From Apostichopus japonicus (taxonomy: Eukaryota > Echinodermata > Holothuroidea > Aspidochirotida > Stichopodidae), in the NCBI RefSeq assembly GCF_037975245.1, contig NC_092568.1, positions 868,001 to 932,000 on the forward strand: a DNA stretch of 64,000 nucleotides, in the 5' to 3' direction. A model generated the notes under the pieces. It saw only the letters and a list, made by a program, of their open reading frames with translations. It ran no database searches and was not told where the DNA came from. Made by a program: the position numbers and the translations under genes. Numbering within the stretch: the stretch's first letter is position 1; each line of letters starts with the position of its first letter. Shown here piece by piece: positions 1 through 64,000 of this stretch.

Positions 1-324
1 ACCCTCACTGTGCCATGTATGGAGTGACCTGGTAACCTTGACACTGACCACCCCTGATGACCAATCACTCTAGACACAGTATAGCAATGGTGTGGATGTT
101 GTGGGGAGACAGGTCACTCAGTGACCTTGTAATTATTTCTTTGCTGAAAGTAATGGCAGAACATTGCCCAAAAGAGGATGAGAGTACAGTGGTTATGAGG
201 ACATAGTTATGTGAACTAAGTTGAACATGCATACATCATGGTTTAGCGGTTACGTCATAATGTCAAATGCCACAAGAAGGTTAAAATTCACAATAAAATC
301 CACAATTCAAATCCAACATTTTAC

Positions 325-685
325 CTGCACTGTTAACTTCAGGTGATAAAGTCATGTGACTTGTTTGCCTTGTAAGGGATCCAGAGAGTCTTCTAGCGAT
401 TTCTTCATAATCTTTTGGTAACGTTCCAGGTAACGCAGGTGGGATGTTTTCAGTGTCTTTCCTCTGCGACCTTTCACCTTCCTCAAAAGGTGACTGCCTC
501 TCCTTGAGGAGTTTTCTCTTAATTTTCACTCTACGTGAGCCACTGCCGAGGGAACCACCAGATTTATCCAGATTCTCCGAGGGTAGATTAGCCATGCTGG
601 ATTTCCTCAAGACGGAACTTTCGGAGGAGGTTTCAGAAACGTTTGAGGCACTTGCACCGGCCTTAACATCCGAGCGTAATTCCAT
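325..685 (-). CDS. Candidate first coding exon of an unrecognised gene (gene continues off the left edge)
   Basis: An open frame starts at an ATG at 683-685 with G at +4. It reads about 120 codons to a good donor (GTGCAG then GTAAAA) at 325/324, leaving phase 1. The peptide is serine-rich near the N terminus. It then has a basic stretch (RRVKIKRKLLKE) that could be a nuclear localisation signal, an acidic patch, and a short possibly structured end containing KDYEEIARRL. I do not recognise the family. A possible acceptor (ATAG) lies near the ATG, so a 5' exon may exist. The rest of the gene would lie left of position 1. Codon use and the donor make it look real, but there is no homology support. 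Confidence 0.45.
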
Positions 686-1082
686 TATCGTGCAAATAGG
701 CTGGTTGAATGTATATCTATAGATATAAATGATTAGATCTGTGAGGAAATAATATGATAGTTTAAATTTAGGGGTGATAAAGTTTCAAACTACTCCTATT
801 TTCCTCCCAGTGTCTGAACTGAAGTTAACAAGCTAATGACCTGCTTCGTTAAAGAATTTCATTTAAATTATCAAATAGTAACTGTTCTTCTTTTGGACAC
901 CTGTATTTCATGCGAATTTATATCCAATCTGCCGCCAACATAAATTAGTTGGAAACTACTGTAGCTATCATGAACACTTGAGATTATTTAAAATGTACTG
1001 AAAATGAAAAAAAGTAGATGATTTTTTTGCCAAATTCTTGTTTGCGCATTGAGTCTGAAGAAATGATCTCATGGTCTGTGTA
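686..1082. other. Non-coding stretch, nothing recognised
   Basis: AT-rich sequence upstream of the candidate exon; probably 5' flank or intron of that gene. No gene or repeat recognised. Confidence 0.5.
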
Positions 1083-1738
1083 CTGTGGCAGCACCAACCC
1101 GGGGGGATTCCCCCATCATGATGCTTACCCCAGTTACCCTTCCCACCACCTCCCCCCCCCCAGTCGACTGCGGTATGACAGAATTAAAACGTTCTCTCGT
1201 TACGTCCGAATTTATTTGGTTAATATCACGATAACAAAAATGCTAAACCTTCAGGGAGCTTTTCCTCCCCGGATCCCCTACCAGAGCTTTGACAAAAATT
1301 CCATAGAAATTATAGGGCCCTGAGATACATTCCATAGAAATGTAATCGTACTGTATATTCTTCTTCTGACATGTTCTTTTGCACTATAAAAATCTCTACA
1401 AAGAGGTGACAAGAACTATCTAAGTGTTGATTCTTCGGTGAATCCTGCACTCCCAGCTAATAACAGTGTAAAGTTGTAATTATAAAGGATGATGCCACTT
1501 TTGTTGGTTTCAAAACATTGCTCACTTCAAGTCTGAAAATTAATTATTTACAATTTAGTTCACATAGCATAAGATGGGCAGGACGTACTCCATAGCCCCC
1601 TGATTTTATACAGGCGTGCTTTTGCCCGCCTCCAACTATTTATTTGTCCCCGAAAACTGTTTACTTTCCCCCTCCTAGATGTGCCACCCCCCCCCCCCAG
1701 TTGTACCCCCAACTTTGGAACTTCTGGTGCTGCCACTG
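1083..1738. mobile_element. hAT-like non-autonomous DNA transposon (MITE)
   Basis: The ends are inverted: the left end reads CTGTGGCAGCACCA and the right end, reverse-complemented, reads CAGTGGCAGCACCA (13 of 14 match). The flanks are TCTGTGTA (1075-1082) and TATGTGTA (1739-1746), an 8-bp target duplication with one mismatch. An 8-bp duplication with CAG-type ends is typical of hAT transposons. The 656-bp interior has C-runs near the right end and no transposase. Confidence 0.7.
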
Positions 1739-1746
1739 TATGTGTA

Positions 1747-4700
1747 TTAGACTTTACAGCCTAATCACATTATATCACATTTATATGGTTCTACTAATCA
1801 CATTAGTTGATGACATTCTCTTCTTTAAAGGGTCATTTTTCAAACATTAAAAGTGTTATAGGAATCGAAAACTGGACTGGACGCAAACTAACAGACAGTG
1901 GCTTGTTAACTTATCCACCTCAATCGATAATATGAGATAATAAATGATATATGAGATAATGATGGTAACCTGTACATATCAAAAGATACACAGGAGGGAG
2001 AGAGACAATAACACAGAGCATGCAATTGCCCACAACTGGTCCCCCCCCCCACCCCACCCCTCACACCACAAACAGAGGAAATGTTTGGTTCTCGGAAAAC
2101 GCCCTGATTGAAAAGGATCTTTGTCTAATTTTCATGTCCTTTCCAGTGCTTCTGATGAAAAATAAGAGGATCGTGAGAGACAGAATTTGATCCCAAATAA
2201 ACAGCATTGTAGGTACTTGCAGTAGGGTGATAGATTGAGAAGATGGTTCTGTAGACTGGAACAGGCCAATCAGGGAGAGAGGATGGTGGCTACAAGCTTC
2301 ACCAATTAACCTCTAGACACAGTACAGACAGGGTGATGGTTGTTGTGATTTGACAGATAAGTGAGTGATGAAGTTGTTAACAATGTCAACGTTTCAAAAT
2401 TTCAACTTTGTAGTCTGGCAAGTGAGGAATGCTTAGGTATTTGATGTCTGGGATGTCGGAATGTTGAGATTTTATTGCAAATCGTTAATAACTCCGAAGC
2501 ATTAAAGTTCATTCATTTCTAAAATCTATCAGAGTGTGTTTATCAGTTTATCTTTTCTTTTTGAGAAAATATTTGCTGAAATTTACAAACAAAAATACAA
2601 ACCGCAGCCTAAATGCGATAATGTACTGTCGTATCGAAAGTCAACAAAGCACTACTGTAGCCGTGCTTTTAAAATTTGATTTGGTGGTAATTGCAAGTTG
2701 AAACGTTCAATGTACCTTCTTTGTTAGATGGACTACATTGCAAACCTCTAAAAAGTGAAGGGTCTGCTCTTTTGTGTCCAAAGGCATAAAATCCTGCAAT
2801 GTGACAAAAGTAAAAACATTGAAAAAAACCTCTTTGTCTGCGTTTGAGAATGTTGAAATCGTGAGACGGTCCTGAAGATTTTGCGGGTAGCTGCCGTATT
2901 GATTTACAATTAATACCATGTGGATGCGATTGGCATATGGACAATAGAAATAAGGCCGTAAAAGAAGTTGGGAGAAAAGTATACCACAAAACCTTGAATA
3001 ACCTTGATGGGATAATGAAGTATGAGATTTCAAAACTATATTTAGTACAAAGCTTGTGAAATGTTTTGTGAAGGTCAAATCAAGTGATTGTAAACATTAA
3101 AATTAAACTATGATTTCAAACGTGGAAAGGGATTCTAATATAGCAATATTAATGGAGAACGATCAAATACAATGACGGTTTGGTGTGTGGTTCATGTACA
3201 GTACAGTATAAAATCACAGGGTTTTTACACACGTAAGACACTTTTACACAAAAAAATAGGAATTAAACTGAAAATCTCAGTAATGGAATAAAATAACATG
3301 ACAGGAGTTGAAAAAATTGCAGGAAATCCATTGAATTAAGGCTGAAATAAAGATATATATTGTAGATTCATGTACCTGTTTCATGGATACCTGTTCACCC
3401 ACTCTTAATCCTGCCGGACACTGCTGCCCCAACTAAGCAGGATATCACTCAACTCGACTTTCTTCACTCAGTTTTCAATAGTCGTGAAGAAAAGTTCTCT
3501 TACAACTGACACTGCACAGCGAATAACTAGTGAGCACACACAATGACTGTTGTCAGTTAAGTGCTCGATTGGGTCGCATAAATATACTGTAAGCTTATTT
3601 CCCTGTGATCGGTTATAAATATTTGTTAAAACTTTGTAGTATTAGTTGTAAACCACCACACATTGCCAAAAGCCACACAGTTTGAGTTAAAAATCTTGTC
3701 CAATCATAATCATTGGCATATGCACACTGCTAAGCAATCCATGATTTTCCACGAAGCATTAGTCAACTCTACAGTAGCCGAGATAAGAAGGGCAGTGTGC
3801 GGCCAGCATTTATCATAAAATCAAATCTAATCGTAAATGGCCAGTTAACTCAGGACTGTGATGAATGGTACATGTGACCTGGCTTAAAACATTTAATGGA
3901 TTTTGGTCAGCAATTTTACCAAACCTTCGGTACAGCACCAGGTATTTATCAAGATACCTGTAAGATCGTAATTTGTAACACGCCCTCTTTAAGATTTTAA
4001 GAAATGTCTCAGATTATTGTTTCTTCACAAGTAAAACTGAAGACTTAAACAAGTCTACATGACATTGTCATGCCACATGTGTTTCAATTTTTTATGTTTC
4101 TCTGTATTTATTACAATGTTTATTTGCCAAAATGGAGATGAGTTTTGCAAATGCTGACTCTAATTTGCATTCTGTTGGGTCATTGTAAAAATGCAGAAAG
4201 GGAAAAAAAACAGACACAGAAAGTAGAAAACAGATATCTTTCTTTATATTTCTTGACATAGGTAAACAGGAAAGAGTTAATTTAAGTCTACTTGATTACG
4301 AGTGTACCTGATATTCCTGCATATAGTTCCCTGGGTTTGTGTAGAGTGAAGTTGGTAGCTCTATTAGATAGGGATTCCAGGTACAACCCATTAACACATT
4401 TTATATGAATGCAAAAGAAATAATCAAGTTTTACTGAAAAGTTGAAAACAAGGATGTAAATAAGGTGTTCCAGACAAGCTTCAAAGTGTTCATAACAAAA
4501 ACTTGAGATTCTTGGGAATCACATTACACGTGACCAACAAAGTGACATGTATGGAAATATTTTCAAACCATGAGTTCACTAGAGCTTTAGTAACACTTAG
4601 TAAAAGGAAATGCATCATATCAGATAAACCTCTCTAAAAAATATGTGATGTTCATGTATGAGACACACAGATCTATGTGGACAACCTCCACTACGGGGAC

Positions 4701-5038
4701 TTCAAAGCAGAGCGAGATTTTAACGTGGACACAAACCTAGCCATCGTCTCTGACTATTAATATGTCAGAGATCTTTGTGAAGAACAATTCCCCAAGCAGC
4801 TAAGAAACATTCTTGTTGTGTCTTGGAGATACAGTATGTGCTTGTGTCTGAGAGCTGTCAGTTGTAAGCTGGTGATGTCATAGTGTCACTAAAGTAGGAT
4901 TTGAAGCCTTCTACCTCCTTTTTTGCTTTTCATTTCTTTTCCTTTTTCCAAGGTAGAATGTTAAATGTTGCCACTGAAACTACTGCCATAATTAGGTCAT
5001 GTTACACAAAAGAGAGGAAACATACCAGGAGTGTTATT
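1747..5038. other. Non-coding stretch
   Basis: AT-rich sequence with a C-run near 2041-2057. Overlapping open frames on the minus strand at 2669-3078 have no splice signals or recognisable product and look like chance. Nothing else seen. Confidence 0.5.
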
Positions 5039-5289
5039 AGGAGTGTTAGCTCAGTGGTTAACGCCGGTGCCTTCCAATCATAAGGTCCCCGGTTCGAGAC
5101 AATCCAAGATTAATGTATGTTGTCCAGTTACAGAGTTGTTGACAATTGACAATTCATAATCATGGACGTTAAATATGAATGTTGGAGACTGACTTCGGTC
5201 AGCTTGCGGCTTTGATAAGCCAATGAGGCTTCATCGCGAGTTCCTGCTTGCAGGAGGATCTAAAATTTATACAAACTGTACATACATAC
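5039..5289 (+). mobile_element. tRNA-derived SINE, copy A
   Basis: The head resembles a tRNA gene: an A-box-like TTAGCTCAGTGGTTAACGCC and a B-box-like GGTTCGAGAC. The body shared with copies B (27872) and C (48061) includes GACTGACTTCGGTCAGCTTG and GATAAGCCAATGA. The tail ends in a short run of CATA units. About 250 bp, plus orientation. Close similarity among three copies in one window suggests a family that was recently active. Confidence 0.8.
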
Positions 5290-8150
5290 CAATTGAAAAG
5301 ATACAGTATGCAGTTTTTTTTTCAATTAGCTAATTAGACTCGGTTTCAATTATTCAGTTTTCAGTTTTCTACATTGGCACTGGGTTTTTTTTGGAAAATT
5401 TCAAGGGATGAACTTAAAATATTCAGTTCACCAAGTTCTCTAAAAACAATTCTAGTTGAGGGATAGAGTTTAGGTTTTATATACTTCCATTAAAAGATTG
5501 AAGTTTATGTGTTCTAAGACTAACATTTCATGAATAATTGTCGGCATTATTTTCATCTTATCATCTGACTTGCCTGGCTACTGCTTACGTAACGCCAGGC
5601 CTCAAAATTCAGGCAATTTTTTAGCTAGTGGCTCATTTTGTCTCAATTTTGCATCAGTTGTAGAGATATATAAGTAAGTTACTGTAGCAAGGTCCGTAAA
5701 AGTTTGAGTGTCCTCAGCCATGTACTTTTTGAGTTACAGCTGTTCAAAGTCGTGGTGCCATCCCTACTTTTGCTCGACTGATCGTGCCCCTAGTACAAAG
5801 TAGGCTACAGTACCTACTTTGAGTCCTAATAAATTCTTGGAAAACATGTTGTACGCATGAAAATGGCTGTCTAGAGCTAGTTTGGCCATAAAATTTAAAA
5901 AAGGGAATGTTAAAGATGATTTGAATTTACTGTTATGGAGATATATTGCATCAAAAATGGAACCTTTCACAGTCATTTCTGCTGGGCCATGTTTGGCCAG
6001 ATCTTACCAAGTAAACCAAGATAACAATAGCCCTGGGCCAAACTTTCAGGTTCCACAGCCTATAAGGGTTAAAATCTGTTGCTTGAATAAGAGCCATATA
6101 CCACTCACATTGGGAGATAATTTGTATTGAAAGTGCCATATTTTTATTTTGATAAAATATGACCTTGACATAGGGTATGGGCCAAAATTCATAGTGAAAC
6201 TTAATTTTTCAATATTGTAAGTTGAAATTCTATATTGGAACAATGTATGAAGCATAAAATTGACCAGAAGTGAAAATCCTCAGTCTGGAACTATACCTTA
6301 GTCTGGCAAATGAAAGACATTTTGCTTTAACTACTTTCAATTTTTTGTTTCAAGGCACACAGTATACTCATAGGGCCCACCTAAGGCCTTAAAATAACAA
6401 CTGACTCATTGATGAGCATTTGTAATTCCCATTCACTTTAACAACTAGGCTGAAAATTTCCAGTGTACATTGCTAAAAATGAACAATGACCAAATTTAAG
6501 GAACTGTGGCTTTTCAGTTAATACTTAGAAGGCAGTGGGAAAGATCAACAGACAGGTTAGCTCATAACTTGCAGAGTACATTTTTGTATTATCTAGATAA
6601 ATGGATTACATTGTGAAGAGCACCTGTGCTTGGAATGACTTGATGAGAGGCCTTATGTTTCCATGCAGCATCAAAATAGCATATCAAATTCCTACAGTAG
6701 CCGCAAGGATCCTACCAATGCTGCAATCATTTGTTTATTTATCAAAAGCTCGGCAAATGTGGAAGAAATGCATACGGTATATCCTCGCAACAAAAAACCC
6801 TCCAAAGATCCTTTTTAAATGACACTTCTGTAAGGAAGTAAACATTGCTGTCTCGAGGAACTACAGCCACTATACTATAAAAGTGTTTTAATTTCTGTGA
6901 TCATGTTTTAATCTATATTGTCCAGGTGAACTGCAATAAATACACTTGTAACTGAAAGAATATTAAAGGCACACATACACATGATTTCCATTCCATATAA
7001 AAGAAAACTAAAATCCTCATTTCTCTTAAGAATTTAATACGATTAACTTTACAAGCTTGATAAATGCCTACCCTAGAGCTACATAGATTTTGACATTAAT
7101 AGACCATTAATCCAGATGAAATATTTCATGCTCATCATGGAAGTCAACTGATCATTATGCCTTAATACTTATTTGTTTTCACAGGCACTTACAGGTAGTA
7201 ACATTGGTTACAGTTACAAGCCCTATCAAGACTATCAACTTGCTATAATTCATTTGCTGTGAGCAAAATAAAGCAAAAATGCTGCTTGAACATCTTTGTA
7301 TTTCCACTAAATGTGGTCACATTCTCAATTGGCACTTAGCCATGACAATGTCATTTTGCTACTGTATGTTACTTCTTATTTTGCAAAATATGTATGGTAA
7401 ACTACAGTACTGTAGCCTAACAGTTAGAGATGAGTCAAGTAACTCTGAGGACTTGGGCCTAGCCTAAATAGTACGATTAGGGTCGACAGTTAGCATGTTC
7501 TCAGTTTTTGTATGCCTACAGTAACATTAAGCTAGTTATTGGACATTGAAGTCAATAAATGTTCAAAGCTGCAAACAGTTGAGCTGTTCAGAAGTAAGCT
7601 ACTGTGACCAATGAAGAATGCTACTGAATTGTGATGATTTTGGACCTACGCTAGTTGTAAAAGTTATATCATTGACTTCACTTCAAATTGTGAAAGAAAA
7701 CAGACTTAAGCTCTTGAGTCTGACAAGTAAGTACCTTAGTCTTGAAATTACTTGTGAAGCATAGCATACTCTAATGCAAGTTCTGTTTACTTTCTGTTGC
7801 TATGCCATGGTAAAATCATGAAATTTCCAAAAAAAAATTATAATAGGCACCACTTGATTATCGCGTATGCTAGGTGTCTCAATTATACGTTGAATATTTA
7901 TGAAATATAAATCTGTGTAAGTCTTATAACTTAATAAGTAAAAATATGTATGTTCATTGTTCAACGCAAATTTAGTATTGCTGATTCTCATATCGGTCTC
8001 GCGAAATCGGATCACATAGAAAATACATATGATTTTGAGATCTTCGTCAGTAAAACAGTCCTACTTCAAACAGCTATGCCTAGCTATATATACATTTCAT
8101 ATGGTTTCATATAGTAAATGAGACTAAATAAGTATATTCGAAACGTTTAC
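5290..8150. other. Non-coding stretch
   Basis: AT-rich; only short chance open frames. No gene, RNA gene or mobile element recognised. Confidence 0.45.
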
Positions 8151-8365
8151 CTTAGGTGATCGAAATATCGACTCCGATAAAAGAGATAAACACAATATAC
8201 GCTGATAATTGTCTTGAACAAATCCGGCAAAATTGCAAGTTCAAAGAGCGCCGCTAAAAAATCCAACATTGTACGTGGCGCTCTTTGCAAATTGTTTGGT
8301 GATTTCTGTACATCTAGTTGATCTAATTGTATTTGTGATAACACATTAGAGAGAGGGTTCAAAAC
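8151..8365 (-). CDS. Weak candidate exon, unknown product
   Basis: The minus-strand frame is open between a plausible acceptor (AAGACAG, end at 8366) and a good donor (CCTAAG then GTAAAC at 8151/8150). The predicted peptide includes QIQLDQLDVQKSP and a hydrophobic C-terminal part (ILPDLFKTIISVYCVYLFY) that could be a membrane segment. An internal Met (TMLDFLAALFE) could alternatively start the protein. I do not recognise it. The acceptor has a poor pyrimidine tract and chance is a real alternative. Confidence 0.22.
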
Positions 8366-9019
8366 CTGTCTTGGTAAGTTGGTAGTTTGTTTAGTAGTTT
8401 AGTAGAAAGAAAGTTGGGGTCGGAAGACAAAGAACTACAGATCAAGGATCACATGGGAGAAAAAGGTTTGCTACAAAAATAGAAAAAACTCAATGCCTAT
8501 TAAACTACGTGTTCATGACAGCTTTCGAGAGGCCGATGAAGCGACGCAGACTATCCATATCATTGATATTTATGAAGTCACTAAGGTTCGAAGACTGGGG
8601 CGGCCTTTTTTGTCCTACAAATATCTCGAAGTCCCCATAACGGCAATTCCTAACTGGACTCTGTCACTGCAGTATGAACAATTAAGTGGTCCATTTACTA
8701 TCATGAGCAGTCGAGTGAAAAATTTAGTGTGTTTTTTTTCGGGTGGGGAGGGGGGGGGGGGGATCGATACAAAAAAGATATCGAAAAAATCCGTCAAAAT
8801 TTCGATATTTCAGAATACAAGGTCGAAAGTCTGAGATGAAACGTCGAGAGGGCTATCTACACAAATGAAAATTTGCAAGCTATTGAAAGGTTCCATCGAA
8901 TTTGAGCTTTCAGCTCTTACGTTTTGGAAAGCTTTACTATGCGAATAATTTGCTAATTATTGGCTACACGGTAGGCCTACTTTTTCTGTGATTGATATTA
9001 CGTGTTGATATTAAGAAAC
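8366..9019. other. Non-coding stretch with a long G-run
   Basis: Contains a run of about 13 G at 8750-8762 following a T-run. Open frames around it are shadows of the low-complexity tract. Nothing else recognised. Confidence 0.45.
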
Positions 9020-9330
9020 TAGTGACCATTAGAAATAGTTTAGTTTAGTAGAAAAAAGGGATCAGGAGGGACACTCAAGTCCCCATCAAGGACCCTATAG
9101 GACCCTTAGAAAAAAACTGAAGACACAAACACTCAGACCCGATTACAATGCTTAAAGTGCTTGTCCAAAGCATTCTTAAACCCATTGACACTTCTTGCAA
9201 GTACAACTTTCTCAGGCAAACCGTTCCACTCATTCACAACCCTATTAGAAAAAAATGCCGAATATTAATCCTACTTTGTGACTTTTGGAGTTTAAGACAG
9301 TGACCTCTGTTTATGTTCCAGTGAATATAG
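9020..9330 (-). mobile_element. 3' end of a CR1/L2-type LINE (truncated, frameshifted)
   Basis: On the minus strand the last ~60 codons of a non-LTR retrotransposon ORF2 are readable. The typical C-terminal wording VNEWNGLPEKVV and SVNGFKNALDKHF is followed by a TGA near 9133-9135, then a 3' tail with repeats of the ACTAAACT type. A one-base change in a run of seven T (about 9250-9256) breaks the frame between INIRHFF and SNRV. The rest of the LINE is missing, as expected for 5' truncation. Confidence 0.75.
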
Positions 9331-9841
9331 GCTACTGCGAGTGTGAAAAAAAAAAAATCTGCATCGTAAGTGGAAAGCGGAGAACGCTGAAAACGCAGGT
9401 TTACTGCAATGTCACACTTGATCTATCGAAAAAGTACAAGAAACAGTATTCGATGGACGAGAGTGCAAATTGAGACTGCCAAAAAGGATAAGCATAATCG
9501 GAGATCGCAAAAATGATCTAGTCCTACGATTTACCATCATATATGATAAAAATTGTAATCATTCAAGTTCGTAATCGCCATCATTGCAAAGTTTCTCAGT
9601 ACAACACCTACCAAGTCCTTTCCGACAAACCAGGTGAATGACATCACACTACCTGTGACAGCTTGTTGAATCATCGACTCATCGCCCTGATGAGATTTAA
9701 CATGTTCCCGACACGTTACATACCGAAAACGTCATTATTTTCCTGGAGAAAACGCAAAAATTCGCCAGCAACCGGGGCTAAAGCCCTTCGGAAAAAAATC
9801 ATTTCCTGTTGGTGGGGTGCGTTCCTACTTTGATTGCGATC
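9331..9841. other. Non-coding stretch
   Basis: No gene or repeat recognised between the LINE tail and the hAT-like element. Confidence 0.45.
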
Positions 9842-9849
9842 CCCCTCGG

Positions 9850-11486
9850 CAGTGGCGTCGCCAAGGGGGGGCCAGGGGGGCACGTGCCCCCCCTGGAAAA
9901 CCTAGTGCCCCCCCGAGTGCCCCCCCCCATCTGAGATTTGGGTTGGTAAAAAAATATATATATATTTTGTTATATTCAACTCCCATCATCTGAGTTGGTT
10001 TTTCATAAGGACAAAGAAGCACAGTAATTCGTATTTTCTTCAAATGAGCTGCGAAAAAATGAAAAAGTTTATCCTTGAACGTCGGGTATCGAAGTCTTAA
10101 CCCGCGCCATCACAACAGGTGTCGATATTTACATTGAATGTGTCAGTGCTCACGCCATACCAGCGGATGTACACGTCCGCTTCGCGAGCTACATGACTGT
10201 GAGAAGGGAGGGTACTGCAATATGTTGCCTTGGTCTGAGGTTGACAGGTTAGGAGCTGACGAAATGTGAGAATGTGAGGGTCCGCAGGCACCATACTTGC
10301 CTACATTTGTGGACCCATATATTAACCCTGTTGTGTAGGGGGTGCAGAGGTCATTTGAGGTCAGATGCTTGTAGGAACAATGGCGAATGTTCACACCTGC
10401 ATACTGAGCCATACTCGATGTGTGATCAAACTTTGGATTGCATGGTGAGATCCCTGATAGGAGCCAATAACGATGCTGGAACCTGTTAAATCTTAATAGA
10501 TAATGGGCGAAAACGAGAAGGACAAGAAAGGAGTCGGGGGTCATGCACACATTAATTCAACAAATGTAGGTTCTATTGATATAGGGTTAGGCATAATATC
10601 GACAGCATGTGGTTCATATCCTCTGCAAAATTTTGCGCCTTGTTAAAATCATTACCTCAAAAATAGCAATTTCTGGAGATATCTTCAGATCGAATTTAGC
10701 ATCAAATGTGGCAGCATTTTGCATCTAGCCCATCCTCCGTATGTGAAAATTTTCCAAAGGGGAGGGGGGCAGTGGCCGCGGAACCGGGGGGGGGCTTGGG
10801 GGCTCACCCCCAATGAAAAAGTTGAGGGGGCACATGCATGATAAGCCCCCCCAATATTTACCCAGGCTCCGAAACGTGCATCTGCCCATTTTTCAATGCA
10901 TACTTGTCGATCTGTCCGATGCACACGTATACTATATAGGTGTAATAATTTTAGTAAATGCTGGGGGACCCTCGGCCAGTCCCCTGGCTATAGACCACAT
11001 AGGCCAATGACTTGCTTCATTTCAGCCAGTTCTCCAACATCCCCTTACTACACTCAAAAACGTCTTTGCGAGTACACTACGAGTAATAGCTACTCTCTTA
11101 AAACACCATCGAATATACAAATTACAATGTTTTAAAGACTTTTACGTGCAATCTGAGAAATTGCAGGCTTGAGACCCATATTTTAGGGCTAGGTATTCGC
11201 AGCATAAAACACTCGGGAAGTGCCGTTTCCGGCCATCTGGGGGTTTGAAAAACCCAAAATTTTCTTGTACGCTCCGCGCCAACCGATGGTGGCGCTCCGC
11301 TTAGATAGTCTCTATACATTAGCCCCACCCCCCAATAATTTTCCCGTTCCGCCGCGCCTGGAGGGGCACCCCCTCCCCTTAGACCCCTCCCCCAGGACGG
11401 CGATCCGTATCCACCTAAGTGCCCCCCATCAAATGCTGGTGCCCCCCTGTGCCCCCCCCAGACTGAAAAGTCTGGTGACGCCACTG
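9850..11486. mobile_element. hAT-like non-autonomous element with G/C-homopolymer arms
   Basis: The left end CAGTGGCGTCGCCA and the right end (reverse complement CAGTGGCGTCACCA) are inverted repeats. They are flanked by a perfect 8-bp duplication CCCCTCGG (9842-9849 and 11487-11494). Both arms contain strings of C7-C9 or G6-G9 interspersed with GTGC. The 1,637-bp interior holds a 135-codon minus-strand frame (10143-10550) with no recognisable transposase. A G-rich patch near 10760-10850 looks like a second, incomplete terminus (CAGTGGCCGCGGAACC), so this may be a composite. Confidence 0.78.
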
Positions 11487-11494
11487 CCCCTCGG

Positions 11495-12444
11495 GCATGC
11501 TAACAGAGATAATTATGATTTGTTGGTTGGACAAGTCTGTCGTAAGTAAAAAAAAAACAAGAGTTCGAAATTCTACCTTTCGATCTCCTTCAAGCAAGCA
11601 CCAATACGCTCTTCAATTTCCCTGCACTTTTTATCTCCTCTTCTGAAATTGGACACTCAGTCTCTTCGACCTCTTCACTGAGAGGGAGATACATGAATTA
11701 ACGAACAGAGGCCACAGAAATTCAACACATATGAGGTCAACCCTGACTTTAGTATAGAACCCTTTCTCTTTTCAGAAGTCTCTGGTGTCGAAGCTATTGT
11801 ATTTAGTTATGTGCGTCGGCCAGTAACCACTCGTGCAAATTTCATCCATCTTTCGGAAATCGGTAATAAGATGGTGAACCCGGTTATGCTTTATTTGAGT
11901 CTCATAATTTATCATTGATTGCCGTAAAAGTTAATTCGTAAAATCAATTTCATTAATAATTTGGTCATGTTCCTGACAACTGATTAGGCCACAGCTCGAG
12001 CAGTCATTTCTCCTGTAATTAACATGAGGCCTATTTCCACGACACGATTTAAAAATGACAGACATGAGTGTTCTCCTGAATAATAATGTAGAACAACTAA
12101 GCTTAGCCAAACTTCATTAGGACTACACAAAATACTTGAACAATATACTTATTTTATCTTGACAAGCACAATTTGTTAAGCTGTTGGATGTACACTTTAC
12201 AGGCCAGTACAGTTAGATACCATCCGATTGTAAGCCTTGGCTATGCCTAGTATTACTATTAGTAGTAGTACAAGTACTAGTACGTAGTACTACTAAGCTA
12301 GACGATGCCTATGCAATAGACTTACAACTACAACTTGTACAAGGCTTCAGTAGTCTATTGCTTGGCGGAGGGAAATGTAAAATAAAATACATAATCTAAC
12401 CTTAGCAATGTACATTTTAGCTTGATTCAGCATTAATAAAACGT
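11495..12444. other. Non-coding stretch
   Basis: Nothing coding recognised. A small palindromic patch of TAGTAC-type words lies at about 12255-12295. A 10-bp inverted pair (GCAATAGACT / AGTCTATTGC) occurs at about 12313 and 12351. Confidence 0.4.
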
Positions 12445-12452
12445 GTAATAAC

Positions 12453-14174
12453 TAGGGTTGGGCGATATTTGCTTTTTAACGTCACGATAAATAGTTCAAA
12501 AATTATCGCGATATTTCGATAATTACGATAATTTTTCCTTGTTGTTTTTAGTGTGTTCGCAAACACACTAAAAACAACTGCCGATTTACCACCGGTGTTT
12601 TCGCGCAGCGAACACACCAAACCCTGTTGCGTGCGAGCATAATGGCGTGGGGTCAAGGGGCCCGCCTTGGGGCCCCAGTGGGGTTAAGGGATGGAACCCC
12701 TTGTGTGGGGTCCAGGGGCGAAGGCCCCGGAAAATTTTAGTATTTTTGCGTGTCTGGCGATAACAAACTCGCAGTTGAGGATTCAAAATACTAACAACTT
12801 TCTGAATATATAAATTGTCACGAAACTGATGAAAATTTGAAAATGACAAGTTAGAGTACTGTAGCTATATTTTGTGATAAAATGAAAAGAGATTTAATCT
12901 GTCTTACAATCTTTAAAAAGTTTAACTTACAAAACTGACGATATTATGAAAGAAACTATGTTCGACAAAGCCCCGTTTCTAGACTGCCTAACAATGAACA
13001 GCGTGCGCTATACGTACATCAGTTTACAAGTTAACTGCAGTGTTTACCCCTACTTAAATATCACGGTAGGCTACTGTACATGTGCTGCGGATTTTCCCAG
13101 GTAAATTGCCAAACAACCCCCCTAACACCTGTTTGTTAACATTTTTGGCACGTTTCCAAAAAACTTTTTATGGAGTAAACTATTTTGACTCCACTCTAGA
13201 ATTAATTAGGTCAGTCAGTAAAGGATCTGTAAAGTTATGCGAAATATTATTTTAGACGTTTAAGAAAATTTATATCCCCGTAACATTAAGGTAGGTAAAA
13301 CCATGGAGGTAAAAACACACCTCAAGCCAACCGACTCATCCGCATGAACAAAACAATATGTTCCCCATGATACACGAGGCACAGTCTATACCATACAGAC
13401 AGCACGATATCAAGGCCCCAGTAGCTACAGTATGGTCATCTTTATGAAAGTATGTCTTGCAATCCCATGTTTTAGGCCATTTGGCATGATTAACTAAATG
13501 ATAAATATTGTTTCCATGTCCTTGTAGAAAACGTCAACTTCGCAAAATACAATTAGTTGTGTTTTTGTTGTTACGTGAGATTCGTAACCAACGAAGTGGT
13601 TAGGCTATGTACTATACTCCTAACTATGGTAGGATATTTTTTTCCTTTTTTTGTGGAAATTCTAGAAAATACTTTCTCTTTCCCCCGCTTAACAGCAGAT
13701 GTGGTCGTATGGTTTATTCATAAATGGGTGTACTAGAGCCTTGTTTACATGACATTTGTTGCATTTAGCACGATATGCCAGTTTCGCGTGAATTTTTCGA
13801 AAGTATTTTGCTCGATCTTTCGTAAAATTTGAAAGGTGTACCAACTTAATGTTCGTGCACATTTGGTAATTTCTCAACTGATTTTCGAGGTTTTTTCTCT
13901 ATACAGTTAATGTTGTAAAGGACGGGTTTTTTACGAAGTTCAAAAGTCAGTAAATGAAGTTGATCAACTTTATTTTGTTTCAACTTTCTTAACCAGGGAA
14001 TGCTAGAATAAACATTTACACATAAAACGGAGAAAGGATAATCGCATTTTTATCCACACTTATTTCAAATTTCTTTCACAAGAAATTATCGTCATTTGTT
14101 CAATCCTCAAAAAATATCGTCTTGAAAAAAAATTATCGCGATAATAATAATTTTCGATATATCGCCCAACCATA
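12453..14174. mobile_element. hAT-like non-autonomous element with GGTTGGGCGATAT termini
   Basis: The left end TAGGGTTGGGCGATAT and the reverse-complemented right end TATGGTTGGGCGATAT match 15 of 16. A perfect 8-bp duplication GTAATAAC flanks it (12445-12452 and 14175-14182). Subterminal sequences are rich in ATCGCGATAA-type words. The 1,722-bp body has no transposase frame. The GGGTTGGGCGATA terminus is familiar from animal hAT families (general knowledge, not searched here). It ends about 660 bp upstream of the TIMM9 start codon. Confidence 0.87.
12541..12578. repeat. Perfect 17-bp hairpin inside the hAT-like element
   Basis: GTTGTTTTTAGTGTGTT is followed by the loop CGCA and then by its exact reverse complement. 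It sits about 90 bp inside the left end, where hAT elements often carry subterminal structure. Confidence 0.8.
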
Positions 14175-14182
14175 GTAATAAC

Positions 14183-14836
14183 CATGAACATAGCCTGCTT
14201 CAAATTGCTTTATTGCTGTTTAGACAGAGGTGTGTTGTTCCCAAAGTGACCAAGACCATGGAAGATTGAAACCTTTAATTATGCCAATAAAATCAAACAC
14301 TAAGTCTTCACTTTTGATCTCCAAGAAGGACTTTTGTTATTTGTTGCCAAGCAAATATGATAAATATGCAATGCAAGAAAAAAGAGAACTGGAGAATCAG
14401 TCAAAGCTATGATGAAGTGAAAGAGAATTTAGGGAAAGTGTTAAAATGAACAGTTCTTTTCTTTGACTTAAGTCATCCAAACAGTAAGTCAGGCTGCTGA
14501 TCTAGATTGTTTCTCATTTTCCATGTATAACAACATCAGAAGTTATTGAAGATTGTGGTTGTACAGTACAGCTCAGACAGTGCTTGATAACACATTACTG
14601 TACTTGTTTGTCCAGCTTCAGTAGTCAACCAGAACGAAAGAGATACACTGTAAGAGATTAGACAGTAAAGCTGTACGAAGAGTTAGAGGTCATGAACTCA
14701 ATGAAAAAGCAAGGTCAACTTAAGCTGAATATTGATGTTTAATTAAATAAGGTGAACATTACTTTCAAATGAAAAAAAATGGACTTGTAGTTTGTTTTTT
14801 TAAATTTGTTATAGTATGTAAAGAAGAAAACAGACA
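14183..14836. other. 5' flank of TIMM9
   Basis: Non-coding. The TIMM9 promoter and any 5' untranslated exon should lie here, but no clear TATA box or initiator can be named. Confidence 0.4.
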
Positions 14837-16384
14837 ATGGCTCAGACTCAAGGACAAGACATTGAAGTCAAGCAGGTGATTTCTTCTTATTTGATTTCTT
14901 CCTGCCAGCCCCAGCAGTTTGCTCTAGTTGAATAAGGGAGTTGTTTCCATAAGAACTCCCTGGTTGAATATCAAGAAATTATATGCGCTAAGGTGCAAGG
15001 AATGGAAAACCTGCATGACCCTCCCATCTTTGCTTCTTCACATTAGAAAATATTCATTACTCCTGAATATTATATTGTGTTATAACAGTACTTTGTTGTA
15101 TGTCCAGTTGATCACAAAACTAACAATTGCCTTATTATGTAATGTAACAGTTTGAAGTTGTATAAGAGTGGTGGAAACTAGACTTTTGGAGATCACTTTT
15201 GCCCATTGTTTTTCTGTGAATAAGGTCTGTTAATTTGAAATCAGTTGTTTTCCAATAACAGACTTAGTGATTGCATAAAAGCTTGGACCCCACATTCTGG
15301 TTACCACCCTTCTGTCCTCCCCCTCTTAAAATACATCAGCACTTTTACTCTGAATAAAGCACATTCGATTGAAATTGTATTCCTACACAAAAAAATTGTT
15401 ACATCACACTAAGTGTAACTATCGTTTCTTGACAGTTAAAAGAGTTCCTGGGTTCCTACAACCGGATGACAGAGCTGTGCTTTACAGACTGCGTTAATGA
15501 TTTCACTGCAAGGAAACCATCAGATGCTGAGGTATGTCAAGTTCTATACTATCATGTCTTCAGTAGAATGCTGAACCTAGAAATGAGATCCTTTGTCTGA
15601 GTACGAAACTAAGTATGAACGTCATTTTAATGCCAGCTAAATACTCTACAAGACAATAAGCCTAAGAGACTGAGCATGCAATGTTTGAACATGTGAATAT
15701 AGTGACTGCCATAAAAAATAAATATGTCTATAATTTGACACAGCCAGTTGCTTTCAGTGGGTTAAAATAAAATTATGTAACTGTTATGCATTTTCCAACA
15801 TATTTACTCTTTCTTCACTCAAGAAGCGACAGTATATAACTTTGTTTCAGGAAAGTATTTCTTCTTCTGTTTCCCGTAGCTCGTTGTATTTCTTTCAGAC
15901 TAAACGTTACACAATCCCTAGACTACTTCCAAAATGGTTCACTTGTTTTTCACTCAACTTTTACACAATGCAAATTTCTGAACAAATGCTATTAAGTATT
16001 TGTTCTTGCCTGACATGCTGCAATCAGCTGGCAATTAAAGTAACTACTAACTAGTCTCATCTCTTGATGACAAGTACGAGTTATGCCCAGAGCTTTGGGC
16101 TGTGGGAGACATACAAGATCAAACAGAATCAGATGTTTTAAGTGAAAATTTTAGATTTCTTATGAAATCCAAATCAACTTTGACATTAATAGTGATTTGA
16201 TGAAATTATGATAACATTTCCTGTATTGATTTATTGTGGTTCATTTTCAATACAGGTCAAATGTTCACATCTCTGTCTGGAAAAGTTCTTAAAGATGTCG
16301 CAAAGAGTAACTAATCGTTTCCAAGAGTATCAGATGCAACAGAATGAAGGTCTTCTGGCAGCCCAAAGCAAGCTAACAAGATGA
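14837..16384 (+). CDS. TIMM9: Mitochondrial import inner membrane translocase subunit Tim9
   Basis: Three coding exons: 14837-14875, 15436-15531 and 16256-16384, joined in phase 0 with GT-AG introns of 560 and 724 bp. They give an 87-residue protein (human TIMM9 has 89). The start (MAQTQGQDIEVKQ) matches the human N terminus in position and has a purine at -3 and G at +4. The twin CX3C motifs of small TIM chaperones are present: CFTDC in exon 2 and CSHLC in exon 3, followed by LKMSQRVTNRFQEYQ. In the family, Tim9-Tim10 hexamers escort hydrophobic carrier precursors across the intermembrane space to the TIM22 complex, and the four cysteines form two disulfides. The first intron position follows the residues equivalent to human IKQ. 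An AATAAA at 17262-17267 could end a long 3' UTR. Nothing looks broken. Confidence 0.96.
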
Positions 16385-19300
16385 TGAAGCAAGATAAAAA
16401 AAAGGTCTTTGGAAAGACGCAATTATGAGAGTGAGGACAACCTACCAGATGTTGGTTCAAAGAAGAACAGTGGGAATGATTGATGAACTCTCATTCAATC
16501 TGGAAGCAATTTCATACATCAGAGATTTGTATGTTGAACTGGAGAGCTAGCTTCAAGATTGAAATTCAGTCTTCAATTGTCCGGTTAAGGATTTCTTGCT
16601 GGGATATATTATGTGTGTTAAAACGATTAAAAATGATGAAAATGAACACCTAAATTTCGGGAACAGTTCGGGGCATTTCGTGAACGTAACAGTTGGATTG
16701 GGGCACCTTCACTGACTGTTTAAATCAAATAGTCACTGATAAGAGAAGACAATTTTTAGACACTACTATCTTGTTCCTAACTCAACGTATGGTTGTTAAG
16801 ATATTCCAGTCAATGACTCATAAATGTACTTTAATATGTGGTCTACGATATTATTGTGGATTGTATATCATTTCTCTAGATAATATAATACATCTGTGAT
16901 AATTTGTACCGGTAGCTATCAGTGAACCCAGACTAACCCAACTGCAACATATACCTCTTCTACTTGCTTTCTGTTAATTGGAGTAAGCTTAAGTTATGTG
17001 CATTCACAATAAGAAATATATTGTACATGACTACTCAATTGAGTGGGTCAGGACTGTTATGCGCCACAATTCCAATCTCGTCAGGAACTGGTTAGTTTGA
17101 AACTAAAATTGAGCGGTGGTGTACAGTACCTTGTAATGCGCATACTTGTGTTGATTTGGACAATTTCACAGTATTGTGTACAAACTATGTGACCTTTCTG
17201 ATAATTGAAAGAACCATGTTATATATTTAACTCAAGCCTTCTTGTAAACTATCAAATTGCAAATAAATGAAAGATTGGCATACATCATATGCTCAAATCG
17301 TATTTATTTTTCATGTTCAGTATAAAATTCTCATATTTATAGTAAATATTTCATAATTTTGCATACCAATAGACATACTTTTTACTCTCTTTTTTTTGGC
17401 ATGCAGTGCAGTGTATCTGTGAATAGAATTGATTATATAAAATATAGATTAAATGGACTGCGATTAAATTCTAGTTGTAAAATTATAAGAAAAATTTAAA
17501 AATACAAAATATAAAAAAAAAGGTGAAACTTATTACAAAAAGTAAACAAATGATATAATTCCCACAAAATGCTTCTTCACCCTTAATAACAATATTCATT
17601 GGTTTATGTGCAATATTAAAGACAAAACTTAGCCTACCCAACCTTAGAACCAGGCGCTTGATAACATTTAGTAAAGATTTGGGTAACTTAAATAGGAATG
17701 TCGTAATGTCTCAATTTTTTTTATTTTGGTGATGCCATGACTATTTTTGACAGTTTTGTTACCCTTATCACTTTTGAGACATTTAAAACAAAAAACTATC
17801 ATAATCTGTGAGAGTGGTGACTTCATAAAATGTGCGCCAAGTAGGACACAACACAGACTCACAAAACATAAATCTGAAACAGTCTAGTCAATCTATGTGA
17901 GGCAGTCCTCTGCACTTTCTGATTGCAACTTAAAATAAACCTTTGGTTTCATTCAGATCTGATGATCAAGTCTTTCATTTAGTATTAATAATTAATGTTT
18001 TCACACATAAAAGAGATAAAAAACATTCATTGACATTTCATTCTGGTGACACTTAATAGGACATCAAGATTGGCACCAACTTTTAGCACGTTTTAGAAGT
18101 TTTCAAAACTTGACATACTTTGAGGTTCTGATCCTCGAAAATTATTCCCAGACATTTAGGATCGTTAGAATTAGACAATTAAAGATCACGTGTAGATAAT
18201 TGTAGTAAATATGTTTGTGAAACTTTAGTTCATGGGTGACCATTATTGGAGCATGGGTGACCATTATTGGATTTCTAGCATATTTGGTGGCAGTATTGAT
18301 GACCTTTAACCTTCCTACTTTATATAAATAGATGCAACTCACATATTCATATATATTTATTATATCTTACAACCATAAGGCTTTAACTTTCATTGCTGTC
18401 CAATTTATTTAAATAACACAAATTTTATAACCTGTTTTCTTTATAACATGATTCAGTAGTCTTGAATTTCATCAAGATATCCAAGCCATTTACAGAAGCT
18501 GAATATATTAGCATTGTGTATCACAAAAAGCATTGCACTGTAACTTAATAATTTTACACTGTAACATGATGAAGACGATACTGTAAAGAAATGCCTTGTA
18601 AAGATATTACCAGATTTGCACGCTACCATTTGAGCAAATCTTTAAAGCTCGACTGAGGCAGGAAGGAAAGGAATTTGTTAATATGTAAGAAAGTGTCCTT
18701 CTTAACTTTTACACTGTTCACATATATAAAATTAGAACTAGCCATCCACACATCTGAAGTTAAGATCAGGGAATAAATTATCCAATATCGCAAAATGCTA
18801 TTCAAAAATGGGCAAATTGTTGCACAAAGATGCATGGCAGTTTTGTACACAGAGACCATAGTATATTATACTAGTCAAAGGTCAGAACCTTCACCATTGC
18901 TACACAAAGTTTGAACACCAAATTATTCTCTGAAGATGTACTGGTAGCTTCTTTTGGAAATTTGTGTTCTAACAGACAAGTGTGAAATAGTATGGATATC
19001 TTTTTACTTGAAAATATGAACACCTTTGAGAAACTTGCATCTACTAAATTGTAATTTAGCACCTGGTGAAACAGAGTCATCAAGTTACATGTGCAAGGGC
19101 GATTCTGTAAGGTTAACTCTTCCTACATATATTAAAACGTACTACATTTTATAGTCGTTATTTGTCATATAATTTGCCTCTCATTTGGAGAGGCAGGCAG
19201 GCAGGTGTAATCTCTGGAAACTTGCTATCCTACTCATCTTTACCCATCCTCACACTGGTACACTGGTTACACCACTCTCTTGTATGCTATAACCAGGGGT

Positions 19301-20465
19301 AAAGCTTGGTCACCTCTGATATGGAAAACTAACGGTTGGATCCAGGGGGAGGACCCATTCTCCCCACTCCCACCACCCCTATGGAGAACTTATCTTTGGC
19401 ACTAAAAATGACTTCTTTTTTTTAAAGTATGTAATGGAAAATTTAGGGTTCATTTGTACCTATATTTTCTTATGGAATGCTGTTATGGGTGTAATGTCAG
19501 TATCTACCTACACTTGTCCAGTCTGCGCCCATCTTCAGAGGAGTCCTGGTTCGGCCCCTGACTAGCCTACTGCCACCAATATAGATGATCTTTTATACAT
19601 TGTTTAGAAATACAAACTTGAGAATGCTGATACAGAGATATTTCTGTTTACAATTAGTGACAATTTTAATAACAGTAGTGGTACTGTACAAAACAAAATA
19701 TGCATCTATTTTCCCTTATAATAAATAATTTTATTAATATTTTTTAAGGTTAATATATTAATAATTATTAACAAAAATAATTACTATTACATTTTCCCTT
19801 ATTAAAGTACAATTCTAAAGCATATATAAAGCATATATATTAAGCACTTATAGTTAAATTTTCAATAATTGATAAGTACAAGTCACCAAAAATAAGTCAA
19901 AAATTTCATGTTGGAAATGATTGCTGGAATGTTTCAAATGTTTCAAAAGTACTTGAGGTTTCCTCAAAAGATTGAAAAGGATGCTAACATCAGACAAATA
20001 AATCTCTCAGTGAGTAAAACCAAATGCTCAGCGAGTGGCAAGAAAAAGTCTAAAACTTATGTTTTTTTTTTACCTCATGTGATCTTTCATGTGTATTCCT
20101 GAGATCGGAATTACTAAATCAAGTTGAAACAAGTGAATGTCAAGTTGTGAAATGTGAATCAAATTGTGGCAGATTTAAGTCATGTTGAAATCTATAACCC
20201 TCCTCGGTGTTGATTAATAATTTTTAGCTTTCTAAAACTTGCTAAAAAGTCTTCAAAATTACTCTCATGTACGTCATTGCCGATCAATTTATTCCCACAC
20301 ATTGATGAGGGTTCAGCTATATGATCAAATGTCCTCAATGAGATGAAATTCCTTTTTGGTGTGGTTGAAGAATCCATGTTATTGACGTCTATGCATGAGT
20401 CACCATTACTTGAGTATATTTAAGTATATTTAGCGCCAACACTGATAACCTTAATCAACGCTATT
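16385..20465. other. Convergent intergenic region (TIMM9 3' side / RAB gene 3' side)
   Basis: AT-rich non-coding DNA that must contain both 3' UTRs. A 21-bp direct duplication (CATGGGTGACCATTATTGGA) occurs at about 18231-18270. AT-only tracts occur around 19720-19870. A possible MITE-like patch with CAGGGG ends at 19290-19550 lacks a target duplication, so it is not called. No other gene seen. Confidence 0.45.
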
Positions 20466-23400
20466 TTACCCACAACATTGATCCTTCATCTTATTCACAG
20501 CTGTTTTCTCATAATCAACAATTTCAAAGTACTCCTTATCCTGATGCAGTGATATGTGCTCCTGGGGCAGGACATTCTCACTTGTTAATTTCAGAATATT
20601 TTCCACAAGAAAATGCATTGCTTCATCTGTAAAGAGAGGAGGCGAGTAAAATGAAAATTTTCACAAAAGTTGAAAAACAATACTACCGAGATACCTGCAA
20701 CATTCAACTCTCCCCAAGAGGCATGAAAAGGTTAAATTGTGGACACACTTTGTGGGAAGCAGAGGAGGGAAGGGATGAAAAGGGCCAAATGGGGTTCACC
20801 TTTCACCCCTATCATTAAATATGGCAAAGGTATTGCATCATTCAACTAAAATAAAATTATTTTGTATCAAGGCATGTAACAAGGTATGTCGAGTTTGGGA
20901 CGTTTTCCTCCTGCTTTACATTACACATGCCCCCCCCCCCCCCTTAACCGGGTAACACCAATAACAATGTGTATGAGAGCCCAAGAAAAGTCACTTGAAC
21001 GACTTGCATCACAGTTTTTGCTTTTCAAGAACATTTCAGATTGGAGCCAACTATTGGATGTAATAATATAAATGTAAATGGTACCTAAATAGATTCATGC
21101 TTAGATTTAATATGAAAGGGAAATAAACATTAAAAGACAGCATTTGGATTCCTAGTACATTTCATTTTTCAGCTAACTAGTAACCAAAAAAGCTTATTTT
21201 CTTGCAGAGATACAGTCTTATTGTATTTAAAACCACAGACCGTGGGAATAAAATTTCACTCACCAACATTAACATCATTTTTTGCAGAAGTTGCAAACCA
21301 TCCCAGGAAGTTTTGTTGAGTACAAAATTGATTCAAGGCAGTGTCATCGATTGAAATATCCCCGAGATCACACTGAGAATATCAAAACAGAATTGTACTT
21401 TCATCAATAATTAGAAGATTGGGTTAGGGTTAATACCTGTCCTAGTGCCTGTACTAATTTAGGGTAAATATCTGTCAATCATGGAATTGTTATTAAAAAA
21501 AAATTTAAAAAATTCTGACCAGACTCTTGATTTCCTGTAACAATGTGGTATGCATTTTATGTAATTAAATTGACTATACATGATATTAACACTGGGAAAG
21601 ATGAACATGAGTATCAGCAGATAGCAAAATTACTACTAAAATAGCAGTGGATAAGAAAACATGGTTATAAAGTAAGAAATGCACACACATGAAACAAGCT
21701 AAACTTTTCGACTATGTACATGTTTTGAGAAAAAAAATATATTTGCAGCTAATGTTTGATGCCAAAATACTTTCGAGATTGGATTCCCCATGCTCATAGT
21801 GTCGGGGAGTGGGGGGGGGGGAGACGGGCGACAAGCCTGATCAAGCTCCTGCAGGTTACCAAAACAGACTATTAAATATTAAGACATTGGTAAGGGTAAG
21901 AAGACAAGCAATATACACTGAATGGAAGCTTAAAAACTACAACAAGGGAAGCTTAAATACTGGGAGGCTGCTCCAGACCAGGAAATCCCACCCTCCAGGG
22001 TGGAGAACTAGGCTGGGAAAAAGAAAAAGATAAAAAAAATCCCTATTTTCCTCCCTGCATCCGTCTCTGATAAGACCAAGATGGCCAACAATGATAAGGA
22101 CAAAGTCATAGTGAGAAATGGTTCACACACACCGTTTGATGTTACTAACCTTGTTAGCTAAGAGTAGTACTGGAATTGGCTGTTCATTGGCTAACATTAC
22201 TTTCTGATTAACATCATCAATCCACTGAAAGCGAGAAAATGAGAGATAAATTAATTGCCTCATTAGGTATCAACATAATAACGTACTCTGTGAAACAGCA
22301 ATGTTTGTAAAATGCCATTCACAATTGATTAAAAAAAACTAATAATTTTCAAGAGCATTGGTTTTCTGAGAAAAAAAATGCCACATTTTGGTCAAAGTTT
22401 CAATATGAGAAACTTTCAAAGATCATGACAACACACACTTCTTTCCTTTTTTCTCCCCTTCTTTGTAAACAAAACGACAAAATGAGTTTACAGCAGCTGT
22501 TATTAGGACTTGAGACAGATCTTATTTAAATCACCAGAGTTAACATATGTCATGTTATAATATTATATTATATTATCTAGTAATATTTGAAGCTCTCTTC
22601 GTGATATGGTTGCAAACCAGTGACTCCGCTAAAACTAGTCCGGCACAGCTATGATGATTCTAATGGAGTCATGCAGTGACTCCAGCCAGTCTCACTTTGT
22701 TTCTTAAAAAAATATAACAGAATCTCAGGACAAAACCTAAAGCTGTAGCCCTTATCAAAACTTGAAGCATTATGATATTTTCGGCACAGAACAGTATCAC
22801 CATGTCTATGGGGAGATTGTATACAAAACACTGCATACAACTGATCCACATAAAATTTAACAAATTTGGTACTATGTGAATTCATAATCAAACATGAATT
22901 GAACTTTGAACTACATTTATCATACTCATGTATCAAGTGTGTGTTCTGTATGGATGTCTGCAGCTGACTCGGTAAATCAGGGGTTCAGTAAAGTATCAGA
23001 AATCTAAGAAGGCATTTTCTTGATTAATTACCACATCTAATTTGAAAGAAAGACAAATATTTGTTTAGCTGAGCCAAACAAGTTTATAACTATAGCTTGC
23101 TATTGAAACCTTTAGATTCTAGGTCCTTGTTGACATGGACTTTTATGGCTATTGGAAATGGGATCACTCTTAAATATTTGGTTCTTTTGGGGTCCGATGC
23201 ATAAGGTTTCTTTGGCTTTGGGGAATGTATTAAAGATGCCAGGGGTTTTCCAGTATTTCTGGCATTATTGCTGTCAATGACATTGTTGTTCAACAGTTTT
23301 TGTGAGAATTTAGAAGTAATAAAATAAAATACCTTTATTACAGAGTCAAATGTGGCAGGTCTGCAAAAAGAAGGAGGTCATAAATAAATATGCATAAAAT

Positions 23401-26400
23401 GGATGAAAATCAGAAAAGGCATGTTAGAAAAAAATAACAAACTTGCAATGAAAAAACTATGTTTTCAATTTTGTTCTTTGCATTAAAAAAAGGAAGAAAA
23501 AATGCTTTCAGACACAGATTTGAAAATGTAACTACTTAAGCTGAGGGATTGTTGCCTACATAAACCCCTCTAACATCAGTATACACCAACTCTTCCCCTC
23601 TCCCCTCCCCTCCCCTATCCGATGCCCTTTCCAAAATGTCAAAAGGAGAATGGCTAGCATACTTTCGAAACTCCTAAATGTGTAGGTAAACTGAGTTGTA
23701 GAGGTCTCATGCTTATAATTTGATAAACTTTTCTTTTTCACAGATTATTTGCTTCACCCAGTAATCCTTTCTTATTTATTAGTTAATAACAACAATTCAA
23801 TAGCCATAGTTATTTATGATATCTTACCTTGATAAGTCAAACATGATAATGGCAGCAATTCTGTAACCAAGAAGAAACACAAAATGAAAAAAAAATGTCT
23901 TATTACTTTGCAGTTTAATCTAAAGGCATTCCAACCTAACAATTATCACACCTAACATGGGATGATTCTTGTTCTAAGAGGGAGCTATCACCAGTTACAC
24001 TTTCTACGTGTTATTGTTACATATATATTTTGGTATTTTGAAGTGTACAATTTATTACTTAACCCCTTTTTATTTCAATATTATTACTGTACGCAAATTG
24101 ATATAAGATGCAATATATTATCCATATTATCGATAGCTTCAGTATACGATTCCTTGTGCCAATAATTTATGTCTCGATCATGTTTGGAAGACAATTTTCA
24201 TCCAAAAGTCAGTCTGGAGAGTAACTCCTGTTTTTGATCAAAAGACGTAAAAAACAATCAGGTACATCAAAGCCTCGATACTTGTGGCAATATAATATTT
24301 GTTTAGATGAAATCAAGATACTTACGCATATTTGTAATATACCCTGGTCATATGTCCAAATCTTTCATGGCCAGCTATGTCCCTGGTAAAAAAAAATTGT
24401 ATTTAAAGACAAATGAGATTTAACATTAAAGCTCTGTTCTGCAATCCTATATAAAACACTGATTAATATCCAACCCGATGACCAATATCCTCACTTTAAG
24501 AGCTATATCCTTACTTTAAGAGCTAACAGGTCACCTACAACCCAACTACTATCACAAATGACTCTCCAGTTGTAGGTTTATAAGCTGACAGACCTAGATT
24601 TTGTCAACAAAGCAAGCCTGCCTCAATGTCAGAGTTAACACTGTCACTTTTGAGTGTTTTCGGTCTTTGTGAAAGATTTAAATCCTGTGGAAGTTTTACA
24701 TCATCATAATAATGCAATCGTAGGAAACATGACGGCACTGAAAGAGATCACTGACAGGATCTTCTTCTAAAGAAAAACTTAATGAACAGGTTAAGGACTA
24801 TTAAGGATTAACACATGAATGATTCAAGCGTGAATTAAAAGCTTACCTCTTTAAGAAAGCACTTTATTTTTAGACATTTCTTGACTGTTTGACTATGTAT
24901 GTACTTAATATTTTTATCTTTATTTTTATTTTTTTATTTTATTTTTTTGTACAGCGCCACTGAATGTACTTTTTCTCGCTTTATAAGTTAATAAACATGA
25001 ACACTAGACAAGATAGACAGACAACAAATTGGACCAATGGACGATGGATATAGTAAAAAATAGACTGAAATAAAGAAGATGAAAGGACTACAGAGATTCT
25101 TAAGATGTTTCAGATTTACTGTACAATTTAAAAAAAATCCCACTTTCTAGACAAGAACTAAAGTGTGAACATGTAGAACTATTTTCTAAATATTTTGGGA
25201 TCATGGAAAGCTATTCCTGTTCCACTTAAACTGAAATAACATCAAACATATAATCTCTTAAATAGTTGACTTTAATGCTGAGATAATTGAATTGAAAAGG
25301 GGGGGGGGGGGGGGAAACAGAGTGTGATTGTTAATTGTCACTCACCATAACTGTAAATTAACCTTTGTATTCTCATTCCAATCAATTGTTTTCAGACAAA
25401 AGTCGACACCTATGGTGAGTTTGTAGTTAGGTGAAAATGTACCTTGGAGAGGAAGAAAAAATACCATGGAAACAGATCACACATAATCATACATAATCAC
25501 ACAATCATAATCACACAAATCATAATCAATCATAATCACACAAATCATAATCAATCATAATCACACAAATTAGGAGGTCACTGTAAGACTCACTAATGCA
25601 ACCTTGGCTAATATATACACATGAATAAATTAAACTAAGCAATATACCATTTTACAGTCAATTAACATTAATGTGAATCAACATTACATTGGAATGCTGT
25701 GCAAATCCAAAAGTGACACTGGTTTGCCTAGGTGACATCTGTAGATATCTTCCCCACCAGGGAAAGGGGTTGAAGGAAAGAAGAAGGGAGGTGGCAATGA
25801 GGAGAAGGGGCCAGGAACCGATTTTAGACCTGAAATTTAAAATGATCCTCCAATGTGAAGACAAAGACTGATATCTCCCGCCTTCTGTATTAATACTGTG
25901 GGGGGGGGGGGGTTGGGAGTGGTTGGAGAGGGGAAGATTGTCCTCTACCCCATAATCTCCTATGCCAGTGAATTTTCCCTCACTTTTTCAGCAAATTTTT
26001 TATCAATTTTGTCTGCAAATAACTTGCAATTCCCAGAACAGGGATCCTGGAAACTTAAACACACTGCAGTTCTGAGAATATATAAATAACTTTGAAATGC
26101 TTCAGTTGGTGTTTGTAAAGCTCAATTATTATTTCTAGTTGTTTATTTCCTTTCATTTATGCAGCAGTCTGGTATCCTATTCCAGATTTGTATTTGTATT
26201 TCTGGGTGGCTATGAGAAATATTTTGCAAAAGAAACAACTTTTTCCAATCAGTACATCAACTTTAACTTAGTAGTTTGAATGAAGTCAAACAAACTAACT
26301 TACCTTCTGTGTATCTTCTTATAATGGAAGTCTGAGCAAATGAACGTAGAGAGACAGCAGGAAATGAAAATTAGTAGCCATTACAAAATCAACTTATTTA

Positions 26401-28842
26401 AAACTGATGATTAAAACTGTTCATTACACAAGGTTTTGAATCCTGTTCTAGTCATAAAGTTCCATCCCCATTCCAACAATTTCCCAGACAGTTTTCTGAA
26501 TTATTAATCTTCTTATACAATTTTACATAAAAAAAAAATGAATTTCTCATGACATCCCTTCCCTGCCACTTCCTGGGTTGTATCGAATGCATGATCCCTG
26601 GTTACACTGAATGCAAGGCACTGTGACTTCTGACTGTCTCCCCCCCCCCCCCCCCAGGAAAGAAAAGGCTATATTGGGATCACCACCGACTAAAGGCTGG
26701 ATTAAGCAGTTGTTATGTTGTTTGTACTTCTTGAAACATATGTTTCATGAAACATATTTAACATCTTCCTGTCTCAATGGTAAATTTTATGTTAAATAAT
26801 CAGTTTATTAGCCAAGGCATGCAAAGCTTTCCCATGACTTATACCTATGTTTTACCTACAGTAATTTCTGTTGAAATAATGTGTTGTTACCATCATGAAA
26901 TGACTTGGGTAATGCCTACTTCACAGATACATCTCCTGTGGTTACAACCAGTTTTGTACATTGTGCTGATACATGAGATAAACAGAATATACTGTACTAA
27001 GGGATCTTATTCTTATTATTAGTAAAATATTTAAAATTGTGACGTTCTTGACTTTGAAAGTCTATACAATGAGCATATTGAGATGTTTGCTAAATATGAC
27101 TTATAAGCACAAATCTGGAATGTCTTCACACATGGGAAAAACTGCAAAATGCCAGAATTCTTACCTTTCCTGGAAATGAAAAGAAAGGGAAAAAATGATA
27201 AACAATTTATTTGAGCAAAACTTTGTTAATCCTATTAGAAATTTTTCATATTTGACGGCAGACACTTTGAAATAGCTGTACTTTTACATGGCCTATATGC
27301 TATTGCAGAGGTGACATGTAGATCCTAAAAATTGCCCAAATTCTCCCGATTAGTCCTGAATTTCCTGATTTCTGATAATGAAACTTTTCAATGGAAACAA
27401 AGTCAATATCATACTTTCAGTCTGGTTTTAATTGCTTTGGAATGGGTATGGAACAAGACAACATAATAAACATTGATTTCTCACACTAAAATGTACACAA
27501 AATTATCACTTTATGCATAAAACTTCCTTAAGCAAATCTGTCTTTCTCATTTTCTCAGGTTTTTATCAACCAAAACAATTAAATATAAGCTGTGCCTTAT
27601 TTGCAAGGCAGTTGGCTAAATAACAGAAATGTGTTGTGTTATTCGCCAGGTAATAAGGACTAATACTACAATTCGTCAAGCTGCTGGGTGAATAAGGAAA
27701 CGTTTGATGCTATTTGCCATGTGAATAACATGAGAGTTGTTCTTATTCACCCAGCAGCTGGACAAACTTGAAATATCTGGAACACTGTAATGTTTTAGAA
27801 TTGTGGATGTGGTGTATCTTCTACAGTACAACATGCCAAGTGTTGTTTTGGATAGAACATTGAGCAAGTTAAGGAGTATTAGCTCAGTGGTTAACGCCAG
27901 TGCCTTTCAATCATAATGTCCCAAGTTCGAGTCACTCCAAGATTAATGTATGTCGTCCAGTTAAAGAGATGTTTACAATTGTCAATTCATAATCATGGAC
28001 GTTAAATATGAGTCTAAGTGACTGACTTCGGTCAGCTTGCAGCTTTGATAAGCCAATGAGGCTTCTTCGCGAGTTCCTGCTTGCAGAATCTAAAATACAT
28101 ACATACAAGTTCTTTGAAGGACTGCCTGTTGTTTACTACAGTTTCAAAAAGGGGAATGTTTATACCAATCACATTGAACCCCCAATAAGCTGAATCCCCA
28201 ACTGTGGCAAATGTGTACCCTGCCCCTAGATTGGTGAATTAACTGCTGGACAAATAGTGAGGTAATAGTACATTGTTTTTTTGCCTGGCTGTCAGACGAA
28301 TAGTCACAATGATTCAAATTGCTCATCATGCTTTGCTGCTGATAATACTAACTACCAATCCTAATAGAATTATTGGCCTAACTTTTGAATCAGTACCATA
28401 TGAATGGGAAAGCTTACTTCGAATCGGCAGAATAAGGTTAGGGGTTAGGAAGTAGGGTTAGGGGTTAGGAATTAGGGTTAGGAAGTAGGGAATAGGGTTA
28501 GGGAGTAGGGTTAGGAAGAAAGGTTAGGGGTTAGGAAGTAGGGTCGAATGGTACAGATTCTAAATTAGTACCAAATTATTGAATAAGTCCAAACTCATGG
28601 AACAATAAATTAACCACATGGCAGATAATCCAACTTCATGTTTCAATATTACAACTGCACAGTCCGTATGTATGATTGCACCAACGTATTATACGCTAGC
28701 TTTAGTTGCAACACATAATGTCCTAGTTTCGCGAATCTCCGGGCGCGGCTATCGAAAAATTGTTTCACTTACCCACACCAAAATCACCTATGACCAAAAT
28801 TTTATACAAATGTTCTGTGACATCTGCTTCGTTTGAAGTCAT
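20466..28842 (-). CDS. RAB32/RAB38/RAB29-family small GTPase
   Basis: Ten coding exons on the minus strand: 28773-28842, 27165-27169, 26304-26331, 25346-25442, 24326-24382, 23828-23860, 23333-23360, 22150-22224, 21264-21372 and 20466-20626. All splice sites are GT-AG, all phases agree, and the total is 663 nt (220 residues plus stop). Visible motifs: P-loop GDFGVGKTS (residues about 19-27), switch I region with TIGVDF, switch II WDIAGHERF, NKCD (guanine binding) and TSAK. The C terminus is QCCG, a double-cysteine geranylgeranylation signal. WDIAG with Ile instead of Thr, and MTRVYYK, point to the RAB32/38/29 group, which in animals directs traffic to lysosome-related organelles. Oddities: a 5-nt exon supplies part of the P-loop Gly-Lys codons, and the usual catalytic Gln of WDIAGQE is His. 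Which member of the group this is cannot be decided by eye. Confidence 0.94.
24780..25010 (+). mobile_element. Probable LINE 3'-end fragment in RAB intron 4
   Basis: On the plus strand a short frame reads ELKAYLFKKALYF and a stop. This resembles the C-terminal LKxxLFKKAL wording of many CR1/Jockey-type ORF2 proteins. An AT-rich tail with TGTACAGCGCCACTGAATGT and TTATAAGTTAATAAACATG follows, like LINE 3' UTR ends. It lies antisense within the RAB gene's intron 4. Confidence 0.45.
25299..25314. repeat. Poly(G) tract (16 G)
   Basis: A run of 16 G in RAB intron 4, about 30 bp beyond the donor of exon 4. One of many G or C homopolymers in this window. Confidence 0.9.
25480..25572. repeat. Minisatellite of CATAATCACACAAAT-type units in RAB intron 3
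   Basis: Several imperfect units of roughly 24 bp built from CATAATCA and CACAAAT words, longest in the right half of the interval. Confidence 0.7.
27165..27169 (-). other. 5-nt microexon of the RAB gene
   Basis: On the minus strand a strong polypyrimidine tract and acceptor (CTTTTCATTTCCAG) are followed by GAAAG and then by the donor GTAAGA. Exon 1 ends in GGT GTG G and exon 3 begins ACT TCC. Only with these five bases does the frame stay open and read G-V-G-K-T-S. Intron 1 (1,603 bp) and intron 2 (833 bp) flank it. Confidence 0.88.
27679..27759. repeat. 18-bp inverted repeat in RAB intron 1
   Basis: AGCTGCTGGGTGAATAAG (27679-27696) and its exact reverse complement (27742-27759) enclose 45 bp. 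The same words (TTATTCACC, GCTGCTGGACAAA, GAATAA) recur in degenerate tandem form at 48.5-49.4 kb and at 28210-28310. Confidence 0.75.
27872..28107 (+). mobile_element. tRNA-derived SINE, copy B (antisense in RAB intron 1)
   Basis: Same family as copies A and C: A-box region TTAGCTCAGTGGTTAACGCC, B-box region AGTTCGAGTC, the shared GACTTCGGTCAGCTTGCAGC body and a short CATA tail. It lies in the same kind of surrounding sequence (TTATTC/GAATAA palindromic repeats) as copy C. Confidence 0.8.
28434..28545 (+). repeat. Degenerate telomere-like TTAGGG repeats in RAB intron 1
   Basis: About a dozen GTTAGG or TAGGG words in phase-slipping variants (GGTTAGGGGTTAGGAAGTAG and similar) fill 110 bp on the plus strand. 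Confidence 0.75.
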
Positions 28843-29690
28843 CGCCCGTAGCTGTTTATCATCGCAAAAATAAAACAATCAATGAAAATTTAAATATCCG
28901 ACGGACAGCGCGTTACAGGTGACATTGGGTGATGGCCGTGATTATTGTTTACAATGGGAGTCACAAGCCGGAAGTTTAAAGTCATCTCATGACTATTGCG
29001 CAATCACATCATGGCAACACTGTGAACAGAGGCGGCGGAATATGCATTGGGCCTCGAAGGTAAAGAAAGGCCGTGACATGCAGAAATGAAACATTTGAAA
29101 ATTTGCTGTTCATGATGCAGGAAACCTTTCAACACTTGTATCGCATTATTAGTTGATCTGACGTAAAGAAAGTTTACGACAAAATTTGTTTTCAAAAGAA
29201 GACCATTGGCAACAGGCTGACAGGATCATCTGTTTGTTCACAATAATGTATGGTACATTCATAGCAACCAAAGTTTGAACAGTGGTGGGCACAGGATTTC
29301 AAAAGTGGGGAAGGGAGGTGGAAGAAATCCACAATTCCCAGAGGTTTATTGGCCATGTCTAATCATCAAGTTATTCCCATAAAGAAGTGCCTATTATTAC
29401 TGAACCTAACCATTTCTCTTTAATAAAAAGGTGATTCGGGTGGCAAACTATTGGTCGGTGGAAACTTGGAAAATTGTATGGGGCCTCAGAGAAATAATAA
29501 TTCTAAGAATGAGGCCTACCCGTATTAGCGTTTGAGAGTGGGTTTTGAGGGGTGGGAGAGATAAGGGGGGGTTGATTGTGTAACCCTATTACATATAGAG
29601 TATAGGCATGCCATTGGCTATGTTTCTTATCAGTTTAAAAAAATAATTGTGTTGACTTAAAAATATACACACAAATTGAAAGAAAGATGT
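28843..29690. other. 5' flank of the RAB gene
   Basis: The first ~150 bp upstream of the RAB start codon have more CpG (ATCGCCCG, ATCGCA, TCCGACGGACAGCGCG) than the surroundings and probably contain the promoter. No defined motif is claimed. Short open frames here have no support. Confidence 0.4.
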
Positions 29691-29698
29691 TTCTATTG

Positions 29699-30607
29699 CG
29701 GGGTGGGCAACCTACGGCCCGCGGGCCACATGCGGCCCGCCAGTGATTATTTTGCAGCCCGTGAGATGTCTCAAGAAAAAGAAAAAAATTCAATCTATTT
29801 TACATCATCACAAAAACGAGCTAGCTGCTTAGAATTTATTGGCACTAACAGACCTGTCAACCTGTTTGACCCCTAAATAGGGAGAATAACATTTTCAGGG
29901 CCAAAAAATAGGGAGAACAAGGGGAAAATAGGGAGGTTGGTAATCATCAACTGAAATGATATAAATACTCCTAAATAAGTATAGTCTACTTATGCAATAC
30001 AATGAGAGAATCATCCAATCAGTGTTTCTTGTTGTAGTTTACAGCAGCTCGCTTCGCTTTCTACAGGGTTTCTTTAGTAGGCTTCCATTTGAAACAGGGA
30101 ACAGTGGCCTCTGGATACTGTGACTTCATGGCTAGTATGCTAGATAGAGTCCAATCAAGCTTGAGACTTGACCGACTGTCTGTCTTGTTCTTGCGAACTA
30201 CACTGAATAGCCTTCCCTGTTCAGCGTTACTGTGGGGAATAAGCATAGGACTAAATTGTTGGCTATTTTCAGAAATGTCACAAGTGATGAAACATTAATA
30301 AGTCGGGAGAATAGAATATGAAACTGGGAGATTCGCGTAAAAACCGTGAGTCTCCTGGTAAAACCGGGAGTGTTGACGGGTCTGCACTAATGATGCTGTC
30401 AGGTAGGCCTATTATCCCCATTAATTATCAACTGTACTGTATTGACATTATGTTTTGTGAATACAGATTAAGTACACACACCTATTGCTTGAAAGTCCTC
30501 GGAATCAAAGGTTTGAAATCAACAGCAGATCGTTGGTTAGGTGCGGCCCGGTCAATTTTTCACCCCTTATATCTGGCCCATTCATTCAAAAAGGATGCCC
30601 ACCCCTG
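29699..30607. mobile_element. hAT-like MITE, interrupted by a nested MITE
   Basis: The left end CGGGGTGGGCAACC and right end (reverse complement CAGGGGTGGGCATCC) are inverted. They are flanked by a perfect 8-bp duplication TTCTATTG (29691-29698 and 30608-30615). The GGGGTGGGCAA plus CGGCCCGCGGGCC terminus is familiar from animal hAT families. No transposase frame; a second element is inserted at 29849-30384. Confidence 0.85.
29849..30384. mobile_element. Nested MITE inside the 29.7-kb hAT-like element
   Basis: Inverted ends CAGACCTGTCAAC and GTTGACGGGTCTG (12 of 13) are directly flanked by CACTAA on both sides. Allowing the boundary to move one base gives an 8-bp duplication with one mismatch. 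The interior has AGGGAGAA-rich words near both ends. Insertion order is clear: this one is younger than its host element. Confidence 0.7.
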
Positions 30608-30615
30608 TTCTATTG

Positions 30616-31888
30616 GTAAGAAAGGGGATGGAAACAAAATGGGAATTATTGAAACGCACGTCAGACAAAAGAATACAAATGAGGCAATTGGATGTTTTAA
30701 TCCGTCAATAGGTGGTGAATCTATTTGCAGAGTTGCATACACCTGCTTCTAACTGGTATGAACCTGGTATGATTATCACAATGCACTAATTTCATGATTC
30801 TTAACAAACAATAACCCACCCAATTACCACATTTGGTCTTTTATGAAGATCATTTAAAAAACAAAACAATTTCACAACCTTTTCATCAACAGAGAAATGT
30901 TAACTATTCTGTATCTGGCAATATTGACATATTGTAGTCATGGTGATTGTGTGTTTGACTACTATACAATATCCAATACCTTGGTAACATCGACATCCTA
31001 AATGACGTTACCAGGATGCAACCTTTGGAACTCCATACCAATTTACAAAAGACAATTTTAAATGTTAAATATGTACACTTGGAAAGACTATAATCATTGT
31101 AACAGATGGTAAAATAATAACATGTCTATTATGTAGAGACATAGACCAAAGGAATGGTAAATCAGAGTTTAATGTTTGGCTGCCAGGCGGCTTTATGACA
31201 ATTAATTCTATCAATTGTACTTTTCAACTGATCCTACTACAACACCATCATATCAACTTAATGAGTAAATAATCTCCTACTTTTACTTCATTCTGAAAAT
31301 TTTCATCACATCAATGTACTTTTTCACTTTATCAGCTAAACGTAAAAATAACTTTTTCCTTGAAATGATTCCTAATGAACCTCATTGTTTGGAATTAAAG
31401 TATTGAAAATTATTACATATGAAAGATTTACCTCAAAACAATGGAATATGTAACAACAACAACAACCATGTCTCCCAAACACCAACATAGGTTCTTACTT
31501 TGTTGTAAACAACAATTGGTGAAAATAAGCAGTTTTTGGATCAAAATTAAGTACAGGTAACACAATAGCCGTGCCTTCGCATAGTGTGAGCAATTATCAT
31601 AATACATGATATTTGTGTACAGAAGAGCGCTAAAGGTTTAAAAGGTGCTAATATTCCAACTGAATAGAGGAGAAAGGGAAAGGGGGAAGCTCCCTGCACA
31701 TCGCACTCAACAATTCATATTGAAGAATATATTCCGTAAATTTCAAACCCCCCCCCCTTCCAAAAAAAAAACAAACAAACAATATCTATCAAAACAATTG
31801 TCTATAGGCAGTATAAAAGTAAAATCAACAATGGAAAGCAGACTAGGAAATTATTACAAAAGAATTTAAAGAACAAAGTCCTTTAGCA
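30616..31888. other. Non-coding stretch
   Basis: AT-rich, with a C-run near 31748-31757. No gene recognised. Confidence 0.45.
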
Positions 31889-31958
31889 GACCAGGATAAA
31901 AACCAGTGACCTCAGGATTAAAAGATCCTCTGTTCTACCGACTGAGCAAATACAGCCC
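31889..31958 (-). pseudogene. tRNA-Lys(TTT)-like remnant or SINE head
   Basis: The minus strand reads GGGCTGTATTTGCTCAGTCGG (A box), then an anticodon arm around CTTTTAATC, and a decayed B box GGTTTTTATCC. The anticodon stem carries an extra base and the acceptor stem does not close, so this is not a functional tRNA gene. It could be the tRNA head of a different SINE. Confidence 0.45.
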
Positions 31959-32777
31959 TTATTTAATGGAGATAAATCATTTATATTCTGGAGTGTGCCA
32001 GTCAGAATAAAAGGTTACCTCGCACACCATATGGCATCTAACCAGGGACCACACCAGTCCAGAGGCATAGCTGTGAGACTTCTTTCTTTAGGGGGCCCAA
32101 TGCTATTTGGAAGGAGGGGCAGGCAGAAAAAAAAGTCTGACAAATTCTGGGTTGTAAAAACTGGAAAGCAGCAGGGAATCCCATTTTGGCTCTGTCAAAC
32201 CATTTTGTCTTACAGCTACGAAGACGTAGACACTTTCTGTTTGAATATTCCTATCACAATTTCATCTCTTGTTGTATATTTATTTTGGAAATTCTACACT
32301 TTTCTCAGAAAAGAAGTTAATATATCAATATACCCAAACATTACTAATTTACAATCTAAAGGGAAGACATTTTACTGCAATTTTTTTTCCTCAAGAATAT
32401 CAGCACCATATTTTCCAACAACAAGTAATATTTTATCTTATATTCATAAGAAACAGACAAATACACCTATTCTTTCTTGCACGTACACTATTTACACAAA
32501 CATAGATTGTTCGTCTGTATCCCTATGGGGACATGAGTATCACATTGTACGTGTGAAATGTGAAGGGTGTAAACCTCACGCAGGCTTTAAAAAAAAACTC
32601 ATATCGTAGCATAATGATCACTTTGTGAGAAATATATATCAACATTTTTCCTCCCTTAACAGAGAATTGAATTTATGATCAAATAAATGTCAATGCAGAA
32701 TTTCCTGGATGCATTCTGGTTCAGTTACCACTGAATTTGATTTGACACTTTGTCATTGATAGATATATGAATATATA

Positions 32778-32815
<38 letters not shown>

Positions 32816-32865
32816 CTTCAGCACTGATGACACCCACAGTACTGACACCATAGTTCACACAATGT
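31959..32865. other. Non-coding stretch with a (TA)n microsatellite
   Basis: Contains open frames without support and a (TA)n run at 32782-32813. The sequence CAGAGGCATAGCTGTGAGAC at about 32059 resembles a MITE terminus but no partner end was found. Confidence 0.4.
32782..32813. repeat. (TA)n microsatellite
   Basis: About 16 uninterrupted TA units, preceded by two ATATATGA copies. Confidence 0.9.
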
Positions 32866-33091
32866 TTAAGGAGTGAGTGCATACACTGCAGTATCATTTG
32901 AAGTGAATGACATGACTTGAACTTTTAGACCAGGCAAGCATGGGAGAAGAACTTGTATCTTTTGAGGGAGGTGAGAAGGGATCAAGATTTTTTTATCGGA
33001 AAATGTTAATGAAATGCCATGCTTATTTAGTAACAGTATCCTACGATTGGTTTGTGTACCCGCACTAGTGCGCTTAACAAAGTCTGCAACA
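32866..33091 (-). CDS. Weak candidate terminal exon, unknown product
   Basis: The minus strand has an acceptor-like TTGACTTGCAG, then 75 open codons to a TAA. The peptide has the look of a real beta-rich domain (NRRILLLNKHGISLTFSD and KIQVLLPCLPGLKVQVMSF), but I do not recognise it. It could belong with the candidate exon at 34249-34347 on the same strand. The phases are incompatible without intermediate exons, which I could not identify. Confidence 0.25.
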
Positions 33092-34248
33092 CTGCAAGTC
33101 AATACTGACCATAATTCATGAACAAAATTGATTATGAAACCTGCCCGATCTTACCATCAATAAGAACACAAGGTGGTTGAAAAAAAATGTTAAAAAACCC
33201 TGTAGATATGACTACCATCAGTAAATCCTTTGCTAAAAGTCACAATATTGTTGCATAACACAGAGGTGAAAACACTTACTAATACATTGTTGATTAAACT
33301 GTACTACAAAGCCTCAATCACAGGCAACCAGAAAATGATAAAATCATTTTATTTGATAAGTAGACGTGGTCTCCCTTTCCCTGCTCCTGCATTTAGATCG
33401 ATCATTTCTAAAACATTGTTAGTCATGTCAGACAAATTTACACATATTTCTTTTCAATAAACTAATTGATTGCTTACTATTTCAAATATTTAAGGACAAC
33501 ACAGTCAGCATGCCGACTACAAACATGACAGTAACACTATTACACTTTAAGTGAATTTGGGCTTCTGAGTTTGGGATAATACGTCTTTTTACATGATGAA
33601 ACATCCAAACACGATAATTACTGTCGAATGTCTTTATGAGTCATATGTTGTCTGTCTCTCTCTCTATATATATTTCCCCCTTCATTTCCCCTTCATTTTC
33701 TACGACACAATTTCCAATTACAACTACCAGAAAAGCTGCTGAATATATTGTGAGTAGACAAATGTTTCTCGGTTTCAACTGTTATAAAGTGTAATAATTA
33801 CTTCATGTGTAGCAAAAAAATAATGTGTTTGATGAAATAACTTTTAGCTCAAGGGCTACCAAACTGAGAGTAATTTTAAGTATGATTTATTGTTGTTTTT
33901 TTATTAATACTTACCACAGAATATTAACATATGGCAATGTAATCAATCCACTACTGTAGTGACAAACTTAATACATTTCTTCTTCTTATACTGTCTTGTA
34001 CTTTCTTTTTCTCTCAAAACTCTTAAATTAAATTTAAATTAATGAATAGTAAGTTAAAGCTTTTCCTCTATTTACCATTCCTGTGAATACAGCCTGGACG
34101 ATCATGTAATAATAGACTACAGTAATGGTTAAAACTGATGTATGTTAGTAAAAAAAAAAACTTGATTCTGCCCAAAAATGACATCAAAAGCAGCCCCTCG
34201 ACGAGGCCTTCTTGAAAGTCTGTTCTGTGAAAATATTGACAGCCTTAC
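33092..34248. other. Non-coding or intronic stretch
   Basis: AT-rich. Isolated donor-like words are present, but no exon can be supported. Confidence 0.4.
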
Positions 34249-34347
34249 CATCGCGAGACTATCCTCTCGGGTAGATTCAATTACTGATGAGATTTCAAAG
34301 GTGTGATTGATATGTAGCTCATTGTATTTTTGGCGGGGCTGTTTCAT
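34249..34347 (-). CDS. Candidate first coding exon, unknown product
   Basis: ATG at 34345-34347 opens 33 codons (MKQPRQKYNELHINHTFE, then SSVIESTREDSLAM) ending at the good donor GCGATG then GTAAGG at 34249/34248, phase 0. The stretch has more CpG than its surroundings, as expected near a gene start. I do not recognise the protein. Confidence 0.33.
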
Positions 34348-35857
34348 TTTTTCTGGGATATCGTCTTATGGATACAATCATAGGGAATGAGGTATAATGT
34401 AGGCTTTCACGGTTCAACCGAGTACACTACACACACGTTTTATTACCTTCTATCTGTTATGACATTTCTGTAAGTATAGGTCTTGTGACAGATACGATCA
34501 CTCACGTAAGGAGACGAAAATGAAAACATTCGCAATAGACAAAAAAAAATACTGTGCAAAACTCTAAACAAATTTAATGATGATCTTCGATGGAGGAAGG
34601 GAAGACCTCATGGTTGGTTGGGTTAATATGGGCCGTGGAAACTATTCATAAATTACTTGTACAGAAAGAAAATGATAAGTGTAATTGTTGAGAGGGGACA
34701 AGTTAACTATTACAGATGTAAATTACAGTATGTACTATTTACACTGCCAACTGCTTTATAACATAAATGCAAATAGATGTGATTATACACCTTTTAGCAG
34801 GAAGAATTTATGTCCTATAAGTTTCCTTGAAAATGCCCATCATGAGGTGAAAATAAGCCAATATCTGAGTAAATCATGAATTGTTATATATTACTAAGAT
34901 ATCAGGTAATATATTATTTACAGTATTTATTTAATTTTCTTGTTAGAAAACACTACATGTTTAAGGCAATTAACAACTTGGGATATCAAGTTGTATCAAG
35001 ATTTCAAGAAGGATATCTTCTGGATATCCAATGCTATCCACCGAGGGAAAATTCCACGTTAGGATAGGAAATGTCCCTTTTGGTAATGAACTAATTCTGT
35101 CAACCATCAATATGGGAGATGAAGCATGATCAGTTGATCACCTACTTAAAATTCTTTGTTTTTGAAATAAATGTCACAGGTGAAAATAAAAGTGCACTGT
35201 TAGCATGATACTGATTAAATTCAAACAGAACTACTGGATGTGTACATGGTAAGTGTCCTTTAAATTTAACAATTTCAAATTAGGGATTAAATTAACAATT
35301 TCAATTTAAGGATTAAGTGAACAATTCCATTCTAACAAATGGCAGTCCTAGAAACTTTAGTCAGATTAGCTCATTAACTACATGCAAACCACAGGCAACA
35401 TTGGTTTAAACAAAACAGATCTTATTTACAAATAATTTGTAACCAAACTCAGTATTTCACGTAGTACAATATCATTGCTTTTCGGGTTGGGCCCATTTAC
35501 TTGGCTCTTTTCACATTGTGGGCGAGGAGCCCGGCCGGATACCATGAAATAGCACTGCTTTACGTATGACCCTGTATGTTAGTAACATCATGTGAAACAT
35601 TTACAAGTTTCTGTCATGCAACTTGAGAGAGAAAGATGAATTATCAGAAAAATGATGTTTATCAAAATTTCCACTCATGTCTGCCTGTTTTGTCGTAACG
35701 AGAATCTGCGAATACAGCAACATGATTATTTTCTTCCTGTCTCCTCCACCAGAATCCCCTGAATAATAACATCTCAGGCACTTGGGTCTCTATTTAATCC
35801 AGCAACCTTCAAGATTGTTCCCGATTCCATCCTTGAGTACACACTCTAATGGTTTTA
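34348..35857. other. Non-coding stretch, including the LYSET 3' flank
   Basis: AT-rich; a short tandem repeat lies at 35262-35330. No gene recognised. Confidence 0.4.
35262..35330. repeat. Short tandem repeat, ~28-bp unit
   Basis: Two to three imperfect copies of TTAACAATTTCAAATTAGG / GGATTAAATTAACAATTTC. Confidence 0.6.
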
Positions 35858-36301
35858 TCAAGGACTTACATTACTGTGTCCATTTGACATTAGTTTACCT
35901 GTTTCCACAGCCTCTACTTCTAATATAGTTTGTCTCGGAGTCTGCCTGTGAGTGTTCCAACTTGCTAATCGTAAGCATAGAAAACAGGGAACCACCATGA
36001 CTGTCGCGTTGGCCGGATCGCTTTTCGTGCAGGCTACTAATAAACAGAAGACTTGAAGGTAGGGAATGAGTAGAATGATGAGCCACCCCCAGAACGGTAA
36101 CGAAAAAAGTTTCCGCTTGACCGATTGTTCCACCGTCAAAGAACTGGGATCTTTCTTGAGGTCCATTTCGTATTGGCTCATATGGGTTATGGCCAGGCTG
36201 TTGTATTGGTCACTGATTTCAAACATGTAATAAACGATGAGGAACGATAGCATCAGAAACAGCGCCACCAACAGCCACGAGATCCTCTGTCTGAAATTCA
36301 T
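35858..36301 (-). CDS. LYSET: Lysosomal enzyme trafficking factor (TMEM251 family)
   Basis: The exon has an acceptor (TCTTCTGTCTTCAG) ending at 36366. The chosen start is the Met of MNFRQRISW at 36299-36301, because human TMEM251 has MMNFRQR at the equivalent position. This gives 147 residues. Matching landmarks: MNFRQR, FEISDQYNSLA, FSLPFWGWLIILLIPYLQVF and CTKSDP, against FEISETYN, LSLPFW.W and VPYLQ in the human protein. Two clear membrane segments (about residues 7-27 and 72-94) are followed by a third hydrophobic stretch. The family acts in the Golgi, where it retains and supports GlcNAc-1-phosphotransferase for mannose-6-phosphate tagging. The frame continues upstream (LGCRRVFTKQPS) to the acceptor, so a longer N terminus is possible. 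A donor-like GAAACAG then GTAAAC near the 3' end means the last ~13 residues may be replaced by splicing. Confidence 0.9.
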   Translation of the reverse strand: MNFRQRISWLLVALFLMLSFLIVYYMFEISDQYNSLAITHMSQYEMDLKKDPSSLTVEQSVKRKLFSLPFWGWLIILLIPYLQVFCLLVACTKSDPANATVMVVPCFLCLRLASWNTHRQTPRQTILEVEAVETGKLMSNGHSNVSP

Positions 36302-36365
36302 GGTCGTTAACCCTGGTCGATGCCTTCGTGACGGTTGCTTTGTAAAGACTCTACGACACCCAAGC

Positions 36366-37335
36366 CTGAAGACAGAAGAAACACACAAAAGAGAACAATG
36401 AACTAGTTAACCATCCCCGATTCTTATGTTTAGAAGCATGATGCTCCCTTCCCTCACCCCCCCCCCCCCCGAGTGTCTACATAGTTGTGTCAAGATCTAT
36501 CTGTCTATCTTGTATGAGGAGATAGGTAAGTGAAGAAGCAAATTAAATCCATCCATTCACCTTGCCTTCTTCTTGACTGTGAACAAAATATATGTACAAC
36601 AATTTATTTCGTTATTATTGCATCAACTGTATCTTATCAGAAATCAAATTTTAGCTGAAAATCTTGCAATTGGGAAATTCATTATTACCTACCTTGAAAA
36701 TCTGTTGCAAATTTAATTACAAAACATCAAAGTGATGTTGCTTTTCATTTTGGTATTAAGTTAATATTAATCATCCTGTAGTCTTTAATTACTGTTTCCA
36801 TGGTGTCACCATTGCATCACCATCACACATGTACAGGAGAGAACAGTACACACTACACACAGTAAGCTTTACACAGTATGCTTACAATTTCTTCCAAATC
36901 TACTTTAATCTACAATCTACAATAATTAACTATTGATTTTTATGACAAATTTAATAGCATTTGGCATTATGAAAAATTGACAGTTGATGTTTATGACAAA
37001 TTTTATAGCATGTACCATTGTGAAAAATTCATTAAAAGTGGGTGACATTTATCATTTACTAATTAAGTAAAATACAAAGAAGGAAGTTCTTTCGCAATGG
37101 TGGTGGACATTACAGTAAGTGCGTTGTAACATATTACACTGTACAGAATTGGTTAATTTGTTTAATATCTTATCAGTACGATAACATGTGGACTTAAACA
37201 TCATTATGTAATTAGAATCTGCCATTTATAAAATATCCAACAAGGGATTCTCGGATTAAACATGGCCAGACAAAATATGTAGTTGACTTCTGAATGGTAC
37301 AGTAGATAGGGAAGGAGGAGAAAGTGTGAGGTATA
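36366..37335. other. LYSET upstream intron or flank
   Basis: Non-coding. Holds a C-run at about 36459-36470 and a ~75-bp imperfect direct duplication at 36910-37030 (GATGTTTATGACAAATTTTA and GATTTTTATGACAAATTTAA). Confidence 0.45.
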
Positions 37336-37338
37336 ACA

Positions 37339-37505
37339 TCAATGGGATACCACATATCCCATCAATGAGATACCACATATCCCATCAATGGGACACTGGC
37401 ACATATCCCATCCATGGGATACTGGCACATATCCCATCAATGTGATACCACATATCCCATCAATGGGCACATATCCCATAAATGGAATACTGGCACATAT
37501 CCCAT
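37339..37505. repeat. Minisatellite with palindromic units
   Basis: About seven units of 20-26 bp built from CACATATCCCATCAATGGGA with variable spacers. CATATCCCAT and its partial complement ATGGGATA occur in each unit, so single units can fold. Confidence 0.85.
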
Positions 37506-37895
37506 ACAACGGACGCAGTTCTTCAAAGCCTTTCAAGTCATGTAGTTTTTGGCAGATGGTACAGTAAATGATGTAATGTAGATTGGTGACAGACCTTAAG
37601 AGAGGGTTGAAGTAAATTTAATTTCTTTTCATCAAAGGAAGCATTAATAAGCTGATAAATTAACGATGACATTCAATTAAATAGATACAGTATGTCATTG
37701 CCCGACACAACATTATGTTAATGACGTGCAATAAGGATATCAGTTATTTCCCATTGGTCTGTTACTTTCTTATATTTTTTGTTTTAAGTGAAGTTACAGT
37801 AGTTTATTCCCACTAATTGTATCTCCATTGCAATAAGATTTTAGCATCAAACAGCATTAAAGACCTTAATACTGTAATCAGTTGCAAACATGCAG
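37506..37895. other. Non-coding stretch
   Basis: Left flank of the Penelope-like dimer; nothing recognised. Confidence 0.45.
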
Positions 37896-37981
37896 CATAA
37901 AAAAAACAAAATAAAATAAAACTGTTAGCAAACTGCTTATCCACTAGAGAGCCTGTGTAATAGAATGTGTAAAAGTAAGTT

Positions 37982-38021
37982 GGCCTGACGTTTCGATCCT
38001 AGCAGGATCTTCTTCAGAGGC
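37982..38021 (-). ncRNA. Hammerhead-ribozyme-like motif, left PLE 3' end
   Basis: Minus-strand copy of the motif, 3,250 bp from its partner in the same element. Confidence 0.7.
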
Positions 38022-38331
38022 TAAATGACAAGTTACAGTAACAGAGGGGACAAAAACACGCACAGAATACAGACAGGTTAATGAGCACGGTGAACACAAT
38101 GAGATGGATGAAAGGGGATTATAAGTAGAAAGCAACAGGAGAAGAGGAGAGGAAGGAGATAAACTGTGGAGGGACAAAGAGAGGATTAAAGGCACAGGGT
38201 AAGGAATAAACTGGAGAGGGACAAAGACAGAAAGGTGTGAAGAAAAATGGAGGGGAAGAGAGCTGTGAGAAGAAGAGTGAAAGGGGGGGGGGGAGGGAGA
38301 AAGGGGAGAAGGAGTAGGGAACAGAGGAAAG

Positions 38332-38829
38332 TTAGTCATGTCCTTCCTGAATGTTCAGCCCATGAGGTTGAATGGTACGAAGGCGTTGCATCCAGAGCCT
38401 CTCTCTGCTGATTCGTACTAGGTCAGGACGGCTACCTAAGGATTCAATCCCCTGTAGGGACATGTCGTTAATGGTATGGTTGGGAAGGTTAAAATGTTCT
38501 CCAACTGGGGTCTCAGTCTTCATGGTGTTGACTGTGGATCTGTGACCATAGAATCGCTTCTTGAGGGTGGTTTTGGTTTCGCCAACATACTGGATGCCGC
38601 AAACTCTACAAGAGATCAGATAGATGACATTGGTGGTAGTGCAAGTGATGTGACCCTTAGTCTTGTGTGTGAGTTGCATGCTGTGGCTGGTGATGGAGTT
38701 GGATTCAACAATGTGGTGGCTGCAGACGATGCATCTCGAAGTACGATCACATTTGAAGGTACCATGCTGAATGGGTGTGGGGTTAGAAGTTAGAGGTGGA
38801 ACAGCAGCACGTACAAGAAGGTCTCGTAG
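38332..38829 (-). CDS. PLE zinc-motif and GIY-YIG endonuclease region (left copy, out of frame with RT)
   Basis: Mirror of 43754-44251. Contains CDRTSRCIVCSHH (a Cys/His cluster typical of PLEs) and VIYLISCRVCGIQYVGETKT (GIY-YIG core). It continues with KKRFYGHRSTV (conserved Arg) and PVGEHFNLPNH (candidate catalytic Glu). In PLEs this domain nicks target DNA. Here it is separated from the RT by a -1 frame change, so the fusion is not readable as one frame. Confidence 0.88.
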   Translation of the reverse strand, partial: LRDLLVRAAVPPLTSNPTPIQHGTFKCDRTSRCIVCSHHIVESNSITSHSMQLTHKTKGHITCTTTNVIYLISCRVCGIQYVGETKTTLKKRFYGHRSTVNTMKTETPVGEHFNLPNHTINDMSLQGIESLGSRPDLVRISRERLWMQRLRTIQPHGLNIQEGHD

Positions 38830-41015
38830 GGTCGTCTGTAGGCGATGATGGGTTTTTCAGGGACGGCTCGTTGGAGTCTATCTGAAGTGAGGAGAATGTT
38901 GTGGTTGTTAGAGGTGATTTTCTGAAGGGGAGGAAGATTTGGGTGGAAAGTAACAACCAGGGGCAGCTTGTTGTCGCAATCTCGTCCCTTTTTGTCCTTC
39001 ACTGCCAAAGTAGATGATCTGGAAAGGGAGCGGACTCTCTGAATGGCTTCACGCACCCTTCTGGCACTATGGCCCCTGGCAATAAGGTGTTTTTCCAAAG
39101 CATCTGTATGGCGAATGAAAGAGGAATTGTTAGAGCAAATGCGACGAAGACGAAGTGCTTGACTGTAGGCAATTCCAGACTTGCAGTGACGGGGATGGCA
39201 GCTTGAAGAATGGAGATACTGGTGTGTGTCTGTGGGCTTGGTGTATAAGTCTGTAGAGAGAGAACCGTGTTCCTTGCGAACAGTCACATCGAGAAAGTTA
39301 ACCTGTTGGTGAGAGTAATCAGAGGTGAATTTGATGGTGCTGTGGAAAGAATTGATGTGATGGATGAAGGTGAGCAGGCTATCCTCATCACTGGTCCAAA
39401 TGAAGAAGATGTCATCAATGTAGCGCCACCAGATAAGGGGACGGCAGGGAGCCGTACTGAGCATGCGTTCTTCAAGGCTAGACATAAACAGACATGCAAA
39501 GGAAGGAGCCATCCTGGTTCCCATGGCAGTCCCGTGTCTTTGAAGGTAATGCTTGTCCATGAACGTGAAGTTGTTTTTGGTGAGAACCTGTTGCATGAGA
39601 GCTTTGATGTCAGAGATGGGTGGACAAGGGTGGACCTTCTTAGACAGGGCTGCACACGTGGCTGCGATACCTTCAGCATGAGGGATGTTAGTGTACAGAG
39701 AAGTGACGTCGAAAGTACCGATGATGGCTGTACTGGGGATTTGGTTTTTGATATCTTCAAGTTTCCTGAGGAAATCTGGAGTGTCATGGATATAAGAATT
39801 AATCTGAGGAACAAGAGGTTTGATGAAGTGGTCCACAAACAAGGATATCTTCTCGGTGGGGGACCCATTGCCCGAGATGATAGGCCTACCAGGGTTACCA
39901 GGCTTGTGAATTTTGGGCAGGAGATAAAACCTGGCTGCCTTACAGTCTGTGGGAGAAAGGAAAGAAAAAGCCTTCTTAGAGATCTGGTTCCGCTGGTACA
40001 TATCAGTGATGGTCTGTTTTATCTGCTGGGAGAAAATATCTGTGGGATCAGAATCAAGAAGAGTGTAAATATCACTGTTGGAGAGATGACGCATGGCTTC
40101 CTTGATGTAATCCTGTCGATCCTGGATGACAACTGCAGAACCTTTGTCGGCTGGCTTGATGATAATGTCACTGCGAGACATCAGTGAGGAGAGTGCTGTA
40201 CGCTCATCTCTTGGAAGGTTGTCGTGTGTTCTGCAGAGAGGAGAGTTTGACTGGTTAGTCTCAGAGCTGACGACCTGTGTGTAGGCTTCTAAAACAGGGA
40301 CTCTGTTCTTAGGAGGCATCCAAGAACTTTTCTTGCAGAAGGGTTCCCGTTCAGTTGGAGGATCATCTAGGAAAAACTCACGAAGGCGAATTCTGCGAAA
40401 GAAATGAGTAAGATCTTGACTCAGTTCCGCTTGGTCAAATGCTGGAGGAGTAGGACAGAAGTTGAGTCCTTTGGAGAGAAGCCTAAGGTCTGCACTGGTA
40501 AGAGTAGAAGAAGATAAGTTAACAACTGCAGTTGAGGATGGTGGTTCAGACTCAGGTGGAGTCTGGGGCCTTCTAAAACGGTTGCAAGCGGTACGTTTGC
40601 GTCTTTTCTGAAGGTCAGTCATTTTCTTATTTCTTCTTTCTGTGAGTTCAATGTTCTGCTGAGACAAACACAAGTTAATTTTGTTAGTGTACTGAGTCCA
40701 TTCGTCATCGGTGCAGCATGACTGTAATTCAAGCTTCAGCCTCAGGATATCATCGTTGAGGCTATCTAAGGACAATTGGCAGTGTTTGGTGAGGATGTTG
40801 ATGAGACGGATGGAGGTGCTGTGTAAGACTCGGTTCCACTCTCTCTGGAGTCCTGGAGGGAGTGTCCCTAGTGCTGGTTGGTGTGTAACCTGTAGACCTG
40901 AGGGAATAATGCGGGAGAGAGAGTAGAACCTGTAGTTGGAAAGATGGAAAGAATAGCGCTGGGATTTCTGCATCAATTTTCTGAGCTTCTGAAACAAAAG
41001 AAAATGGTGAGACAT
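38790..41015 (-). CDS. PLE reverse transcriptase ORF (left copy)
   Basis: 741 codons from the Met of MSHHFLLFQ. This start is preferred because it has a CACC Kozak context and the upstream 48 codons look like translated leader. Visible RT blocks in order: IIKPADKGSAVVI, FYLLPKIHKPG, GRPIISGNGSPTEKIS, FDVTSLYTNIPH (motif A), MGTRMAPSFACLFM (motif B), YIDDIFFIW (motif C, catalytic Asp pair) and VNFLDVTV. PLE reverse transcriptases are related to telomerase RT. The frame ends prematurely just after a REAIQRV and PIIAYRRP region, where the GIY-YIG part should continue in another frame. Only the Arg at FFRRIRLREF differs from the right copy. Confidence 0.92.
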   Translation of the reverse strand: MSHHFLLFQKLRKLMQKSQRYSFHLSNYRFYSLSRIIPSGLQVTHQPALGTLPPGLQREWNRVLHSTSIRLINILTKHCQLSLDSLNDDILRLKLELQSCCTDDEWTQYTNKINLCLSQQNIELTERRNKKMTDLQKRRKRTACNRFRRPQTPPESEPPSSTAVVNLSSSTLTSADLRLLSKGLNFCPTPPAFDQAELSQDLTHFFRRIRLREFFLDDPPTEREPFCKKSSWMPPKNRVPVLEAYTQVVSSETNQSNSPLCRTHDNLPRDERTALSSLMSRSDIIIKPADKGSAVVIQDRQDYIKEAMRHLSNSDIYTLLDSDPTDIFSQQIKQTITDMYQRNQISKKAFSFLSPTDCKAARFYLLPKIHKPGNPGRPIISGNGSPTEKISLFVDHFIKPLVPQINSYIHDTPDFLRKLEDIKNQIPSTAIIGTFDVTSLYTNIPHAEGIAATCAALSKKVHPCPPISDIKALMQQVLTKNNFTFMDKHYLQRHGTAMGTRMAPSFACLFMSSLEERMLSTAPCRPLIWWRYIDDIFFIWTSDEDSLLTFIHHINSFHSTIKFTSDYSHQQVNFLDVTVRKEHGSLSTDLYTKPTDTHQYLHSSSCHPRHCKSGIAYSQALRLRRICSNNSSFIRHTDALEKHLIARGHSARRVREAIQRVRSLSRSSTLAVKDKKGRDCDNKLPLVVTFHPNLPPLQKITSNNHNILLTSDRLQRAVPEKPIIAYRRPYETFLYVLLFHL

Positions 41016-41231
41016 GGTGAAAGCAGCGGGATGAGTAAATGATAAAAGTGAAATGAAAAACTGAAACACAAGAATACAAATACAAGTACAAATACAAAGT
41101 ACAAAGTAGATAAGGAGGATCACCCGAAGGGATACAGTAACAGAGCAGCTGAAAATCAAAATAAAATAAAACTGTTAGCAAACTGCTTATCCACTAGAGA
41201 GCCTGTGTAATAGAATGTGTAAAAGTAAGTT

Positions 41232-41270
41232 GGCCTGACGTTTCGATCCTAGCAGGATCTTCTTCAGAGG

Positions 41271-41271
<1 letters not shown>
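41232..41271 (-). ncRNA. Hammerhead-ribozyme-like motif, left PLE 5' end
   Basis: Minus-strand copy of the same 40-bp motif, separated from the right copy only by the poly(A) centre. The two could also pair with each other in a transcript crossing the centre. Confidence 0.7.

Positions 41272-41272
<1 letters not shown>

Positions 41273-41311
<39 letters not shown>
41273..41311. repeat. Poly(A) at the symmetry centre of the PLE dimer
   Basis: 39 uninterrupted A residues lie between the two 5' ends. The boundary A on each side may belong to the elements (AGCCTC). The origin is not obvious, because both adjacent ends are 5' ends. Confidence 0.9.
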
Positions 41312-41312
<1 letters not shown>

Positions 41313-41351
41313 CCTCTGAAGAAGATCCTGCTAGGATCGAAACGTCAGGCC
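41312..41351 (+). ncRNA. Hammerhead-ribozyme-like motif, right PLE 5' end
   Basis: Order of parts: stem I strand GCCT, core CTGAAGA, one extra A, stem II GATCC-TGCTA-GGATC, core GAAA, a minimal stem III made of AC/GT with no loop, the cleavage-type triplet GTC, then AGGC pairing with GCCT. Hammerheads with very short stem III are known in PLE pseudo-LTRs and are thought to act as dimers. The ACGT here is self-complementary and fits that. The extra A before stem II departs from the consensus, so activity is uncertain. Confidence 0.7.
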
Positions 41352-41567
41352 AACTTACTTTTACACATTCTATTACACAGGCTCTCTAGTGGATAAGCAG
41401 TTTGCTAACAGTTTTATTTTATTTTGATTTTCAGCTGCTCTGTTACTGTATCCCTTCGGGTGATCCTCCTTATCTACTTTGTACTTTGTATTTGTACTTG
41501 TATTTGTATTCTTGTGTTTCAGTTTTTCATTTCACTTTTATCATTTACTCATCCCGCTGCTTTCACC

Positions 41568-43793
41568 ATGTCTCACCATTTTCTTTTGTTTCAGAAGCTC
41601 AGAAAATTGATGCAGAAATCCCAGCGCTATTCTTTCCATCTTTCCAACTACAGGTTCTACTCTCTCTCCCGCATTATTCCCTCAGGTCTACAGGTTACAC
41701 ACCAACCAGCACTAGGGACACTCCCTCCAGGACTCCAGAGAGAGTGGAACCGAGTCTTACACAGCACCTCCATCCGTCTCATCAACATCCTCACCAAACA
41801 CTGCCAATTGTCCTTAGATAGCCTCAACGATGATATCCTGAGGCTGAAGCTTGAATTACAGTCATGCTGCACCGATGACGAATGGACTCAGTACACTAAC
41901 AAAATTAACTTGTGTTTGTCTCAGCAGAACATTGAACTCACAGAAAGAAGAAATAAGAAAATGACTGACCTTCAGAAAAGACGCAAACGTACCGCTTGCA
42001 ACCGTTTTAGAAGGCCCCAGACTCCACCTGAGTCTGAACCACCATCCTCAACTGCAGTTGTTAACTTATCTTCTTCTACTCTTACCAGTGCAGACCTTAG
42101 GCTTCTCTCCAAAGGACTCAACTTCTGTCCTACTCCTCCAGCATTTGACCAAGCGGAACTGAGTCAAGATCTTACTCATTTCTTTCGCAGAATTCACCTT
42201 CGTGAGTTTTTCCTAGATGATCCTCCAACTGAACGGGAACCCTTCTGCAAGAAAAGTTCTTGGATGCCTCCTAAGAACAGAGTCCCTGTTTTAGAAGCCT
42301 ACACACAGGTCGTCAGCTCTGAGACTAACCAGTCAAACTCTCCTCTCTGCAGAACACACGACAACCTTCCAAGAGATGAGCGTACAGCACTCTCCTCACT
42401 GATGTCTCGCAGTGACATTATCATCAAGCCAGCCGACAAAGGTTCTGCAGTTGTCATCCAGGATCGACAGGATTACATCAAGGAAGCCATGCGTCATCTC
42501 TCCAACAGTGATATTTACACTCTTCTTGATTCTGATCCCACAGATATTTTCTCCCAGCAGATAAAACAGACCATCACTGATATGTACCAGCGGAACCAGA
42601 TCTCTAAGAAGGCTTTTTCTTTCCTTTCTCCCACAGACTGTAAGGCAGCCAGGTTTTATCTCCTGCCCAAAATTCACAAGCCTGGTAACCCTGGTAGGCC
42701 TATCATCTCGGGCAATGGGTCCCCCACCGAGAAGATATCCTTGTTTGTGGACCACTTCATCAAACCTCTTGTTCCTCAGATTAATTCTTATATCCATGAC
42801 ACTCCAGATTTCCTCAGGAAACTTGAAGATATCAAAAACCAAATCCCCAGTACAGCCATCATCGGTACTTTCGACGTCACTTCTCTGTACACTAACATCC
42901 CTCATGCTGAAGGTATCGCAGCCACGTGTGCAGCCCTGTCTAAGAAGGTCCACCCTTGTCCACCCATCTCTGACATCAAAGCTCTCATGCAACAGGTTCT
43001 CACCAAAAACAACTTCACGTTCATGGACAAGCATTACCTTCAAAGACACGGGACTGCCATGGGAACCAGGATGGCTCCTTCCTTTGCATGTCTGTTTATG
43101 TCTAGCCTTGAAGAACGCATGCTCAGTACGGCTCCCTGCCGTCCCCTTATCTGGTGGCGCTACATTGATGACATCTTCTTCATTTGGACCAGTGATGAGG
43201 ATAGCCTGCTCACCTTCATCCATCACATCAATTCTTTCCACAGCACCATCAAATTCACCTCTGATTACTCTCACCAACAGGTTAACTTTCTCGATGTGAC
43301 TGTTCGCAAGGAACACGGTTCTCTCTCTACAGACTTATACACCAAGCCCACAGACACACACCAGTATCTCCATTCTTCAAGCTGCCATCCCCGTCACTGC
43401 AAGTCTGGAATTGCCTACAGTCAAGCACTTCGTCTTCGTCGCATTTGCTCTAACAATTCCTCTTTCATTCGCCATACAGATGCTTTGGAAAAACACCTTA
43501 TTGCCAGGGGCCATAGTGCCAGAAGGGTGCGTGAAGCCATTCAGAGAGTCCGCTCCCTTTCCAGATCATCTACTTTGGCAGTGAAGGACAAAAAGGGACG
43601 AGATTGCGACAACAAGCTGCCCCTGGTTGTTACTTTCCACCCAAATCTTCCTCCCCTTCAGAAAATCACCTCTAACAACCACAACATTCTCCTCACTTCA
43701 GATAGACTCCAACGAGCCGTCCCTGAAAAACCCATCATCGCCTACAGACGACCCTACGAGACCTTCTTGTACGTGCTGCTGTTCCACCTCTAA
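41568..43793 (+). CDS. PLE reverse transcriptase ORF (right copy)
   Basis: Identical in layout to the left copy, with all RT motifs intact (FDVTSLYTNIPH, YIDDIFFIW). The only difference seen is His in FFRRIHLREF, encoded by CAC at 42195-42197 against CGC in the other copy: a G-to-A change at a CpG. The frame stops at 43791-43793, about 13 codons after crossing into the wrong phase near 43752-43754. Confidence 0.92.
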   Translation: MSHHFLLFQKLRKLMQKSQRYSFHLSNYRFYSLSRIIPSGLQVTHQPALGTLPPGLQREWNRVLHSTSIRLINILTKHCQLSLDSLNDDILRLKLELQSCCTDDEWTQYTNKINLCLSQQNIELTERRNKKMTDLQKRRKRTACNRFRRPQTPPESEPPSSTAVVNLSSSTLTSADLRLLSKGLNFCPTPPAFDQAELSQDLTHFFRRIHLREFFLDDPPTEREPFCKKSSWMPPKNRVPVLEAYTQVVSSETNQSNSPLCRTHDNLPRDERTALSSLMSRSDIIIKPADKGSAVVIQDRQDYIKEAMRHLSNSDIYTLLDSDPTDIFSQQIKQTITDMYQRNQISKKAFSFLSPTDCKAARFYLLPKIHKPGNPGRPIISGNGSPTEKISLFVDHFIKPLVPQINSYIHDTPDFLRKLEDIKNQIPSTAIIGTFDVTSLYTNIPHAEGIAATCAALSKKVHPCPPISDIKALMQQVLTKNNFTFMDKHYLQRHGTAMGTRMAPSFACLFMSSLEERMLSTAPCRPLIWWRYIDDIFFIWTSDEDSLLTFIHHINSFHSTIKFTSDYSHQQVNFLDVTVRKEHGSLSTDLYTKPTDTHQYLHSSSCHPRHCKSGIAYSQALRLRRICSNNSSFIRHTDALEKHLIARGHSARRVREAIQRVRSLSRSSTLAVKDKKGRDCDNKLPLVVTFHPNLPPLQKITSNNHNILLTSDRLQRAVPEKPIIAYRRPYETFLYVLLFHL

Positions 43794-44251
43794 CTTCTAA
43801 CCCCACACCCATTCAGCATGGTACCTTCAAATGTGATCGTACTTCGAGATGCATCGTCTGCAGCCACCACATTGTTGAATCCAACTCCATCACCAGCCAC
43901 AGCATGCAACTCACACACAAGACTAAGGGTCACATCACTTGCACTACCACCAATGTCATCTATCTGATCTCTTGTAGAGTTTGCGGCATCCAGTATGTTG
44001 GCGAAACCAAAACCACCCTCAAGAAGCGATTCTATGGTCACAGATCCACAGTCAACACCATGAAGACTGAGACCCCAGTTGGAGAACATTTTAACCTTCC
44101 CAACCATACCATTAACGACATGTCCCTACAGGGGATTGAATCCTTAGGTAGCCGTCCTGACCTAGTACGAATCAGCAGAGAGAGGCTCTGGATGCAACGC
44201 CTTCGTACCATTCAACCTCATGGGCTGAACATTCAGGAAGGACATGACTAA
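43754..44251 (+). CDS. PLE zinc-motif and GIY-YIG endonuclease region (right copy, out of frame with RT)
   Basis: The frame reads LRDLLVRAAVPPL from 43754, overlapping the end of the RT frame, then HGTFKCDRTSRC and the GIY-YIG core, to a stop at 44249-44251. LRDLLVRA is the usual PLE linker, so one base appears to be missing at about 43750-43754. No slippery heptamer is apparent. The first ATG in this frame is at 43904, after the zinc motif, so independent translation would give only the nuclease domain. Confidence 0.88.
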   Translation, partial: LRDLLVRAAVPPLTSNPTPIQHGTFKCDRTSRCIVCSHHIVESNSITSHSMQLTHKTKGHITCTTTNVIYLISCRVCGIQYVGETKTTLKKRFYGHRSTVNTMKTETPVGEHFNLPNHTINDMSLQGIESLGSRPDLVRISRERLWMQRLRTIQPHGLNIQEGHD

Positions 44252-44561
44252 CTTTCCTCTGTTCCCTACTCCTTCTCCCCTTTCTCCCTCCCCCCCCCCC
44301 TTTCACTCTTCTTCTCACAGCTCTCTTCCCCTCCATTTTTCTTCACACCTTTCTGTCTTTGTCCCTCTCCAGTTTATTCCTTACCCTGTGCCTTTAATCC
44401 TCTCTTTGTCCCTCCACAGTTTATCTCCTTCCTCTCCTCTTCTCCTGTTGCTTTCTACTTATAATCCCCTTTCATCCATCTCATTGTGTTCACCGTGCTC
44501 ATTAACCTGTCTGTATTCTGTGCGTGTTTTTGTCCCCTCTGTTACTGTAACTTGTCATTTA

Positions 44562-44601
44562 GCCTCTGAAGAAGATCCTGCTAGGATCGAAACGTCAGGC
44601 C
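44562..44601 (+). ncRNA. Hammerhead-ribozyme-like motif, right PLE 3' end
   Basis: Identical 40-bp copy of the 41312 motif, 3,250 bp downstream. Cleavage at both would release a unit-length 3,250-nt RNA. Confidence 0.7.
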
Positions 44602-44629
44602 AACTTACTTTTACACATAAAAAAAACAA

Positions 44630-45004
44630 GGCAGTGAATATTTTCCTAACAACCCACCCACTAAGTTGGGCATGTGCTTCTACTGAAAGTGTATACTGTT
44701 CACCAGTACATGCAAATGTCCATGGCATGGAGGAGCGTAAACAATATGTGACGATTCAGACTACACCTGCCTCAGCAGTTTTTAAATCACTCGTTCATTA
44801 AATATGCTTCTATTGTTTTTGTTTAAAAAATTATCACACACTCTGTATAACAGCACATGACTAGGAAAGCTTGTATACGTTGCCAGATGATTGCCTCACA
44901 CTACAGGCGTGAAACTCCAGTAACAACATGCTGTAAGTTACCATATAGGTAGAATATATGATATATAGATATATATCTATATATATCTATATATATATTT
45001 ATGA
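44630..45004. other. Non-coding stretch with AT repeat
   Basis: Right flank of the PLE dimer; the last ~50 bp are (TA)-rich with ATATATCT units. Nothing else seen. Confidence 0.45.
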
Positions 45005-45600
45005 TACATCATACCAGCAAAACAGCCAGCAGAATCCCAAAGGAAGTAAACGCCAAAGAATGATAATATGGTTCAACCCACGGTACAGCATACACGTAAA
45101 GACCAACGTTGGCAGAACCTTCTTAGCGCGATATCCAAGAACTTCCCCAAAACGCACGCGCTTAACAAGATCTTCAATAGAAAGAACATGAAAATCAGCT
45201 ACAGCTGTAGCTGTATGGGAAACATAAATCAGTCATCAAAGCCCACAACACGAAGATCCTGAAAAAGCAACCACCCCCACCCCAACAAAGACATGCAATT
45301 GTAGGGACACCAACGCATGCCCCCTGGCAGAAAAATGCTTGACTAAATCCATTGTATACAAGCCCACATTTCAGCACAATAGCATTGAACACGCGTATAT
45401 TGGCATGTGCTGAGGACAATTTAAGACAAGGTTCAACAACCACACAAAATCCTTCCAGAAGTGTCACACATTGCAGAAAGTGGCAATAATCGCTGCACAA
45501 CCACAAAAGCTAGACTAACTCAACAAACGATCAGAGCTTATCTCCAAATGCAGACACCTCCGTTCACTGAACCGATAAAGAAGAAAAAAGCCGTAATGTT
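45005..45600 (+). pseudogene. Degenerate relic of a second Penelope-like element family
   Basis: Frame-shifting fragments on the plus strand read MIIWFNPRYSIHVKTNVG, then KNFPKTHALNKIFNRKNMK, KISYSCSCMGNI and, further on, a GIY-YIG-like piece with AYIGMC and RFNNHTKSF. These words follow the order of the C-terminal half of another animal PLE group. Several stops and frame changes make it clearly dead. It is unrelated in sequence to the dimer 0.4 kb away. Confidence 0.6.
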
Positions 45601-45724
45601 CAAGAGAGAGAGAAACAGACTAGCAACTCACTTGCCTGGAGAAGGCAGAAGAGCGTGAGACTAATAGTCGCAAGTTGCGACCCGGGAAAAAAACACGCAC
45701 ACACACACATACTGTATGCATCTA

Positions 45725-45726
45725 TA

Positions 45727-45776
<50 letters not shown>
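45725..45776. repeat. (TA)n microsatellite
   Basis: Roughly 23 TA units, next to an AC-rich patch at 45692-45710. It may bound the PLE relic. Confidence 0.9.
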
Positions 45777-45781
<5 letters not shown>

Positions 45782-48060
45782 GTGATGTGATTGCTGTTGA
45801 AAATACAATGAAATGAAACAGCCTCTAATCCTCTACAGGGAATATAAATTTCTCACTATAGTCTGTACCCCTTTATAATTTTGACAGACTTTATTCTTCA
45901 CAGCTTACACAAGATAAAAGTCATTTTTCTTGCAATAAAACACAACATAATGTCAATGCGGAGCATATTTATCCTCGGCTCAGTCAATAATTGATCCCAT
46001 GTCGCATCAAGATGCTACACTTATACTGTGACGCAAAATTGGTCAAATTGCTTTGCAAGTGCAACCATGAACAGTACAACAGTTTTTGTACACAGGCACA
46101 ATAGTATAATATATTTGGACAAAATCCAGAATCTTCAAAAACAGCACACAAATTTTGAACATTACAATATTCCCTGAATCCTAGAACATTTGGGTAAGTC
46201 CTGTTAGATGGAAAGTCCGAGAGAGTTCCCATTTGCAATGAGCCCCTCAAACACATAGCATATTTATTAATAGATTTCATTACCTTGTCTTACAACATGT
46301 ATGCAGATAACAAAGGGAGTCCAACATTTACGTTGCCATTGTGCCAAGAAATAATGGTTAATTGTTAGTGATAGTTTTTTTTAAAGATAATTTCCTTGTT
46401 ACATTTTGGATCGAAGGAAGCAAATATGGTGGAAAACAGCATATAGCTTGCAGATTATGACAATTGATATTTTGGTAAAAGAGGTGAGTTGTTATGAACA
46501 ATGGAGATGGTTGGGAGCTGACAATAGGACCATGCACGACTTTTAGTGTTAAAGTTGACTGTATTATAGTAATGCAAATTTATCACATCGTTGGGTCTGC
46601 CTATCATCAGTCACATGATCTAATAATGCAATGGAAACTGGAATGATACTTAAATCCACAATCTTTGGATACAAACAACCCTTTATGAAGGAAAAAAGGG
46701 TCAAACTGGCCAAGAATTTGTCAATGATGAAGTTTTCAAATTGTACAGTGTACTGTTCAAATACCTCAAAGTTTCTATCTCTTATGAATAGACTGGTAAT
46801 TATCTTGTAAACCTCCTGCACTTATAATCCTCAAACATCTTTGCTCCTACACTCCTCTTCCCCACTCCTCCTCCCCAACCCTCCTCCCCACCCCTCCTCC
46901 CCATTTAATATGTAACCTCTCATGAGAAAGAGCTATTCTAGCCTTAGTCTTAATAAAGTCATCCAGTTGTAACTTCATGAGTCTATTTTTATGCTATTTT
47001 TATTATTATGCTATTTTATTTATATTTTACCATCTAGGTGGTGTTGACAAAATTTGTTCGAAGGTGACAATCATCCTGTTTATGGCTATCTTAGAAAATG
47101 AAAGGACACAAATTTTGTTACAGGAGTTTTTATTTAGAGAAAGTAAAGAGTCTACACAAAATGTGATTTTCTCGATAAACCTCTTCAAGAGACTCACTTT
47201 GACCAAGTATACAGTATGTCCTGCAGAAGGTGTGTAGGAATGAGGACTATAATGTTTATGGATTCTAAGATACTGCATGAATATGTTTTGACTTTTCACA
47301 AGTATCGTACTTTGATTGTACCTTGTAAATATGCTTTAATCTGTAATCCTCTTGACTGCAAATTTTGTGAGGCAATGGTGGTATCAGACTGTGTAAAAAA
47401 TCCCCTCAAATTCAAATTTTTATATTATGCAAGATCATCAAAGATTTGGCATGGTCATGGGGGTCAACCTTCCAACGAAACTGCAGAAAACCAAAATGTG
47501 GCAATACCAGGAAGCTGTACATGTTTTGGCTTAGAAGGATTGTGACTGAGTTCCAATTAAACGCAATTCAATTGGATAGATCTGGGTTTCTCCTTATGCC
47601 ATAGCTACTGTACTGTATTTGCCATGTTTATACGCTATTTGCACCTGTCCTGTACATTACATAGGTTCGTGACTGTAGGATACAATATTCCGTAGGTGTA
47701 ATGCATGTACAGTATACATATAAATTTGTTTACAACACACGCCTGTGTCCGTTGACTTGTTCATAATAAACAATTTAAGTTTAGTTTGTTCATTCTGTAC
47801 CAAAGGACTACTTTCTCTGAGGAAGAAGTTTCCCATCGTAATAATCTGATCGTACAGTAGGGAAATTGTCACACCGGAAAAGTAATCTACAGTAGGCCAT
47901 CGTGACAGGCACTGGTGTGTGAGTTTTTATTCTGGAATGCATAATATGGCTTTAACAGGTTAAGAAATATATATTTTATTATATATTATACACATGTTGC
48001 TTTTGAACACAGGATTCCATTGTTGTCTAGTCGGTGTGAATAAGACGGTGTGAATAAGAC
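45777..48060. other. Non-coding stretch
   Basis: AT-rich. A pyrimidine-rich patch of CCCCACTCCTCCT-type units lies at 46850-46910. GGTGTGAATAAGAC occurs twice in tandem right before the SINE (48031-48060). No gene recognised. Confidence 0.45.
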
Positions 48061-48288
48061 AGGAGTGTTAGCTCAGTGGTTAACGCCGGTACCTTTCAAT
48101 TATAAGGTCACAAATTCGAGTCACTCCAAGATTAATGTATGTCGTCCAGTTACAGAGTTGTTGGCAAATGATAATTCATAATCATGGACGTTAAATATGA
48201 ATCTAGGAGACTGACTTCGGTCAGCTTGCCGCTTTGATAAGCCAATGATTGCTTCTTTGCAAGTTCCTGCTTGCAGGAGGATCTAAAA
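48061..48288 (+). mobile_element. tRNA-derived SINE, copy C
   Basis: The head GGAGTGTTAGCTCAGTGG and the CACTCC that closes an acceptor-like stem are present, with the shared body and the GGAGGATCTAAAA 3' end. A long CATA microsatellite follows directly. Confidence 0.82.
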
Positions 48289-48496
48289 TACATACATACA
48301 TACATACATACATACATACATACATACATACGCGCATACATACATACATACATACATACATACATACATACATACATACATACATACATACATACATACA
48401 TACATACATACATACATACATACATACACACATACATACACACATACATACACCCATACATACATACATGCACACATACATACATACATACATACA
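48289..48496. repeat. (CATA)n microsatellite tail of SINE copy C
   Basis: About 208 bp of CATA units with a few CACA, CGCG and CCCA interruptions toward both ends. Open frames of Tyr-Ile-His-Thr or Met-Tyr-Val-Cys repeats here are only translations of the repeat. Confidence 0.95.
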
Positions 48497-48529
48497 AGAC
48501 AATGGGCGATGCCTTCATGGGGTAGTTGA

Positions 48530-49430
48530 TAGATTACAGTATATTCTTGATTGCCTGGCAGCCAGGGATCATAGTGTAATTGTGTCCATTTGGCTGCCAG
48601 GGAATATCATGATGCATTCTCTTATAGATCTATTACAGTCAGATGAATGGTAAGGGCACTACGCATTCTGCAACCAGCTGGCATATGAATAACATGATGC
48701 ATTTCTCATATTCAGCCAGCTACCCTGAGAACAGGTACTGTACAACCTTTTGATATTTGGGGACTAAGAACAACAGTGTGTAATTAAATTGTTCCCTCTT
48801 GCTTAACAGCTGGTCACAGATGACATCACAATCTAATGGCCACATGGTGACCACAGTAAACATTAGTAAGAAATATTACTTAAGAATAGGCCCAGCAATT
48901 ATGCAAGTGAAGATATCCCACTTTTAATTAAATAAAGGTCTGTTCTCACACAAAGGCTTTTATTCACTCTGTTTCACATTCAAATTTATATACATGCATA
49001 CAGGGGGCCTACATCACCTGTTGATAACATATCACCCACTAGGCCCTAGTCATGATATTGAAGTGATTCACACTGTGATTGGTTTTAGTGGCTGCCGGGC
49101 CAAATAGTGATTAAATTATATATGGTAAGATTATAATCCTATGACTCCCTTTAAGTCTACAGCCAAGGGTCGCTCCCTATTCACTCTGCAGCCAGCCAAA
49201 TAGGAAATTAGTCACGTTATTCACACCACAGCTGAACGAATAAGAAGTTGTGCCCTCACTATTCATCTTACTGCTGGGCGAATAAGATAATGCATCATGT
49301 TATTCACCTGATAGTTGGATGAATAATGAGTACTACCTTGTTATAAGTCTGGCAGCCAGGTATATCACATGACATGTTTCCTTATTCACCAGGCTGCTGG
49401 ACAAAGATGGAATCCCATGTTAAAAGCTAC
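48530..49430. repeat. Degenerate palindromic tandem repeat, ~40-45-bp period
   Basis: Successive units start near TTATTC and centre on a CAGCTG, CTGCTGG or GGCTGCC core followed by GAATAA, for example TTATTCACACCACAGCTGAA and TTATTCACCAGGCTGCTGGA. Identity between units is low but the spacing repeats, clearest at 49180-49400. Related words flank SINE copy B in the RAB intron. Confidence 0.6.
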
Positions 49431-50748
49431 ATGTTCTTAGACCTAGATGAATGCAAGTATTGCAGATAGATTTGTCAACAGGTTACTTGCAAGGCTGCAT
49501 CTGTAGTCTGAGCAAAGTCAATGTAGGTGGTATGCAAAATAGCACCTGCTTAAAGGGTGTGAAGACTCACGCAAAAAGAAATGTCTAATGCCGGTAATCT
49601 GACCTAGTTTTGAATGAGGTGTAACAGAAGTGTTAGACACCACCATCAATCCCAGAAAATGCACACACAACTTGCTACCGTCGGTAATTAGACACTAGTG
49701 TACAGTCAGTACATATAGCTGCGGTCAATACCCACAGCACAGTGTAAAAACAATACAGCGATGGACATCTCAGGTCCAGCTAAAGATAACAAGGTATCAC
49801 GTTTCATTACTGTCTGCATTTTGTAGCGACACGAACAAAACGTCACTTGCAAGCAACAGAAAGTTAACTTTTTCAAATGGTGGCACGCGGTTTGGGGCGA
49901 GTCTTCAATGCCTTTAAGATTAGAAAGCTGGTGCTTGTCACTCTTGTGGATGTGGCTGATAGCTATCTCCCAAAACATGCCAAATGTTGTGTTGGAGAGA
50001 ATACTTTTGAGATAGTTTGAAGAACTAAACATATGGGCTACTTGTTGCTCACCCTTATTTCATAGAATTTTATGTTAACACTTGAATCCTTGCTTGGCAC
50101 TTCATCAACAATTGTTGAAATGATGTACTCTGATTTGTCCATTAACCGCCAGAAAAAAAAGTGAGGTAATAAATTGCTATTCATCAGACTGACTGGCGGA
50201 TATCCACAAAGACTCATAATGACATTGGCTTATGTTAGCCTAGGCTAGGTCATGTTATAACTGATTGAATGTATAATAGCATCCTAACCGAAAATGGTTT
50301 CAATCATCATTCTCAAATACGTATCATCATAATGGGAAGATAAATGGAAGTGAAAGTGAGGTGCCAGGCAAGTTGAGGATCAACAGCTTTGCATGTCAGA
50401 CCTAACTTGATACACATGACTTGGGTAACTTAGGCTAGACGCAATTTAAATTTATAGCCACGACAATAGACAGCAGTTTCGTGAAACTAATGCTCGATCA
50501 CGTATTGTGTAACGATCATAGACATACACGTCACGAAAGGTATACATAGAAAACATCGTTTCCTATGTAAGGTTTGATTCGTAATCAACTCACCAAAATT
50601 CCTGTGCTAGTTAACAAATTATTAGACAATGGTAGTTTCGTCTGGTATTTTAAACTCCAAAGAAGATAAAAGTTAAACTCCGTCACATAGATTGCTAGAT
50701 GATGTCGATTCGAGTGTTCATGTTCAACGTCAAAGCTTTTCACAAGTA
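49431..50748. other. Non-coding stretch, left flank of the foldback element
   Basis: No gene or repeat recognised; short open frames only. Confidence 0.45.
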
Positions 50749-50929
50749 GCGATTTTTACCGGTGTGAAGTTAGATACTTATTCCCCGTTCCTCGTTCGAT
50801 ATTCGCGAATGAGTAACTGCTACCGATTCAGTTACGTATTCGACAATGGTATCGACGTAACACCTCTGGCAAGACAAAAGCTTTCTTACAAGATGTTCAA
50901 CATATGGTCGTGGAAAGAGGTTTATCTAT

Positions 50930-53890
50930 GGCCCATGGGTCATATGAACTCTAATAACTATGTAGAAGGGTACCATAATGCATCTTGCCCGGTCCAAATA
51001 GTTTTTGACCAACTAAAATGACCAGTACTTCATCAGCTCTTAAATTAATGTAAAAAATTACTTTAGGCCCTAATCAAGACTAGCACGCCTTGGACCACCT
51101 TACCAATGGGTCATATGAATTCTTAACACATTGTAGAAGGATACCATAATGCGTCTTGCCCGGTCCAAAGAGTGCTTGACCAATTAAAATGACCATTAAA
51201 TCAACTTTTTTTTTAAATAAATGTAACGGGAACTGAAATAAAAACATTTGGGCCCTAATCAAATCCAGCACGCCTTGGACCGCCCAACCAATGGGTCATG
51301 GGAAGTCTGAGGACATTGTAGAAGAGTACCATAATGCGTCTTGCCCGATCCAAAGCGTGCTTGACCAATTAAACTGACCATTAAAGCATTACTTCATCAT
51401 CGAGTGTAACCGGACCACGAAAAAGCTTTGGGCCCTAATCCATGCAGCACGCTTTGGACCACCAAACCGATGGTTAACATGAACTCTAAGGACATTGTAG
51501 AAGAGTACCATAATGCGTCTTGCCCGGTCCAAAGCGTGCTTGACCAATTAAACTGACCATGAAATCATTACTTCATCATCGAGTGTAACGGGACCATGAA
51601 AAAGCTTTGGGCCCTAATCCATGCAGCACGCTTTGGACCACCAAACCGATGGTTAACATGAACTCTAAGGACATTGTAGAAGAGTACCATAATACGTCTT
51701 GCCCGGTCCAAAGCGTGCTTGACTAATTAAACTGACCATGAAATCATTACTTCATCATCGAGTGTAACGGGACCACGAAAAAGCTTTGGGCCCTAATCCA
51801 TGCAGCACGCTTTGGACCACCAAACCGATGGTTAACATGAACTCTAAGGACATTGTAGAAGAGTACCGTAATGCGTCTTGCCCGGTCCAAAGCGTGCTTG
51901 ACCAATTAAACTGACCATGAAATCATTACTTAATCATCGAGTGTAACGGGACCACGAAAAAGCTTTGGGCCCTAATCCATGCAGCACGCTTTGGACCACC
52001 AAACCGATGGTTAACATGAACTCTAAGGACATTGTAGAAGAGTACCATAATGCGTCTTGCCCGGTCCAAAGCGTGCTTGACCAATTAAACTGACCATGAA
52101 ATCATTACTTAATCATCGAGTGTAACGGGACCACGAAAAAGCTTTGGGCCCTAATCCATGCAGCACGCTTTGGACCACCAAACCGATGGTTAACATGAAC
52201 TCTAAGGACATTGCAGAAGAGTACCATAATGCGTCTTGCCCGGTCCAAAGCGTGCTTGACCAATTAAACTGACCATGAAATCATTACTTCATCATCGAGT
52301 GTAACGGGACCACGAAAAAGCTTTGGGCCCTAATCCATGCAGCACGCTTTGGACCACCAAACCGATGGTTAACATGAACTCTAAGGACATTGTAGAAGAG
52401 TACCATAATGTGTCTTGCCCGGTCCAAAGCGTGCTTGACCAATTAAACTGACCATGAAATCATTACTTCATCATCGAGTGTAACGGGACCACGAAAAAGC
52501 TTTGGGCCCTAATCCATGCAGCACGCTTTGGACCACCAAACCGATGGTTAACATGAACTCTAAGGACATTGTAGAAGAGTACCGTAATGCGTCTTGCCCG
52601 GTCCAAAGCGTGCTTGACCAATTAAACTGACCATGAAATCATTACTTAATCATCGAGTGTAACGGGACCACGAAAAAGCTTTGGGCCCTAATCCATGCAG
52701 CACGCTTTGGACCACCAAACCGATGGTTAACATGAACTCTAAGGACATTGTAGAAGAGTACCATAATGTGTCTTGCCCGGTCCAAAGCGTGCTTGACCAA
52801 TTAAACTGACCATGAAATCATTACTTCATCATCGAGTGTAACGGGACCACGAAAAAGCTTTGGGCCCTAATCCATGCAGCACGCTTTGGACCACCAAACC
52901 GATGGTTAACATGAACTCTAAGGACATTGTAGAAGAGTACCGTAATGCGTCTTGCCCGGTCCAAAGCGTGCTTGACCAATTAAACTGACCATGAAATCAT
53001 TACTTAATCATCGAGTGTAACGGGACCACGAAAAAGCTTTGGGCCCTAATCCATGCAGCACGCTTTGGACCACCAAACCGATGGTTAACATGAACTCTAA
53101 GGACATTGTAGAAGAGTACCATAATGCGTCTTGCCCGGTCCAAAGCGTGCTTGACCAATTAAACTGACCATGAAATCATTACTTAATCATCGAGTGTAAC
53201 GGGACCACGAAAAAGCTTTGGGCCCTAATCCATGCAGCACGCTTTGGACCACCAAACCGATGGTTAACATGAACTCTAAGGACATTGTAGAAGAGTACCA
53301 TAATGCGTCTTGCCCGGTCCAAAGCGTGCTTGACCAATTAAACTGACCATGAAATCATTACTTCATCATCGAGTGTAACGGGACCACGAAAAAGCTTTGG
53401 GCCCTAATCCATGCAGCACGCTTTGGACCACCAAACCGATGGTTAACATGAACTCTAAGGACATTGTAGAAGAGTACCATAATGCGTCTTGCCCGGTCCA
53501 AAGCGTGCTTGACCAATTAAACTGACCATGAAATCATTACTTCATCATCGAGTGTAACGGGACCACGAAAAAGCTTTGGGCCCTAATCCATGCAGCACGC
53601 TTTGGACCACCAAACCGATGGTTAACATGAACTCTAAGGACATTGTAGAAGAGTACCATAATGCGTCTTGCCCGGTCCAAAGCGTGCTTGACCAATTAAA
53701 CTGACCATGAAATCATTACTTCATCATCGAGTGTAACGGGACCACGAAAAAGCTTTGGGCCCTAATCCATGCAGCACGCTTTGGACCACCAAACCGATGG
53801 TTAACATGAACTCTAAGGACATTGTAGAAGAGTACCGTAATGCGTCTTACCCGGTCCAAATAGTATTTGACCAATACAAACGACTAATGC
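50930..53890 (+). repeat. Left arm: 16-unit array of a 179-bp satellite
   Basis: The marker CCCTAATC recurs at 51068, 51253, 51433 and 51612, then every 179 bp to 53760. The two outermost spacings are 185 and 180 and those units are more diverged; the inner ones differ by only a few bases. Every full unit carries AGCACGCTTTGGACC and, 65 bp later, its reverse complement GGTCCAAAGCGTGCT. Confidence 0.96.
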
Positions 53891-54868
53891 ACAATCATTA
53901 TCCAGTAGATTCATCAATATCTTCTTTTTTGAATTTCAACTCTACGTCTGTACCAGTGTGGTGATACAAAACAAAAGCAACACCTTTGGCTCGCAAGTTT
54001 AATGCTTATTGGTGCTTTACAATCATCAGCATACAAAGTTTCCTTCCCATTCCGGAGAAACACACGCGCACTCTTCTTTTTTTTTTGGGGGGGGGGGGGA
54101 GGGCCTTAGCGCAACTACATTTTCAGAATGAAGTGATTTCTGTAGACTGGCAACGAACTGAAAACGTTGTTGTTTTAATTATTCGTTTATAGAACTTAAT
54201 TTTATTTCTTTTATTCATTTCACCCGTCAACCCTTCACATATTTACAGATTTAAAGAACAAAGAAGTGTTCTTGCCTCTCTTCATGAAAGTGGTTTTGAA
54301 CGCTTTAACCCCCTTCGTAGATTCTGAAAGATTCCACTGCTACATTCTAGAGCTGACCATCGAGCTATAAACAGACAATCAGTCATCTCGGGTCAAGCGG
54401 AGATAAACTGACTTTAATAGTTTATTGAGCAAAATAGTCTTCAAGTGAAATAGGTCTACCCAGACATATATTTTATGCCGAAATCCCTTTCTGATTTATT
54501 TATGATCTCCATTAGCCATAGTTGGTAATGAACCATCCAAGTTACCCTATAGTGCCATTCTATGCATTTTGATTTTATCGTGTTCCCATGCATGTGCTTG
54601 TTCTTTCTCTTAGCGATTTTTCAATAGAAAGTTTCTCTTGGAGTGTAGAAGGCAGATCCACCATAAGAAGTCTCACTGGGTTTATTCCAACTAAACATAG
54701 ACCAGAGTTAGTGTGATTTTATAGTTGATTTCCTTTCATTCAGTTCTACCTAATTATTAATTATAACGTCCATAATCTAGCCAGGGACGTCGCTAGAGGG
54801 GGGTGTGGGGTGTCTCATCCCCCCCCCCCCCAAATCTTGGTAAAACTGACGAAAGTTGGAAAAATTTT

Positions 54869-54899
54869 GTGCGACAGTCGGAATTTCCGACTGTCGCAC
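54869..54899. repeat. 31-bp palindrome
   Basis: GTGCGACAGTCGGAA, one central T, then the exact reverse complement. It lies 90 bp inside the nested MITE; a partial copy (TTCCGACTGGCGCACTCGAA) follows at once. Confidence 0.85.
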
Positions 54900-55284
54900 T
54901 CGAATTTTTCCGACTGGCGCACTCGAATTTTCAAATATTCTTGTAGTGACCTAAAACTTTCGGTCAAAATTGACCTTGAATCAGTCATATTTGCTACGAT
55001 TTCCTTGTCACAATGAGAAATTGTATGTCGCGATCTTTATACTCCACCATACAAAACTTCGTATGATTTTGAATACTCTAAAAAAAATGCCTAATAGAAC
55101 TTCTGCACAACATATACTATTAAAACGCGCAATGCTAATCTACGGAAGCTTAAAAATGCCATCAACATAAGAAAAACTTTGCCCCATAAGGTGAAATTTT
55201 TCTGTAAATTGTTTAGATAACAAGATAAAATGTTATCAAAAAACAGAAAAATGTTGCATTGCTTACTTGCTTTAAATGAGTAAT

Positions 55285-55620
55285 TGAACAATTTTGTGAA
55301 AAATGTTTAATTGAAAACTAATCAAATCTTGTCAATTAGTCATTTTTTGTTGCAAAATGTTCATTTGTTTACTTCATTCCATAAGAACAATTGAAAAACT
55401 TTTCTGCGAAATGTTTAATTGACAACTTATCTTATCTCGTCAATTGGACATTTTTGGCAAAATGTTCAATTGTTCACTTCATTCCAACTGAGCAATTGAA
55501 AAAATTTCTGCAAAATGTTTAATTGACAACTTATCGTATAACGTCAACTCAACATTTTTCTGCAAAATGTTTAATTGTTCACATCATTCCAAATGCTCAG
55601 TTGGAATGAAGTGAACAATG
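55285..55620. repeat. ~105-bp tandem repeat, about three units
   Basis: Each unit contains AAATGTTTAATTGACAACTT, a GTCAATT word and CAAAATGTTCAATTGTTCAC followed by TTCATTCCAA. The array ends in an inverted copy TTGGAATGAAGTGAACAATG. Confidence 0.75.
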
Positions 55621-56986
55621 TTTTCTTTATTCATGTGAGTGATAAATAGCCCCACCCCCACCCCCAAGAAAATAATATTAAGCCCGCTAGGAAAAAGCAC
55701 TGTATTTTTGGGTAATTCACTATGTCGTCGAATATAATTTTCGAAAAAAAGTTTCCCCTTTGTTACATTAACATAGCTTTTTTAGTCAGTAGTCTATGTA
55801 GCTTATCAAGCAGATAACTTGTACTCAGTTGCTTACTCGCTTAACCAGAGTGATTGATAAGTTTGTAAAGTGAGGGCCAGTGGTACAAATGTACCGAGAA
55901 AAGTTTGGAACAAAAGTGCAGTCGCGAAAGATAGGGTGTCTGACTGACACTGACCGTATCGCTGACGAGTATAGTGCGGGGGGGGGGGGGTACAAGGCAG
56001 CAGTCGGCATTTTCTGGCTCCAAAACCCATCCAGTTGGAATTTCAGCCACTAAACCCCCAATCATCATGCATTAGCTACGTCCCTGTATCTAGCTATACA
56101 AATTTTACACAATACACAAAACACATTCAATCCATTAGCAAAAGTGCTAGATTTAAGGTCAATTTCGCGTTTGTTAATTTAAGTCAAAAATACACTTTCT
56201 AATCACTTACAATTGTATTTAATGTATTAATTCTTCGGTAAATATCAATTAGGCTATATGCTGAGTCAATTATGGAAGTATAGAAGTCAAGAGAAATATT
56301 ACATGCTTAATATCCACCCCCCCCCCACCCCTCCCCATTTATTCTCTGATTGGATTGAAATGTACTTGCAGAAGAAAAATTTTCATGCCAAATTACTTTA
56401 ATCTGGTAGAATTGATACACTTTTACCAATCTATGTGCAAAGATGTTCCATACACTATTACTCAATACTTCATAAGATAAATTTGAAGGAGCGGAATAAA
56501 GGACCATGCGTTCTGATTGTAATTGAATGATTCATTCAGGATGTTTCCTAGAAGTTTTCTCTCGTTAAAGAGCGCTTGAACATTAGGCTCGAACTAATTG
56601 ATACCGATGTACGAGCTGACTGCCTACCGTCATTTAACGTCCATGGAATACCTTTAAAGGCTGAGAGTTCATATTTATCACAGCGTGATTGCTCCCTTGC
56701 GTCGAACCATTAAAATTGATAGATAACTGAAATAATCTGCAGCATGTTGACAGTTTAACTGCTTTTTTGCATTTGTATTCCCAAATGAATGAAATATCGG
56801 AATATCTTTCCTTCAACGAATGTCTCTGACCCACGTTAGGAGAGTTAAAGTGATATTGTTCAATGTTTGAACGTTACTGCATGTACCATTAATTCATGGT
56901 ACTTGGTAGGCCTATATAGGGGATGGTTTATTTCTTTGATTGTTTCTCCGGCTGTAAGCTTCCTAAGCTTCATTGGGCTATCATGA

Positions 56987-57052
56987 CAGTGCAAGCCTGC
57001 TACAAGCCTGCTACAGCCTTGCTACGGCCTTGCTACGGCCTTGCTACAGCCA
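56987..57052. repeat. 11-bp minisatellite
   Basis: Five to six units of GCCTGCTACAA or GCCTTGCTACG type in tandem. Confidence 0.8.
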
Positions 57053-57389
57053 TAGAAAGATGCTGTCGCTTTATGCCATCGTGTTCAAATATCTGCCACA
57101 TTGCAATTTTTCCCTTTTGATTAGGCTGAAATTTCGTAAGTGATTTGAGTAAGTTAAAGTGTTATATGCTAACATATCGATGAATTCGGAAGTCATTTAG
57201 AGGCTTTTTTAAATTGTAAAAACTTTCCGACAGAATTTGGCCATGTATATAGACATTCTGCCATTAATTGGAATGCACTTAAAACGAGTTCTCTCTTTTT
57301 CATTCCTTGAGGGTCCAAAGTGCAATTTGTAATGCTACCGGTTGACACTAAACGCACGATACATAACATATGAGATGGACACTCATTTA

Positions 57390-60000
57390 AGAAGTGATGA
57401 TGTAGTGGTCATTTAAATTGGTCAAGCACACTTTGGACCTGGCAAGACGTATTATGGTACTCTTCTACACTGTCTTAAAAAATCATATGACCCATCGGTT
57501 AGGTGGTCCAAGGCGTTGTGGTCTGGATTAGGGCCCAAAGCTTTTTCGTGGTTCCTTTTCACTCATTAAAGAAGCAATGATTTAGTGGTCATTTAAATTG
57601 GTCAAGCACGCTTTGGACCGGGCAAGACGCATTATGGTACCCTTCTACAATGTCCTTAGAGTTCATGTTAACCATCGGTTTGGTGGTCCAAAGCGTGCTG
57701 CATGGATTAGGGCCCAAAGCTATTTCGTGGTCCGGTTACACTCGATGATGAAGTAATGATTTCATGGTCAGTTTAATTGGTCAAGCACGCTTTGGACCGG
57801 GCAAGACGCATTATGGTACTCTTCTACAATGTCCTTAGAGTTCATGTTAACCATCGGTTTGGTGGTCCAAAGCGTGCTGCATGGATTAGGACCCAAAGCT
57901 TTTTCGTGGTCCCGTTACACTCGATGATGAAGTAATGATTTCATGGTCAGTTTAATTGGTCAAGCACGCTTTGGACCGGGCAAGACGCATTATGGTACTC
58001 TTCTACAATGTCCTTAGAGTTCATGTTAACCATCGGTTTGGTGGTCCAAAGCGTGCTGCATGGATTAGGTCCCAAAGCTTTTTCGTGGTCCCGTTACACT
58101 CGATGATGAAGTATATAATGATTTAATGGTCAGTTTAATTGGTCAAGCACGCTTTGGACCGGGCAAGACGCATGATGGTACTCTTCTACAATGTCCTTAG
58201 AGTTCATGTTAACCATCGGTTTGGTGGTCCAAAGCGTGCTGCATGGATTAGGGCCCAAAGCTTTTTCGTGGTCCCGTTACACTCGATGATGAAGTATATA
58301 ATGATTTAATGGTCAGTTTAATTGGTCAAGCACGCTTTGGACCGGGCAAGACGCATTATGGTACTCTTTTACAAAGTCCTTAGAGTACATGTTACCCATT
58401 GGTTAGGTGGTCCAAAGCGTGCTGCATGGATTAGGGCCCAAAGCTTTTTCATGGTCCAATTACACTCATTAAAGAAGTAATGATTTAGTGGTCATTTAAA
58501 TTGGTCAAGCACGCTTTGGACCGGGCAAGACGCATTACGGTACTCTTCTACAATGTCCTTAGAGTTCATGTTAACCATCGGTTTGGTGGTCCAAAGCGTG
58601 CTGCATGGATTAGGGCCCAAAGCTTTTTCGTGGTCCCGTTACACTCGATGATGAAGTAATGATTTAATGGTCAGTTTAATTGGTCAAGCACGCTTTGGAC
58701 CGGGCAAGACGCATTATGGTACTCTTCTACAATGTCCTTAGAGTTCATGTTAACCATCGGTTTGGTGGTCCAAAGCGTGCTGCATGGATTAGGGCCCAAA
58801 GCTTTTTCGTGGTCCGGTTACACTCGATAATGAAGTATATAATGATTTCATGGTCAGTTTAATTGGTCAAGCACGCTTTGGACCGGGCAAGACGCATTAT
58901 GGTACTCTTCTACAATGTCCTTAGAGTTCATGTTAACCATCGGTTTGGTGGTCCAAAGCGTGCTGCATGGATTAGGGCCCAAAGCTTTTTCGTGGTCCCG
59001 TTACACTCGATGATGAAGTAATGATTTAATGGTCAGTTTAATTGGTCAAGCACGCTTTGGACCGGGCAAGACGCATTATGGTACTCTTCTACAATGTCCT
59101 TAGAGTTCATGTTAACCATCGGTTTGGTGGTCCAAAGCGTGCTGCATGGATTAGGGCCCAAAGCTTTTTCGTGGTCCGGTTACACTCGATGATGAAGTAA
59201 TGATTTAATGGTCAGTTTAATTGGTCAAGCACGCTTTGGACCGGGCAAGACGCATTATGGTACTCTTTTACAAAGTCCTTAGAGTACATGTTACCCATTG
59301 GTTAGGTGGTCCAAAGCGTGCTGCATGGATTAGGGCCCAAAGCTTTTTCATGGTCCAATTACACTCATTAAAGAAGTAATGATTTAGTGGTCATTTAAAT
59401 TGGTCAAGCACGCTTTGGACCGGGCAAGACGCATTACGGTACTCTTCTACAATGTCCTTAGAGTACATGTTACCCATTGGTTAGGTGGTCCAAGGCGTGC
59501 TGCATGGATTAGGGCCCAAAGCTTTTTCGTGGTCCCGTTACACTCATTGAAGAAGTAATGATTTAATGGTCATTTAAATTGGTCAAGCACGCTTTGGACC
59601 GGGCAAGACGCATTATGTTACCCTTCTACAAGGTCCTCAGACTTCCCATGACCCATTGGTTGGGCGGTCCAAGGCGTGCTGGATTTGATTAGGGCCCAAA
59701 TGTTTTTATTTCAGTTCCCGTTACATTTATTTTAAAAAAATGTTGATTTAATGGTCATTTTAATTGGTCAAGCACTCTTTGGACCGGGCAAGACGCATTA
59801 TGGTATCCTTCTACAATGTGTCAAGAATTCATATGACCCATTGGTAAGGTGGTCCAAGGCGTGCTAGTCTTGATTAGGGCCTAAAGTAATTTTTTTACAT
59901 TAATTTAAGAGCTGATGAAGTACTGGTCATTTTAGTTGGTCAAAAACTATTTGGACCGGGCAAGATGCATTATGGTACCCTTCTACATAGTCATCGGAGT
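57390..60000 (-). repeat. Right arm: 14-unit array of the same satellite, inverted
   Basis: The complementary marker GGATTA recurs from 57525 to about 59871 with spacings of 179 or 183 bp, then 180 and 185 at the outer edge. The 183-bp units carry an extra TATA in GAAGTATATAATG. The outer units mirror the diverged outer units of the left arm. Confidence 0.95.
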
Positions 60001-60201
60001 TCATATGACCCATGGGCCATAGATAAACCTCTTTCCACGACCAAATGTTGAACATCTTGTAAGAAAACTTTTGTCTTGCCAGAGGTGTTACGTCGATACC
60101 ATTGTCGAATACGTAACCGAATAGGCAGCTCAGTTACTCATTCGCGAATATCGAACGAGGAACGGGGAATAAGTATCTAACTTCACACCGGTGCGATTTT
60201 T

Positions 60202-61907
60202 TTCCTTGCTGAACCAGAGTAACCAAAATTGAGCACATAAAACAGCTATCAAATAGTATGCTGGATGGAATCCAAATATCTCTAATCGAAACGATGGCAA
60301 TATACAGAAACCTCGTACTTGTTACATAAACCCACGCATGGATTATTCTTCTACGGTAAGACAGTCCCTGGCAGTACTTGCTTATTTTTTAGGTTTACAA
60401 TGGTCGCAGATCACTGGAGGCAAAGTGCACCTCGTTTACACTCTTTGACAAGTCACGAGTTTTCAAAACTTGTTAAAAAAGACTGTTGAGCAGGCAGAAC
60501 CACGGTAGAAAATCATTTGTAATTATATTTTGCAATAGATAATGAAATGCATGAAGCTACTTAAACAATACCAAATACCAAATGTTTGATAATATCTAAA
60601 CTGTGTCTCGGAGAGTGTGGCGGACAAGAAAGAAAAAACATGGCGTAGCCAAAGTATATATCTGAATGACACTAACAACTTGCTTTATAGTTCAAGAGAT
60701 ACGCACGACTGATCTGGGAAATTGCTTTTAGCATTGGGGGAATGTTCTAACTGGCGGGAAGTTTGCAGAACAGAATATTTCACATGCTAATCTGTGGAAA
60801 AGCATACCTATGTATACGGCTCTGAAACGGAAGCAATTCTAGCGCACTCACTTTCTTTGTAACTTTCCTGCAGTGAGTAAAGTGAAAGCATTCGGTTACA
60901 AGGAACTCACCGTGTCAGAATTATTCACGTCAATCATAAAGATATATTTACTGATTTATTTTTCGGCAAAAGGTATTCGGATTCCTGGAACATGTCCAGT
61001 GTTTTGTTAGCTGTTTTGTTACTCTGTGAAGAGTAATGAGTTTTTAAGCTCATACTCGACAGTTTTGTTCGTTTATCGTTGCCATGGACCAGTTGTTGAG
61101 AACTTACCTATGGGGAGAAAAGGCAAGGTCCCACAGTACAAAATATAGGGTAACTGTGCGAGTATACGACTTGACGCTTACGACGTACGAGGATAGGAAA
61201 AGACCACTGTTAAATCCCTGGTCACTTTGTAAGCATCAACTTACCAACTCAAACTGTTGGCATCATTTGTCTTGATAAAGTTTGGATTTCAGGGGGAAGT
61301 CAAAAAATGTGTTTGAGGCCGCCCTCACTTCACAAAAGTGAAATGAATGCATTTGTCCACACCCCAATGCCCCGCCCCCACCTTAACCCATTCACTCCCA
61401 CCTAACCAAACCCCAATTCTCACCTCACTCCCACCTTGAGCTGCATCTTCAATACCTATCATCTGGTTCTACTATATCGAACAAAGACATTAAATGCACA
61501 TACAAACTTTTAGACTTAAGAACATAGCAGCACATTCAAGAAAACAACAGGCAAAACCATTTCATATTTTACATAATATATCTGTATTTAAAGCTTTTCA
61601 AAGAAGTTTACATCAAGTAAAACCTGGAAAAATACATCTTTTGATAATGAACAACCTAACAACAAAAACATCTTGAAGAATGAATAACATTTGATAAAAG
61701 AAAAAAAAATTAATGTTAAATATTTGTACTTTTCTCTTGTCATGCAAGGTCACACCCTAACACATGCACACAAAAATAACCTAAACATTGATAGTTAGAT
61801 ACAAGAAATACAAATCATTTAAATATTTGACATGCTCAATCTAATTACAATCCAAGAATTCTGACTGCAGAAATAGCAATAATTAAACCAAGCTAACAGC
61901 ATTAGTG
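60202..61907. other. Non-coding stretch
   Basis: Right flank of the foldback element. Short open frames only; a C-rich patch lies at 61360-61440. No gene recognised. Confidence 0.45.
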
Positions 61908-61915
61908 GCTTAATA

Positions 61916-62349
61916 CAGTGGTTCCCAAACTTTGGAGCCGCTACCCAAAAATGGCATCTCCTCAGATCTCAGCCCTGGCCCTGTCCACCCTATGTCCTAT
62001 CTATGTAAAAGGCTGCCCTTCAAAGCAGTTGATGTTATTTCCTTGTGCTGTGGTGTATTAGATGTTAGTAAGGCAGTCTTACACTACAGTACATCACAAC
62101 ATGTTACATGCTAGGGGTGACCAAAGGCCTACAAAGCCGAGTTGGTTATTCGGCTTATTGTAGTCTCCAAAAAGCTATCAATTGCAGCATTTCAATGATA
62201 AAAATATAAACAGGTCTTAAACAATGAATCTAGCTTAAGTTTCTACAATAATGATATTTTATGACAGCAACAGTACCCCCCTCCATCCCCTCCCAAAAAA
62301 TCATTACCCCCATCCTCCCCCCTCCCAAATCCAAGGTTGGGAACCACTG
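61916..62349. mobile_element. hAT-like MITE with CAGTGGTTCCCAA termini
   Basis: The left end CAGTGGTTCCCAAACTTTGG and the right end (reverse complement CAGTGGTTCCCAACCTTGG) are inverted. Flanks GCTTAATA (61908-61915) and GTTTAATA (62350-62357) match at 7 of 8. This terminus is common in animal hAT-Charlie-type MITEs. 434 bp. Confidence 0.85.
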
Positions 62350-62357
62350 GTTTAATA

Positions 62358-63505
62358 CAACCAAATCGCAACTGCCAAGTCTCGTCTGGTCAGGTGGATA
62401 AACTTAACAATAATAAATGAAAACAAATTTCTTTCTTGTGAGGGCATCAATCCTTTGGAAGGCTTCTGAGATATCTTTAGCAAGAAATGATATAGCAGGA
62501 CACCACAATGCACAGGGATTCAAGGCATGCCGATAGTGTCAATGGTACTGACAAAGGATAGCCTGGAATTTTACTTTTCCACAAGAAGTATACTTCTTTA
62601 CTTAATCTGATAAAGTAGAAAGACTGTTAATTATATTTTTCAAAGGTAGATGACAATTGTCAATTAATTACTTCATGATACATAATTTGTATAAATATTT
62701 ATTGGAGGGGGGGGGGGCTGAGTACACAACAACATTCACGTTTATAGATTAACATGGATTTTACATAGAATTGAGGGTCTTTGAACAATAGAACAGTTAG
62801 TCACAGTTCTTGGAGCTTGAACTTGTATCATTTATTATTAATGTTAAACTGAAATATGGAAAAGAGAGTCCACAGAATCATCACCATAAGACACATACTA
62901 ATCTCTGGATTCTTTGATTCGGCTAAAAGTTCTTTATGTTACCATTCTTAGAAGACACAAGAACATTGTAACACTCCCACATTGATCAAAAGTTGAACAC
63001 CGTTGGCTGTATTCTTGATGTGAGGCAGCAAAATTAATGTATGGCTATGCGAAAAAAAGGGAATGAATTTACGGATTTAGCCATGATCCAGTATCTGATT
63101 GATATTAATGTATTTGCCTTTCAAAGGCACAGAAGATGGTGACATGAGCTCATCGTTCAGGGCTGAATCGCTACGGTAAGATCATTATTTTATAAATCTT
63201 AAATAATGGATGCAATATTATTTGGTCAGTTTAGTAAAACAAATAAACTAGGCAGACGATGCAGTTAAATTCCAATCAACTAATTTCAAATCGATTGCAA
63301 CATATGTTACTGTCCAGAGATAACAAGCATAATGTTTGCACACAGAATGTGTGGACTTTCTGAGGAGATGACTGACTGTATTAATATGCTAAGCTTGTTT
63401 TTGACTTATAAGTCTAAATTCAAAGGAAATTGATTCTACCCCCTGCACTGGTGATAAGATTCCATAGAAATTCTTACATTTCAAGTTTTTCTTCGACACT
63501 AATTA
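62358..63505. other. Non-coding stretch
   Basis: AT-rich, with a G-run at about 62706-62715. Nothing coding recognised. Confidence 0.45.
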
Positions 63506-63513
63506 CATTAGCA

Positions 63514-63809
63514 CTGCCACAGACAAGGATCTAGGGATGTGGGGTTGGGGGAGATAAGTGCTCACCCCACCCCCAACCCTTTTCAACACCACACAAAAAG
63601 TTAAAAAGTAGGTATTACCACAACTGTGCATTTAAACCTACAGTAAGGCCTACTATATAGCCTATATATGCGTCAGAATGCTCCTTTTCACCCCTAAAAT
63701 ATTAAGTCTTTCGTGCGTGGAGGATCACAAGGCCCTTTACATGGGAATCAGCTTCAATGACCTCAGGTGCGCACCCCCTCCTTTTTAAAAACACTTGGCT
63801 CCGTTCCTG
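63514..63809. mobile_element. Possible small MITE
   Basis: Flanked by CATTAGCA (63506-63513) and CATTAACA (63810-63817). The right end, reverse-complemented, reads CAGGAACGGAGCCAAG, a familiar MITE-type end, but the left end matches it poorly. Weak call. Confidence 0.33.
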
Positions 63810-64000
63810 CATTAACATGATTTTTCTTCTGTTTTATATCATCAAAGTGCTGCACTATGATGTCATGGATCATGCCTGTCTCCTCACAGCAAAGTAAAGA
63901 AGGTAAATGGTGACAAAACGACCAGTCTTGTTCGTTCAAGTTCTCGTTACGTAATATGACTACCTCCTCCCCCTCCTCCTCTTAGATCCACATCTCATCC

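Follow-up and report, generated by a model that had tools for sequence, protein, structure and literature searches.

The DNA analyzed here, a stretch of 64,000 nucleotides from Apostichopus japonicus (the window), contains two arrays of a 179-bp unit in opposite orientation. The question is whether these are unrelated satellite blocks or the arms of one transposed unit. A complete element of 9,435 bp was delimited at positions 50758-60192. It is bounded by GCGATTTTT/GCGATTTTT and its ends read ACCGGTGTGAAG...CTTCACACCGGT; the span 50749-60201 given in a first-pass annotation is this element plus both 9-bp GCGATTTTT copies. The parts of the locus, including the two boxes of the target address discussed below, are as follows.

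50758..60192, no strand assigned: complete non-autonomous foldback element, 9,435 bp
50749..50757, plus strand: left target-site duplication (TSD), GCGATTTTT
60193..60201, plus strand: right TSD, GCGATTTTT
50758..50931, plus strand: left terminal domain (tip), unique part, with the palindrome ACCGGT at its start
50932..53875, plus strand: left 179-bp array of partial unit 0, distinct units 1 and 2 and a homogenized core; 17 nhmmer unit matches
53885..57390, no strand assigned: interior of about 3.5 kb, coding domain not found
57391..60016, minus strand: right 179-bp array, inverted; 15 nhmmer unit matches
60017..60192, minus strand: right terminal domain (tip), unique part
60219..60224, minus strand: target-address box 2 of the window insertion, GGTTAC reading towards the element, with GG at −32 from the element edge
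60245..60248, minus strand: target-address box 1 of the window insertion, TAGC

TRF assigned a period of 179 bp to both arrays, with 15.7 copies and 96% matches on the left (51061-53875) and 13.8 copies and 92% matches on the right (57391-59886). The longest ungapped inverted pair comprises 1,056 nt at 96%, which makes it likely that the DNA would snap back on denaturation and reannealing. The outermost 62 bp of the left and right arms are identical, and the window contains exactly two occurrences of a 25-bp terminus, for which 0 are expected by chance. A minor 105/52-bp tandem repeat is located inside the interior at 55274-55595.

A genome search with a 55-bp terminus yielded 166 matches with up to 3 mismatches, 100 of them listed, and the control yielded 0. 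In all, 35 left/right tip pairs were read, 24 of which carried a perfect TSD (23 of 9 bp and one of 10 bp), while a TSD was absent in the other 11. Among 1,190 combinations of mismatched partners, 6 agreed to within one base; since pairs with a common target sequence exist, this control was not inflated in favor of the claim. The window element is one copy of a high-copy foldback family. Its long inverted arms of tandem repeats surround a middle region, and the target duplications of the 24 pairs indicate movement as a unit. Both arrays are located within the duplicated target and their order recurs in other copies. The single transposed unit, the foldback form and the further copies with 9-bp duplications proposed in the first-pass annotation were all confirmed. 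The interior of the window element differed by 1.1 to 1.5% from seven of eight other near-complete interiors and by 4.5% from the remaining one.

Evaluation of the origin of the arms needs to consider the distribution of the 179-bp unit in the genome and its variation along the array. The unit matched 1,272 times, with nearly equal numbers on the two strands (640/632). Among the 100 matches listed, 97 were no more than 10 kb from a terminus, the other 3 were solitary and no free-standing array was present. Across 24 arms of 12 copies, units 0, 1 and 2 from the tip were 0.96, 0.98 and 0.92 alike, respectively, but had a likeness of just 0.79, 0.81 and 0.86 to the core, and unit 3 was already at the core level of 0.915. 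The outermost units are conserved by position and the core is homogenized. Array length varied even between three copies with interiors only 0.2 to 0.6% apart, which possessed 12+23, 18+16 and 20+14 units and showed block duplications. The graded divergence of the units fits growth within the element, and the arrays seem to have grown there; unequal exchange and block duplication may lengthen and shorten them. That the arms are instead captured pre-existing satellite DNA, or that an element came to lie between two unrelated satellite blocks, would agree with the satellite-like length and homogeneity of the 179-bp unit. This is very improbable, given the enclosure of both arrays by the duplicated target, the same order in other copies, the balanced strands, the proximity of the listed units to tips and an outermost unit that is part of the conserved tip region. 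The seeding or capture of satellite DNA suggested earlier is unsupported by the 100 units listed and by the gradient. Long arrays are also difficult to assemble, and collapsed or falsely inverted repeats might imitate such a structure. An artefact of this kind is hardly credible, because many loci show the same arrangement with different TSDs and HiFi reads underlie the assembly, if it is the one described in PMC10344927.

The 62 identical base pairs had been taken as a sign of a recent insertion or homogenization. They do not date the insertion because other copies carry them too. Identity between the two tips of an element averaged 0.896, compared to 0.893 between tips of different elements, the nearest relative of a tip was its own partner in just 3 of 32 cases, and each of the two window tips is closer to tips elsewhere than to the other; dating by tip identity was therefore rejected. 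Four tip variants are common to different copies at 99% identity, and a fifth group consists of both tips of one element. Two of the four variants adjoin one end of the interior in some copies and the opposite end in others. This demonstrates that arms aligned in inverted orientation were exchanged, whether inside one element or from one element to another, and the inverted arms may isomerize by crossing over.

With respect to its mechanism, the element is most likely a non-autonomous, cut-and-paste, foldback-type DNA transposon of the Mutator/Rehavkus superfamily, an assignment for which TSD length and arm structure are the sole basis as far as MULE membership is concerned. Mutator/MULE elements including Rehavkus have TSDs of 8 to 10 bp (Rehavkus 9 bp), in line with the 23 pairs of 9 bp and the one of 10 bp, albeit with 11 pairs without TSD, and they possess long TIRs, often with subterminal repeats, as do the arms here. 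The element would be moved in trans by a transposase encoded elsewhere, which may bind the tips and perhaps the arrays too. No recognizable coding domain and no MULE domain was found in the interior (53885..57390), and no transposase inside any copy read, 16 as a whole and two more in part. In six variant copies, frames of at least 90 aa looked non-coding as judged by eye. The genome contains 38 PF10551 hits, all of them outside the 35 tip-to-tip intervals. The hits at C16:45449706 and C11:10789890 lie roughly 12 kb on the inner side of unpaired tips, are only 23% identical to each other and have different Pfam neighbors; no arm or interior homology was present in the 3 kb around the hit at C16:45449706. 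Among the 35 pairs, the two of greatest length were sampled as candidates for an autonomous copy, and both were rejected. C15:5692748-5709563 is without a TSD, contains an LTR-retrotransposon gag-pol-like frame (by eye) and was taken as a nested insertion, and C15:13932872-13946152 is another copy of the element that carries an insert and lacks a long frame. A larger autonomous copy with a MULE-type transposase, which the first-pass annotation suggested looking for, was not found within this scope.

The missing MULE domain in the interior and in the 35 intervals would also suit a transposase from outside the MULE superfamily, for instance P/Galileo-like or Merlin-like, with a foldback form of independent origin, and Galileo is indeed described as a P-superfamily transposon with foldback-like arms (PMC4168063). 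This alternative is doubtful: of the 24 TSDs, 23 measure 9 bp and one measures 10 bp, compared to 7 to 8 bp for Galileo (PMC4168063) and 6 to 7 bp for Dada (PMC3706591), whereas Rehavkus and several MULE groups are described as having 9 bp (PMC6446971).

The flanks of the insertions contained a one-sided, bipartite address of about TTTAGCA ... TTGGTNAC, with the GG 31 to 33 bp from the element edge. Of 19 independent insertions, 13 had it on one flank, none had it on both flanks and 6 had it on neither, lacking GGYNA at the expected place; the controls had a mean of 0.67 and a maximum of 2. A held-out ranking placed the address first in 13 of 19. One repeat was common to the flanks of 10 tips and another to those of 8. 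The flanks of 6 tips contained the end of a dispersed repeat, and three further tips were 0.1 to 0.8 kb from a copy of this dispersed repeat, not at the fixed distance. Groupings at identity thresholds similar to those of the over-merged clustering described below sorted 35 motif-bearing flanks into 22 clusters and 24 insertions into 14. An address derived from the element itself was rejected: the motif is absent at the mirrored distance in the element's own ends, and the sole element hit with a score of at least 10 is in the interior. A TFIIIC-type promoter with tRNA/snRNA targeting was considered, as box 1 resembles an A box, but was rejected because the spacing does not suit such a promoter and because 18 loci yielded neither a tRNA nor an Rfam family above its gathering score.

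These data show that a two-part motif is overrepresented on one side of the insertions, at a constant distance from them. On balance, we favor the interpretation that this animal cut-and-paste family locates its targets through a DNA address that is asymmetric and recognized from some way off, a two-part site spanning about 32 bp and restricted to one flank, with a 9-bp staggered cut about 17 bp beyond in arbitrary sequence. The motif on one flank may be held by a partner protein or by a part of the transposase that reads sequence, and the machinery holding it would place the cut about 17 bp further on. Such a mode of target choice would resemble that of Tn7. The motif could result instead from insertion beside the ends of other repeats, from open chromatin or from duplication of old insertions with their flanks, which we consider unlikely. 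Some flanks are repeats or, at 6 tips, contain the end of a repeat, as noted above, and most of the signal was lost (6 of 49 clusters) under an identity clustering that was over-merged, with 43 of 106 flanks in one cluster. In the BLAST clustering that replaced it, however, the motif was at −33/−32 in 21 of 75 clusters compared to 0.40 per offset elsewhere, and flanks read after the motif had been noticed contained it in 9 of 35 cases compared to 0.55. The sequence from the repeat end to the cut differs at all six sites, which indicates independent choices of one address. Moreover, chromatin would not fix a position to about 1 bp, and no RNA gene was found in the 18 loci.

The first-pass annotation regarded the units of known foldback elements as far shorter, which does not agree with Tetris of Drosophila virilis, with its TIR-220 repeats of about 220 bp and TSDs of 8 to 10 bp (PMC4079207), or with Rehavkus-1_TC of Tribolium castaneum, an element of 9.5 kb whose inverted termini contain a 164-bp satellite (PMC10218199). 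Its overall interpretation stands for the transposed unit, the foldback form and the further copies, but not for unit-length novelty, recency, seeding or capture, and the MULE autonomous copy. Likened by description, Rehavkus-1_TC shares with the window element the size of about 9.5 kb, the nucleosome-length satellite and short arrays tied to the element (PMC10218199), and Rehavkus the 9-bp TSD; it differs by a PHD-finger transposase (PMC6446971), with none found in the 16 copies read as a whole and two in part here. Tetris, again by description, is a non-autonomous foldback element with an outer flanking domain, a unit array and a non-coding middle. It resembles this family in its TSDs, in a flanking-domain stretch similar to the unit and in allelic changes of unit number that parallel the variation in array length (PMC4079207). 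A role of foldback elements in making satellite DNA has already been claimed for Tetris, which has 3 structurally complete copies compared to 24 TSD-bearing pairs here, and TIR-220 also occurs in arrays of up to 66 copies, none of which were seen among the 100 units listed of 1,272 (PMC4079207). The description of Tetris drawn on here contains no target address (PMC4079207), in contrast to the one-sided motif of this family.

Muta1 and the type 2 foldback MULEs of Aedes aegypti share TSDs of 8 to 9 bp, a terminal palindromic motif, subterminal tandem repeats and numerous non-autonomous relatives with this family but have 12-bp repeats, and Muta1 reinserted in yeast without apparent sequence preference (PMC5225508). 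In Dada, one target side is likewise more conserved, but the TSD is 6 to 7 bp, the targets are snRNA or tRNA genes and the motif is common to its own subterminal repeats (PMC3706591). Galileo is foldback-like and structurally dynamic, with tandem repeats in the arms of one copy, yet belongs to the P superfamily and has a 15-bp palindromic target motif that includes its TSD (PMC4168063).

The satellite-array build is known from insects, and it is the apparent choice of landing sites by an address about 23 bp to one side that is new here. A nucleosome-length satellite as inverted transposon end is now present in a beetle (164 bp), a fly (about 220 bp) and this genome (179 bp), and by this recurrence transposon arms look like repeated birthplaces of satellite-like arrays, with the stages legible within one genome as fixed outer units, homogenized core and inverted arm exchange. 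In the Drosophila TIR elements surveyed, the target motif is palindromic and extends across the duplication; if the one-sided, distant address is real, the machinery would possess a separable sequence-reading part, unlike the symmetric target capture of those elements. Once confirmed, this would mean that an animal DNA transposon reads a separate landing signal, and its insertion sites would be predictable.

The element of the window is enclosed by two 9-bp target copies, GCGATTTTT. From the outside, each arm starts with a unique tip of about 175 bp, which is followed by a partial unit, by two units of distinctive sequence and finally by a core array of 179-bp repeats; an interior of 3.5 kb lies between the two arms. 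The window copy also carries, in its right flank, the two boxes of a target address:

50758-60192, foldback element, starting with ACCGGTGTGAAG and finishing with the reverse complement of ACCGGTGTGAAG
60224-60219, minus strand, right flank, address box 2, GGTTAC
60248-60245, minus strand, right flank, address box 1, TAGC

No stop-to-stop frame that overlaps the element exceeded 114 aa. When the interior was scanned in six frames against Pfam, nothing scored above cut-off, the one weak match (E 0.078) being below its own cut-off.

The genome searched comprised 671,581,487 bases in 35 contigs, with the window at C8:868001-932000. The 55-bp terminus had 74 forward and 92 reverse matches with up to 3 mismatches, and its reversed-sequence control had none. 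A total of 115 distinct tips were read with their flanks, which gave 35 pairs and left 45 tips single. Perfect target-site duplications (TSDs) of 9 bp were found in 23 of these pairs and of 10 bp in 1, with none in the other 11; the first-pass annotation had suggested looking for further copies with 9-bp duplications, and these pairs show that there are many. The 24 TSD-bearing copies were 3.1 to 13.3 kb long. The interior was common, at least partly, to 13 of the 15 other copies read whole, and near-complete interiors differed from that of the window copy by 1.1 to 1.5% in seven of eight cases and by 4.5% in the eighth. The window element and its relatives are a real, non-autonomous foldback family, which has probably been active recently, because some interiors are just 0.2% apart. 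A recent insertion or homogenisation had also been read from the identical 62-bp termini. This reading was not supported: among 32 tips, the mean identity of left tips was 0.896 to their own right tip vs. 0.893 to tips elsewhere, so that tip identity gives no date for the window insertion.

Elements were also located beside or within the ends of other family copies (C8:39674100-39687022, loci L054 and L055; C16:5142569-5157830). Eight single tips on contigs C1, C3, C5 and C14 had a nearly identical flank, as would be seen if a different repeat had incorporated a tip and spread with it. At locus L059 (C15:5696000-5705999), the tip-to-tip interval contained an LTR-retrotransposon gag-pol-like reading frame, presumably a nested insertion.

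The unit search by nhmmer gave 421 matches in 16 elements. Across 24 arms belonging to 12 copies, units 0, 1 and 2, counted from the tip, were 0.959, 0.978 and 0.922 identical to their positional counterparts but only 0.787, 0.813 and 0.859 to the core; units from 3 inward were at core level, and the two innermost diverged again (0.874 and 0.828). This gradient is the pattern that would be expected if exchange homogenises the middle of the array. Units of the window copy were 0.973 identical within an arm, 0.961 between its own arms and 0.920 to other elements, which means that both arms were homogenised together, an effect weaker or absent in the other copies. Of all 277 full units, 96 had their nearest relative within their own arm, 24 in the opposite arm and 157 in a different element. 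Unit numbers were 12+23, 18+16 and 20+14 in three copies whose interiors are 0.2 to 0.6% apart. Four tip variants were common to different copies; two of them adjoined the 5' end of the interior in some copies and the 3' end in others, the left tip of the window copy belonging to the variants found at either end. This shows that inverted arms have exchanged, within one element or between elements. The unit pattern had 1,272 genome matches, of which the 16 copies analysed account for 283. Among the 100 matches listed, 97 were at most 10 kb from a tip, so that, within this listing, satellite and element are one and the same.

Two further repeats were observed in the window. A Penelope-like element with reverse transcriptase and GIY-YIG domains forms an inverted repeat at 37965-44618, with arms of 3,308 nt that are 100% complementary and a 38-nt poly-A spacer between them. 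A frame at 11122-11499 (minus strand) resembles by eye one within a short variant copy (L047, C3:7952187), indicating another repeat common to both. On contig C17, about 11 to 26 Mb, 13 of the 38 MULE-domain genome matches were located, some with open frames of >480 aa.

When the flanks were aligned on the element edge, with the TSD at -9 to -1, GGTNAC appeared exactly at -32. Among 106 flanks in 75 BLAST clusters, GGYNA was present at -32 in 15 clusters and at -33 in 6, compared to a mean of 0.40 and a maximum of 2 at other offsets; its reverse complement reached 2 at most near those offsets. In 19 independent insertions drawn from the 24 TSD-bearing ones, GGYNA occurred at -33 to -31 in exactly one flank in 13 cases and in both flanks in none, while 6 insertions lacked it on either side; the mean at control offsets was 0.67 and the maximum 2. 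The other box of the address, TNGC, had its start 23 to 25 bp upstream of the GG in 12 instances among the 22 clusters that contain GGYNA, vs. 0.38 per offset at other spacings. With a leave-one-out matrix, 13 of the 19 insertions scored higher at the true offset than at any of 21 controls, 0.86 being expected by chance; with coarser clusters and 48 controls, 11 of 14 did so. Clusters made solely of flanks read after the motif had been noticed contained the motif in 9 of 35 cases (control triplets, 0.55, at most 2).

Evaluation of the address needs to consider two observations that count against it. Identity clustering left the motif in only 6 of 49 clusters, because 43 of the 106 flanks were merged into one. 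Six tips were near a repeat end, and the sequence from repeat end to cut was different in all six, so that the address alone is common to them; however, three more tips were 0.1 to 0.8 kb from copies of the same repeat end, without fixed spacing.

Far longer arm units than in known foldback elements had been put forward as a novelty, but this architecture is already described for Tetris (units of about 220 bp) and Rehavkus-1_TC (164 bp), next to the 179 bp of the window family. In surveys of Drosophila TIR and LTR families, target motifs are described as palindromes reaching beyond the TSD (PMC3276498, PMC4168063), whereas the address of the window family is one-sided. Muta1, a MULE, is described with no apparent sequence preference (PMC5225508), and Dada is the nearest precedent found for a one-sided target at a fixed distance (PMC3706591). 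The literature search, with subscription journals mostly outside its coverage, returned no account of this foldback family, nor of any MULE or foldback element with an address of this kind. The satellite-armed form is one more example of a kind already known, and it is the one-sided address that sets this family apart as new.
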